Shown: in pieces, positions 1-64,000 of the stretch
Numbering within the stretch: the first letter of the stretch is position 1
How the letters are laid out: every line of letters begins with the position of its first letter
Source of the DNA: Thelephora terrestris
Lineage: Eukaryota > Basidiomycota > Agaricomycetes > Thelephorales > Thelephoraceae
Reading direction: 5' to 3'
Length of the DNA stretch: 64,000 bases
NCBI GenBank assembly: GCA_015956445.1
Contig: WIUZ02000002.1
Span: 1,364,001 to 1,428,000 of the forward strand
Notes under the pieces: model-generated
The model's input: only the letters and a program-made list of their open reading frames with translations
Told to the model about the DNA's origin: nothing
Databases searched by the model: none
Made by a program: the position numbers and the translations under genes

Positions 1-7
1 TTATTCA

Positions 8-240
8 AAAAAGGATCCCGAGATCCCGAATTCGGAACGAGGTTTCTTTAAAGCAGCCAAAGGGAAATGCACCCGCTTACAAGGAATGGAAGATATAGGC
101 AATGGGACATTTCCTCTCCGTGAAGATATTCCCAGAAACACCAATATCACATGGGCCTGTCGTGAGGGATGCGGGAACATGCAGTGTGTGCGAAATACTA
201 TCGAGACCCTCCATTCTCGATCAGCGGTGGCGGTTCTCCT
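8..240. repeat. Repeated 3'-flank of reductase genes, copy 1
   Basis: This stretch is a direct repeat of 3152-3395, and a shorter part recurs inverted at about 34985-35035. The shared core includes GAATTCGGA, the pattern GCAGCCAAAGG and GCACCCG. Copies 2 and 3 lie just downstream of the two reductase genes. Copy 1 therefore probably marks the 3' end of a further reductase copy left of the window, which would imply a tandem array. That last step is inference. Confidence 0.6.
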
Positions 241-1554
241 TGACTCGGAGTTGGCGTTCCACATTCCGTAACCCACCCTTACATAACTCGTCCCGCCCAT
301 GCCGACCAAGCCAAGGTCCGGTTCCACCAACACATCCTAAACCGATGCTAGCCTCATAGCCGCATCCTCGTCACGGGAGGAACAGGCTACCTGGGTGCCC
401 ACATCGTCGACCTCCTGCTCGAACGCGGGATCGTAGTCGTGGTGACCGCGAGATCTGAATCTAAGGCCAGCGATTTCGCGGAGAGGCGGTTCAGATTCAA
501 AGAACTGCTGGAGGTCGTCATCACAGGCGATCTAACCGCCGTTGGAGCTTTTGATGACCTCGCAAAAGACGTCGACGTGATCATTCATTGCGCAAATGTA
601 AGTCATTCGATCCCACTCCATTGGCTTGTGGGTACCACGCCCAGAACCCAGAACGCATATCCGCTACTCCTTTCTGTCTCGACCCTGGCAAAATGCAGGC
701 CCTAACATATTCTATTCCCGTCGGTTTATAGCCGCTGCCGAACGAACCATTATCAGATTCTACCGTCTCAAAAACAATGATCGAACCCGCCATCACCGGG
801 ACGCTCTCCATCCTCCAAGCCGCCCGAAAGAACCCTACCCTCAAACGCCTCGTCCTCACATCTACCACCGGGGCCGTTTTCGACATCGCGCTTCCAGTCC
901 GTTCACCTCACGGGGATCACTACATCGCAGCTGATTGGCACCCGATCACATACGAGGAGGGGACGAGGACAAATGACCCGTATGTTGCGTATAGAGCTGG
1001 GAAGAAGTACGCCGAGTTGGAAGCTTGGGCTGCAGTGGATCCGACGTCTGACCATTTGCGGCATTTAGAACTGTAAGTGAAACCATCTGCGTTCGTACGC
1101 TGACCTCATATCCCCTTACACCTGCCCCAGACGCACCGATTCCACAAAATCAACTACCCTCCCAAATGAACCTACGTTCGACCTGACAGTCTTCTGTCCT
1201 CCACTAATTATCGGACCCTGGGTCCACCCTCTCGGCCAATCCGGGCTCGCCTCTCTGAACTACTCCCTACTTCAATTCAGAAACATAGTCTGTGGCGAAT
1301 ACCGCACTTCCCGCCTCCCAGATCCTCTCTCCCCTCTCTGGTTAGACGTCAGAGATGCAGCCTTTGCTCACGTCGAAGCCGCTCTGCGACTAAACAACTC
1401 CGAGCATCCCTCGATCTCCAATGGGAGGTATGCGATTTGTTCTCCAGAGAGATTTAATTACCATCTGGTAGGGGATATTATGAGGGAAGAGTTCCCGGAG
1501 TGGGCGGAGGAAGTGCTCCCCCCTAAGGAAGAAACACCTCCGTTCAAGAATATT

Positions 1555-2876
1555 CATCAGGAAAAACCTCTTCAGCTAGCCGACGCTATGCGAAGCTATG
1601 ACAGGCTAACCGCACTAGCCATCAACTAGCCATCACCACGCAAAGTTAACCAAGGCTATCCGAGAGTATCCGAGCTTATCCGAGGGACGTTAAAGTGTTG
1701 CACGAGAAACCACGTGGTTCACTTCCTTTGACCGAAGCTCCCATGTACGTGGCTTCGACCATTCCTCCCTCTGCCGGGACCATCAAGTGAAACAGTAAGT
1801 CCGTTACCTCATGCCCCTCACCACCTTCCGCGCCACCCTGCTTGGGGTTCTGTTTGGTGAGCATTTTACCCCTCGAATCCCAGCGGTGACTCGGCTCGAT
1901 ACGACGTACCTACCAGAGCTACGACAGGGCCCGTGCCGTTTGTATTGTCAATGTTCAACCCTTGCATTGGCTCTCGCCCCAATCTTGTTCCCGACTCCCG
2001 CGTGTGGTCGGCGGGAAAATGCCAACGCAGTGACTGAGGGAGGCGCCGCTGGATCAACTGCCGAGTTCTTTCCATCGATCACTGGCCCCGCCAGGCGGTT
2101 TATGGTCGAGACTGCTGGTCTCAATTCCGACACTCACGTATTTATGGTGTCTATCCAGGCCAATGTTTCCGCCACGCTATGGGATCCTTCCACCTTACGT
2201 GATACCTGCTCCCCCAGTGGCAGTATTCGAGTCCACCCTGCCTCTGGAGATGCCGCCATGCTCCCGTTGACCCTGGCGAATAACAACGACCTTGAAATGC
2301 TCTTCTGCGGTGGCAGGGGCATGCCGGATTATGGCTGAGGTAACCGTTCCGGCCTTTTGTCGATAACTAGCTCATTCCCACTTTCAGCAACTGCCAACAC
2401 ATCACCCCTGAGCCACTCGATCGGCCGCCCAATCCCACTTTGCAGCAGGATGATGACCCGTTTGAGTCCAACATGTATGTTGGGCTCTATCGGCGTGCCA
2501 CATCCAATACTTGGATTGCGACCATACGTCTGGCCACGTATGTGGAACGTAGCACCTTTCTATGCGGGGGTTACACCCACCCTATATTATTATCTTTTAT
2601 ATACGTATAGACATATATTTCCTTTCATGAGTTCCCCCGGCTTTCAAATATACTGGTTTTAAAACTCATCTGGATGGCAATTACGAGAGCAAGTTTACCT
2701 ACGACCACGCTAGTGGGGTCTAAGAGACGCTACGAGTGCTCTATGGGATAGCTATCAGCTCGCTATCGAATAATGATGGGCTAGGAGGACCGCTATGCCT
2801 TAACTATGGACCCGGGATCACATAGTTTCGCCTAGCTTCGCCTAGTGTCGCGTAGCCTCAGAGGTTTTTCCTGATG
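1555..2876. mobile_element. Non-autonomous TIR element carrying a captured gene fragment
   Basis: The ends are a perfect 17-bp inverted repeat (1555-1571 CATCAGGAAAAACCTCT; 2860-2876 its reverse complement), followed inward by about 25 further bases of imperfect symmetry rich in GCTA motifs. Aligning the host reading frame with its intact paralogue places the insertion in a Lys-Asn-Ile-Thr region with a 2-bp TT duplication. No transposase frame is visible, so it is probably moved in trans. A 2-bp target duplication and ends beginning CA would fit a CACTA/EnSpm-like element, but that class call is tentative. Its interior holds a decayed copper-radical-oxidase fragment (separate entry). Confidence 0.8.
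1975..2570 (+). pseudogene. Glyoxal-oxidase-like (copper radical oxidase, AA5_1) fragment inside the TIR element
   Basis: Pieces recall conserved stretches of fungal glyoxal oxidases. In order they are an NANAVT...EFFPS segment, a TAGLNSDTH / QANVSATLWDP segment, HPASGDAAMLPL followed by LFCGG, then after a probable intron (about 2338-2386) NCQHITPEP with a QDDD run. In the family this region belongs to the kelch-propeller domain of an extracellular enzyme that oxidises aldehydes and makes H2O2. Here the start, the catalytic Cys-Tyr region and the C-terminus are absent, and the frame shifts near 2010. The longest open frame (1811-2338) is therefore a relic rather than a gene. Presumably the element captured it from a functional gene elsewhere. 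Confidence 0.7.
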
Positions 2877-3151
2877 TTACCTTGGACGGGACTCCTGCGA
2901 CGAGGGATTTGGGAGTGAAGTATAGAAGTTTCAGGGAGTGCGTTATAGATCTCGTCCGTCAGCTCCGTGCGGAAGTCTTACGAGAAGCAGAGGCAAAGAA
3001 ATATTGATTCGGTCCCCAAAACGCACATTCGTATACTTTGAAATTTCATCGAAAGTGGATGGGGCAACTGGTGAAACGTTCTTACTGGGAAAACGACGAA
3101 GGGCGCGAGGGAAGGTCCCACGCACGTACAAGCACTTCTGATACACGTAGA

Positions 3152-3395
3152 AAAAATTGAATCTCGAAATCTCGAATTCGGACGAGGTTGCTTCACAGTA
3201 GCCAAAGGAAAATGCACCCGTCTACAAGTGATGGGTACCGGTATATAGGCAATGGGACCGTCCAGTTCCTCCCCATGAGAAAATCGTCTCCGAAACCCAA
3301 ATTTCCCATGGCCTGTTGATGGCCCCAATCGTTTGCCGTGAGGTCTAAGGAAATATATGTGGTGTGTCCGAAATATCACCCATGGCAGAGGGAGA
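3152..3395. repeat. Repeated 3'-flank of reductase genes, copy 2
   Basis: Direct repeat of about 8-240, lying immediately downstream of the reductase pseudogene. It shares GAATTCGGACGAGGTT, GTAGCCAAAGGAAAATGCAC and TATAGGCAATGGGAC with small differences. No coding potential was seen. Confidence 0.6.
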
Positions 3396-3499
3396 ATCCA
3401 ATCATCATATTCATCTGTGACATGTTTGGAACTGCTTGAGAAGGTGTACATGCAAAATAAATTTTAAATATCGTGGAGAGGTCGAGTGTGAAATATCTG

Positions 3500-4600
3500 C
3501 AAAATGCACTCATGGATCCACCAAGATGTGCGCCTGTTGTGGTAGCAAAGGCGGATGCGAGAACAGAAAGACTCGGCAAGATGCATGAATGTGTAGGTAT
3601 TCGTACCAAGGGCGACCCCGGGGGGTTTAATCTGCGGAGGTACGAAGGTGAGTGCGTGACACAAGATGCGATGAAGGATGACTTAATACTCTTGTCGGTG
3701 ACAACAACGGCGGCGACGACAGCGGAAATGACCACAACGGGAACGAGGAAAGCGATACACGCCCACATCACCAAGTTAGTTGTACTACTGGGAGGTGTTT
3801 TCTGGCCCGCCTCCACATCCCTCGCAGAGGCTCTAGTCCCCTCATTTACGGCAACTGTTCCCTCTTGCTGCCCGACCGAAGCGTTCGTCTGTAAGTGGAT
3901 ACTATAAGAAAGCTTAGGAGTAGATGAGATAACCGCGACATACATCATTGAGAAGTGGTGCTTGTTCAGCGGTATTGCCTGCAACTCCTTCGATGTGCTG
4001 AATGGTTTCAAAAAAAGATGCAAAAGTCATGTCAGCAAAATCATGGCCGTGAGATCCCTCCGTGTAGAAGGATAAGACAACTTGCGTACATCTTGACTAA
4101 TATCTTGTCCGCCGTTACCATTCCCCGCAACGGGACGAATATCTTCTGGTGTAGCCTCTCGCTCCATCTGCGATCAGGAAAGGAAAGATATAGGGGATTA
4201 ATCCCTCTTGACCGCAGGTTACAATCGAAAGATTCACACCTGTTTCCACTTGACTCGGCGACCGCTGTTAGAGCTTTTCTGCCTTTCCAAAGCCATGGCC
4301 CCATCTGTATCGGATGGTCTCCTCGCTCCGGTGGAGGTCTACAACCGGTAATAAAACCGAGGATCAATGTGAGTGTGCTGCTCAGACTGGGAAAACCGGA
4401 TGCTCGGTAGTCCATGGAAACGAGCAGATGGCGTGAAGGGGGATTGTGCAATTACCTCGCCGTCGAACCCTGGCTCAGCACCATCTGACGGTCCAGCTGT
4501 GAGGTTTACGGAGCTCGCGACTTCGGCCATCTCGCGACTTGCGTCATCCAACAGACTGTACGTCCCCGGGGAGGACCTGTGAGATACATGATACAAAGTA
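3500..4600 (-). CDS. Hypothetical single-pass membrane protein, exon structure unresolved
   Basis: I do not recognise this protein. Three minus-strand blocks look coding. The first is around 4596-4380 (LLDDASREMAEVASS, acidic and Ser-rich). The second is a short block near 4170-4030 (ATPEDIRPVAG). The third, about 3892-3680, is opened by a good acceptor (CTTACAG) and holds a clear transmembrane run (WACIAFLVPVVVISAVVAAV) followed by TDKS. The order suggests a long N-terminal region, then one membrane helix and a short tail. Block joins were not established and no convincing start was fixed, so the limits are approximate. It could also be two small genes. Confidence 0.3.
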
Positions 4601-4985
4601 CGATCATTAGTTCCCGTGCTCCTTTCGCACAGGGTAGAAAGTCATTCTACCCTTGTCGCTGAGCCTGATGAGATATAAACATCTGTCAGCTAAACGGCGG
4701 TCGGAGCCACCTTCGAGACGACCAGAAAAGGCTTGGTTTACCCACCATCAGTGTGACTGGTCTATCTCCAATTGCCGAGGATCAGAAGAGAAAATGGGCA
4801 GACGTGGGCACGGAAGACAGATGGAGGAAGGAAAGGGTTCAGTGGCTTTTGATCCACAGAGGAATCGATGCGGGGAGTTCGTGAGACGGAGTGGGCGTGG
4901 CAGGTGGGAGGCCCGCAGTTGGCGAGGGCCACATACTTCGAACGTTCCCACGAAACGACCTCCCATTAGGGCAACTAATATCTGG

Positions 4986-5640
4986 TTACCATAACTGGCT
5001 GGTTCTAGCCTCCGGAGGGGTAGTGAGCCTGCTCGTCGCCGGAAACCCTGAGGAAGGAGCGTCAGAAGCTACCGGCTTGCGTGGGTAAAAGTCCACGAAC
5101 CCCGCGAACTGGCATCTCCGCGAATGCTGATCGGCAGCCGTTGGGATTCTCAGGTTCGCCACCGCAGCAACCTCCCGGAAAACAAAACTGATTCCATCTG
5201 CCCACCATGCCACCCAGATAGTCCACCCATGAGTCCCCTGGGAGAAACGCCAGACTCATTGGTCCGCCGTAATTGAAGGTAGCATCAATTGATAGTTTAG
5301 GTGTTACGGAGTGATATACGGCGTCCTGTACCGCTGAAACGCCACCCCGTACACTTCCGAGGCTGTATTCCGCAAACAAAACGGCGGAAAACCAGACAAG
5401 GGAGTGGCGAAGCTGAGCAAGATAGACACAATGGAGATCGGCAAGCTTTGGTCGTATGAACATTGGCTTGGAGACTCTCCCCCACCACTTCCGATTCTTG
5501 AGCCGTTTTTTCGTGTCTGTGGCTGGTCGGACAAGGTTAGCATAGGCCTAACGAGGCTGGATGACACTAGGGTTTACATCCCGCTGGAATTTCTGGTGCT
5601 TCGATTGCCGCAGTAGATTCTTGATTGGTGCCATAAGCAC
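4986..5640 (-). CDS. Coding-like block, product unknown
   Basis: A minus-strand frame from about 5463 to 5165 is open and has plausible composition (VDYLGGMVGRWNQF, FNYGGPMSLAFLPGDSW). A typical 51-nt GT-AG intron (about 5162-5112) leads to a block containing FVDFYPRKPVASDAP that stops at 4986. A candidate ATG near 5634 begins MAPIKNLLRQSKHQ, but the joint between it and the rest is uncertain. No family was recognised. It may be part of the same transcript as the membrane-protein block downstream at 3500-4600. Confidence 0.25.
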
Positions 5641-6039
5641 CCTCGGCGATAGGTCAAAGGAAGGGAGCGGCGGGAAGAGAGCCACCTTGGCAACCCTTCC
5701 AGGCGAATAATAGCCAGACCACCCAGCGAAGAACTGATAGGAGACCGACGTTTAAGACCCCGTCATCAAATGACCTTCGGACACCAGAACTTTTCCCCAG
5801 CCTGACACGGCAGCAGACAGCCCTCGAGCTACAGCGCTGTAGACCGGATCCTAAGTGTTTTCCTCCTTTTGCAGGTGTCACGCAGAATGCTTCAACATCC
5901 AGAACGGTTCAACGCGTGCTGCCAGTGGGGTCAGGAACGCAGATGGGGAGATGCAGCAAACGATAGACAGTACAAGAGCAACGACCAGGCGGTGGTAAAG
6001 CACAACGTTGAGGGTATGAATCCAAACAGAACCGCGAGA

Positions 6040-6742
6040 TCACGCATCATCTCCAAACGACAACAGCTTTTTATCCGTCTTCTTCTGTTTCTTCTTCACA
6101 GGCTTCGAGCTCTTGTCCTTCACCCCAACCGCATCTCCCAACGAAGCAAACTCATCGTCCTGAAGCTGCAAATCTACCACAGCTTTCCGTTTCTTCTTGG
6201 CAGCAGCTGCTGAAGCGTTCGAACCGGTTGATGAGAAACTCAGGCTCTTCGGATTCGTCGCCTTTGGTTTTGGTTTTGTAGAGGAGGAGTCGGCGTTTGA
6301 GTCGTTTGAAGGTTCGGGGAGGGGTGGAAGGCCCTGGGCTGCGCACACATCGTTCAGTAGTGACGAAACCGCGAATCGTGAAGCACATGCGCGAGGACTC
6401 ACCTTTCCGTTTCTCGTTCTCCACCTCCCTCTCCGTTAAATGCTTCCCCTCCTTTAACACGACAACCTGCGGTTTCTCATCGCCGTCCTCATCTTCGCTC
6501 CCAGGATTGTCCTTCGGCCGTTCCGGGATAGGCGGCCTCACAGGAATCGGTGGCCTCCCTGAGCCGTCATCCTCAAATTCCTCATTCCCATACATTGGCT
6601 CATCTTCCTCATTATCCTCATCGTCTTCATCTCCGCGTCTCCTACCGCCATAGTTCTTCTGCAACCTGCGCAGGAAAGTAGGGGTGTGTTGCTTGTAGGA
6701 AAGACGTGATGACAGTTGGTGCTTCGTCGGTTCTCGAGACAT
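6040..6742 (-). CDS. DUF4604 (KIAA1143-like) protein
   Basis: Two exons (6742-6403 and 6338-6040), joined by a 64-nt GT-AG intron, give 212 residues. The N-terminus (SYKQHTPTFLRRLQKNYGG) and the central acidic stretch followed by KPQVVVLKEGKHLTE match the DUF4604 pattern: a basic Phe-Leu segment, then an acidic linker, then a VVVL core. The second half is low-complexity, Ser/Lys-rich, with KKKRK and KKKQKK runs that could act as nuclear signals. The molecular role of the family is not established. The ATG at 6742 is the first in frame and opens directly into the conserved segment. The splice keeps frame (639 nt in total). Confidence 0.75.
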
Positions 6743-7107
6743 GGTTCGCGGTCGCGGATCGATGTGAGGTCATAGATGAATTGGTTGATCGTAATGAGGA
6801 GGAAACTCAAAGACATGGCAGGCAAGAGGACATACCCTTATCTATCGGGCATATTACAAAATACTGCAGTTAAGTATCGAGACGATTGCACACGGAAATA
6901 ACGAAAATGCAAGAGATGAGGATGAAATACGGATTTGAACGAGAACGAGGGGAAACGTGCAGGGACAAAATATAGAACCGAACGAGCAAGCAAACGGAGC
7001 TCGAAACCAAAGCTGGCGAATCGACTGCTGATAGCATAATGAGCGATAAAGATAAGAAGCGCAAGGCATGTCATGGCGTGAGGAGGGTGAGCATTCGCAA
7101 GGTTAGA

Positions 7108-8412
7108 TTAACGGAATCGGCTGATGGACGGCATGCGCATTTTGACCATAGAAACGATGTTCTTGCGGGGCGTCGATGGCACGCTCTCCACTCTTCTATC
7201 CGAGCTTCTCGAAACCCTGGAGAACGTGACGAAGGATTTCCTCTTAAGAAGCCCCCGTGGCTTTCTTTCTTCTTCCTCTATAGCAACGTGTATCGAGTGC
7301 CGTATCGGGGCAGCTTCTCCGAGCTTGTCCGACCTCGAGTCGTCTTTGAAAAAGGCGGGGTCCAGGCTGACCTTGTGCGTACGCTCGCGTTTCTGAGGGG
7401 TGGTCTCGGATTCCGGGCTCGACAACAAAGCGTCAGCTAAGCGGCGGTCCGGAATTCGAACGGTTGCAGTTCTCAAAGGCGATACGATCGAAGGTTCTCG
7501 AAGAGGGTATTCCCAGTCGAGTGGAGTGACGAGAAGAGGCGAGGGGGACCCGTCAAAACGTGAGGAGCTCGACTGAAGAGGGACTTTGTCAAGGACGTAA
7601 TCCAGGTCTTCGAGGAGATCCCAAGCATACGCCGGGAGGGTGATCTCTCCCATTTCGGCAATAATTTCTTCCTCAGACCGTAGGATAGGTGAGAGAATGC
7701 GGGCGATACCATTGTGCGTGGCTCCAAGAATATCGTCTGGGATGGTCTTGGGGGAGAGAGCGGACGTTGTTGTGCCCTCGTCAACGGAGTAAGAAGAGGA
7801 AGGGGATGCCCAAGGTCCCTCTCGAGTCGAAGCCGTGTCAATCATCTTTTCAGATTGTTTCCGACGCGCATGTAGTGGAGGATGGATATCGGGTGCCCAG
7901 AAGGATGAAGACCGGGTGGGAGGAAGTGGAGGTTTGAGTAAGAGCGGAGAGACCTGTTTAAGTATCCTTCTTTCCAGCCCCTTGCCTGTAACGGCGCAGT
8001 TAAACCGCAAGGGAGCTTTGCGTGACCCACGCTGGAAAAATGAGGTCAGGTTTGCCTGTTCCCTCGCAGGCAAGGAAGCCATTTCATCCTCAGGAATTTT
8101 GGGGACCATTTGATATGGGACTCGAGAAGATTCCATGAGCACCTTCAAGGCGGTCAACCTCCGGTCCGTCCTCCATTTCTCCCTCTGGTAACCCTGGTGC
8201 TCCCCGAGCTTGGTTTCCCGGTCAGCGAGGCACCGCCGAAGTTGTTCCGTATATTCTTGCGCCTCTTGAATTTGTGCATGAAGGAATGCAGTAGCGTGCT
8301 CCAAGGTCCGGATCCTGAGGTCTTCAGGTGAGGTTTCCGGAGGGAGGTTTCTTGATCGGTCGAGGAGTGCACGATGTGCGGCTTCATAACGCAACGATTT
8401 CCCTGGTGGCAT
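7108..8412 (-). CDS. Hypothetical coiled-coil protein
   Basis: One uninterrupted frame of 434 codons. The open frame continues upstream to a TTG at 8478, but the first ATG is at 8412 (MPPGKSLRYEAAHRALLDRS), which I take as the start. Residues about 15-95 are rich in Glu, Gln, Arg and Leu and look like a coiled coil (LEHATAFLHAQIQEAQEY). The middle is Ser/Pro-rich and probably disordered, with a conserved-looking acidic patch (AYAWDLLEDLDYVLDKVP). The C-terminus is basic (PRKNIVSMVKMRMP). No enzyme motif was seen. The long open frame without introns supports a real gene in this intron-rich locus. Confidence 0.55.
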   Translation of the reverse strand: MPPGKSLRYEAAHRALLDRSRNLPPETSPEDLRIRTLEHATAFLHAQIQEAQEYTEQLRRCLADRETKLGEHQGYQREKWRTDRRLTALKVLMESSRVPYQMVPKIPEDEMASLPAREQANLTSFFQRGSRKAPLRFNCAVTGKGLERRILKQVSPLLLKPPLPPTRSSSFWAPDIHPPLHARRKQSEKMIDTASTREGPWASPSSSYSVDEGTTTSALSPKTIPDDILGATHNGIARILSPILRSEEEIIAEMGEITLPAYAWDLLEDLDYVLDKVPLQSSSSRFDGSPSPLLVTPLDWEYPLREPSIVSPLRTATVRIPDRRLADALLSSPESETTPQKRERTHKVSLDPAFFKDDSRSDKLGEAAPIRHSIHVAIEEEERKPRGLLKRKSFVTFSRVSRSSDRRVESVPSTPRKNIVSMVKMRMPSISRFR

Positions 8413-8515
8413 GATCGATGCTCGGACTCGGCGGTGTCGTATCGGAGTCAGCTGGGGGCGGGTGTCGTAACCTGACAATGGGCTGTCGCAAAGTAGTCAA
8501 GTCAGAAACGCGTCT

Positions 8516-9010
8516 TCAGGGATACAAAACCTTGGAAAATATTCTAACCCAACAACCGCCGACAACGGGAGGCTCAAACTGTTCAGGTTCGACTTGCGCC
8601 TCTGCGAAAACCGATACGTTCAGGATTCCACGCGAGGGTGAGTTGTAGAAAGGGACAGGACGCACCCCAGAGGCCGATGTGAACGTGGTTGCCAAACTAT
8701 CGAAACCAGGTTCGGTAATCACGATGGTCAGCTTCCGGATTCCCACACCCCCACGGCGCTTTGTCTTTGGTCCAGCGGGAAGACCTGCGAACGCCACCTC
8801 CGGTTCGTCTTCCAGATACTCTAGGATGATTTTTGGATGTAACGGCCCCATGTCGCAGATACGGAGCGGCGCGGATTTGTGCCAGGGGGTTCGCGGGCGT
8901 GCTCTAATACGCGGGATGCAATCAAACGAAATAGCCGACTACCAGCGCGGTGGATGCGGTTCGGAGACTCCTGGGCCTGCAGGGTCAGGAAATGGTCGGC
9001 CAGATGCAAC
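8516..9010 (-). CDS. Hypothetical protein, 5' part unresolved
   Basis: The minus frame 8851-8516 is open for 111 codons (GPLHPKIILEYLEDEP, RKLTIVITEPGFDS) and continues upstream in frame as PWHKSAPLRICDM. This could be the tail of an F-box/LRR-type protein, but no diagnostic motif is visible. A second frame to 9009 begins at TTG, so the true start and first exon remain unknown. Confidence 0.25.
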
Positions 9011-9431
9011 CTGAAGATAAGGGAACTATGAACTGGGAGGAAAGAAAAGTGTCTACCCGAACTCCCTTGCGCGCCGAGCCTCTCAAGCGGATAGCGCCCG
9101 TCGCTCGTTGGTTGTGATTCGGTGAACGTCTCCCGAGCAACGCCTCGTGTCGCTGTGAACAGGCCTTCTTCTCCAGGCCAGACGCGGTCGGGTTGCCTTT
9201 ACATCCGTTGCAACTTGTTCACTTGTACCCGAACTACACGTCCCCTCGGAATCAAAATTGCGGAATGTTGTGACCATCGCTCTCAGCCTCCAGAGGACGA
9301 CGGCAGTGATCCAAAGAATGCTGTAGAGTTAGAAAAAGCAAGCATGCGGATTATGGATAGTCATTATACTAATGAATCATACAACATGTTATTCTACATC
9401 ATTATCGTAAAGGGATTCCAAGCGACTCTAG
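9011..9431. other. Intergenic, nothing recognised
   Basis: Short open frames only, without recognisable motifs. An AT-rich patch near 9350-9410 probably contains 3' signals for the gene ending at 9432. Confidence 0.4.
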
Positions 9432-10692
9432 CTACTTATCGGCCTTGGAGTTGAAAAAACTCTTGAAACTTCGTCGTAAACCCCGCATGATCCTATCACG
9501 TTTCTTAATCGGTTTATTCTCATGGAAAACGAAACGTCCGTCCTGAACAATCCTCGCCAAGTCCATCCGTTGTTCCGTCTCTCCACTCAATGAGAAACCC
9601 TTTCTCGAGAACGATGCGATGGACGGGACTAGCATTGGGAGGCTCGGTTCGTCAACTCGTACTTCTTCGATGCACGTGGGGGGCGTTCGAGTGGATGGCA
9701 GAGCGGGGTGGCCTGCGTCATGTTGGGGAGTAACAGGTCGTGAGATTTCGGGGACCGCACCGCAGTCGAAAGTCGATTGTGAAGCAAACGACTTGTTCCG
9801 GATCTGATGGTACAGTGGGCGGCGACGGAAGGAAGGGGGTGGTGATGGCGACTGGCCTATGGTATTTCTCATTCTGGCGGGGCTGTGTACGAGTCGGGGA
9901 ACGTGGCCTTCGCTCTTCGTCCCGCTACAACGAGAGTCGGTGGAACGACGAAACCCTTGCGACTCATCATCGGAGAAGAATGATTGAGACTCGTACGCGT
10001 GTCCGTCATCACTCCAAGGGGGGTGCGCAGATCGGTCGAAAGATATCATAGAGCCGCGGTTGGCATCGGCCTTAGCAGTCGATAGGCGTTGTCTCTTGTG
10101 ACGCACTTGCCCCCCGTAATACGGATCATGCAACGGCTGAGCAGACGCGGTAGGCTGTGGGGTGGGTGGCGACAGAAGAACGTGAGATCAAGATCGTTCG
10201 GAAGGATCATCCCAACATACCAACGTAACCTCATCCACAGAAATTTTGACCCATTCATCTATAGCCGTAATCCCTGGGGAATTATTGTCCCGACACGCCG
10301 AACGAGGGGTCTCTGGTGGCTCAGTGGACCTGACCGTGTCCAGCGACCCCCTGGGATCTGCCTTCGCCAGAGCCATCACACCTCGCATCCTACTCTTCTT
10401 TGCCCTACTTCCAAGTCCAGCTGAGCATAGCCTAGGTGTGCTCATCGTTCTACCACGTGGAGTCTTCTCCTCGAAGCTCTTCTTCGCCGTCGCATTCGTC
10501 CATTTACACCAGAGGCAAATCGGAACGTAGAAATTTGCCGAGCAGCAGTTATCGCAGAAGAACAGAGGTCGGTCAGACGGCACCAGCCGGAGCACGGGAA
10601 CAGACTGGTACTTGCGAACCTTCTGCGTAGGAACGCAAAGATTAGAAACAGGGACTTAAGGAGTAACGGATCGTACCCACCGGCGACCGCAT
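9432..10692 (-). CDS. Hypothetical protein with N-terminal CxxC...CxxC zinc-ribbon-like motif
   Basis: I rebuilt this from three exons, because the longest open frame upstream starts at GTG. Exon 1 (10692-10681, 12 nt) encodes MRSP, exon 2 is 10622-10221 and exon 3 is 10154-9432. The introns are 58 and 66 nt with GTGGGT/CGCAG and GTATGT/CACAG borders. The total of 1137 nt is in frame and gives 378 residues. CDNC and CLWC, about 13 residues apart near the N-terminus, look like a treble-clef or zinc-ribbon site. The rest is Ser/Pro/Arg-rich and probably disordered, ending in a basic tail (RDRIMRGLRRSFKSFF). No family name was recalled. A DNA- or RNA-associated role is only a guess. Confidence 0.6.
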
Positions 10693-10699
10693 ATTCCAC

Positions 10700-12115
10700 T
10701 CTCTATGCATATACCTGGTCTGCGAACCACCCCAGGATCCGCCAGCGCGAAGGTCGACGGACAGGAAGGCACTGACCATGGTCGAGGAGATGGGAGTACA
10801 CGTCAGAGGTGTGATCCGAGTGGTTCAAAGAAATACTCGACAACGTGGGTGAGATGAGGGGGGCTAGGTTGCCGAAAGGCGGGGATGGTGAAAATGAGGT
10901 AGGGAAATGAGCTCGATTGGTAAATGAGACTCAACCCAAACCCAATCGAATTAGGTCCGATTGAATCAAGGGTTGCGGACTCGTGGATGGGGCATGGCGA
11001 CTGCGATGCGTGGGTGTCGTCTTTTCAGCTTCTTTATCTGTTATCTGGTCCTATACCTTGAAACATTGACGCCCATTAATTAAGTTATATGTGATGACTC
11101 GTGAAGCCCTTACGATAGTCACTGAGGCTGGAATAAGACGTACGCGTGCTCGTGGGCTGCCCACCGAGAAGGGTGTGGCGAAGGACAGTTGATTGATCGA
11201 CAACGTGGAAAACGGGTGGCATCAACGTTTGCGTATAGAAGGCTATAGAAGGCGAGACACGCCGAGGCTAGAAGCAATGAGACAGGAACGGTTGCGTCAG
11301 GCGTTGGCCATGTCACGGCCATGTGGCTTTATGAAATGACGAGGGTGGGTGCGCTTTCGAATGGTCCCAACCCACGTGGCTGCGTCCTTCGTTATCGAAA
11401 CGTATCCTCGACCACCCAGGATTTCCTGGACAGACTCCCAGCCTCTAGAAGCAAATGGAGTTGTGGGTGTGAGCGAAAACGTAAGGAGTCGTTACAGTGA
11501 GAGGCGTCCTTGTAGATGGTTGTCGTATGGACTGACACCATGACACTGACAGCGGTCTGACTTCCTCCCGGCGCGTGCCACGGCCAATTGGCCAATCGCT
11601 TTCCGTCTATTTTGAATCCACAAACTGTCTGGCTTGCTACCGACCCATCCCTATTCTATTTGCTTTTTTTTTTTTTGCTTAAAAGCCAAAAAGGCAGCCT
11701 TGGTTGACTGCTTTTTGGACCTTTCTCTGGAAGCCCGACCTCCTTAGGCTGGAATCTAACCTCAAGTCCAGAGGATGGGGGAGACTTTGCATGATCCTTC
11801 TAGCATCACGCGCCTCATCCGTGTATGCATCATCAAGTCCATGGCTTTCCAGGTGTGCGCAGCGTCCACCCACGGTGTCGTCGTGGCCCCATCAGGCGAA
11901 ACAAAGCACCATCATCCCTTGGAGTGCCAACGGTCCACTACCTTTGCACGGCTTCCGCCTATTGTGAAGGCGATTTGAATCCCGCAGGCCGCATTGGCTC
12001 ACACGTCGCCAGTCCATGTCCTCTGGCGACCATGGCCGCCTCGGTTCATCCAACTGTTTCCCCAAGGGCTTGGCCTGGTGACTCCGTGTCCTTCTAAGGC
12101 ATGATCATCGCGGTG
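10700..12115. other. Intergenic region with T13 tract
   Basis: No supported gene was found. A homopolymer of 13 T lies at 11664-11676. The right end forms the promoter of the gene at 12200. Confidence 0.4.
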
Positions 12116-12121
12116 TATATA
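12116..12121 (+). promoter_or_regulatory. TATA box of the 12200 gene
   Basis: TATATA lies 79 nt before the ATG and is followed by a C/T-rich leader (CCCCACACCTCTCAC) typical of fungal transcription starts. Confidence 0.45.
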
Positions 12122-12199
12122 TGTTGAAATGTCCCAACCCTCACCGGCACCCCACACCTCTCACAACCACCGCTCCCCGTCCCTATCACATCTACTATC

Positions 12200-12950
12200 A
12201 TGTCTTCAGGCGCAGAACCACTTCAAATTGAACTTACTCGGATAGTAGGTTACCTCTCCGTTGGTTTTCCGCGTAAATCATTTGAATCTGACAATTTTGT
12301 TGAGGTAACGGGTTACCCAGACCTAGATGCGATCCTGGATAAGATGTATGAAGACGTCCAGGATCCATATTACACGGGGAACCCTGCGGAAACGCTTCGT
12401 CAGGTCATAGAGACGTGGGATGAATACACAGCGCTTCGAGAAATGCCAGACTACCCAGACTTGCTCCCAGAGTATACCGGGTTCGATATCTCGCTCTCGA
12501 ATCTCGGCAGTAATATCCCAGAAACTCCTGACACGAAATATCACGGCTGTCCAAGCGACGAGGTGCTACACGAACTGATCGTGGTGAGCAAACTAAATGG
12601 TGCCGCCGAATTTTCTCTAACCTTACGTACAGAATGGCACCGGCAAACACCTATGGAGTCTCGAGGACCCGAGTCTTTCGATGATCTTAAGGCAGGCTGA
12701 AAGTTTCCTGGCCAAGCCACTCGAGTCGGGTGTGAAGCCGGCCACAGAAGTGCCCCAAAAACCGATCAGATGGGTGAGACGCAAGTTGGAGTCTGCTAGG
12801 AGGAAGGTTGACCTCAAGCCGAAACGTTTGGGCCCAGAAGGGACATGGGTGAACGAGCCAGACGACAAAAAAGGGAACCAATCCCGGACCGCTGTGCAGT
12901 GGGAGCGCACCGTCACTTCACTCCGGAGAGAGGACACTTTGACTGATTAG
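12200..12950 (+). CDS. Hypothetical acidic/basic two-part protein
   Basis: Two exons (12200-12583 and 12633-12950), split by a 49-nt GTGAGC...TACAG intron, give 233 residues. Reading through the intron would stop early; splicing continues as NGTGKHLWSLEDPSLSM. The N-terminal two thirds is acidic (YPDLDAILDKMYEDVQDPYY), and the C-terminal third is strongly basic (RWVRRKLESARRKVDLKPKR). No signal peptide, membrane segment or known motif was seen. It resembles lineage-specific agaricomycete proteins. The start is supported by a TATA box 79 nt upstream. Confidence 0.55.
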
Positions 12951-13446
12951 CTCCCTCCTTTTCTTGACTATTGTTCATATGCATATTTTGGAGTTACCCA
13001 ATAGAATGGATCCATGACCTGAGTCAGGTTGTGGGACTCGCTATGGTGGCCTTGAAGAGCGTGAAAAGGGTAGTTCTGTCGAGCCCCGCAGATCTAGAAC
13101 CAGGGGGGTCATGGGCATGAGTCGGAAAAACACACCATTCTACTGTTCGGACGTACACAACAGCCTTGATGACCAAACACGTCTGCTACAGTGGTCCACC
13201 TGTTTTCTGGCGTAAAAAGTAATTGGGCACATCACCCGAACGAGGGAGGGGTACAATCGCAGCTTGCACGATCACATCCGAATGGAGTTTCCAAGGGACT
13301 TCGACGACTTCAACGTCGCGAATCCATTCCCGAGCAGACGGGTGCGGCCCTCCGCCTATCCCCTTCGAGTCTCCCCATGCAGAAGACTGAATAACACTAG
13401 CAATAGCCGATAGGGGTAAGGTGATCGTCCTTCGCACATGCCGCAG
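12951..13446. other. Intergenic, nothing recognised
   Basis: Convergent 3' ends of the flanking genes. No motif was found. Confidence 0.35.
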
Positions 13447-13955
13447 CTAAACAGTGATTTTTTCTTGGCCATCATCCTGAGCGAATACGGTGATCCGATC
13501 TGGTGCAGTGACGCTGACGACCGAGGCGTGAGATCTTATCCATCTCAGGTATAACTCCCCGAGTGTCCATTGAATAATGATTCGCGGACGTTGACATGAC
13601 TTCTCCCAGGCTCCGACCGGCGGGTATCCCGCATAGACCCCCCGTGGACACCTAACTCCTGGCATGGTGAGTTGCGCTCCAAAAAATTGAGAATCATCTC
13701 CAACCTCGCCTACTTTAGCGTCCTCGTGTACGCTAAAGAAAATTTTTCTTTTACCTTCGTTTGCCAAAGTTAGTGAATGCCACGGGCGTGGGATATGCCA
13801 TACGTCGTGGGAGATCTCCTGACCCTTGACGCTCGCCTCACGCGACCCGGGCAATGCAATCGGTGTTGGATCGATCGCATCGACATAGAAGTCGTGCGCA
13901 CCCCGAAAAGCACGATCCAATTTGACATCAGGACTAGACTCACAAGCCTTATCAC
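13447..13955 (-). CDS. Hypothetical protein fragment, start not found
   Basis: The minus frame is open from just after a TGA near 13965 down to the TGA/TAA region at 13447, but it has no ATG before a late methionine. A missing upstream exon or a truncated gene is likely. The readable part includes HDFYVDAIDPTPIALPG, VWHIPRPWHSLTLAN and IIIQWTLGELYLRWIRSH, which are well composed for a globular protein. I do not recognise it. Confidence 0.35.
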
Positions 13956-13965
13956 GATGTAATAG

Positions 13966-14677
13966 GATTCACCCACGGGGTGCTATGCGACGATGCTGAA
14001 CTGTCGAGATCCTCAGGTCTCGATTTTCCCGCCATGGGCGACAAAGGTCCTAGGTCGGGGTTGACGCCAGTAAACCTCTAGCCCTTCCAAGTCTCCAGCG
14101 ACTCGCTGGCAAACCTGAACTTGCTTGCTTTCCGATCTCTTACGCAAGCCGGGGTTCTAATTCCAGGAAGGACACAGCCACTGATTGATCGCCCGGACCG
14201 AGGAGCGGCCCAATGCGTACCTCGCTTCCAGTCCCCACTTTAGGGCCGGGTTCAGTTCTTCCTTGCCCTTACGTTGACGAGTCTCCACAATTTTATCACC
14301 CCCCTTCCCAGGTGCCCTGGTGAGAGGGAAGGTGTGGTCTTCTTTTCGCGCGATATCAGTGAGTCCGTTATGGCCTCTGAAAAACCGCTCCTCATGCGAG
14401 CTATAAAACTTCGCGAACTAACGAACCGACGCCCTTTGTGTGTTCTCTCTTTTTCTGCGCAAGTTCGCGTTTGCCACATCAACCTCTGTGGGAGAGCCTT
14501 GGCTCACCTCTTCAGACTCACCTCACGCCTCTCTTCGTGCGACCTTTCCATTCCACATCTTCACCTCCGAAAGCGCGACGATCCCAGACGTCTTGAGTCA
14601 TTAACCGGCTCACCTCGATCTCCAATCGAGCGCTTGGCAGGACGTATCTCGTTGATCGGAGGCTCCGCCCAACACCA
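13966..14677. other. Intergenic region and probable promoter
   Basis: Contains TATAAAA at 14402-14408 followed by a C/T-rich tract, a plausible promoter and long leader for the gene at 14678. No other motif was seen. Confidence 0.35.
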
Positions 14678-15573
14678 ATGATATCCTCGCACGACGCAAG
14701 TCGTGCTCACGAGGATAATTGGGTGACCCGGCTTCAGCTTCCCGCCCTTCCTCCGTCGTCAGCCTCGCAACGAACAGACACTTCTGCTCTCGGGAACCAG
14801 AACCAGAAGAGGGCAAACCACCCGGTTTATCCCCACCCTCAGCCGGGAACTGGGAAGCAATTACCTTCGATTCGCAACCTGGTACCTGGCCTTTGGGAAC
14901 CTGGAACGTCAAAATCGTCCCAACGGATCCCCCAGGACGAGAATCCGAATGGTTCCTTGATCTCTTCCCTTCGCCATGTAAGCCCTGCTTGGAGCGGCGG
15001 CCCCGTGGACGCGAGTGATGGACACATCCCCCAGCCTCACCTCGACACGAACAATCACGACAGCGAGAGTAAACGAGACGATTCCCGTCAAGCCAACGAG
15101 TCCAAGAAGCGACCTCCCCCCTCGCCGATCGAACGAGCGGACCATGAGCGGACCGCACCTTCAAATAGCGTCATCAATTCCAATAAAGCGGCTACCAGCG
15201 AAGTTCAAAAGCAATCGCAGGTGTTCAAGCAGCTCAGAGGAGATCCCGGTTTCCGGTCTCGTTCCAGCTCTGAGTCCGCGAAGCCGACGTGTGAACGTCG
15301 TGGGAGCTTTTCCCAGCCCTCACACCAGCAAGAGATTCTTCGAGATCCTGTAGGCGAACTCTCGCATCGGCTTTCAAGTGTGTGTGTGTGTGACTAACTT
15401 AATATCTTATTTTAGCATTCCGCCTTGAGGCAGCTCCTGACGCCTCGACCCATGGTCATCGGGGAACTCCAGCGCGGACGCAGCTACGGCGCGAGCAAAA
15501 GGATTCTCCGGAGTGGCAGTTAACGCACTCTTACTCTGTCAATTTCTTTTTTCCCCACCAACCCCGCGGATAG
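14678..15573 (+). CDS. Hypothetical disordered Ser/Pro-rich protein
   Basis: Exon 1 is 14678-15377 and exon 2 is 15416-15573. The intron begins in a (GT)n run, has a clear GACTAAC branch site and ends TTTTAG. The joined frame (858 nt, 285 residues) ends EWQLTHSYSVNFFFPHQ. Composition is dominated by Ser, Pro, Asn, Gln and charged residues (SNSVINSNKAATSEVQKQS), so the chain is probably disordered. No domain was found. The opposite strand also has a 184-codon open frame here. The plus strand is preferred because of its ATG, upstream TATA and good intron, but certainty is limited. Confidence 0.45.
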
Positions 15574-16135
15574 TTCCTAGTTACCAGCCATTCTTCTGTC
15601 TATCTATGTATTGGATGTCCGTCTTGTGGTGTGGAATCTCCAATCGGCCACGTATTCCATTTTTTTCATCTGTACAGTGTATCGGATGTTGACTTGTATA
15701 TATAACCCTCTCTCGGCGTGCCACTGCCGTGTCGGTTTTCATTCTTCCCTCCGTCCCGAGACTTTGTATTATGTACATCCGTCCTTCTTTGGCCAAGATC
15801 CACATGGACCCTGTTTTCTCGCTCCGATTCGCCTATCTCAGCGGGCTGATCTTCGAATCAAGAGAATCCTGTCGGCGATCCGACCGCGGAACCAAAACCC
15901 CAGATTCGAGATATCGCGAAACGTCGATGGATCTGAGAGTCGGGTGGATCTCCGATTGCGTAAGTGATGGACATGACATGCTCAGGTGACGCTAGAAGTG
16001 CTAACGCCACAGTGGTGGCACAATGCTTGCTCGTGTAGACAGGGAATAGAGAAAAAAACAACGCTCGAAGGGAACTCGGACACAGGGGAAAGGGTTATTG
16101 TGTGGAGTTGAGAGAGGCGGCTGCCAGAGTGCTGC
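15574..16135. other. Intergenic, nothing recognised
   Basis: Short frames only. The left part is T-rich, as expected for the 3' end of the preceding gene. Confidence 0.35.
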
Positions 16136-16651
16136 TCAGTAGAAGTAGAGTTTATCATAAATTATATGGGGGTAGATTTTTTTTCGGTGTTCCGAACGGC
16201 TCATGAAATGTGAACTGGGAATGTCCGTCTCCCGGCTTAGTCCGAGGGCTGGAATGCACCCTGTCGAACACATTAAATTGATCTGAGATAATAGAACGTA
16301 ATGAAGCAGCTCACCGTGGCCGAGAGATACCCAAGGGTAAAAACTTTGCTGTACCCCATGGAGATCAGCTGCTCCTGTTCCTTTTGAAAGGTGCTTGATA
16401 AAGGTGAAGTGTGGTACTAGCCTGGTGCGTAAGCCTGCGAGTTCTTTAGGGAGGTAGATAACCCATACCAGTGGCGTGACACGAATATGGGGCTTGGTCA
16501 TTGATGGGAAGGAACGCCTGAAGAATGGGCGGCGAGTGATCGAATGACCCTGTTCGCACCCCGAGCATCCACGCTCCACGGAAACAGAGGAGGAGGAAGA
16601 GGCAGAAGATAAGAAAGACTCCACAGAAGCGGAGAACTTGGAGCGGAACAT
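16136..16651 (-). CDS. Hypothetical Ser-rich small protein
   Basis: The open frame extends to a TTG at 16804, but the first ATG is at 16651 (MFRSKFSASVESFLSSAS). It runs 171 codons to 16136. The first 40 residues are Ser-rich, followed by CSGCEQ and a basic stretch (RRPFFRRSFP). Part of the frame after about codon 60 may be intronic. The product is unknown, and the model is weak. Confidence 0.25.
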   Translation of the reverse strand: MFRSKFSASVESFLSSASSSSSVSVERGCSGCEQGHSITRRPFFRRSFPSMTKPHIRVTPLVWVIYLPKELAGLRTRLVPHFTFIKHLSKGTGAADLHGVQQSFYPWVSLGHGELLHYVLLSQINLMCSTGCIPALGLSRETDIPSSHFMSRSEHRKKIYPHIIYDKLYFY

Positions 16652-16804
16652 GTTTTGTGGGGGCGTGCGTACGTCGTGAAGGGAGGGAATGCAGGAACGG
16701 ACGGAGGCTGGTGAGACAGACAAAGGAGATGGATCCAAGATATATCGATCTCGGGCGTTACCTGTAGAGGTTGCCAAGGCCTGCGAAATGTGTCTGGTTG
16801 GCAA

Positions 16805-18256
16805 TGTCTGCTACTTGCGGTCCCGTCGGGGTACACATCACGGGGGGTAAAGAAAGATTAACGGCCGACGAGACTAGGGTCGGCGGCTAAATCGAATCGT
16901 GTTCCACCATTCATGGTTTCAACTGTCATAGGTCGTATTAAACCTTTGACTGCCAGTGTACGGACCTTTGATCCATGTCCCGTACTCCGTCCGTAGGGTT
17001 CAATAGCAGGATAACGGTCGTCTGGAGCCGCAGGACAATAGATTCAAGGAGTATAGATGCGGGTCGGTGATTCGGGTACGAACGATGGTGATGGTCAAAT
17101 GCGCTAGCGCAGCAACTAGAGTCCCGCGTGTTGACATGGAGAAGAGCCATTTAATCAAAGCACGAGGGCTGTATTTTGATGGTTGCCGTGGTACACTTTA
17201 GTGAGTACCGCCCAGAGCGTACGCAGCGCCGTCTTTGACTCGGGCCACCAAACCTCAACAGGGTGAAGGGTGGTAGCCTGCGCGAGCGAGGATGGGAAAG
17301 GTTCGCGTTACCGGGCCGCGCGGTGGTATTGGAGAAGGAGAGATGCGAGAGTTATGTAAGTTGGGGTCTCAGCCAGCGTTCATCATTTTGCCTGGGGCGG
17401 GGATGCCATCGTCCACGGGTGAGGATTTAAGACCTGACACACTCGAAGGGCTCTCGAACAAGCCAGCTTTCGCCTTGCTCTGCCTTGAAACCCGGCGCCG
17501 ACGGACCAGCGAACCTAGTCGCTAATGCTTTGATCCTTCGCCTGACACGTAAGCGGTACGACACCTTCCTCTTTGAAACACTCACCTCGGTTTACAGGGT
17601 ACTCCGTTGGAACAGGCGAGCGTATTTACGACCGGTGGTCGGCGACTTATCCTGGATCCGAGCCCGACGCAATCACGAAAGAAGACGCCGGTCGTGTTCC
17701 GCCACGTCGGGCAGTTGCTCGCGACTAATCCACGGACACGATTGGCTCGCTAACGCGTCAGGGGGCTTGCAAGTACTAATCACGAGGCCCGAAGACCGCG
17801 TTCCGTGCCTCACAAGTGTGCATCTGCGCCACGCACAGCAAGGTAATCCCGGCAGGCTTCCGTTTGAAATACTCGGCTTGATCGTCCTCGCTTCAGAATC
17901 AGAAGGCTGATGTATGTATGCCTCTGATGCCAGAGGTGCAGACAGCGCCCGGGTGCTGGACCGCAAATCCGTGAGCTCGTGGCGAGAGGTTTCTCGTGGT
18001 GGATAAAAGCGAGCCCAGGGAGCACTGACTGGGAGTTTTCCCCCCTTCTCGCGCAGATGATTAGGAGGTGTATTGAATCGCAGTGTAAGCTGCTCGGGGT
18101 TGTCCAGGCGATTGTGGGATTTATTATGTAAGCGTGGGTGAACGCGTAATTACTTAAAAGTCTGAGTGGGTTCAATTTCAAATCCGGTTTCCCAACTATC
18201 TTCCCTCCTACCATCATACCAAAGCCACACCCCTTCCGCCTGCTGAGACGACACTC
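16805..18256. other. Intergenic, nothing recognised
   Basis: Several short frames on both strands lack motifs. The final part is presumably the leader of the transketolase-like gene. Confidence 0.35.
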
Positions 18257-20700
18257 ATGGTTTTCCCAATTGACCTCAAGCAAATTAAGAGGTTCGTTCC
18301 GCCTTGAAGTCCGTGTGCTCGATCGTGTCCTAATAGACTATCAATAGGGTCTCTCTCGACCCCAGGAACCCGCGGTTGACCGAGGACCAGAGGGATGACC
18401 TGTTGTTCAACATCCAGCTCATGAGAGATGCTATCATCCTCTTCACCGCGTCTGCCGCCGCCCGTGGGGTTAGTGGTCACACCGGTGGTGCATATGACAC
18501 CGCTCCGGAGGTGGCCATCATGTTGGCCTTGTTCGAGGACTCAGATAAATACGTAAAAATATTCTTCGATGAAGCTGGTGCGATATCTCCTGGATCGCTT
18601 TGATACTTGAACATTCTAATGCTCGTTTAGGTCATCGTGTTGCTACCCAGTATCTGCTTTCCGCTCTCGAGGGAGCAATTCCAGTAGACCACCTCCTCGA
18701 CTACCGCGAAGCTCATTCCAAGCTTCCTGGTCACCCCGAGTTGGGTTTGACTCCTGGGGTCAAATTCTCTTCCGGGCGTCTTGGACATATGTGGCCCTTG
18801 GTTAACGGTGTTGCCCTGGCCAACCGTGACAAGGTCGTCTTCTGTTTAGGGTCTGATGGATCACAACAAGAGGGTAACGACGCGGAGGCTGCTCGGCTAG
18901 CGGTTGCTCAGAATCTCAACGTGAAACTCCTCATCGACGACAATGACGTCACCATTGCTGGCCACCCTTCGGAATACCTCAAGGGATATGATCTCACCAA
19001 GACTCTCGAGGGTCACGGCCTCAAGGTCGTGACCGTCCAAGGAGAGGACATTGATGCTCTGTGGGGTGGCTTCGTTGAGATTCTCAACTATGATGGGCCA
19101 GCTGCCATCGTAGCCAAGCGCCTCATGGGTCCCGTGAGTGTTCCCTGGACCATATGGGCACATGTCACTCACAATAACGTTTTTGCTCAGGGAATACCTG
19201 ATGTTCAGGGTAGTACCCATGGCCACGATGCTCTCCCCGTCAAGTCTGCTCTGAAATATTTCGAAAACCGCGGTTGGCAACCGAATATCGCAGGTGATAT
19301 CTTGAACAACATGAAACCAAAAGCCTTCAAATATGAGTACCTTGGTTCTTCGAAGGAGACCGCCGCAAATCGTGCCATCTTTGGTGAAGCCGTGAACTCT
19401 GTCATTGATGGTTTGTCCGAAGAGGAGGCTGCCAAGAAGATCTTGGTCATCGACAGTAAGTTCCACACCGTGCCGGGGGTTCATAACCCTACTGACCATC
19501 TTTAATAGGTGACTTGGAGGGTTCAACTGGTTTGAAGGCCATCCATCAGAAACACCCCGAGGTCTTCCTTTCATCTGGTATCACTGAGCGAGCCAACTTC
19601 TCCGCTGCTGCCGGTAAGAACCACCTTTTGAGAGGATGAGGGTGTTGCTCAGCGTTACCTCTAGGATTCGGTTTCGACCCTGAGAAGTTTGGCGTTTTCT
19701 CGACTTTCTCCGCGTTCCTGGAAATGATCATCTCTGAGCTCACCATGGCCCGATTGAACAAGTGCAACGTGCTTTCCCACTTCTCTCATTCCGGAGGTGA
19801 GTTTGTTTGGTGTTGGAAGGCCTGACCGTGACTTATTCTTGCACTCAGTTGACGAGATGGCCGATAACACTTGTCACTTCGGTATCAACTCGTTCTTCGC
19901 TGATAACGGGCTTGCGGACGTCGAGTCGTTCTTGTATTTCCCCGCCGACCCTGCTCAGATGATCAAGGTCATCCAAAAGGTCTTCTTCCAGCGTGGCGTC
20001 CGATTCGTGTAAGCGACGCATTGGGTTGCCTCCATTGAATTGACTTATCATGCACGCTCAGCTTCTCCCCCCGTTCGAAGCTTCCATACATCTTGAAGCA
20101 GGACGGATCCAGGTTTTTCGGCGATGGCTACGAGTTTGTGCCTGGACGCGATGAAACAATTCTCGAGGGTACCGACGGATACATCGTGAGCTTCGGTGAC
20201 ATGCTGTACAGGTCTTACGACGCTGCGCTGCGCCTCCGTCAAGAAGGATTAAATATCGGTTTGATCAATAAGCCGACCTTGAACATCGTGGACGAGGAAA
20301 CAATCAGGAAGGTCGGATCTTCTCCATTTGTGCTGGTCGCCGAGTCGTACAACAAGAAGACGGGGGTGTGTATTAACGCCTTATCCGCCATTTCGTAACC
20401 GTCTAAATTTGATTGCTTTTAGCTCGGCATTCGGTACGGCACTTGGTTGCTCGAACGTGGGCTAACTCCCAAGTATGCGTACATCGGGGCGCACAAGGAA
20501 GGCTGTGGTGGTTTACAGGAGCAGATCATCTACCAGGGCCTGGGTCCTCAATGTGAGTCTAGGCACGATTTCATAGTCTTGGACGGGACTCTGACCCTTG
20601 CGCAGCAATCATAGAATTAGTCAAGGAGCTGGCACCAAGGAGGGAGGCTGGTTTGATCGGGAGAATACTCGGGTCCTTCATGGGTTTGTTTGGATGGTAA
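18257..20700 (+). CDS. Transketolase-like, thiamine-diphosphate-dependent enzyme
   Basis: Ten exons rebuild a 646-residue protein: 18257-18291, 18366-18577, 18631-19133, 19191-19455, 19509-19613, 19665-19796, 19849-20008, 20062-20365, 20423-20552 and 20606-20700 (1941 nt, in frame). The family transfers two-carbon ketol units in the pentose phosphate pathway, in the cytosol. Visible hallmarks are the early SGHTGG phosphate/substrate motif, the ThDP motif GSDGSQQEGN...IDDND, a central pyrimidine-domain stretch (GITERANFSAAAGFGF) with ERANF in place of the usual E-N motif, and a C-terminal domain (VLVAESYNKKTG). It is shorter than canonical transketolases and differs in the substrate loops. It may therefore be a paralogue with altered specificity rather than the housekeeping enzyme; that is inference. 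Confidence 0.85.
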
Positions 20701-21579
20701 AGATTGGAGCTTGAGATTCCTCGAAGTGAAGCTACGCCCTCGACCGTTAGACAGCATGTCTTTGTACTTTCCTCGCCCTCCTCACTGTGAAGCTCAAAAA
20801 ACTTCGATTACATGTCACGTTCGAACCTCGCAAGTAATTCGACACTACGCTACGTAGAGATTATCCACCAGATTTCATGGAAATCGCGTCAAGTGTTTCC
20901 ATGTATCCTATGAAGCAAATTTTAGGTCAGCACTTTCCGGGGAATTTTGAACGAGGAAAAAGAAAAAGAGTTCAGAGAACCATGTATCGACTTGCAGCGA
21001 CGCTTGGACGCGTTCAGACGGCACTTCCTAATTGCAATGGTTGTGATCATCAAGTATCGTATGGCCTAGTACGTGCACTAATGAAGAAAAAGATTGGGAA
21101 GCGAAGACGACTCACGTATGATGTGGTTTATGACAAGCCCCAATCAGCGAAGATGACGGACGGGGAGATGGGAGATTCAGACTCCGCCTGAACCTAAGCG
21201 CCCGCGGTGTGTTGTCACCGTCGCAGACCGTCGCCCTTTTGGCCGTCGATACCGTTATCGCGTTCCGGCACCAGGTTTAGGACCGACAGAGGCCTCCAAC
21301 CCGCGGACTTTCGACGGGAGCAGCAGCAGGGATCGAAGGAGGAGAGAGTCAGCGAAAGATAATCTCCTTTCCACACCCAAGTCTGGTTATCGTAATAATA
21401 TTCTCCGGAAAATATGTAAGTTTGCAACATTTCAAGAATCGATATTTTATTTTCCCACCTTTTTACCCTATTTTCTTGCTTCTTACTTATCCTTCAATTT
21501 GATTGCCTATTGATGGTTTTCGCTTATACTTATATGTTCTCTCGATGCAGCGTGGCCTGCAGGGGTGGTCGCCTCGAGG
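20701..21579. other. Intergenic region
   Basis: A 104-codon plus frame at 20877-21191 has no recognised motif and is not called. The right part is AT/T-rich (21430-21500) and is likely the promoter and leader of the next gene. Confidence 0.35.
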
Positions 21580-23457
21580 ATGGATGAGAATTCATTACAG
21601 TCGATGTCAGCCACGCTTCCTGCGAGTCCACGCCCTTCCGGGGCAGGATCTAACCCACAACCGACGGACCAAGCACCCCAGAAACGCCCTCCCGGGCGTC
21701 CCAAAGGGAGCGTGAACAAGGCCCCTGATCCCAACGCTCCGCCCAAAGTGAAGAGACCAGTGGGTAGACCGAGGAAAGATGGTCTTCCTGCTGGTTCCGT
21801 TCAACGACCTGCACGACCTATCGGTCGCCCGCGGAAGCGCCAGGCGGATCCCTTCAACGGGTCCCACCCGGCACAGCCCCACCCCGCTGGTGCTCCGATG
21901 TTTCCCTATGGCGTGCGTGCCCGGATATTGAATGTCACGATGTGAAGTGGTCACTGATTCACTCTGAAATTTTTAGGGACCTCCCCCACAAGCGTTTGGC
22001 TATTTGCATTGGCCGCCTGGAGCGAACGGGGGGACTACCGCCGCCGGACCGATGCCGCATCCTCCAATTCAGGACATAGGATACCCTATCGATCCGGCCC
22101 TCGAACAAGATTCGTGGACTCACCTCTTCGCGACAGAACCCCAGAAGTTCCTCAAGAAGCTAGTCGAGTCGTTGTCATCGCCTAACCCGATCTCCGCGTC
22201 CGGGACGACTGTTGAAGAAGCATTCAAATCCCACCTTACGTCCCTCGCCCCTTCTAGCAAGACGACGCCTTCGATTCCCAATTTATATGCTATTTTGAAG
22301 ACGTTTTGGTTGCCATCTTCCCCCGCGTATTTCTCCTTGACCGGTTCTGCGAACTCGAGGACGACGTACGAGTATAGGTTCATCTATTGGGATCCGCATC
22401 CGTTGGTGTTCAATGGGATCGCGTGTCCCAGTTGTTCGACACCTCTCATCAACCGGGGGCGGATTCGGAGTGGGCCTTTGAAGATACACGATTTGAACGA
22501 TCAACCGTTCTTCATTATCGGGTGCGAATACGTTTGCACTAGCGCTCCTTGTGTCACCACTAGCTCTCCTGAGGGGCGAAAGTTTTCAAGCACAGATGCG
22601 TCGATATTTGGGGCGTTGCCCGCTCCTTTGAAGAACGAGTTTCCTGCCAGGTTGGCCCAAGGGGATTCAGATCTAGGATCCGGTCCTGATGTGTGGAACT
22701 GGCAGGCGATGGGGGTCTCCCATGCACTGTGGAATATGGTACGAGGGTGCCTTACGGAAGGGTTGAGGAAGGAGACCATCCTTAGGATAATCAAGGGGAT
22801 CCAGGAGGGTATCCCTCGTGAATCGAACGTGAAACGGGAAGATCGCGAAGAGGAAGATGTGGATCGCTGGGAGAAGGAACGGAACGGGAGTCAAGAGGTG
22901 CGTCTTGGTGTTATATACGCTCTTTTTAGCCTGATCATTGGCCGTCACAGGTCGTCAAGTCCGAATACCCTCCCCCGCGGCGGCCTGATCCAAAGCATAA
23001 TACGTCAGCTGGGTCTCACACCCCACATACCCCCCATCTGCCTCACCAACAACCCCCTCCGCCGCAGCCAACGCATAATGGTGAAGCACCACGCCTGCCG
23101 ATGCCGATGATACCGCAGCCCGAGATGGGATACAGCACAGGGGGTTATCAGTACCCGTATGGGTTGCCCTACATTCCAATCCACCCACCACACAATCCTG
23201 ATGCGTCCGTTGCAGGAGCTTCTAATCCGTTGTCAGCTTCAACAAAACGACCTTACCCTTTCACCGGCGAGCCCGTGGAGGTGTCGTCCGACTCGAAACG
23301 GATCCGGCATTGCTCAAAGTGCGGCTCGAGCGAGTGCAAGGGTAAAGGCGGACGGGCGTTTTGTCAAAACGCTTGTCAGGATTGTGGTAAGATGGCAGAG
23401 TGTAAGGGAAGGAACAGTAAGCGACCTGATAAGACTTGTGCGAACGCATGGACTTGA
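21580..23457 (+). CDS. AT-hook protein with DUF6729-like and C-terminal Cys-rich zinc-binding domains
   Basis: Three exons (21580-21912, 21977-22897, 22951-23457; 1761 nt) give 586 residues. The open frame begins at GTG 21565; the first ATG at 21580 is used. Three AT-hook cores occur within the first 90 residues ([24 protein letters not shown]), which bind the minor groove of AT-rich DNA. The middle has [20 protein letters not shown] followed about 35 residues later by [13 protein letters not shown], a Cys pattern I recall from DUF6729. The C-terminus carries about eight cysteines ([27 protein letters not shown]), probably a zinc cluster. A nuclear DNA-binding regulator or a domesticated transposon-derived protein is likely. 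Confidence 0.75.
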
Positions 23458-23708
23458 AATCAGGTCGAGGGCCCACCACCTACACTCTCTCCCGGTCGCT
23501 GTTCTCTTGGATATGTCGTGTCCCGCTGTGTTTTTGGTCTTTTTTGTTTATTCCATGTATGTATGCATATTCCCCGTTTCCTTTCTGATTAATCTTTTTT
23601 TTTGCATGGTTTTACGCTCAATTTGAGTGAGGGGGGAGATTGTAGTTTACAGTTACGTACGTATGTAATCGGCTGGTTGTCCCGCCAGGAGGAAACGAGG
23701 CACGCAGA

Positions 23709-23715
23709 TATAAAA
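23709..23715 (+). promoter_or_regulatory. TATA box of the beta-tubulin gene
   Basis: TATAAAA lies 82 nt upstream of the start at 23797, in the usual position. Confidence 0.5.
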
Positions 23716-23796
23716 CCACGTTCCGTCCATTCATTCCGTTTTTGGGACCAAACCCTCTGCACCAGTTTTCTGTTCTACGGCTCGTTCCTCGTCACC

Positions 23797-26519
23797 ATGG
23801 CAAGAGAGATTATCAGTCTTTCTGTACGTCCTCCTCTCTTTCTCAACAGCCGCAATTCATGAGCTCTTTACCATCACACAGATTGGCCAAGTAAATTCGC
23901 CACCTCGCTGGCAACTTACCCGTCCCGCTCACAATTCTCGGTCTAGGCTGGCAATCAAGTCGGAGAGAACTTTTGGAGGACCGTCCTCAAGGAACACGGC
24001 CTTGGAAATGACGGCGTACGCGCTTTCCTCCCTCTTACTCCCCCCCCCTCTGTTCCGCTTTCGTCCACATCACTGGAGTTACGTTTACGCGTTCCCTTTT
24101 CTCCCCTCTTCAATAGCTACGCATCGGGAATGATCCACAACAAATCCAACGAGTACGTGACCTCCAAAAGCGCCGTTTGCGGATATATTTGTTCCAAGGA
24201 CGGGAAGCACTGACCCCGCATTCCAGGTTGGCGTCTACTTCACCGAGGTCGATCATGGGGAGAAGATGAAGTATGTTCCTCGGAGCGTGCAAGTGGATCT
24301 CGAGGATGGTGTTCTCAACCGGGTATGTCTCTCTTCTTTTGCGATTCGCGTGTCGTGTTGGGGGGTAAAATACTGCTGGTCGGTGTGATTGCTGACTGTG
24401 CCTCTCGTAATGTCATGTGTAGATCAAAAGCGGTCCAATGGGGAATTTGTTCCGCCCCGACACGTTCATCGCCGGATCTTCTGGAGCAGGGAATAACTGG
24501 GCGAAAGGATGTGAGCTATCGCTTGCGATTTGTGCCACTTGAGTGTGCTAACTTGCGAATAGTCTATACCGAGGGTGCAGAATTGATTGACTCGATCCAG
24601 GAATGCCTGCAGAAGCAGGCGGAGGCTTGTGATGCTTTACAGGGCTTCCAGATCACTCATTCCCTCGGAGGTGGTACGGGTGCTGGTCTCGGTTCTCTTT
24701 TGTTATCGAAGATCAGAGAAGTAATTCCATCTCCTTGGCTCACGGCGTGAATCGGTCTGACACCGCACTTAGGAGTATCCGGATCGAATGCTCTCCACCT
24801 TTTCGATTCTTCCTTCCCCAAAGGTTCGTCGTAAATTCACGATTGATGATCTGCCGTTGACTTCAAGCGCGCAAAGGTGTCGGAAACTATCGTAGAGGTG
24901 TGTACCTGGCAAGATTGTGTGTTTTTCTTTGGATGCTAAGTAGGCTTGCTTCAGCCGTACAATGCGATGCTGTCGCTTCATCAACTGGTGGAAAATGGGG
25001 ACCTTACGTTTTGCTTGGATAACGAAGCCTTGTCCGTCACGTCTCACAACCAATCTGGGAATTGTACTGACTATCCCTCGTGACCTCTCAGGTACGACAT
25101 TACTACCCGCACGCTCAAAATCAAGAGTCCAGAGTTCGAGCACTTAAACAGCGTGCGTTACAAGGGATTCGGTTCGTTCGGGCGTTGCTCAGTATTTCTT
25201 GTAGCTCGTCTCTCAAGTAATGTGTGGTGTCAGCACCAGTCTCCGATTCCCCGGACAGCTGAACGGGTGAGATCCACTGTCTGGTCGTACCTCCGTATCG
25301 CTGACGGATTGCCTTGTCCAGTGACTTGCGCAAGCTCGGACTGAACCTTGTGCCCTTCCCTCGTGTGAGCACTTGCATGAAAGCCATCGGGTGTTTGTCG
25401 TAACGCGTTCCACAGCTTCACTTCCTGATGCCCAGTTACGCCCCTTATCATGCGGCCGGAGCGGAGCAGTTTTCTCGAATTACCGTTTCCGACCTGACCA
25501 CTGCGTGCGTCGTCTTTCTTTGGTCGTTGCCCGAGACTTGACACGTCACCCCAGCGTTTTTGACAGGCATAATCTGCTCGTCGCCTGTGACCCTCGCCAT
25601 GGGTACATCTCACTTCATTTTGCAGACATCATTTTAAGGAAAAGCTGACCGAAGTTGTTTTGTGGTTTACAAGACGATATTTGACTGCGGCTACGATTTT
25701 CCGTGGCGATGTCTCTTCCAGAGAAGTCAGTCGCGAGTTTAATGTGTTTTCATCGGCTGACTCACAAATAGGCTCAAGTTTGTGTTCTCAGCCGTTTTTG
25801 CTGCGATCAAAACGTTGATTTCGATGGCGCCTTGACTATAGTACGCAGTGATGAACCTCCAGCAGAAGAATGCTTCTCAATTCGTCGAGTGAGTGATTTG
25901 CTTTCTTTATCTAGCTTATATGCACTAGGGGTTGTGTCCTTAATTTGTGTGTTCTATAGGTGGATTCCAGATAACGTTTCCGTTTCCCTGTGCTCCGTCC
26001 CTCCCGTAGGCCAGGCTCGCGTGAGTGTCTCATCCTCCGCCACTTAGAGAAAAGTTTACTGAGTTTATGCGAACAGTCTGCGACTTGCCTGTCGAACTCT
26101 ACATCCATCCAGGAAGCGTTCAAACGAACGCTCAGCCAGGTCTGCTCCTTGCTTATGTAGGTCCGTTCCAGGTTCGCTGACAACCCGCGACGCTTTTAGT
26201 TCTCAACCATGTACAAGCGTCGCGCGTATATGCATTGGTATATCGGTGAGGGTATGGACGAGATGGAGTTCGCTGAAGCGGAGAGCAATACTCATGATTT
26301 AGTGTGAGTCCTTGGCCTGTTTTGGTCGTTATGTATTGCGCTAACTCCCCTGGTCATATAGTGCCGAGTACCAGCAGGTACGCCTTCTGGCCTTGCGCGT
26401 TGGTGCGGTGATTACTGACTTTTGTTGTCTTAGTATCAAGAAGCTACCGTCGAAGCCGAAGAAGTGGAGTACGAAGAGGAAGAGGTAGCAGTCGAGGCAG
26501 AGCAACAAGCCGAAGAATG
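23797..26519 (+). CDS. Divergent beta-tubulin, at least 21 introns
   Basis: Joining exons by homology gives a near-complete beta-tubulin, the GTP-binding microtubule subunit. Landmarks are [45 protein letters not shown], the GTP signature [77 protein letters not shown](N)[29 protein letters not shown] and an acidic [15 protein letters not shown] tail. Exon 2 is 9 nt (23882-23890). It differs from canonical beta-tubulin in the extra Ala after Met1, Ala replacing Cys in the GQCGNQ motif, GGGTGAG instead of GGGTGSG, and many substitutions. It is thus probably a second, specialised isoform. One junction near 25735-25850 (after SSREV) was not resolved and may hide another tiny exon. Confidence 0.88.
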
Positions 26520-26977
26520 ACTCATGAGGCAACAAAACTACGATCATTTGTTGCATTGATACCTTCGATATATCCCCCCCCCTCCCTCGCTTGTCGTGTG
26601 TGCTTTTTGTCAAGTTCGCTAGTTCACCCTATCTGCCCTCGTCGCGAAACTTCTCTTCACCCGGATCTCCTAATAATCTCCCACTTCTTTGTGTTATTCA
26701 TTACATAGATCACCGGTGCTTGAATATCTAAACGATGATCTGCTCTGAGTTTATAGCATTGATATCGTATAGGCGCGAGGTGAGGGTGTGAGGCATTTAC
26801 CCCATGTTGGAGGTATACAGCTGCAGATCGGGGAGCTATTCACTAGCACAAGATATGGTATGGGAGGGCAACAAGACGAACAACAATCACAAGCGATACA
26901 TCACTGAGAAGCAGATAGGAGAGTATACAAAAATAAATTAATCGATACAGGATGGGGGGGAACACCGAAGAAAAATG
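26520..26977. other. Intergenic, convergent 3' ends
   Basis: Lies between the tubulin stop and the AA14-like stop. It is pyrimidine- and AT-rich, with no gene. Confidence 0.4.
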
Positions 26978-28377
26978 TCAAAACACATCACGGGAATACG
27001 TCGCCCTAATCGAGAACAAGCTCTTGAACACGGTACCTAGCACGCCCGATTCTCTCGCAGTCCTCTCAACGGACTTCCGCTTTGCCCTCTTCGTCTGCGA
27101 CGGTTGCGGGACTGGGTGATTGATCGGAGTGGGGACTTCCGTTTGGGTCGGGCTGGGAGGAGGGATGGAAGTGTACGAGTCCACGAAGATGTCGTCCTGT
27201 GATCCGTTTTTGAAGTTGTACAGGTCCAAGTAGAAGGGCGGAGAGTATGTCCCCTCGAACATCTAACGCGGCCGGACGGTATGAACGAGGGAATCAGTCT
27301 CAGTGAGGCGCCAGATGACCCGATCGAGCGTGCACACGTACGTTGTTTCGCTCTTTCTGGAACCAGTAGAAGGGCTGTTTCGCGCCGTAGGTGCAGTTCC
27401 CAGGGGTGGCTTCCATGACACCTCTCTGAGGATCTGCTCCACACCGACGGGGTACCTGCGCAGGCGCTAAAGCGACGTTCGAGACCGAGCCAGTGATGTT
27501 GCACCTAAATCCATTCATGTAGTCTGTTCAAAAAGTGAGGAGGAGAGCGACCGTCAGCGGAAAGCAGGCGTAAGGTAAAAGAATTCATCACTTTGTTCAC
27601 CGCCGCTGTCCTCAGAGTGGATCCAGAACCAGGCGCAGATGCAACCTCCTTCGGGGCAAGGAGGCATCCTCGCGGGGACTTGAAAATCGGTCTGCTCGTA
27701 CCAAACGCACGTGTGGTTCACGCTAAAGACGGTGAAGTTTTCCGGTTGCACTTTGTTTACGTCGGATTCGTATGTGATCGCCAGTGCGCATCCCTTCAAG
27801 TCCTCCAAACCCTGTCCGTCGTGGACCGTCCAATAAAAAAATCAGAATTTCACATGCGATGGGGGAGATGGGTGAAAAAAGCGAGGGATCTCTCACGTTT
27901 GCTGTCACGGAAGAGGACTGTAAGCGCTCTGGGGTGAGCATAGGAGAGCGTTCCTACTCACTGTGAAACTGCGAAATCGGGGATCCCGGACAAGGGTAAT
28001 TATCCTTTCCGAAGCAAAGATCTCCATCTGCAGACGAGCAATACGAGGTAGCACCTTTATTACAAGCCAGTTCCGCGGTCGCAGGTTTTCCAGCAGGCAG
28101 GTCGAAGAAATCCCCGGGATTTGGAGGGTAACCGAGGTGGCCGTGGAACCACCACTGCTCAAAGGTGTAATCTGCGAGGGGTGCTACCGGTCGGTTATCG
28201 TATGGGAAGGTGTCGAAGGAGACGTTGTATCCCCACATGGCGGGGGTGAATATCGCTGCGGAGACGATGAGAAGGATGAGGGGCTGATTCGCTTTTGTGG
28301 ACGATCGTTTGGGACTCACAGATATGTGCGTTCACGGGTGCGATTAGCCAGAGCAATAAGGGGATCGTCGTGAACAT
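26978..28377 (-). CDS. AA14-like lytic polysaccharide monooxygenase, gene 1
   Basis: Six exons (28377-28320, 28255-27962, 27901-27897, 27811-27592, 27523-27342, 27262-26978; 1044 nt) give 347 residues. A signal peptide ([17 protein letters not shown]) is predicted to be cut so that the mature protein starts with His, the N-terminal ligand of the LPMO copper histidine brace. Family hallmarks as I recall them are [81 protein letters not shown] and ERNN. AA14 enzymes are secreted and act on xylan coating cellulose. The third exon is only 5 nt. The tail is Pro/Thr-rich, then basic ([14 protein letters not shown]), with no carbohydrate-binding module or GPI signal seen. Confidence 0.85.
27897..27901 (-). 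other. 5-nt internal exon of AA14 gene 1
   Basis: CAAAC lies between ...GTGACAG and GTGAGAG. Joining CAC-A, CAAAC and GGTTTG gives H-T-N-G-L-E-D and restores the AA14 frame. The equivalent 5-nt exon of gene 2 is 33165-33169. Confidence 0.7.
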
Positions 28378-30154
28378 CGTGCTCGTGTGGTATCTTGTAG
28401 GCGTGAGATCGTGAAATGAGGCGGAGATACGTTCAAAGCGGTATTGCGGATCTTTGAAGCCAAGGTCTATAATGTACGAAAGGGGGAGAGGGAGTGCACT
28501 AGAGAGAGAAGTCGAAAGGAATATTCAACCGAGATGGCGGTCGAGGGGGGGTTTTAGGATGCAACGAGATAGGAGGGACACTCGCATCCTACACTCCGTC
28601 AAAACGGAGAGAAAGGGGCTGGTCAACATCGCCTGCTGTAAGTTGACGAAATAACGGCTTGCACGAAATGCGTGGGCATTTAATGAAGGGGTCCTGTCTT
28701 GGACTACCTTTCTCGGTTAGCAGCGGGTGGGGTTGTGGATGGCTGAAGGTGGGCGCATGGCTTCGCGAGTTTCTTTCGATTGTGTTTCCCACGATCTCAA
28801 CGCCTCACGTACAAAGCGTTGGGTCCTGGAGGGTTTGAAACGTTCTCACCGTCCTGGTCATGTTGCGAGACTGCTTGATTACGACAAACCCACCCCATGT
28901 CGTATGCTTGGGTGGATTGCGGTAGTGATGGCCCGAATAAGGCACCCGAGAGCGAGTCTGCGTGCTTTACCATCGCGATCGACTTGGCGGACTTGGCGGC
29001 TACTCTTGCTCGCCTACCCTTTCCTTTCAATCGTGGAATCCCAGATCGTAGGATCTCTCGCGGATAACTACTCGGAAGACCGAGACATTGTGCATAGAAT
29101 TCAACGGAGTGGGTCCTGCGCGGTCAACGCCTGGACAACTTGCGCAATCACCGCACGCACGAGCATCTCCAGGCTACCGATTCCACATTTGCGATTCGGA
29201 GGACGACAGAGGTTGGAGCAGGCGGATTTACGATCCGCAGCTCAGCATTCCGAGTACGGATCAGGAGGTTGGGCGTGGACGTTACGTTTCTGAGTTCCCT
29301 GAACGGTCGCCGAGGCAGCGTTGTACAGTAAACCCACTTGGTTTAATGTTGGTCGCAGAACTGAGAACTCACCCCTCGTTTCTTATCTTGACTCCGATTC
29401 GCCGTGTCTGTTGAGCAAAGTCACGCCGCACTGATTAGTGAGCGAGGGCAGTTACCAGCGGACCGGCGCTGACTCCAGTGGTTACGCTGAACTTGGCACA
29501 CGACCATCAACGTGAGAGATCTCAACCCGCGTATCAAGAGTCGTCTGAGCCACCCCACCTCTTTCGTAACGGTCTGCATGCGCGGGAAAGATCCTTGACT
29601 CGACCCTGTATAGCCCCGTAACTGCTCTGCGCAATGGCGTTTCATCGGTACGACTCGTCCGGATTTTGGAAATGAAAATGAAACGGGTGTTCGATTACGG
29701 TGGAATCACATATATCACCCTTTGAACCGCCTTACCGAAGTACGTGTTGAGGATGCGCGTGTGTGAGAGCCGTTTACCGCCGTAAAAACTTTTGGTGTGC
29801 TGACTTCACTGGATCGTCGATCGTCTAGACCTTTCCTACTCACTGTGTTCTGGGGTTCTGGTGTGCACTATACAGTAATACACTGACCACGTTGTGTTTT
29901 ACACACAATCTTTTAGAGGGCGATTGGGTTTCCATCCGCGCTCACGAACACCCTCGATGCTTGACCCGTGCCTGGTGGCAACCGTGCGATCACGAGCCCA
30001 CGCTGGATGCGATCATCTCTCGGAACCCTGTAAGGATGCAAGGTTATTCGCATTGCCACTGGGCGAGTGTTTCAGTCGCCCGAGCTATGGATAAACTCTC
30101 CCGAACAGCGAATTCGTGGTCGTGGTCGCTCAGTACTCAGTGTCCAGGTACAAG
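28378..30154. other. Long intergenic region between divergent genes
   Basis: Holds the promoters of the AA14-like gene (leftward) and the C2H2 gene (rightward). Plus-strand frames at 28739-29293 and 29088-29414 are open but lack motifs and convincing splice partners. A decayed gene is possible; none is called. Confidence 0.35.
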
Positions 30155-30162
30155 TATAAAAA
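30155..30162 (+). promoter_or_regulatory. TATA box of the C2H2 gene
   Basis: TATAAAAA lies about 104 nt upstream of the ATG at 30259, followed by a C/T-rich leader. Confidence 0.45.
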
Positions 30163-30258
30163 GACATGAGGCCTCGACCGAATCCTGTTCAAACCGTGTC
30201 CCCCCTCCCTCCCCGCCTCCCCTCCGATTCCCCCTCTTCTCCTGCCTGTGTTTTAAGC

Positions 30259-30855
30259 ATGCAACCAACCTACTGTGGTCTATGTGATATGTGGTTCTCC
30301 TCACAAAGGTCGTTCGATGGCCACCTCGTGCTGAACGAGAAGCATCCGTCTTGCGATAAATGCGATCGCAAGTTCGCAGACAGGCTGGCATATCTGAAGG
30401 TGGGGCGCCGCACCTCTCTCCCTTTCTCCCTGTGCCCCCTCATGAGGGGTTTAAAGTTTAGAGTTGGCTGGAACTAAAATATCGGAACCGACAGCACTTG
30501 GTACTATCACCAAAGCATCACTACTGTTCGCACTGTGGGACCGATCACAGCAGCGCCTTGGAACTCAGAGCGGTAAGTCGGGGAACCAGCAGTAATCAAA
30601 TCGGTTTTTCGGACGCTCATCCTCGCCCCCCTGCAGCACGTCGAACGCGTGGCGGCGCACGCGAGTTGGCGAGAAGACCACGAGGCCGATATGGGATGGA
30701 GTGACGATTCTATGATGTCCCTGGACGACCCGGCCACCGCGGCTAGTTCTCCAGAGGATGAAAGTCTTCTCTCTATTTTCGACTGCTATGGGGATCGCAG
30801 CCTCTATTACTCGCTGCGCGCACAGGCCCAGATCGAACGAGACCTTGCAAATTGA
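30259..30855 (+). CDS. Small protein with three C2H2-like zinc fingers
   Basis: Three exons (30259-30399, 30495-30572, 30637-30855) give 145 residues. Finger 1 is YCGLCDMWFSSQRSFDGHLVLNEKH. Finger 2 is CDKC with its His pair reached across intron 1 (HLVLSPKH). Finger 3 is YCSHC with HVERVAAH reached across intron 2. Thus both introns fall inside fingers, and splicing is needed to complete them, which strongly supports the model. The C-terminal half is acidic and Ser-rich (MGWSDDSMMSLDDPA), then YYSLRAQAQIERDLAN. It is probably nuclear and binds DNA or RNA. Spacing between fingers is irregular, so it may instead bind protein. Confidence 0.75.
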
Positions 30856-31183
30856 CTTCGACTGCATCCGATGCGCTCTGGCGGGCAATTTTTTTTCTTT
30901 TCTGTGCGCCGCATCATCGGGGAAAAGAATACACTTACGCGGGCTGAGTCAACTATATACCCCCCCTTGGAGACTCATTTTTGTTCCCGCAGGGCTGATG
31001 AAGCTGATAGGTTGTAAATACTCTCAGTCCATTTGAGCGGCGATGTGCGGAACCCATGTAATTCATCGTGTATCGTAGTTTGAAAGGCTAAATAGGTTGA
31101 GTACATGTATTAGTACATACTGTCAGAAGGTGCCTATCGGCGAAGGAACGTCCGTTCGTGTGGTAACAGCGTCCGGGTATACA
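30856..31183. other. Intergenic, convergent 3' ends
   Basis: T- and C-rich stretches (TTTTTTTCTTTT near 30890). No gene seen. Confidence 0.4.
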
Positions 31184-32150
31184 TTATCGGCTGCTTTCCT
31201 TGCCTTTGCCTTTCGTCTTGTTCCCGCTGTTGTTGGATTTGGAAAAGCCCCCGGGTATGGGCTCATCCTCGGTGCTATCTTCGACGACGGGAGCGTTCTT
31301 GGGCGATCGGCGAAAAAAACTGAGCTGTCTCTGCGACGATTTTCCTGGTATCTTTTCTGCGGCATCCTGCCCAGCTCCTGGCTTAACAACTGCCGGGTCT
31401 TCGGTCCGATCGGCTTGAACCTTCAAGAACTCTTCGCCCCGGATACGGAGGTATTCTTCGAGAAGGGCGGCGTTGCGAAAGTTTGTCTTGAACATGGCAA
31501 TGCCGACGTCGCCTACGACGGGGGCGAGACCAATAACGGTCGCTATGGCCTGGTTGCCGACCATCCTGTTGTACAACCAAGGTGGGATGCTAAATAGGTT
31601 ATGGAAGTTCGGTCGGGAATGCGTGGTGATGATCAGTTCAGGAACCACAACAGAGGCAACAGATTGTCGCTCAACTCGGCTTGTTTAGCTTTTCGGATGA
31701 CCAGGTAATAACCCAGGGCGGCGTTCACCGCGTCGCCCGCACCAGGGACGATTCCTTGAAAACTGGGTTGAGCGAGATGGTTGGAAACGGTAGACCGGGG
31801 GCTCAAACTCACCCACGAAAAAGGTCCATCCGATCCTGAAACCGCAAAGATTGATACCGGTGTCGAGGTGATGGGCGCGCCTTTTGACGGATTTGAGGAT
31901 GCGCGCGTCCCGCTTTGATAAGCCAGGGGGAATTTCACGCTGGGAATAATTGAGGCATTTACGGTCAATTTGATGGTTCGGATACAAGTGAAACCACCCA
32001 GTGTGGGCGGTAATTGTATTGGCCTACCTTGCGACGTTTCTGGCGGCCTTTGTGGTCCGTGTAAGTTTCGTAGAGAGGGTCGACGGGCTGGTATTGCTGG
32101 AGATGTTTCTCGAAGAGTTTGAGGCCAGCCTTCCTGGCGATGTCGTTCAT
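31184..32150 (-). CDS. DUF4112 membrane protein
   Basis: Four exons (32150-32028, 31939-31813, 31754-31676, 31589-31184; 735 nt) give 244 residues. The core REIPPGLSKRDARILKSVKRRAHHLD...CGFRIGWTFFVGIVPGAGDAVNAALGYYLV is the DUF4112 signature, and the second helix pair (IGLAPVVGDVGIAMFKTNFRNAALLEEYL) follows. The two GAGDA/VVGDV helices are hydrophobic and probably membrane-embedded. The role of the family is unknown. The N-terminus (EKHLQQYQPVDPLYETY) and the Lys/Ser-rich tail (KGKGKESSR) flank the domain. The exons sum to an exact multiple of three with clean borders, so the model is reliable. Confidence 0.85.
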
Positions 32151-32574
32151 GGTTAGAGGAAGAGATCCGGGGGGCGTGGGGGATTTGTTGTCGGCGCTGG
32201 TTCAGTGTTTTTGTCTTTTCCTTTCATGGTTACTGCGGAGCTTAGCTCTCCACATTACGCACTTCACCAATTCTGAACTGGGCTGCGCGTGGACTGCCTC
32301 GTTTTTTGCCTCCACATCGCCAAATGCACAGCGCTAGGTGGCGATCGAGTTACGTAAAAATGGTAACCATCGGGAACTGCCGATGCACATTGAGAGGAGA
32401 AATGTTCAACGTATCAAAAGGAAGACAGTTTGCAACAATTCCCTCAACCCTTTCCCTCCTCTTCCTTCCTCCTCTCTTTCTCGCCCGTGTCCATCTCTTG
32501 TTTTGTCTCGTCGCGGCGTTTCCTTGCTGCCCTGCACGCTCTTTATTCAGCCGCACACTCGTTCTACCTGAGCC
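32151..32574. other. Divergent promoter between DUF4112 and AA14 gene 2
   Basis: 424 nt between two start codons facing away from each other. It contains a C/T-rich tract (32440-32520) on the AA14 side. No TATA was seen. Confidence 0.45.
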
Positions 32575-34557
32575 ATGCGGAACCTGCTCTTCGCCGCTAT
32601 CGTCGCCTCAGTCCCCCTCGCTAGGGCTCACATTGGTAGCGTGACCTTTGAGTCTCAGGCTTGGATTTGTCCTCACCCCACGTCAAGCTTTCTATGACCC
32701 TTCCATGTGGGGGTATAATGTTACCATGCAAACTTTTTCCTACGATAACAGGCCGATGGCCCCCCTTCAGCAGTACACTTTCGACCAATGGTGGTTCGTA
32801 AGTGGACATCGTTTCCTCACGTCGCGCTAGGCAGTAACAACTATCCCCGCGATCAGCACGGACACTTGGGTTACCCCCCTAACGCTGGCGACTTCTTCGA
32901 GCTTCCAGCTGGAGGCGTCGCCAACTCCCAATTGGCCTGCAACAAGGGAGCCACCAAGTGGTGGGCTACATCTGAAGGAACCACTGATATTCGTCAAGGA
33001 GAATATCCTTGCCCTGGTTATCCGACCTCCCAGTTCCACGTGAGTTCTCTGTCCACTTTGATGACAAGGCTCAGGCTGATCTCATTGATGTAACAGAGTA
33101 CGTTTCCTGCTGTATCTTATTTCTATTTGTTCGGATTGACTTGAATTCCCTCCGCCTTCTTTAGCTACCGTGAGTCCGCGTGACTTGTACTGTGAGGGCT
33201 ATCCGCTAACTCTTTTCCTTTTAGGGCATCGATGACGTGAAGGGCTGCGCCCTTTCCATTGCGTACACCTCAGACGTGAACAGCATCCAGCCCCAGGATT
33301 TGGCCGTCTTCAGCGTCAACCAACAATGTGTGTGGAACGTCGACACCGGCTTCCAGATCCCCAAGGACATGCCACCTTGCCCCGACGGCGGATGTATCTG
33401 TGCTTGGCATTGGATCCATTCCGTGGACAGCGGCTCTGCGCAGAGTCAGTTGATTCTTGTGATGCGGGTGAACCATCTCTGATCCCGTTTGCAGTGTTCA
33501 TGAACGGCTTCCGATGCCAGGTCACTGGTTCGACTGCCAATACTCCTATCGGGACACCACAGGTCCCCAAGAGGTACGGTTGTGTTCTCGAGTCTTTGTG
33601 AAATGTGCTCATTTGTTCAGGTGCACGAATGACCCTTCCCAGTGCTATACGGGTCCCCAACAGCCGTTGTATTGGTACCAGGCTGAGGGTAACAACGTGC
33701 GTGCGCCGGGATCACTAAGTGGACGAGAACGCTGAGGATTTTTTGCAGATCTTCACCGGCCAATACGATCCACCCCACTATCTCGAGTACGTCGCGCATC
33801 TTTGAAAAATTCTATCCCTTTTTTGATGTCGGTTTTCAGTGAGTGGGGTTTCTTCGATGGCGCTCAGAATGGAATTTTCGGCAACGGTGGCAACAGCAGC
33901 CCTTCAAGTAGCAGTTCCAGCCCAAGTTCCAGCTCCAGTTCAAGCCCTACTTCGACCCCCACGCCTGCTACTCCCGCTGATAACCAGCCCCCCACTTCCC
34001 CGACGCCAACGCCAACGCCCAGTAGCCCTTCCAACGGCAACAATCTGTCTGGCAACACCCCACCTCAGATCAATAACCTGCCTCAAGGCAACGGAGGAAA
34101 CGGCGGTGATCCTTCCTCCTCCTCGTCCTCATCGGTCCCTCCCCAGTCCTCTCCTCCGCCCTCGCCCCCGGCGAATAACAACAACAATGACCCTGCTCCT
34201 TCGCCCTCGCCCTCTCCATCGCCGTCCTCGCCTCCACCTGACAACTCGGTGAACAATCCTCCTCCGTCGTGAGTACCCCTTTTCGACCCTGGAGCTTTCA
34301 TCTCACCATCTTTGACAGTAACCCGCAAGGTAACGGAAATAGCGACTCGGAGATCAACCCTGCGAACAATCAACCTCCCTCGCCATCGGGGTGGGTTTCT
34401 TGTTGATTATTTTTACTTGTGAGATTACTGAGCTATTCGTGCTTCCAGAACGCCGCGTTGTAAGCCCAGGAATGGAAATGGAAGCAAGAAGCGTCAAATG
34501 GTTGCTTCCCGGCATTTCAGGAACAAGCGTCACCACGCCCGTGATCATCACCACTAG
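32575..34557 (+). CDS. AA14-like lytic polysaccharide monooxygenase, gene 2, with long Ser/Pro-rich tail
   Basis: Twelve exons: 32575-32635, 32688-32797, 32857-33039, 33097, 33165-33169, 33225-33444, 33495-33573, 33621-33696, 33749-33786, 33840-34268, 34319-34390 and 34449-34557. Together they are 1383 nt (460 residues). The signal peptide ends ARA, then His-Ile-Ala, so the mature N-terminus is the copper-binding His. AA14 hallmarks are [85 protein letters not shown] and FMNGFRC. After the domain come about 150 residues of Ser/Pro/Thr/Asn linker, then a basic His-rich end ([12 protein letters not shown]). No binding module is seen; the tail may tether the enzyme to the wall or polymers. It needs a 1-nt and a 5-nt exon. 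Confidence 0.87.
33097..33097 (+). other. Candidate 1-nt exon of AA14 gene 2
   Basis: A single A sits in ...TAACAG-A-GTACGT. It is bounded by introns of 57 nt (33040-33096) and 67 nt (33098-33164), both normal sizes here. CAC + A + CTACC + GGC reads H-T-T-G, as AA14 proteins require; without the A the rest is out of frame. Confidence 0.65.
33165..33169 (+). other. 5-nt internal exon of AA14 gene 2
   Basis: CTACC lies between TTCTTTAG and GTGAGTCC. It is homologous in position to the 5-nt exon CAAAC of AA14 gene 1. Confidence 0.7.
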
Positions 34558-35143
34558 AGTGCTCAATATTTTAGGGTGTGTTCACAGCTGCGCTGGTCAT
34601 GCCCGAGCAAACATTGCCCCCCGTTCCGCCTCATCTCCATCCCCTGCAAAGTATACGCTAAACGCTGTTGTTGTTTTGACTCCACACTCTGCGACAGATA
34701 TGTCGATTTTGATTCCCCTCACTCCTTTATCATTTCCTCTCGTTCGTATACCCCAATCAGTGCTTCGGCTACCCTGGTCCTTGTCTCTTTCGCATTTCTT
34801 TTCACGGCGACGTATCTTCTCCCTCCGGCATCGGCGATGTTTTAGGCCCGCAACATTCTCTCATCCTCACGACAACCATTCATGACAGGTCATGCGATAT
34901 GGGGATTCCGGAGAGAATTTTCTTTTGGAGGAGAGAAGGCTGGAAAGTCCCCATTAGACTTTTATTATCTACATCATTCGTCTCCCGTAGACGGGTGCGT
35001 TTTCCTTGGGCTACTGCAAAGCAACCTCATTCGGCCTTCACTGTTTTACAGATAAGGATATTTAAATGGTTGCTGCATTCTACAATACCAAGGTTTCGAT
35101 TCTTGAGATGTTCAAGACAAATGGGTACACGTTTTGAACCGTG
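34558..35143. other. Intergenic, includes reductase 3'-flank repeat copy 3
   Basis: An inverted copy of the repeat core (see 8-240 and 3152-3395) lies at about 34985-35035, downstream of the intact reductase. No gene was found in the rest. Confidence 0.45.
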
Positions 35144-36614
35144 TCAAGATTTATTTGCCTCCGTCTCCCGTAGGACCTCCAAACGGAGCTGACGGACAAG
35201 ATCTATGACGCACTGCCTAAAGCTTCTATACGTCACTCCTAAATCCCTTGTCACCGGAGTCCCGTCCAAAGACATGTTCCTAAACTGAGGCGTTTCATCT
35301 CTAGGAGGGAGGACTTCTTCAGCCCACTCCGGGAATTCTTCCCTCATAATGTCTCCCACGTTATGATAGTTGAACTTCTCCGGAGAACAAATCGCGTACC
35401 TCCCGTTGGAGATCGAGGGGTGCGCGATTCTGTCCAGTCGGAGAGCGGCTTCGACGTGAGCGAATGCTACATCTCTTACGTCTACCCAGAGGGGTTGGGG
35501 AGCGTTGGGGAGGTGGGAGGCGCGGTAGTCGCCTCGGACGATGTTTCTGAATTGGCAGATGGAGTCGTTTAGAGAGGTGAGACCGGATTGGCTGAGAGGG
35601 TGAACCCAGGGTCCGAATATTAGTGGAGGACAGAAGACCGTTAGGTCGAACGTGGAGTCGTTTGGAGGGGCCGTTGATTTTGGTTTTGTGGAGTTGGAGG
35701 GTCTGGGATAGTTTGGATCGCTTGTGGGGTTGCGGAGATGGAGTCACCGTACGAACGGACGATCGTCATTGCAAAGGGCGTCACTTACAGTTCCAACTGC
35801 CGTAAGTGCTTAGACGTCGGGTCTACCGCAGCCCAAGCTTCCAGTTCGGCGTATTTTTTTCCAATCCTATACGCAACCAATGGGTCATCGGTTTCTTCGT
35901 ACGTTCCCGGGTTCCAATCTTGAGCGGTGTAGTGCTCCCCGTGCGTTTCAGAACGGCCTTCACTCGAACCGTTGAGTACGGCCGAGAAGGAGGAGGTGAG
36001 GACGAGCCGTTTGAGGGTGGGGGTCTTTCGGGCGGCTTGGAGGATGGAGAGCGTCCCGGTGATGGCTGGTTCGATGATTGATTTTGAGGGGGTCGAACCT
36101 GATGAAGCTTCGTTCGGCAGCGGCTATGAACCGATGAGAGGTAGGGAGCGTTAGAAGTTGGATCTCGTCAGGATCCGTGACCAAAGGGACTAGCGGATGG
36201 TATGTGTTCAGGGTTCTGGATGTGGCACCCACGAGTCAAGACCGGTGTGGGGGTCGTTCAAAGATCCCCCTGGTAAACCGGGGGAGGTGATAACCAATGA
36301 CTCACACTTGCGCAGTGAATGATCACATCGACGTCTTTCGCGAGGTCATCGAAAGCTCCAACGGCGGTTAGATCGCCTGTGACGACGACCTCCAGCAGTT
36401 CCTTGAATCTAGACCGCCTCTCCACGAAATTATTAGCTTTAGATTCGGATCTCGCAGTCACCACGACCACGATCCCGCGATCGAGCAGGAGATCGACGAT
36501 GTGGGCACCTAGGTAGCCTGTGCCGCCCGTGACGAGGATGCGGCTGTGTGAGTGACGAAGGTTAGAGGTGTATTTTAATGTGGTGGTGGGAGTAGACCTT
36601 GGCTTGGTGGACAT
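35144..36614 (-). CDS. Extended-SDR NAD(P)-dependent reductase (DFR/Gre2-like), intact copy
   Basis: Three exons (36614-36306, 36123-35789, 35702-35144; 1203 nt) give 400 residues. The N-terminal Rossmann motif RILVTGGTGYLGAHIVD starts near residue 26. GDLTAVGAF and DVDVIIHCAS follow, then the substrate-domain stretch GTLSILQAAR, LVLTSS, and the catalytic YRIGK (YxxxK) followed by KYAELEAW. The family reduces aldehydes or ketones with NADPH in the cytosol; the substrate is unknown. Introns sit at the same places as in the decayed copy at 299-3007, which lies in the opposite orientation about 32 kb away. The ATG at 36614 aligns with that copy's start. Confidence 0.85.
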
Positions 36615-36919
36615 GATGGTGGGCGGGGGGACTCCCGGGTGAGTTACCTATGTAAGGGAGGTGTTACGAGATGTGGAACACCGAGAGGGGAACCGCTGAT
36701 CGAATGGAACGTTTAGCTTTCCGTGCATGACGAAATGATCCATTTCGGGTCGGCTAAGACGGTATCCTCACGCACTACAAGTGGCTTGCAGAGCGCGCCC
36801 CCTGGACGGATTGATTCTGGACTATAGAGGAGCATTTATTTGGCTCTCCATCAGATAACCTCGACAGCCGCCGCGTACGTATCACGGCATAGATACTGCA
36901 TAAATCATCGCGTGCTTTC
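36615..36919. other. Intergenic, reductase promoter side
   Basis: No motif beyond similarity of the 60 nt before the ATG (CTTACATA, CCGCCCA) to the same position in the decayed reductase copy. Confidence 0.35.
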
Positions 36920-37021
36920 TAAGAGAAACCTGACCTGCTGGCGCTGGGTCACCAGCCTGGGTGATTCCTGTTCTACTGTGTCGGGAAAATACCGTGGGAG
37001 CGTGCTTGCTTGTTTCAGCTC

Positions 37022-37042
37022 GGGGGGGGGGGGGGGGGGGGG
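37022..37042 (+). repeat. G21 homopolymer
   Basis: Twenty-one consecutive G. The matching site in unit B (near 42286) is interrupted by T and C, so this tract has expanded or been purified since the duplication. The length may be unreliable in the assembly. Confidence 0.7.
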
Positions 37043-38535
37043 CTCAAGCGCTCATGAGAACTGTGTCCATCAACCGCTCTTTCTAACGCATCATCAGCAT
37101 CTGGGGCGATGAAGTCAGAAAAAAAGGAACGCTCACCGGCAACATTAACCCACTGGCGGTTAGCTGAGTAAAACCTAAGACAGAAACAGGTGGCGGGAGG
37201 ATGTGTGAATGAGAGGCTGCTGATTTGGTCTACAAAGGTCTACAATCGGGGTCGGGCACGCAGAATAGAAGGTGCATCAAGATGATGATCTCAATCTCAA
37301 TCCTGAGCCTCGTGCATCGGTGATCCCCTCGTCCTTCACATCGCCAATCGCAAACGGTGTATTGGCCGCCTTGTCAATGGGCAAAGGCGAAACTGCGGGC
37401 ATATCATTGAGCCGGGACGTGAGGGAAAACTGAGGGTCGACCGACAAGTGGTCTTGTGGGCCGTGGTCCTATGAGTCTCGAATCGATCGATATTTTTTGA
37501 CCAGTGGATGCCACCGAATCGAATCGTCCGTCGAAGGCTCCATTTCTTGAGCGTGGAGAAACGTATGTGATGTGAACGCGTAGGCACCTTCGAACCTTGT
37601 GCTTTGTTCCTCGTATTTGTACTCACCCCCGAGCGTCCCCTAAATAGACGCGACGCCCTGACTCCGCGCCGGTGGTCACTGCGGTTCTTTCTTTCCGCCA
37701 TTTGGACAACACACCTTCGTGCGCGGTTCCCTATTGCGCAGAAAAATGGATACCGAGACAGGCCCACTCCTCTGTCATTCTTTTCGTGTGTTGGAGCTCT
37801 GGTCCCCCCGGGATCGAGCCGTGGGGGGCGCGGGTATAGCAGTCTCCCGGGGACAAGTTGCGGGCTGGCTTGAGGACGTTATAGTGTGAGCAACTCTTCC
37901 CTCTTATTTTACCAACCGAAAAGGGTGGCGACTGATCAAAATATCACGAACAATTCAAGTTTATTCACCTAGGAAACCCTCCGCGGTCTCTGAGGTTTTG
38001 TCCAGCGTCCCGCAGGGATCAGATCATCAAAGCGACAGAGTTTCAAATCACATCTTATCCCCGGCAATGTCATGGCCATCTCCCTTCATCTCCCTCTCGC
38101 TGTCGGCCTCCATTTTCATAGGTCGGGGGTTGCTCTCCAGGGACCGCGTTCGGGCTTTTGGGAAATACGATACGGCGACCAACATGTCCGCACATTCGCT
38201 CGTTTTCCAAGTTTCCAGACGGTTTCTCAGTCTTGATCCCTCGGCGTTCGGAATTTCCTGCCACGGTGGCGATTCCCACCCTTCTAAGGCATCAATGGCG
38301 ACTGGCTCGATTGAATACGTTCAGCTCCTGCGCCACGATACCCCGCTTATCCTGTGATCACGGTGATCATAATAAGAAGCCCCGAGGGAGGTTTATCAGC
38401 AAGTTCAAACCCACCATCGGTGAGATCACCGCCGTCGACGGGCACGTCCCCGAAACGCTTCTTAAGCTACCCTTTCGCGACTCCGTCCCAAGCTTTCACC
38501 TCCGTTGTCTGCGCCACCTCTCGCAACTCCTGTTT

Positions 38536-40306
38536 ATGTCCTCCGCATTAAACCTTCTTATCCAAGCTGGGCATGATATGTGAGCTTGATCTCACATGTG
38601 TGTCATTCACTATTTGCTGAATCGGGGACGCATGTCAGCACGTCGATCAAGGTATCCCGCCTGTGGCCTGAGCCCCCACCGCACCACCGAACTGATGACG
38701 GTCCATTTTCCCAGTATTATGCATTGGCTACTGGAACAATCCTTTTTTACGACCATCTGTTGACGCTGGCGGACGAGGTTTGTCGATATCGCACCTCTAA
38801 CGTACTGCTATTTCTCACTGCAATGGTTTCTTGAAGGTTAAATATGCCTGGTCTGGAAGGAAATCGTGGAGTACGCGCCGTGCTTGAATGGACCCTATCG
38901 TCTGCTGACCTCCGGACAGCGTTCTGGCTTTTCCTCATCGTATGTTCCGTCTTTTCGTCTTGAGCTTGTACACTTTTCTGACTGACAATCGCAGAATAGG
39001 TATTTTCCTATGACCTTTCAGTTTTGGTTGCTTGCCGGTTCGTACTTCGCCTCGCCACTGGCCTTCGGGGGCATGTTGATCATTGACTGCCAACTAGTAT
39101 CTTATGGTCCCCATTCACACCCGAGAGTGAGCCTGATCAAGACTTCATCGACGTTTTGTCATTGACAACATATATACGATCAGGTGTACGAATCACGATC
39201 TGCAGACCATACTATCGCATTTCTCATGCTCCTCTAAGAATAGGTGCGACAAAACCTCATGGTACTCCATCTTCATGTTTGTCGTTTGCACCCTCCTTGC
39301 GCAAATTGTGTTGACCCTCAGGTTGAGAATTCCTTCTATTTTTTGGTGATCCCGGTTTAATCCTCGAGTATTGTGCCGCAGGGCATACGCAGTGACCAAG
39401 AAAAACATTCCCATTGCGATCGGGTTTGCGATTATCACCCTTTCTCAGCTCGTGCTTGGGATTGTTTTGGTGGTTTTTGCGGCTAGGGCAGGAGGTATGT
39501 CTAACGCACTGAACTAGAAAATTTGTGCTCATTTGGGGCGTCTACCGGTTTTGTTGCCCCTGCGTAGCTCAACCACTCCCGCCTATACCCCTCGATGCAT
39601 ATCGCCTGTGTCTATTTGTCCGGCATAGAACCCTAGAGGTAGTGTATACTGGTATCTCCCTCCTTTATGGTTCGTTGGGATTACCCCGAATCTAGCCCAT
39701 ATGGTGCTGACATTGCCATAAATGCGTATACTTCAGATTTACTCGCGTTTTCTTTGACCATCGTCTTGGCGAGACGGTCGAAGACGTCGGGGCTCCAGAT
39801 TCCAACCATTTTGAAGATCATCGCAGAGGATGCGACGCGATATTTCTTGATTATATTCACCTCCCATTTTGTGCTCGAGATGACCCTGAATCTCGGACGG
39901 GTGAGTGCCACTGCTTCCCCATCCAGACTATAGGGTTCAACACGTGTCTCCCCAGGAATCCATTCAGCTTCTTCCAGCCCCGTAAGTCGCTGTCAACCTA
40001 TTCCGAATACAACCTCCTCATTATGTTTTCTTCACCGCGATCAGTGGCAACGTCGTGTGAGTTCTAGTCTGCGCCCCCCCCCTAATCAATCGGTTGACCG
40101 CCGGTTTCAGGTTTCTTCCCGTGATGATATCAAGGATAATGCTCTCGTTGAAGAAGGCCGCAGATTCGCAGCGGAACGGTTGGTCCCTTGGGGAACCATC
40201 TGCGAGTGGGGCCGGTCTCCCGGCCATGAGGTTTTTCAGTCCCCAAAGGGATCTAGGTAGGAAGGACTCAGACCAGATACCGCTTGACACATATTCCGAG
40301 TCGTAG
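38536..40306 (+). CDS. DUF6533 seven-helix membrane protein, gene 1
   Basis: Sixteen exons rebuild 312 residues (939 nt): 38536-38579, 38639-38651, 38715-38777, 38837-38870, 38920-38939, 38995-39037, 39098-39126, 39184-39185, 39244-39321, 39382-39494, 39568-39669, 39737-39900, 39956-39981, 40045-40056 and 40111-40306, counting the 2-nt exon. The first helices show the DUF6533 pattern YYALATGTILFYDHLLTL, ADEVKYAWSGRKSWTFWLFLINRYFPM. Later come a conserved PxxC before SWYSIFMFVVCTLLAQIVLTLRAY, then IGFAIITLSQLVLGIVLVVF and a RRSKTSG loop. Seven helices and a short C-terminal tail resemble a receptor fold; no ligand is known for this basidiomycete family. It is duplicated at 43279. Confidence 0.82.
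39184..39185 (+). other. Candidate 2-nt exon of DUF6533 gene 1
   Basis: GT lies within ...GATCAG-GT-GTACGAATC, between introns of 57 nt (39127-39183) and 58 nt (39186-39243). AGA + GT + G-TGC reads R-V-C and keeps the family PxxC spacing. Leaving it out shifts the frame. The same 2-nt exon is present in gene 2 at 43927-43928. Confidence 0.6.
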
Positions 40307-40310
40307 ACGG

Positions 40311-42199
40311 TAGAAACACACCATTGGTAACAGAACTATCGAAAGATGCCTATGAGCGTCCGCTGAGTCGGATACCAACCTGGCTCCGGTTTGAGTGTGA
40401 AACGAATAGGATTACAGACGTCGTGAATAAGAACAGCAACGAACGTTATCATTCAGCCATGCACGGGTGATGCTAGTCAAGCTGATCTCACAACTTAATG
40501 GAAAGGATGTGTTTGTCACAAACCACCAGGGGAGAAGTTGGGTCCAAATGAGGGGATGGGCTGACTGGAACAGACTGTGCCAGGCTGAAGGCAGCCAAAG
40601 CCTCGGGCAAGGGAGCCACTTGACTCCTTGCGCCGATTCACACCTTTTCACCCGAACCCATAGATTGCGAGGTGTATCGAAAAAAAAAGCTTCGGGCAGC
40701 GGGAGAATCATGATACAACTACATCTACAGTTCGATACTTTCCTTGGGTTCGAAACTCACCTGCGGGCTGCCAGAGGCAGATGAGGCTGGCAGGGGTGTG
40801 CTCGATTTACAACCGGCTCATCACGTCGTCGTGTTTGGAGCTCAGGGCATGTTTCACTCTAAGGAAGTCGGGTGGCTTATGAATGAGCGGTTTTGCCGCA
40901 AAAAATAAACCGGTGGATGGATGGCCAAGGTGTGTCGTGGCGCAGACTCAGATCATATGGCACAGCCAACTCAGGGATCCTTGTTCCGTATATACACTTG
41001 ACTCTGTCACGGTGGCTGGCGGCCCCGCCCGCCACCAATTCTTTGGCGCCTCCACTTTTCTCGAGAAAGGAGGCTCTAGAAAAAAATACATGAACAAGGT
41101 CACTACGTCTGTGCTGTTGCGCTTCCCAGACCGATCGGCAACCGCTACTATCGGGACTTGCATCTGGCTCTCGAATGAATTCCGGATGGTGTGCAGCAGC
41201 GACGAAATCGTCTTCAACCAGTCTAACATGAACGAAAGCAACGTCGCTATAAGAACGGCAAGATGTGCATGTTGGATTTCAAGGACGTCACGCCGCTGCC
41301 AGAGTCCCTCGCCGGCTATGCAGTGAACATGCGGGGAAATGCATTCGAAAAACAGGTAACCGGTTACTTGCAATGGCCTCCTTCCCCCAACTCGATGAGC
41401 AGGACTGCTCAGGGGGTATCGATTATGGTCGCCGGCACAACCCTTGCTACGGCTGTCTTTCTTTCCCTCCCCCGGAACCTTCATCAATCGCGGTGGTCTT
41501 GACAAGAAGGAATCTCGCCGAAGAGTGGACGAACGGTCCCGTCACGTTCTTCATGTCCTTCTCTGATAATATTTTGATGAATTTGTAGTTCTGCAAACTC
41601 GCTGAGTGCGGCGAACAATATGACCCTCCTCCTGCCTAGGGACATGAGCATCACGCGGGTAAAGGTCATCTGTGAAATTTTAGGCGGGTGGGCACTTTGC
41701 CCGTGGGGGATCCTTGCTAGGTAGGGTAGGGACTTCATGAACGGGTAGTACACCATGTCTTTGGGACCGTTCGCTGGGACCATGGTCTCCGATGACTATC
41801 TCGTGCACGAGGGTCAGGTAGGCGTTCCTGCCAGTTCAGGATTCGGTCGACAAGCAGGTTGGTGACGTTGACGTTGACGTTGACGTTGAGAAGGAGGAGG
41901 TAAGTGATGCTTAGATGTTTCAGAGATCTTTGGATACGCTCTTTTCGGAGGGTAGAGTGCCAGAAGCGATATAGCTTGGGCTTGAGTGGTCTCTCAAGCA
42001 TATCCAATTTCATTCGTGACGCGGTGAAGCGTGGTGAAGCGTGGCAGATGATGCAGAGTCAGGTCTGTAGGATGAAATACCCAGGCGTAGACACCGCTGA
42101 TCACAGATGTGCGATCACAATAGTAACGCAAACGCGGGCGGAACGCAACCGAAAAACGCGGGCTCTAATAGAGTGTGAATCAACGAATCCTTGCATGCT
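40311..42199. other. DNA between duplication units, degenerate coding traces
   Basis: No intact gene. A plus frame near 41225-41370 (MCMLDFKDVTPLPESLAGYAV) is gene-like but is flanked by stops and frame changes, and looks like a relic. A GTTGAC hexamer repeated about four times lies at 41863-41889. Confidence 0.35.
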
Positions 42200-45055
42200 C
42201 TGTAGCAGAAACTTGCTGGCGCTGGGTTATTCCTGTTCTGCTGCGTCAGGGAGATACCGTGGGAGCGCGCTTGTTTGTTTCAGGTCGGGGTGGGGGCCCA
42301 GGCCCAGGCCCAGTGTCGTGAGAACCGTGCGCATTAACCGCTATTGCTAACGCGTCATCGGCATCTGGGACGATGAAGTCAGAAAAAAGGAACACACCGG
42401 TAGCGTTAACCTACTGCAAGTCAGTTGAGTGGAACCAAAGCCAGAACAAAATGGTACGAATGGGAGGCTGCCGAGTCGGTTTACAAAGGTCTACAATCGG
42501 GGTCGGCAAAGCAGAACTTGAAACGGTGCATCAAGATGATGATCTCAATTTCAATATTTCGATCCTGAGCCTCGTGCCTCGGGGACAGTGTATTGACCAC
42601 CTTGTCAATAGACAAAGGCGAGACTGTGGGCATATTATTGAGCAGGACGCGAAGAAAAACTGTGGTTCGACAGACAAGTGGTCCCTGTGGTCCTGGGAAG
42701 GACAGTTATAATCCGATCAGATCGACATTTTTTGAGCGGTGGTTCGATCGATCCGTGTGGCAGCTCGGTGGTGCTACAGGCATGCCACCATCGAACAGAC
42801 TCGTCCGTCGGAGGCTCTACTTCTCGAGCGTGGAGAAACGTATGTGAGGCGAACGTGTAGGTGCATTTTGACCTTGTTCCTCGTCTTTGCCCTCACCCCC
42901 GAGCGCCCCCAACCAGATGCGACGCCCTGACTAGCACGGTTACTAACGTGTCCGCACATTCGCCCGCTCTCCTCAATACGGTTTCTCTGCCTTGATTCCC
43001 CGGCGTTCGGAATCTCTTGCTACGGTGGCGATTCCCACCCTTCCAAGGCATCAATGGCGGCTGGCTCGATTGGATACGTTCAGCTCCTGCGCCGCGATAC
43101 CCCGCTCATCTTGTGATCACGGTGATCATGATGAGAAGCTCCAGTTCAAACCTACGAAATTGGTACCGTCGACGGGCATTTCTCAGTACCCCGAAAGGCT
43201 TCTTAAGCACCCTTTCACCACTCCGTCCTAAGCTTTCACCTCCGTTGTCTGCGCCACCTCTCGCAACTCCTATTTTCCATGTCCTCCGCATTAGATCTTC
43301 TTATCCAAGCTGGGCATGATATGTGAGCTGTATCTCACATGTGTGTCATTCACTGTTTGCTAAATCGGAGACGCATGTCAGCACGTCGATCAAGGTATCC
43401 CGCCCGAGGCCCGAGCCCCCACCGCATCACCGAACTGATGATGATCTATTTTACAAGTACTATGCATTGGCTACTGGAACAATCCTTTTCTACGATCATC
43501 TGTTGACGCTGGCGGACGAGGTTTGTTGATATCGCACCTCTAACGTACTGCTATTCCTCACTGTAATGGTTTCTTGAAGGTTAAATATGCCTGGTCTGGA
43601 AAGAAATCGTGGAGTACGCGCCGTCCTTGAATGGACCCTATCGTCTGCTGGCCTTCGGACAGCGTTCTGGCTTTTCCTCATCGTATGTTCCGTCTTTTCT
43701 CTTGAACTTTTACGCTTTTCTCACTGACAATCGCAGAATAGATATTTCCCTATGACCTTCCAGTTTTTGTTGCTTGCCGGTTCGTACTTTGTCTCGCCAC
43801 AGGCCTTCGGGGGGCATGTTGATCATTGACTGCTAACCAGTATCTTATGGCCCGAATCCACACCCGAAAGTGAGCCTGATCATGACCTCATTGGCGTTTT
43901 GCCATTGACAACATATATACGATCAGGTGTACGAATCACGATCTGCAGACCATACTATCACCTTTTTCATGCCTCTCTAAAAATAGGTGCGACAAGATCT
44001 CATGGTACTCCATCTTCATGTTTGTCTTTTGCACTCTCCTTGCGCAAATTGTGTTGACCGTCAGGTTTGGAATTCCTTCTGTTGCTCGGTAACCCCGGTT
44101 TAACCCTCGAGGATTGTGCCGCAGGGCATACGCAGTGACTAAGAAAAACACTCCCATTGCAATCGGGTTTGCGATTATCACCCTTTCTCAGCTCGTGCTT
44201 GGGATTGTTGTAGTGGTTTTTGCGGCTAAGGGAGGAGGTATGTCTAACCCGCTGAACTAGAAAAGTCGTTCTCATTCAGAGCGTCTACCGGTTTCGTTGC
44301 CCCCGCGTAGTTCAACCACTCCCGCCGATACCCCTCGACGCATATCGCCTATGTCTATTTGTCCGGCATAGAACCCTAGAGGTGGTGTATACTGGTATCT
44401 CCCTCCTTTATGGTCAGTTGGGATTACCCCGAATCTAGCCCATATGGTGCTGACATTGCCGAAAATGCGTATACTTCAGACCTGCTCGCGTTTTTGTTAA
44501 CAATCATCTTGGCGAGACGGTCGAAGACGTCGGGGCTCCAGATTCCAACCATTTTGAAGATCATTGCAGAGGATGCAACGCGATATTTCCTGGTTATATT
44601 CACCTCCCATTTTGTGCTCGAGATGACCCTGAATCTCGGACGGGCGAGTGCCACTGCTTCCCCATCCAGACTATAGGAATGATATTCAACACGTGTCTCC
44701 CCCAGGAGTCCATCCAGCTTCTTCCGGCCTCGTAAGTCGTTGCCAACCTATTCTGGACACAACATCCTCATTATCTTCACCACGATACGATCAGTGGCAA
44801 CGTCGTGTAAGTTCGTTCAGTCTGTGCCCCTCCAATCAATCGGTTGACCGCTGGTTTCAGGTTTCTTCCCGTGATGATATCTCGAATAATGCTCTCGTTG
44901 AAGAAGGCTGCAGATTCGCAGCGGAACGGTTGGTCCCTTGGGGAACCATCTACCAATGGTGTCGGTCTCTCGGCCATAAAGTTTTCCAGTCCTCGAAGGG
45001 GTCTATTTAGGGAGGGCTCAGACGAGATACCGCTTGACACATTTCCCGAGTCGGG
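42200..45055. repeat. Segmental duplication, unit B (DUF6533 gene 2 and upstream DNA)
   Basis: Same-orientation duplicate of unit A (36920-40310), lacking about 500 nt of unit A's upstream DNA. Exon and intron sequence are both highly similar, so the event copied genomic DNA. The 1.9 kb between the units is not shared. Confidence 0.85.
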
Positions 45056-45089
45056 GACTGCTGCATCATGGCAGCTCAGTCATACATAG
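43279..45089 (+). CDS. DUF6533 seven-helix membrane protein, gene 2
   Basis: A close copy of the gene at 38536, with the same exon order including the 13-nt exon (CACGTCGATCAAG) and the 2-nt exon at 43927-43928. All splice borders are kept, and no early stop was found, so it should encode a full seven-helix protein (MSSALDLLIQAGHD start, VKYAWSGKKSW, SWYSIFMFVFCTLLAQIVLTV, LARRSKTSGLQ). At the end, the TAG that stops gene 1 is replaced, and the frame runs on for extra codons (GTAASWQLSHT) to 45089. Substitutions are scattered, with coding sense kept, which suggests both copies are or were recently functional. Confidence 0.78.
43927..43928 (+). other. Candidate 2-nt exon of DUF6533 gene 2
   Basis: GT lies within GATCAG-GT-GTACGAATC, with introns of 57 nt (43870-43926) and 58 nt (43929-43986), exactly as in gene 1. 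Confidence 0.6.
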
Positions 45090-46186
45090 CATATGGGATC
45101 CATGAGAAAAGTGGTGGGAGCCCGAACCAGTGGCCCGTACTGGCGTCGAAGGAGAGTTTTAAATCCGCCTGGTGGGTGAAGGAACGGAGGATGAGGACGA
45201 CGATCGAGAGGGATCAAAAAATGTTTAGAGGCTCCGCGCTGCAGCCTGTAACCGGTAACCCGCCAGGTTGACCAACAATCAGAGGATATTCACGACCCAG
45301 CGCGGTTGCTGTGTAAGAAACCTTCAAAAGAGGTGCTTAGGGCTTCTGGTGTGGCTTCCTCCAGCACGTCTACCATGACCTCGATGTGACGGAGTGCGTG
45401 GCATAAGTTGAGGACGACTTACGTATACGCATCCGCTGTGCTCTCATCCCCACTTCCATCTAGATCGTCGATCAAGGCAGACAGGTGGACGAGCGCTCGA
45501 GAACTTGAACAAGTGTTTGAATCGACTTCAGCCTTACCAGCCTTACTGTCTGTGTGGTGGGTTCAGAACAAGGTCGAGATGCGCAAGGGATAAGCGATGA
45601 CGTTCTTGGGCGCGGCTCGCCTACATAGGCCAACTCTGACAAATTCTGAGCAAACATAAACACCTCTGGCGCACCGCATCGCCCTAATTTGACCTTCACT
45701 GTGGCATGAAACAGTCTGGATACCACATTTGCGGCTGTGACGCGAAAAAAGAAGTACGCAGAGCGGCTGCCAGATGAGCTTAGCTGTTTACAGTCAACGA
45801 TGCTGCGCCTGAGTCCATGGGAGTTCCAGCCCACAACGCAAAACCCGGGAGATGCCTTGGAATTTCCAATATCTAAGCACATGCAAACGGTCGTGTGGTC
45901 GCAAGGTGATTCTGCTGCAAAGGTATGAGACGAGGATCCCCAACGCGGCCAATATTGGAGCCAAGGTGCGCACGAGCCGGCGACCCTGGGAGCTGCTGCG
46001 CTTGTGCCAAACTTGAAATCAACGCTCTTCATTGGCGGGTTTTCAATAGATCCGCAGCAGGTGGACTGGCTTTGCTTCATCGCCTCGGGTCATGTGCATG
46101 AGAGGTCATTGTGCCTGTCAATGGTAGGTCCGCAGCATATTACTCTCCGGTTCTGCACACAAGGCGGCCGGCGGGATGCAGGTGAG
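45090..46186. other. Intergenic, no supported gene
   Basis: A 202-codon minus frame (46080-45472) has an ATG but unconvincing composition. It was considered and rejected (see rejected list). Confidence 0.35.
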
Positions 46187-46194
46187 TATATAAT
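46187..46194 (+). promoter_or_regulatory. TATA box of the DUF6593 gene
   Basis: TATATAAT lies 89 nt before the chosen ATG (46283). This also argues against the upstream in-frame start at 46004. Confidence 0.5.
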
Positions 46195-46282
46195 AGGCCT
46201 GGTGGTAGAGGGTATTGGTCCTTCCAATCCTCCTGCACACACGCGCTCGCCGCTCGGTCCCACCTCCCAGATCTCCCTCAGA

Positions 46283-47124
46283 ATGTCCCAGACAACCGAT
46301 AACCAACCGATGAGGGTGTTGTTCCTTTCCTCTCGATGCCTCTTCAACACCCAATTCATCGATTCGGACACCAAGGAGGTGTTGTACAGCACTCGAACAC
46401 CCAAGGTGTGGTTCACTCGACAGAGCGTTACCTCCGTCGTCCGCCACGCTCCATCCACGAAGCAGCCTTCTGGATCCGAGTCCAGCTCCCCCGTCACCCC
46501 TCCACCCACCTCCCCAAGCCTAGTCGAGAAGATCTCTGTTCAAGAGGACGCGTCATCTGAACTCACCAAGCTCGATTCTCTACCTCATTGCACTCCGGGA
46601 GAAGAGAAGGATGGAGTGAACGAGGCTGAGATCACCAAGATACACTGGAAGTTCTTCCATGATACTCTCTTCGAGCAAGAGCTCCAGACCAAAGACGTCA
46701 ACCAGCTCATGGAGAAGTCCGGTTGCCGGCCATTACGATTGTAGGTCCCTTCCACAAGTGTCCCCGGCAGAGATGCTGATCGAACAAACAGTGACAGGAC
46801 GTTCAAAGTGAACGGGATCGGCTACAAATGGGATCTCGGTCTCGTCGGATTCGACGCTCCCAAGGTAAGCGCCCCTCTATCCCGACGTCCACTCAAATCG
46901 AAAGCTCACGCGAACTCGACCAGCTCAAGATGGACGACGACGCCGAGACCGTTGTCGCCAAGTTCCACAGAACCTGCTGCTTCGGCACAACGAAACTCAC
47001 GCTCGAACTCCGCCCGGGTTCTGAGGACATCCTCGACATGATTGTCATGACTCTCGTGTGGGTTCAATGGAGGCAAAGGTTGAGGATGTTTACGATGGTT
47101 CCCACTGCCGCCATGCTCCTCTAA
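46283..47124 (+). CDS. DUF6593 protein
   Basis: Three exons (46283-46740, 46792-46864, 46924-47124; 732 nt) give 243 residues. The frame is open back to 46004, but the ATG at 46283 (MSQTTDNQPMRVLFLSSR) follows a TATA box and opens on the conserved beta-strand start. DUF6593 features are FNTQFIDSDTKEVLYSTRTP, AEITKIHWKFF, the FKVNGIGYKWDLG motif and VAKFHRTCCFG...LTLELRPGSEDILDMIVMTLVWVQ. A Ser/Pro-rich insert with acidic residues (about positions 55-110) separates the strands. The family is abundant in basidiomycetes, small, probably cytosolic and of unknown function. Confidence 0.82.
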
Positions 47125-47334
47125 CGATCCGCTATTCCTCTATGGTGACATATCTTAAGCTAGCGTCTGGTTTTATTATTTGTACGCGGTGCATCTTCTT
47201 GTGTAATCTTAATCCCGCTGTCCACATAGGAAAGGGTCGTGCGAACGGAAGCAGTTGAGCGACAACGCATCGAAAGCCGCTCCTCCCAGTCGTGTCTAAC
47301 GTATATGTGGAGCAAATTCGATCGTCGACGTCGT

Positions 47335-48665
47335 TCACTTGATGTATCTATAGACAGTTTTGAGGAATTCCCCAGGCCTGTAACTCGCCATGAAGTAAAG
47401 AAGGGCAGGTATGATGCTGGAACGTACTCTTCAGAATGTACCCAGTGCCCGGCGTCCAGTTCCTCCAATACTGCCCCGGGGAACATGTCCTGCATTATGG
47501 GAAAGTTGTGCTTATTGACATACCTGTAGCCCCACGAGTCAGTCGAGTACAGATCACAAACGGTGGATCTAAAACTCACTTGCTCCTCCTTCCTTTAATC
47601 GCCACGACCTGACCGTCCCTCCACGTACGTCCCCCAAGGTCTTGCGGGAAGTCCGCAAGTTCTCCTAACGAGTTCCCCAGGATCCGCAGAGGGACTTTGA
47701 ACTTCACAGGTTCGTTCTGCGGCTTCACCAAATTCGTCATCAAGAACGCGCGAACCATGGGATCCTGGGTCAATGGGTTCACATTGTGTATTGCGGTCAG
47801 AGCCAGCCGGCTTACCTTCTCATACTCCGTCAAGATGTTTTCTGCATCCTGCCGAGTGCCAACTCGAGCCTCTTCGACTTTTTGCATCCCTTCGAAATAT
47901 CCAGCGAATTCTTGGGATAGAGACGCGGCGCGGGAGGGCGCGATATCCACTACTATCAGGTTAGAGACCGCGTTCCGAGGTAATTCTGGGCTGAGGGCTG
48001 CGGCCATCGCCACTTTGCCTCCCCTATCTAAAAATTCAGCGCAACCGTCCAAAGTCTCGGATCAACGACGGCAAGACCCACATTGAGTGACCGATCAACG
48101 AGACGTTTGACAACGAGTGCTTTCGAAGGAAATGGAGAACATCGTTTGCCATCGCAGTATAGGTCATCGGCTCGACGTGGGGTGATGAACCGTGATTTCG
48201 TAGGTCCTGCAAAGGAGGATGCTCGTCACTCCATCCGATCGTGACTCTTTAGGTGAGAAGTGCATACGAGAGGATAAATTGGCCTCTGAAGCTCTCGAGA
48301 CATCGCTTTGGATATTGACTGCCAATTCCGCTTCGAACCTCTGGGCAATGCTCTCTCTGTGAGCTACGCGGAGACACCGGACGATGCCGCCAGGTCCTCA
48401 CTCACAGCAGACCGTGAAGGATGACGACCGGCCCCTTCTCGCCGCCGGTTGATGAAGTTCCGTTTGGTGCGAAGAGCTCATATTCCAAATCCACGACGGA
48501 TGAGTGCGCCGTTGAGTAACAACCTTCAAAACAACCGCCTGGTCAGCAAAGCAAATCCAGCGAACGGATCGTGAGGAATCTGAACTCGCGATTGAATCTC
48601 AACAAAGAGCTTCTGTTGACGAGGAACGTCCGTCTCGCGAGGTTCGACGAGACGCGAAGGAACAT
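47335..48665 (-). CDS. Mitochondrial alpha/beta hydrolase (Imo32/ABHD11-like)
   Basis: Splicing gives a complete hydrolase. The N-terminus MFLRVSSNLARRTFLVNRSS is a typical mitochondrial presequence ending in FLTIRCYS. Then come VVDLEYELFAPNG, the oxyanion motif HGLFGSKRNW, LDLRNHGSS, the nucleophile elbow GHSMGG completed across an intron, a late conserved block (DPMVRAFLMTNL) and the catalytic His in LDAGHWVHSEEPGEFLKTV. The last exon ends at TGA 47335-47337. One intron near 48559 is only about 42 nt and must be removed to avoid an in-frame TGA. The exact joint around EKVSRLALTAIHN was not fixed. Relatives are ester or thioester hydrolases linked to mitochondrial function. Confidence 0.82.
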
Positions 48666-49035
48666 GGCAGGGTTTCTGGAGAAATGTGACGCAAAGGATG
48701 GACGGAGTTGGCCGGAGTCGGGACTCAAAGTTCAAACATTGCGTCCGTCCGACCCCGATCAAGGTGCTTACTGTCGGCAATCAAGCCGAGACCAGCTCCC
48801 ACTTTCTTCTCGCGATCCGCACATCTAACCTCCATGCGGGACTGCGTCTTGGCGCTGACAGCCCGCCGTAAAGAATGAATGAAAGAACAGTGGATTGAAA
48901 GGACGCGACCCACACACCCACGGTACCTCTTACACCTCACCGGCATACAACCGCTTTCAATTCTTATGCCATGGCTAATGTAACTCCATCGCTAACCAAC
49001 GACGCGGAAAAGATTGAATGAAATGGTTATACACT
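48666..49035. other. Intergenic, nothing recognised
   Basis: Leader of the hydrolase gene and 3' end of the WD40 gene. Confidence 0.4.
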
Positions 49036-50490
49036 CTACTCGGCAGCAAAAACCAGGCATGCACCATCATCTCCGGCACTGAGAACGAAGCCACCCTCGT
49101 GCCCGACAGCGGCACCTAGAACCGGTCCACGGTGACCTTGATGTTCCTTGACTAATGCACCTGTCCGGGTGTCCCATGTCCGAAGAACTCTGTCGGCCGA
49201 TCCTGAGATGACCATATGCGACTTGGGTGCTGGGAGTGGGACCAAGCACGTAACTGAATCCTATTGGTTCTTCAGCCCGGTTTCCAGCAACTGGAAGAAA
49301 GAGCCACAACTTACCCCGTGCTTTAACTCGTTCCTGATCTTTAGCGTGTTCAGATCCCACACACAAGCCTTTCCGTCCGTAGAGCCTGTTACAACAACCT
49401 CTGCCGTCCCAGCGAATCCCACGAACGCGATAGCCTCCACACTCTCGCCTTCATCATGGACAGCCAAGGAGCCGACAATATCACCTTTTGCCAAGTTGAC
49501 AATTCGAATACCTCCTGATGCACCGCCAACCACTGCGACTGTGGACGCAGGGTTTACAGCCAATGAAGTTATACCATCGAGATCGAAGCGCCCATCATCT
49601 GAGGTGAGTTTCCAAAGCGGTGTCGGCGAGCGTGGGTCCCATAAAATGAGCGTCCCATCAGTATCTGCGGTTAAAATCCTCTTTCCTGTGATGACGGTAG
49701 TGAGAAGATGCTGAGAGGGATGGCGATGGAAGTATGTACCATCTGGGGTGAATTCCCCGCATGCAACGGATGACGCATGGCTGGCAAATACTTGCATTGT
49801 GTTTCCAGATGGTACTGACAGGTCGGTTAGATCTTTTCCGTGAATCTATGAGAGTGAGAACACACAATTCCATAACCATACGGTGGTATCGTTGGACCCA
49901 GCAAGTAGTACGTTTCCCTTTGGATGCCATCTCAGCCACTGTGGACATCATGAGTCAACGAAAAGACTTTGGCGCAAAATACAAACCATGACTTCATCAG
50001 GTCCCTGCAATTCGGTCAAGAAAGTCCATCGCTTGAAATCCTGCTGCCCAACTCTCTTCCACACTCGGACTTTTCCATCCATACCACCAGTTGCGATCAT
50101 CTCGCCGTCATAGCTGAACCCTACGTTCGATACACTGTCGGTGTGCCCTGTCAGCTTCACCAGTACCTCCCCAGTAGAGTAGTCCCAGATGTAGCCCAGG
50201 TCATCCTCGCCCCCAGACGCTGCTATCTGCGCGGAAGGATGTACGGCGACTGCGAAGACTGAACTTGCGTGGTTTGTAAAACTCCGAATCGAAGTATCCT
50301 CGAGGATGTCATTCTCTCCAGACGGACCAGCGGCCCCCTCTCCGTCCTCAAGCTCATCCTCGTCGTCCATAGGGTAGTCCGCGCCATCTTCCTCGTCAAT
50401 TTCAAGTACGTCTTCAGGATCGATGTACTCGTCCTGAACATTCTCCTCGTCTGTATCTGCGTCGTTTGGTCCCAGGGGTTTGGAGGCCAT
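49036..50490 (-). CDS. SQT1: WD40 protein, Sqt1/AAMP family (ribosomal protein chaperone)
   Basis: The open frame reaches a GTG at 50511; the first ATG is 50490 (MASKPLGPNDADTDEE). Exon 1 (50490-49987) holds an acidic N-terminus, then the first two WD repeats (SSVFAVAVHPSAQIAASGGEDDLGYIWD, KLTGHTDSVSNVGFSYDGEMIATGGMDGKVRVW). Later exons give WLRWHPKGNVLLAGSNDTTVWLW, SSVACGEFTPDGKRILTADTDGTLILWDP, VVVTGSTDGKACVWD, ISGSADRVLRTWDTRTGALV and a last repeat ending FAAE. The acidic start plus about seven repeats fits AAMP in animals and Sqt1 in yeast, which protects newly made uL16 (Rpl10) for the 60S subunit. It is cytosolic. It shares a divergent promoter of about 320 bp with the PDI gene. Confidence 0.82.
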
Positions 50491-50807
50491 CGATCGTGAT
50501 TCGGAAGTCACGGCCGATATCGATGAACTGGTTGGTAAGAAAGGTAGGGCAACGTGTCAGCACCTGGTGGGTTATATACAGGCTTTTATCTTGAGCGGGG
50601 ACCGGGACGACTCTGAAAGCTGTGAGGGATTGGTAAGATTGCTGATTAAAATTCGCAAATAAAAACGATCGGTACACATTCGCTGAGTGATCTAATCTCG
50701 TCAGCCTGTGTTCACACGCCACGTGGGTGACAGCGAATCTCTCGGGTGCCTAAAACTCAAGGAATCAGCCGCGTTTCTCTTGCAACAAAACCTTTTACAC
50801 ACCAACC
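50491..50807. promoter_or_regulatory. Divergent promoter between Sqt1-like and PDI genes
   Basis: 317 nt separates two ATGs pointing away from each other. A TATATA lies near 50573. The two products act in ribosome assembly and secretory folding; shared control is possible but not shown. Confidence 0.45.
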
Positions 50808-52209
50808 ATGAAGGTGACCTCTTTCTTTTTCACCCTCTCTCTCGGTGCGCTGGCCTTCGCACATGGGAGTCTAGAAACCCATTCGAACGTCATGGACTTG
50901 TCCTCTCAACCGAAGTGGGACAGGACTATTGGAAAGGGCATTCCAGCGCTCGTTGAATTGTACGTGTCATGGGAAATGTTACACCTGCTAAAACTTACGC
51001 ATTTATAGTTATGCTCCTTGGTGGTGCGTTGTGTAGTAACCCATAAACATCCAGTGCAATGACGTACGTGCCAGTGGTCACTGCAAAAACCTCGCCCCCA
51101 AGTGGGAACAACTCGCGGACGCGTTCAAACACGCCCAAGACAAGGTCATTATCGCCAAAGTTGACGCTGACGGCGAGGGTAAATCTTTGGGCCAAAAGTT
51201 TGAGGTGAAAGGCTATCCTAGTAAGTGGCAATCACGTGTGTACATACCCATGCGCGTATCTGACATGTCCGTTCTTCTTTCCAGCCCTCAAGTGGTTCGA
51301 CGCAGATGGAACACTTGTTGGAGACTACGAAGGTGGTCGCGAAGTGGAGGACATGGTCCAGTAGTAGGTCCCCTTCAGTCATCCACTTTCCTTCATGGGT
51401 AACCTCCTCCCAGCATCACTGGCAAGACTGGTGCCAAATCTAACATCAAAGCGCCTGTATCCAAGGTCGCGTCCCTCACCGTTGACAATTTCCACCCCAT
51501 CGCATTGGACAAGACCAAAAACGTTCTCGTCACTTTCACCGCTCCTTGGTGCGGACACTGCAAAACCCTGAAACCCATCTATGAGAAGGTCGCGGAGTAC
51601 TTCAAGGACGAGGAAGACTGCATCCTCGCCAACATGGATGCCGACGCGAGTCACAACAAGCCCATCGCCATGATGTACAACGTCGCCTCCTACCCTACCA
51701 TCAAGTTCTTCGGAAAGGGTGGCGAAAACAAGGAGAACCCTATGACCTACACTGGTGGTCGGAGCGAGCAGGCGTTGGTCGACTTCTTAAACAAAAAATG
51801 CGGTACTCAGCGTGCTATTGGAGGCCGCCTCAATGATTTGGCTGGCCGTCTTCCATCTTTGGATGAGATTGCTCAGAAGTTCATCGATGCCACCACCACC
51901 CTTCGTACCACCCTTCTCGAGGAGGCTACCACCCTCGGAAATGACGCCAAAGGGTACATTCGCGTCATGGAGAAGATCGTGAAGTCGAACGAATATGTCA
52001 CCAAGGAGCTGAAGCGGTATGCCCTCTTTACTCTCAAATAACCTTCTTCCGATCATACCTGACATTGTAAAAGACTGGAATCCATCCTCGCCAAGGGCAC
52101 TTTGGGACCTAAGAAACTCGACGAGATCAAGACGAAGTTCAACATTCTCTCCGCTTTCGTTAAGAAGGAGGCTCCGGAGAAGCTTTCCCGAGCTGAGGAT
52201 GAGTTGTAA
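50808..52209 (+). CDS. Protein disulfide isomerase, Erp38-like, with ERp29-type C-terminal domain
   Basis: A signal peptide (MKVTSFFFTLSLGALAFAHG) leads into two thioredoxin domains, each with a CGHC active site. The first, YAPWCGHCKNLAPKWEQL, is split by an intron placed inside the motif (TG/T-GGT). The second is FTAPWCGHCKTLKPIYEK (51541-51600). Each is followed by the cis-Pro stretch GYPTLKWF or SYPTIKFF. After them come LNKKCGTQRAIGGRLND and a helical ERp29-like domain (GYIRVMEKIVKSNEYVTKELKR...LSAFVKKE). The protein ends AEDEL, which is not a canonical KDEL/HDEL but could serve as a weak ER signal. Function: oxidative folding in the ER lumen. Two-CGHC plus ERp29 architecture is the usual fungal Erp38 layout. 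Confidence 0.9.
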
Positions 52210-52705
52210 TCGTTCTCGTGTCTTCTACTTCCATCCCGCATCCCGATACGATACTAATTATCTACGTACGTGACTCTTTACGGTAAAATGTATTGATATC
52301 ATTCACGGAACTTTGCACCTAATTCTGGCCGCTCGACAACGTCCCGGTATCCGGCCTTTGAACCTGACGAACCTTCGAATCGCGAATGAGCTCACCTGCG
52401 AAATCTGCCCTCAAACCGTTACATTGTGCTTGACTATCGGTTAAAGTCTAAGCCTACTCATCGTGGGTCGATGGACGTTCCAGGCACCCCTATACCTCAA
52501 TCACGGAACCATGCAATGAGGCGTGTCAAACCTTTGCCAGTGCAGTTCCTCGTAAGCGGTTAGAACAGTATTCCGCAATCTTACGAGATTAGGTTCCGCC
52601 ACACACAGACGTACAAGATACTCATCCCCACCTGATCTTCCAGCCCTGCCCTCACCCACCTCTCGATGAACCCTCCCTCTCTGATGGGAAGAGTGCACTC
52701 GAAGT
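52210..52705. other. Intergenic, nothing recognised
   Basis: 3' end of the PDI gene and leader of the phosphodiesterase gene. Short frames only. Confidence 0.4.
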
Positions 52706-53773
52706 ATGGACCAACCTCCCCCCCGCACCATCACCACATCCCGGTTCTCCGGTGTTTCCGGGTGTTGGGAGCACGAGCATCCTCACAACCCACACGGATA
52801 CGACTCTCAGACCATCCAATCCCTTCCACGCAACATCCTCATCACCTCCTACAACATCAGCGCCTCCCCTGCTCGATCTAGGTTTGAGAGGGCGACGTTC
52901 TTATTGGACTACCTCAGGAGGGTGATCGACTCATGCAGGGACAAGAGTTTCAGTCCAGGTGTCCACGGAGAGCCCGTCGGGGGGGATTTGTTTTATCCCA
53001 CCCCGCCACCGGCGAATGTGATTATGCTGCAGGAGGTTACGAAGGAAGCCTTTGATGCGATCTTGAGCGATCGGTGGATCCAGGAGTACTACCAGGTCGT
53101 TCCTTATTCTCCGGACGAGTGGACGCCGGAGCCAACACCAGGATCGCATGGAGAAGGCTTAGGGGTAGTGAGGAGGGCGGAGTGCGGGAACTTGGTGTTG
53201 GTGACGAGGAGTTTGCCAGTGATGAGACCCAAAATAATCGACTTCACGGATACGACAGAACACCGAACAGCGATCATGTTCGACACCCTCCTCGGGGTTC
53301 CACGCCACCCGCGGGCAGGCCACGCAACGGGCCACCGATCTGAACAGCGCACGACCGCGAGATTACGACTGGCTTGCACCCAACTCGAATCCGGTCAGCT
53401 AGGAGTGTTCAGCCGAAGACATCAGCTTGAGACCGTCTCCTCGGAGATTGTAGACAATAGCATCGACGGCGCCGTCCTCGCGGGGGACATGAACGTAGCC
53501 CATCTCGGGGATATCGGGATGCCACAGCTCGCGGGACTCTCGGATGCAGAGAGGAGGGCGGAGGCCGACCCGACGTCGTTCACGTGGGGGTATCACCCTG
53601 GGAAAAGCGGGGCGCAACCCTGTAGGAGGGATAAGATTTTGTATTGGCAGAATCGCCGGAGGTTCTGCGTGAACGAGATCAGAACGTTGGGAATCGGATT
53701 GAAAATGAAAAACGGACAGTATGTCACGGACCACTATGGTATTATGACTTCTCTTGAACCACAAAGGTGTTAA
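52706..53773 (+). CDS. TDP2-like endonuclease/exonuclease/phosphatase-fold phosphodiesterase
   Basis: A single exon of 355 residues. Motifs of the Mg2+-dependent EEP fold appear in order: ILITSYNISA (active-site Asn), NVIMLQEV (metal-binding Glu), a central beta region with CGNLVLVTRS, VLAGDMNVAHLGD (Asp and Asn), RRDKILYW, and TDHYGIM near the end (Asp-His pair). LQEV, GDxN and the final DH match TDP2, which frees topoisomerase II from DNA 5' ends. TDP2 has TWDTN-like and SDH variants, so a broader EEP hydrolase remains possible. No zinc finger or UBA domain precedes the core. The N-terminal 35 residues are Pro/His-rich. The lack of introns is unusual here. Confidence 0.72.
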   Translation: MDQPPPRTITTSRFSGVSGCWEHEHPHNPHGYDSQTIQSLPRNILITSYNISASPARSRFERATFLLDYLRRVIDSCRDKSFSPGVHGEPVGGDLFYPTPPPANVIMLQEVTKEAFDAILSDRWIQEYYQVVPYSPDEWTPEPTPGSHGEGLGVVRRAECGNLVLVTRSLPVMRPKIIDFTDTTEHRTAIMFDTLLGVPRHPRAGHATGHRSEQRTTARLRLACTQLESGQLGVFSRRHQLETVSSEIVDNSIDGAVLAGDMNVAHLGDIGMPQLAGLSDAERRAEADPTSFTWGYHPGKSGAQPCRRDKILYWQNRRRFCVNEIRTLGIGLKMKNGQYVTDHYGIMTSLEPQRC

Positions 53774-54418
53774 TCACTGGGTTTAGGGTAGAATGAGATT
53801 TTTAGGATTATTTTGAGTAATGTTTCATCAGGAAAATGGTCAGTGGTTTCCACGCGATTCCAAGCAATCCAGTTTATTCACGCGTTTCCATGGCCGAAGC
53901 CGGCGATTCCACGCGATTCGATCAACCCAACAATGCTTCCATGCGCTTCAACGAACGGGGAGAAGAATTCTGTGCGCTTCCATAAAAAACAAGCAAACGT
54001 GGAGGTGCTCGGAGGACGCCTGCTTGTTGATAGAGTCACATTGAGTTGCATCGATATACCATGCTCCAATATACAATGACCCGGTGGGATATGTACTTTA
54101 AAATTTGCCACACAATGGCCCACCTATGCTACGGCTCCATGACATTAGCTACGGCACAGTAATCCACGTTCCGCTCGGGCGTTCAACGGCGCGGGCGTCC
54201 GCACGGGTGTGATCGTGAATGCATGTCTGTTACAACGTCCACTACGTCCGCTACTACCATTATTTTCAAGAATACTCGTTCGCAACATTCACATAGAACA
54301 GGGATAAAGGTGAGTATCTGCTATCCCTCTTGTTTGAAGACAAGGCAACGCTGACGTCTTCTGTTTTGACATGTTGTCATGCCCCCAGCTCGAAAGCAAG
54401 CCCTCGCTCGCACAGGTT
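53774..54418. other. Intergenic, edge of the repeat tract
   Basis: No gene. Contains near-repeats of CCACGCGATTC around 53845-53920. The unique DNA ends where the satellite begins. Confidence 0.4.
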
Positions 54419-55397
54419 TCAGCTACTTTTTCCCCATGGGTCATGGGCCATACGGCGTGACAAAATCCCATGACCCATGGGCCATACGTCGCCATACGAC
54501 AGGTACAAATCCCCATGACCCATGGACCGTACGATGGTGTGTGGGCCCCATGACCCATGGGTTGTACGGTGCTGTATGACAGTATGGCCTGTCCATGACC
54601 CATGGGTTGTACGATGCCGTACGGTGGTATGCCCTTCCCATGACCCATGGGCCGTACGGTGGTGCTGGACAGCCATCCACCCTGCCCATGACCCATGGGG
54701 CGTACAGCGCCGTACGGTGGTATGCCCTGCCCATGACCCATGGAGCGTACGGCGCCGTACGGTGGTATGCCCTACCCATGACCCATGGGTCGTACGGTGC
54801 CGTACGGTGGTATGCCCTGCCCATGACCCATGGGTCGTACGGCGCCGTATGGGGGTTTGCCCTACCCATGACCCATGGAGCGTACGGCGCCGTACGACAG
54901 TATGCCCTGCCCATGACCCATGGAGCGTACGACGCCGTACGGTGGTATGCCCTGCCCATGACCCATGGGTCGTACGGCGCTGTACGGTGGTATGCCCTAC
55001 CCATGACCCATGGGTCGTACGGCGCCGTACGACAGTATGCCCTGCCCATGACCCATGGAGCGTACGGCGCCGTACAGTGGTATGCCCTGCCCATGACCCA
55101 TGAGTCGTACGGCGCCGTACGGTGGTATGCCCTGCCCATGACCCATGGGTCGTACGGCGCCGTACGGGGGTTTGCCCTACCCATGACCCATGGACCGTAC
55201 AGCACCGTACAACAGTATGCCCTGCCCATGACCCATGGAGCGTACGGTGCCGTACGGTGGTATGCCCTACCCATGACCCATCGAGCGTACGGCGCCGTAC
55301 GGTGGTATGCCCTGCCCATGACCCATGGACCATACGGCGCTGTACAGTGGAATGCCTTGCCTATGACCCATGGGTTGTACAGTGCCATACGGTGGAT
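54419..55397. repeat. 45-bp satellite array, about 20 units
   Basis: The unit is 45 bp. Its core is GACCCATGGGTC, a perfect 12-bp palindrome, directly followed by CGTACGGCGCCGTACG, a perfect 16-bp palindrome, then GTGGTATGCCCTGCCCAT. Regular units start about 54580; the first 160 nt are more degenerate. Because 45 is a multiple of three and the unit holds a stop in only one of six frames, long open frames arise on both strands (over 300 codons each). These have 15-residue repeats such as LPMTHGAYGAVRWYA and are probably by-products. Variant units (TATGCCCTG/CTA, GGGGGTTT, GACAGTAT) recur, hinting at higher-order copying. Confidence 0.9.
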
Positions 55398-55409
55398 TAC
55401 CTCGAAAAG

Positions 55410-55635
55410 AATATTTAATGGATTACCTAATAAGGAACTATATGATGGATTACCTAAAAAGAAAATATTTGATGAATTACCTAAAAAGGAAAGATTTGAT
55501 GGATCTCCCCAAAAAAGAAATATTTGATGGATCTCCCCAAAAAAGAAATATTTGATGGATTACCTAAAAAGAAAAATTTGCTTGACTGCCTAAAAGAGAA
55601 ATAGTTGATGGATTACCTAAAAAGGAAATATCTGA
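55410..55635. repeat. 27-bp AT-rich tandem repeat, about 8 units
   Basis: The unit is close to GATGGATTACCTAAAAAG plus GAAATATTT. Two units read GATGGATCTCCCC instead. The plus frame of the satellite runs on through this array (9-residue repeat DGLPKKEIF) to a stop near 55527. Confidence 0.8.
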
Positions 55636-55767
55636 TTGATTCTGGAAAATAGCAACATCCTAACCTAACCTCAAGGCACTGCCAGATCAGGAATCCATTC
55701 ACCTCTTGCATTAGTTTTCTGTTTGTAGTCCTGACTAACCCAAAGTGGTTAAGCTAACATCATCCAA

Positions 55768-55860
55768 TCTAACCTAACCTAACCTAACCTAACCTAACCT
55801 AACCTAACCCTAACCTAACCCTAACCTAACCCTCACCTAACCTAACCTAACCCAACCCAC
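55768..55860. repeat. Interstitial telomere-like array (CCTAA/CCCTAA)
   Basis: About 90 nt of CCTAA (5-mer) units mixed with CCCTAA (6-mer) units. CCCTAA is the complement of the common fungal telomere repeat TTAGGG. Scattered CCTAACC copies flank it at 55655-55670 and 55885-55905. Unique sequence continues on both sides, so it is internal and not a chromosome end. Confidence 0.8.
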
Positions 55861-56003
55861 CTGAAATAGCCAATCTAACCCATTTCAACCTAACCTAACC
55901 TGCAGTGGTCTATCCAACCTGACTATAGCTTTGCCTAAGCTGACCCATGGCAAACAAGTCCTAACTTAAACTTGACCTTGCCTAGCACACCAACATGTAA
56001 CAT

Positions 56004-56577
56004 GGGTTACAGGAATGCAGTGCAAAGTGCATACCCCTTGGGGGACCTCCACCTGTATTTAGCCATAAGCTGGCTATCACTTGAACACACCTACTAAGCT
56101 GGACCTACCAGTTGGTAGACCTGCAAGCCAACAGGTCCATGGACTATATTCCATAAGCTGTGCCTGCCACCCAACCATATTCACCTCTCTTGTACCAGAT
56201 ATTAACTTGATGACAAATAAAGCCAATCCACCTGGCTGAACCTATGACCCAGTGGACTCATTAATTCATAAGTCTATAGGTCTGTGGGCCTGTAATGTGG
56301 AGGAACACACCCAGCTGGATTCTGGGTCTGTTCAGGTAGGTAAATTTGAGTTGTTGCTGAGTTTTGGCCTGGGCAAGAGATGTTTTGTGAATGTGGTTGG
56401 TGGTAATTGAGTGGCAGGATCTTTTATGGAATACCAGTCCAAGGACCTTTTGGCTTGCAGGTCCACCAACTGGTAGGTCCAGGTTAGTAGGTGTGTTCAA
56501 GTGATAGCCAGCTTATGGCTAAATACAAGTGGAGGTCCCCCAAGGGGTATGCACTTTGCACTGCATTCCTGTAACCC
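56004..56577. mobile_element. Fold-back (long inverted repeat) element
   Basis: The arms start GGGTTACAGGAATGCAGTGC on the left and end with its exact complement on the right. The first 130 nt of each arm are about 96% alike, and weaker symmetry continues to about 200 nt, leaving a short centre. There is no coding sequence. No target duplication is evident. It resembles a MITE or Foldback-type non-autonomous element. Confidence 0.8.
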
Positions 56578-56662
56578 GGCTTTCTCCCTCTCGAACGAGC
56601 GACCACAACAGCGTGGTGGAAGCGGTAGCATGACGGACAGCCCGAGGAACAGTCACTCCGTG

Positions 56663-57112
56663 CTATAACAGGTCCTGATCATAGATCCCCCTTTGCAGGG
56701 TGTACCAGAGCTCCTTCTTGATCGTATGCTCCAGTTCTCCGAACCTACCCCTCATCTGGAAGATCACCTTCTCGGCAATCATGGATCGGACCCAGAGCTC
56801 ATCATCCCAGGTTAACCCCATCAAATGAGGAATCGTCTCCCTGAGATGTTTGGCGTCCACCTGCTTGACGACCTCCAAGATCTAGAAGCCGTTAGCTCGA
56901 CATCTACGCCAAAGAACGTACGACCTCTACCTAGAGGAAGGAGTTAGTGCAAACACAAGAAGCCCTAGCTCTCCCCCATACCTGTTCATCCGTGGTATAG
57001 GGAACCCCCCCTCATTAGCATAGGTCTTACGGTTGGCGGCACGGCGGTTGATGCGGGAAATGGTAGAGATGCTGTTGGCGACTTTGTAGGTATGGTTGTT
57101 GGGGAAAGACAT
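56663..57112 (-). CDS. Hypothetical small gene, splice not resolved
   Basis: An ATG at 57112 begins MSFPNNHTYKVANSISTISR and continues to about 56985. A second well-composed block (LEVVKQVDAKHLRETIPHLM ... GRFGELEHTIKKELWYTLQ) ends at a TAG at 56663. I could not join them in frame with a standard intron (GTATGG...TTCTAG shifts the frame), so the gene may be broken or have another exon. The product is unknown. It sits between the fold-back element and AT-rich DNA, so a repeat-associated origin is possible. Confidence 0.3.
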
Positions 57113-57775
57113 GCTGGTAAGATGATGGGGAAGTTGCTGGTGTTGCTGATCAAGGATGGCTCCAAGAAGACGTCCTTCTTATAGCCTAGATCGGTGATCC
57201 TTCACGTGACCTACCTCGACGAACCTCATTGGTCCGGGTCACATCAATTTCCGCCACTGTACCATCATCGTTGGCTTACTACATCAAGCTGACACCTCGG
57301 CCCACGGGACAGCCTTGGAAGAACTTTGTTCCGGAACGCCTAAAACACGTGTGCACTAAAAATAGGTCTCATGACCTTGACGACCCCTTTACGAACCCCC
57401 TTTATGACCCTGATGACTCATTTATGACATCACAATAACGACCAACCCTGGACCCTGATCACACACGTGGGCACGGGGTATCAACATTTGGACACTGCGC
57501 TTCTAATCGGATAGTAACCCTATCTGATCTAGTTGTGCTTTGGAAGCAGAGTAGGCCCTAGCCGAGAATGGCGGCCGAAGAATATAATCCCTGGTGTCAC
57601 TTAGGAAGAATGATATTCCCAGGTGCTATGCCTAATCAAGACTGGGTCTGATCAAGCGATTATGGTTGCAACTCCCAGGTTACTGCCTGTCCGTTGGTAT
57701 CATGCCACCTACCGACAACAAGGGATGTCACAGTGGGCATGGGAACTTATTCTGAGTCGGAATATGCCGGGAATA
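57113..57775. other. Intergenic, no gene
   Basis: Short frames only. Contains CTTATGACC/CATGACC-like near-repeats around 57360-57430 (GACGACCC, GACCCTGATGA). Confidence 0.35.
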
Positions 57776-58300
57776 TGCCTCGACTAGGTCAAATATTCTG
57801 GAACTAATCCGGTCAGGAAAATCTTTGGATTACTGGCCGTAAATTCCGATTTTTCAAAATATTTTCTGATTATTATCTCACTCCGAATACATGCAAAATA
57901 CTCGACAGAATCCTAAGCGGAATATGTTAGGTATACCTTTCGTGAAATGTGTGATATTCCAATACATTTTCCACTTCGGATTTTAAAACGAATATAAGGT
58001 GGAAAATCAGAACTAATCGTGGTCAGAATAGTCGAAATAATCTGTTGTCTTTACTTACCGGAATATGTCTCGGAATACTTGCTGGATTGGGAGAACTAAT
58101 CCGAAGATATTCCCGATCGGAATATGCAACTGATTATTTCCCATTTCCTGGAAGATTTTCGAGAGATATTCGGCGGGGGATAAGTAACGGAATACTTCAC
58201 GTTTTCCCACCTAGTTTATCCCGCGATTATTTAAAATAATATAGCCCGGATTATTATTGATTTTCTTAATCATTTTCTCATCATTTACCTGGAGATAATC
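57776..58300. repeat. AT-rich degenerate repeat (GGAATAT / TAATCC motifs)
   Basis: GGAATAT, GAATATTC-like and TAATCCG words recur at irregular spacing (for example 57752-57775, 57915-57925, 58060-58115) in DNA poorer in GC than the rest of the window. No coding frame survives. It could be an old, mutated satellite or repeat. Confidence 0.5.
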
Positions 58301-58314
58301 CGCATCGGAAAATG

Positions 58315-58525
58315 AGTTGATGGACGTCGATCAACCGAGGTCAATGGACATCGGTCCATTGAGTCGATTGACATCGGTCGATGGACGTCAATGGACGTTG
58401 GTGTACCTCGAGTCGATGTATCAACGTCGGTAGGATAGAGGTTGACGGCGTCGATTGTAGTTTCTTTTGATGGACACCGGCCGATGTCAGTAAAATTCAA
58501 GGGTGGACGTCGGCCGATGTCAGTG
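58315..58525. repeat. Degenerate repeat of TGGACGTCGG/CCGATGTCAGT motifs
   Basis: Words such as TGATGGACGTCGATC, CAATGGACATCGGTC, GATGGACGTCAATGG and GGACGTCGGCCGATGTCAGT recur about every 15-40 nt. GACGTC and CGGCCG give local dyad symmetry. No gene seen. Confidence 0.6.
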
Positions 58526-58689
58526 AATATTTGAATATTGAATGATAGTTGAATGATAGACATGACTATTAATTAATTAGGTGCCTGAACAATCGCGCGA
58601 GATGGGTGAGATTGGGTCGTGACGGCGCGGTTGTTTGGATCGAGAGGATGGGTGAGATGGGGTAGCGTACCACGATCCGCGGGCGGAGA

Positions 58690-59660
58690 TCCAGCGAACT
58701 AAGATGCTGCTGAATCGCTGCAATTCCTCAGGCTTGACAGAGATCTTGCGGGCGGCCCTCTTGATGAAATGCCAGTGGCTTCAAGGCTGGCCTCGCCGGC
58801 GGTACGTCGTTCACGACGCTGGCGAGGGTACTTGATGACGGTAGCTTTCATAGCAAACTTGACGAGATCGAGGGGGATGAACCAGATGATGTTCTAAAAT
58901 GACGGTGAGATGACGGTGAGTGATGTACAAGGTCAGCGAGGGAGAGTTTGACATACCAAGACCCAAACGATTCCGATCCAGCCACCAGAAATGGCGCGAA
59001 TCTTGGTGAAGCCCCAGTCGCCGTACGCGGCGATGATGGAAGAAACGAGTTGGGCAACGCAGAAGGCGAAGAACAAGGCAGCAGAGGGACGCTCCATGAA
59101 GAAGAAACCGTGCGACCGAGTCACGAAAATGAGAGCCTGCGAGATGATGGCAACCTGGAGGTAGATGATCATGTGGAGCATACGATCGTTGGCAGCTGGG
59201 ACGCCTGGCGCGTTTTCGAGGTGGACGCCAAACTTATCCTGGAAGAAGGTGGTCCGAGGACAACGGTGGACAGGGTGAGGTACAACTCAAAGAGATCCCA
59301 GCTATCCGGAGTCATCGAGGGCAAAACACGACCAACCGAGAGAGTCATGCCAGTACCGTCGTTGAGAAGGGCGATAACCATAACCATGAAGGGAGGGAAG
59401 TTGAATTTGTAGGCGAAGGCAAGGATGGTGAAACAGACGACCGATACGGATGGTGACAGCGCAAGCGTAGATCGGGTAGTTCCTCAAGGCCTCATACGTT
59501 GGAAGATGACACGGGAACCACGAATGGCGTGAACGATGGTGGAGAGACCTGGCTCGGTCAAAACGATGTCGGCGGCACCACGGGCAGCGTCGGCAGCACC
59601 CTCGACGGCGATCCCGACGTTGGCGCGGGAACACTGCTTGCCTTTGAGGGAGATTCATCC
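58690..59660 (-). pseudogene. PMA1: Plasma-membrane H+-ATPase (Pma1-type) 3' fragment, multiply broken
   Basis: The minus strand carries the C-terminal quarter of a P-type proton pump, the enzyme that energises the plasma membrane. In order: [43 protein letters not shown], the FNFPPFMVMVIALLNDGTGM stretch, LQVAIISQALIFVTRSHGFF, and ERPSAALFFAFCVAQLVSSI. Then come NIIWFIPLD and a C-terminal PEELQRFSSI. Breaks include an 8-nt insertion with a stop after RMR (about 59497), a 1-nt insertion before the next helix, missing membrane-loop residues near 59280 and 59240, and a frame change near the C-terminus. The catalytic and nucleotide-binding regions are absent. A GTATGT...TTTTAG intron (about 58955-58893) is still present, so the fragment came from genomic DNA, not from cDNA. 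Confidence 0.82.
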
Positions 59661-60624
59661 AGATCTAACGACGAAAGGTGAGATGACGCGAAAGGGGAAG
59701 ATACCTGCACGTACAGTCATCCTGTTGCCCATCCAGAGCTAATGAATTGGTCCATCGTTCAAAACCGACCGCTCTTCATCCCTCAAACTCTCAAAGTCTT
59801 TGAAGGGGTCTTCACTTTCCTCGTGCACTCGAAAGCGACAGAAAGCCATTGATTTGAGATCCACCAGGAGCGATGTTCGCGGTCTTCGGTACCGTCTGCT
59901 GTGCCCTCTGCTCCGTGTCCTCATCAATATCCATCGCATCCTTCCGTACGAGCGAACTCATCTCGTGCGATTTCCCAGATGCGTATACTTGCATGGAAGA
60001 ACGGTGTGGTGAGCAGATCTAATGCGTTGATCCAGTGGGTGGAGGATCCAGGGGAGAATGGGTATCACGCAACGCACCTGCCAAAACGATTCCCACCGAA
60101 TCATCGTCCTTCCCTCCCCAGTTCTTCGTAAGGTCGAGATCGAGGACCCGTGTTCCTCAGACCGACCGTCGCCCCAAGTGTCAACTCAAGTTCGGCGCTC
60201 AGGAACGACAGAAAAAGCGGGAAACGGTGTCGGCCAGAGCGCATCACCGGCGAAGGCGCACAGATAGCAGCTGGGAGAAAGTGTGAGGTGTGAGGCTGGG
60301 AGATATTGATGAAAGGTGTGGAAAGCGGGAGATGTCGATGATCAATCATCGATGAAAGACGATGTCAAAGACAACCGCGATCAGTTGTGCACAGGCGTGC
60401 ATCGTCGGTCAGGGTTGCGGGTCAAATCAAGAATCTCTGATTCCGATATAGATACGTTTACATTGGACGTTAAATACACGAGAAAGGTTATACGTAGAGC
60501 AGCAGAGACCAGGGAATCGGGGTAGTCCGATGATCAACGGAACATGAATCCGGCCAACCCAGGGTTTTGTATAGCGATCCTGGCACCCAATCAATATCGC
60601 GCCTGGAAGAGTGCGTAGAGGTAC
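59661..60624. other. Unassigned region
   Basis: A minus block about 59975-59820 (DIDEDTEQRAQQTVPKTAN, GSQINGFLSLSS) looks weakly coding, but no start, end or family could be fixed. The remainder shows nothing. Confidence 0.3.
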
Positions 60625-63600
60625 TTACTGTTGGATTATCTGGTCATGGACCAGAGGATACACCTCGTGTTTAATATTCAGCGAATCATACACAGGCTTC
60701 ATGTGGGCGCGCAAATTTGCTAGCCACGTCGGGCTGTAGAAGTTGATGGGAAGACCCGACACGATTCCTCCTTCCTGGGACTCCTTCTCGCCGGGGAGGC
60801 GATGGTATTTTGTAGACCCCCTGGAAGTAGTGATGTTCTTGGTTTGTTCCGTAACCCGGTCAATTGCATGGAGGAAGGTGCCAACTTCCGCAGCTCTCCA
60901 GCGCTTCTTCCTGATACGATAGACCCTCAGCCCGCGTTCCGTGCTCGTTTCGTCGGAAGACATGCCCGCACAGCCAAGGCTGCCAACTGCAGATTCGTGC
61001 CTTTGCAGTTCTGGGATGCTTCGTATCGTTTTCATACGTCCCGCAAAAAGCTATGCACAGTCAAGCAAGCTCAGTATCGTGGTCCCCTTCGTCGAAGGGG
61101 AAGGGGGCTTACACTTGCTTTCCTCGTATTCTTCCGGTTCTGTGCCTTGGCCTCGTCCACTGCACCTGGTTTGGCATTCAAGCTCTGTTGAGACTTGTAC
61201 TTCCGAATCAAGGTGGCGAGGTGGACCTTGAAATGATTTTCCGTATCTTCAGGTCCGTACTGCGAGAACTTCGCGCAAAAGCTTTGAACGAACACCGCCG
61301 TGGCCGCCTTGTTCCACGGGTGGGCAGGTGTTCCAGCCAGGTGGAGCTTGAAGTCATCGGCTGTGCATGGGATTTGGCGCAGTGGATCGAAAGCATCGGC
61401 ATCGGCCTTGGTAACCTTCTGGGTGAGCGTACCGTCCTTCGGAGTGCCCAGCAGAGACACGGCGTGTTTCCGGATATCATCCTAGAAAGTCATCAGCCTC
61501 AAAACCGACGAGCGCGGGCATCAAAACGAAACTCACGCGCAATTTGAGGTTCTTCGAACCCTCGCCGTCGTCCCCTCGACTCTCGTCGTCTGCAACATAG
61601 TCATCACCCACATGACCGCCTGCGCTCTGGGCTTGACTCTCTCTCCCGGTGTCACCGTGGGATCTACCACTGTTGCTGTTTCCGCCACCCATCCTAGCCT
61701 TTCCCTTACCTTTCCCAGAACGTTGAACAGGAGCCGATCCAAAACCTCCTGGTGTGCGTTGACTGCTCCGGAAGTCGGAAACGGCATCCTTGAGACCATT
61801 GACGGATGTCGCGAGGTCGATAATCACATTCTTCATTTCCCCGAGCATCTCCGGTATTTCTTGGCCAACCGTATTGGGTTGACGCGAACGCCATCGTCGC
61901 TGCCCACTGCTGACAGGCGTGGGAGTGGTTGGAGAAGGGGGAAGCTCACCGGTGTGCGACTGGTTCGGTCGTCCCAGGGCTGGAGGTGCTCCTAAACTGA
62001 GTGTGGTGACAGGGGGTGTCGACGTACGTCCATGGGATAAATGACCGATTATCATCTGTGAGGTACGGGAGTCTGTTTCGCTGGCAGTTGCTTGCTGCTG
62101 AGGCGGATCTACGGGTCCAGGTAGGGCATTATCATCCTGCGAATACGCACACCCCTCACCAAGGGTGACTATTCCCACGTCCATGTGTGAGATGCCAGAG
62201 GTGACTGTCGGAACTGGGGAAATGTTGCCGTGCTGGGTAGGGCACCTTAGCCCGTCTAGATGTTGCGCGACCTCCACAATGTTGGGTCGAGTGATGCCGG
62301 AGGACGGCCAAGCGATTGGATTGATGGTCAGGCTAAACATCGGAGTTGTGGAAACCGTTTGGTTTGAGATTGGACCGATGGCTACGGTGGCGGGGAGATC
62401 AAGTGTCCCGTGCGCCACACTCCAGATGGGTCGATTTACGTCAGGTTGGAAGGGAGAGTCCATCGTGGCAAACCCTTGATTTGCATTCGACACGCACCCC
62501 GAAACAGCACCGAGCCCTGGTTGATCAACGTCCATATCTAGGCCCCGCGAAAGAACCAAATGAGAACCGGACGTTGTCGTTATGTTGTCAGGAGAGGTTG
62601 TGCTAGAAGACGTCGGGAGGCCTATCGCGAGACTGGAAATTGCAGGGTCGGTGTCCTGAGCAGCACCTGAGAAGGAATCAGGGGCTGTTTTTCCTGTTTC
62701 AGAAGGCTCTTGCCGCGGACCTCTGCTTGGCGTTCCGTTCGCCAGTGAGTCACTGAGTTGATGACCCACAACCGCGATTTTCGAGGCCCCAGTTGCGAGA
62801 GACCGTGGCGTTCTTGGGCTTTTGTACATTCGTGAGGGAATTTGGGACGTGGGGCGAGCATAAGGCTACAAAAAATTGTGAAGTTAGTACCAGGGATTGG
62901 GCATAAGCACAACCGGCTACCTTGCGAACACCTAATCTTGAAACAGTGGAGGAGTTAACAAGTGATCCCGGGGCACGGGATTCTGACAACTGGAACAGTG
63001 CTGTATCTGCATGCGGCGTAACATGAGAAGGTCCCTGTTCGGAATCGTGTCGATTATGGTCGGAAAACCCTATCCCCGAGGGGTTCACATTGTAAGGAGC
63101 ATATCGTAGACAATATGGGGAACGTTGCGATACCTTGTTCGGAATATACTTGTTGGTGTTTATCCGACCGATATAATTCCTCACTACCCTGAGAGTTGGT
63201 GCGGGAAAATGAATCGTCAATACAAGCACGGATAAAATCCGTCTGTGATTCGACCTCGACCTCTCCAATGTCAAGGTTCCAGAAACTGCCCCCCTCAACA
63301 ATGGGACTAGATAGTGCGGTGTCAAGACCATCCAAGGTGGAGCTGATGGGAGAGTGCTGAGGCGTGACAAAACTTTGCCGCCTCTTTCCAGCGGCTGTTG
63401 ATTTTCGAAGAGCACCTAACAAAAGGGGAAACTTTTCAATGTGTGTGAATCGAAAGGCACGTGAACCAAAACCTGTAAAAAGCGGTCCATCTGGAGGATG
63501 TACTTCGACAACAGAACGTGGGTCGAGGGGGTGGGTTTCGGACTCCTGCACCATAAATGCATTGGAGAGGGTTGTTGTGGTGCTATACGTGTCTCGGGGG

Positions 63601-63992
63601 CGACAGGGTGTCTGCACGAGGGCCTCCGGGGAAACCTCTGGATCCCGTTGTGACGGCCGAGTCGTCGAAGGACGGTGGATATCCGTTGATGAGTTGCATG
63701 AGTCGATGGCTGAATCAATTTTGGATCCGGTTGGACTGGCAGTAACTTCTCCAAAGGTGGGAACACGAACGGAACCTTCCTCCTTCTCCTGAGGTGTATT
63801 GTTACATCCCGTGGTACCATGAGGGTCGAGAGTGGTATCTAAGTCCAGGGGGACTGCAAGAAGAGCATCGACAACCAACTCATCCTGTCCATCTTGTTCC
63901 TCGTCGTCTTGTTCTTGGCGTGTGGAGAAGGTTGTGTGCTGGATGATATCTTGATTCCTCGAGACACAAGCAACATCTGATCCATCCACCAT
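60625..63992 (-). CDS. Large, mostly disordered basidiomycete protein with conserved C-terminal region, possibly partial
   Basis: Frames join across clean introns. One after QVYSEQG (GTATCG...GGATAG, near 63137-63075) leads to FSDHNRHDSE. One after GVRK (GTAGCC...TTGTAG, near 62921-62868) leads to PYARPTSQIPSR. One after NLKLR (GTGAGT...TTCTAG, near 61539-61483) leads to DDIRKHAVSLLGTP. One after KAS (GTAAGC...GCATAG) leads to LFAGRMKTIRSIPEL. The stop is a TAA at 60625. The first roughly 650 residues are Ser/Thr/Pro/Asp-rich. The last 300 have HLAGTPAHPWNKAATAVF, the motif GCAGMSSDETS and RVYRIRKKRWRAAEV, which I recall from repeated agaricomycete proteins of unknown function. An ATG at 63992 could start it, but the true start may be beyond the window. 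Confidence 0.6.
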
Positions 63993-64000
63993 CGCATCGG

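Follow-up and report, generated by a model that had tools for sequence, protein, structure and literature searches.

One-nucleotide exons are already known from APC11 and VPS55 of plants and from CYP621A of Fusarium. The exon of Arabidopsis APC11 is described as a constitutive A between AG and GT that annotation had got wrong; it lies in an intron interval of 422 nt and was shown by cDNA and GFP fusions, according to that report (PMC4674806). For plant VPS55, the published account gives a 1-nt exon in one paralogue clade that is absent from another, widely conserved in land plants and confirmed by RNA-seq and RT-PCR (PMC8831610). The single-nucleotide exon of Fusarium CYP621A, presented by its authors as the first fungal case, is a G in the middle of a Gly codon of an ascomycete gene, for which 18 reads are given (PMC12940212). 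Another kind of close neighborhood of introns is found in fungal stwintrons (spliceosomal twin introns), described as two introns that share one interval and are removed in consecutive reactions, one intron splitting a splice element of the other with nothing exonic between them.

Mitochondrial one-nucleotide exons are reportedly on record as well (PMC5436844, PMC12308204), and microexons are reportedly mentioned in basidiomycete papers (among them PMC1184071 and PMC9142197). Searching a library of open-access papers, we found no earlier 1-nt exon from a basidiomycete or from an AA14 gene.

Here, we analyzed an AA14 LPMO gene of the basidiomycete Thelephora terrestris, located in a 64,000-nucleotide stretch of DNA (the window) that is part of a contig of 3,455,736 bases (C12) in a genome of 40.6 Mb. 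In this gene, the single A at position 33097 is very probably a constitutive coding exon, as judged from splice sites, reading frames, family conservation and paralogue structures. In contrast to CYP621A, the base is an A and the first base of its codon, the exon adjoins a 5-nt micro-exon, and the case is predicted from the DNA. With APC11 it would share the A between AG and GT, the constitutive inclusion and the faulty annotation, and with VPS55 the presence of the exon in one paralogue and its absence from another; both of these are plant cases. The original prediction of this exon had named plant APC11 as the precedent; VPS55 and CYP621A stand beside it. We rejected an identity as a stwintron, since both introns have a complete donor and acceptor of their own and one base is kept between them. 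The pair of a 1-nt and a 5-nt exon is the feature particular to this locus. If confirmed, this case would add to the nuclear genes known to contain a 1-nt exon, as the first from a basidiomycete among the open-access papers searched.

Gene structure and assignment to the AA14 family

The gene is encoded on the plus strand at 32575-34557, spans 1983 bases and comprises twelve exons and eleven introns in our model, with 460 codons followed by TAG. Placing the start of exon 7 at 33495, we obtained 1383 nt for the twelve exons together, without internal stops. The encoded protein matched PDB entry 5no7 (E 7.5e-103) and the Pfam family PF22810 (406.5 bits at a cut-off of 27, E 1.6e-121).

Exon 3 (32857..33039) ends with the codon CAC (33037-33039) for His118, which is His100 of the mature protein and aligned to residue 99 of 5no7. 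Immediately 3′ of this CAC begins the donor of a 57-nt intron (33040-33096, GTGAGT...CTGAT...TAACAG), followed by the single A (33097) as first base of the Thr codon ACT and a 67-nt intron (33098-33164, GTACGT...TTGAC...CTTTAG). Next follow the 5-nt micro-exon CTACC (33165-33169), a 55-nt intron (33170-33224, GTGAGT...CTAAC...TTTTAG) and exon 6 (33225..33444), whose first codons GGC ATC GAT GAC read GIDD. The introns on both sides of the A contain branch-point-like motifs, CTGAT in the 57-nt and TTGAC in the 67-nt intron. Across the junction, the twelve-exon translation is FHTTGIDDVKG, compared with YHTTGIDDVKG in the solved PcAA14B, and 5no7 reads HTTGIDDVKG. The original prediction had given this order of CAC, 57 nt, A, 67 nt and CTACC, the sum of 1383 nt and an HTTGIDDVK as in AA14 proteins, all of which we recovered unchanged. 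A search of the genome for extra copies of the 401 nt around the site, which skips very common words, returned only the self-match.

In AA14 enzymes, the N-terminal His and a second His belong to the copper site, together with a Tyr (Y192 in TrAA14A) that is reported as conserved across all proteins compared in that study (PMC10885436). In our alignment, the column of His19 (mature position 1) has H in 114 of 121 rows and that of His118 in 121 of 121, among the matches listed. From the alignment, we take the second copper His to be number 99 of PcAA14B; the copper-site Tyr of this protein (5no7) is Tyr176. The latter position is occupied by Phe195 (mature Phe177) in the T. terrestris protein and not by Tyr; among the matches listed, 115 of the 121 aligned rows have Tyr in this column and the other 6 have Phe. 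The Phe is also found in P0002 and P0007, and Tyr in P0005 of T. ganbajun. We filed the gene as AA14 despite the Tyr-to-Phe change because the family profile matched and both His are present.

Splice sites and reading frames

To score splice sites we used a model trained on 72 predicted (unproven) introns. Ten chaperonin loci supplied 55 of them and the window's plus strand the other 17, with the AA14 gene itself contributing none; training was run at intron penalties of -6, -8 and -10, and the scores from -8 are given. By this model, the base at 33097 lies between a usable acceptor (43rd percentile) and a usable donor (22nd percentile). The donor of the 57-nt intron was at the 32nd and the acceptor of the 67-nt intron at the 61st percentile, and for the 55-nt intron the percentiles are 22nd (donor) and 99th (acceptor). 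Compared with the other sites of the twelve-exon model, the A exon has a donor that outscores 7 of the 10 other donors of the gene and an acceptor that is outscored by 8 of the 10 other acceptors. The latter counts against the exon, as does the base 5′ of the second donor, an A where G is commoner. Without intron penalty, the three-intron parse scored 28.3 and the single 185-nt intron 11.1, which we did not take as proof because such sums favor more introns. Intron length was not used as an argument either, because 13 of 98 introns were ≥120 nt in a permissive run with a limit of 250 nt (with a maximum of 110 nt, n = 72 and the median was 55.5); an intron of 125 or 185 nt is therefore not impossible.

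According to the original prediction, only the model with the A exon keeps the frame. This proved wrong: the two micro-exons together amount to exactly two codons, and a single 185-nt intron (33040-33224) that leaves out both is therefore also in frame, dropping T-T and yielding 458 aa. The GenBank protein BJ322DRAFT_409934 (P0001, 458 aa) corresponds to this model letter for letter. With two in-frame models of 460 and 458 aa, frame alone cannot decide.

We counted all in-frame and stop-free parses with at most three introns of ≥40 nt, taking GT or GC as donor and AG as acceptor. There were 250 such parses, six of them with all sites at or above the weakest training site, and just one in the 250 gives FHTTGIDDVKG. 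Among the six, two contain the A exon, two have an intron starting at 33017 and two pass over both micro-exons in one intron; the two with the A exon read HTTGIDDVKG and, using a later acceptor at 33242, HTTGCAL. The less specific FHxxGIDDVKG resulted from 3 of the 250 parses, and the two besides the A-exon model rely on sites that score far lower than those of the training set. A brute-force search for T-T, allowing any two exon blocks, seven border types and introns of ≥30 nt, returned one GT-AG solution, namely the A exon. As sources of T-T, AT-AC, GC-AG and other borders were rejected, as besides the GT-AG solution they gave just one, with GT-AC and GA-AG borders. These searches support the A exon as the sole solution with GT-AG introns that would restore T-T.

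The two micro-exons would be coupled by frame. Skipping the A alone leads to a first stop after 124 residues (6 codons past the His) and skipping CTACC alone to one after 121 residues (3 codons past the His), while keeping intron 1, 2 or 3 gives a first stop after 135, 133 or 141 residues. Among the combinations of the two micro-exons, the frame is kept only with both in (460 aa) or both out (458 aa, without T-T). Regulated alternative splicing, in which both-in mRNAs for HTTG and both-out mRNAs for HG would specify enzymes with differing properties, matches this restriction among the outcomes tested and overlaps with the constitutive exon; it is nevertheless improbable, as both residues are present in 5 of 5 presumed orthologue transcripts. 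We give a similarly low probability to a conserved Thelephora cassette of the 1-nt and 5-nt exons, with three introns in 185 nt, serving next to the copper ligand as an all-or-none switch, in which inclusion of both exons would lead to an HTTG enzyme, exclusion of both to an HG enzyme, and either one alone to an early stop.

Conservation of the junction in homologues, paralogues and orthologues

The choice between the 460- and the 458-aa models is, as far as protein alignments can tell, answered by homology. We examined the best 120 of 231 protein homologues and took the counts from the alignment; a plain motif pattern matched 43 of these 120. Exactly two residues stand between the His and the next aligned column in 118 of the best 120 of 231, and the first of them is Thr in 117 of these 118, therefore an A is needed as first codon base. 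The same numbers also support the single-nucleotide exon of the original prediction, this being the only GT-AG solution giving T-T. The two exceptions among the best 120 of 231 are P0001 and P0005, both Thelephora orthologue models derived from genomic DNA, and P0001 alone among the 120 has the Gly directly after the His.

This isolated position of P0001 also makes it very unlikely that both micro-exons are dead and that one 185-nt intron is removed, as in the GenBank model, leaving an enzyme of 458 aa without T-T. Such an intron would be in frame (donor 32nd, acceptor 99th percentile). However, the loss would concern two residues beside the presumed copper ligand, two donors and two acceptors of acceptable strength within the intron would have to be passed over by the spliceosome, and CTACC, still bordered by acceptable sites, recurs letter for letter in the third AA14 copy (L013:1483-1487). 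Moreover, P0036, the GenBank protein of the sister gene, keeps HTNG, for which the 5-nt exon of that gene is needed; the annotation thus coped with a 5-nt but not with a 1-nt exon. If the 1-nt exon is true, which is very probable, the GenBank protein of the T. terrestris gene lacks two residues beside the copper-binding site, an example of how annotation can silently lose active-site residues.

The genome search yielded no fewer than three AA14 copies, each of them on C12. The sister gene (26978-28377, minus strand, start codon at 28377) and the gene at 32575-34557 (plus strand) are divergent, with their start codons about 4.2 kb apart, while the third copy (near C12:324.6 kb) is about 1.07 Mb off on the same contig. 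In the sister gene, CACA|GTGAGT (H-T-N-G) is followed by a 60-nt intron, the 5-nt micro-exon CAAAC (27897..27901, minus strand) and an 85-nt intron. In the third copy, the exon end reads CATA|GTGAGT, and CTACC is enclosed by two introns of 55 nt each. The 5-nt exon is hence common to all three copies, and in both paralogues the A forms the end of the preceding exon, as had been predicted for CACA|GTGAGT of the sister gene. These two paralogues offer a natural comparison for the A exon.

In T. ganbajun, the P0005 model reads FHVSLFRTLRD (FHVSLFRTLRDGHDD) at the junction and runs into the intron. H-V can be read only if CAC or CAT directly precedes GTN, therefore the exon in T. ganbajun would end without the A. 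We infer from this that the exon-end A is absent in T. ganbajun too and that its gene may likewise have a 1-nt exon. Reading through the intron in T. terrestris gives 11 residues that resemble, by eye, the T. ganbajun P0005 reading. The GenBank models of T. terrestris P0001 and T. ganbajun P0005 both break at this junction, though not alike: two residues are missing in the former, and the intron is apparently read as coding in the latter.

Five further orthologues, P0002, P0003 and P0004 (jgi) as well as P0006 and P0007 (lgn), come from contigs of 1566, 1769, 1848, 1513 and 1368 bases, respectively. Their short contigs and unbroken frames suggest that they are spliced transcripts, and their junctions read HTN, HTN, HTT, HTN and HTT. 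In a tree of 17 rows, T. ganbajun grouped with P0003, P0004 and P0007 (100/99) and P0006 was the next to join (94/96); T. terrestris and P0002 fell outside of this group. Should a single loss of the A predate the split between T. terrestris and T. ganbajun, at least P0003, P0004, P0006 and P0007 would descend from an A-less gene, yet they keep both residues. Two independent losses of the exon-end A are possible. Searching for DNA of relatives gave nothing usable among viral contigs and 38 pattern matches in prokaryote genome contigs, none of them a relative.

Chance occurrence, proposed splicing order and possible origins of the exon

To estimate chance occurrence, we shuffled the 125-nt interval 20,000 times with dinucleotides preserved, keeping the outer sites fixed and requiring introns of ≥45 nt. 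An A exon with both sites of at least the observed quality occurred in 1 of the 20,000. With sites at the weakest training level, this number rose to 34, of which 12 also had branch-point-like motifs in both introns, and to 103 if any base was allowed. Any AGNGT was found in 1343 of the 20,000 shuffles. The window contains 463 AGNGT sites on both strands, and only 33097 reaches its own two scores, which is a rank and not an independent test.

That the A found at the exon end of both paralogues was lost here from the gene or the assembly, leaving a frameshifted pseudogene or artefact whose AGAGT in the 125-nt intron is due to chance, would suit the 519 of 20,000 shuffles with AGAGT at a usable place (site quality ignored) but is extremely improbable in view of the acceptable sites around the A (34 or 1 per 20,000 at the weakest training or the observed threshold), the otherwise open 1383-nt frame, the T. 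ganbajun exon end likewise without A, and a junction that is not a homopolymer.

Assuming a constitutive A exon, the T. terrestris mRNA is expected to carry the A. The three short introns of 57, 67 and 55 nt would be recognized singly by intron definition, therefore no exon-binding factor would be needed. Their removal would join CAC-A-CTACC-GGC to encode His-Thr-Thr-Gly beside the presumed copper-ligand His. The acceptor and the donor of a 1-nt exon overlap and could hardly be bound together, which is why we infer a stepwise removal. Once intron 1 is gone, the second donor would read ACA|GTACGT, like CACA|GTGAGT and CATA|GTGAGT of the paralogues. A sequential, intron-defined splicing without a lower limit of exon size fits the AA14 case.

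The original prediction had suggested a gain or slippage of an intron, and two origins fit the structure. In one, CAC and A became separated by a newly acquired 57-nt intron, so that the A came to stand in front of the older one. In the other, the A disappeared from the exon end and was replaced by a cryptic A exon taken up from within a longer intron, the route that Nelson and Syed propose for CYP621A (PMC12940212). We made no choice between the two since the introns are too diverged; comparing them among each other and with introns of the paralogues gave z values of -2.3 to 1.7 over 14 pairs and no usable signal of similarity.

Two further observations concern other parts of the gene. Its first donor (32636-32641, GTAGCG) scored below every training donor and is also used in the GenBank protein (HIAFYDP). 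At the other end (34449-34557), the protein terminates in a basic, His-rich tail (KKRQ...), and the orthologues P0002 and P0006 have similar C-terminal tails, preceded by a Ser/Pro-rich stretch of variable length.
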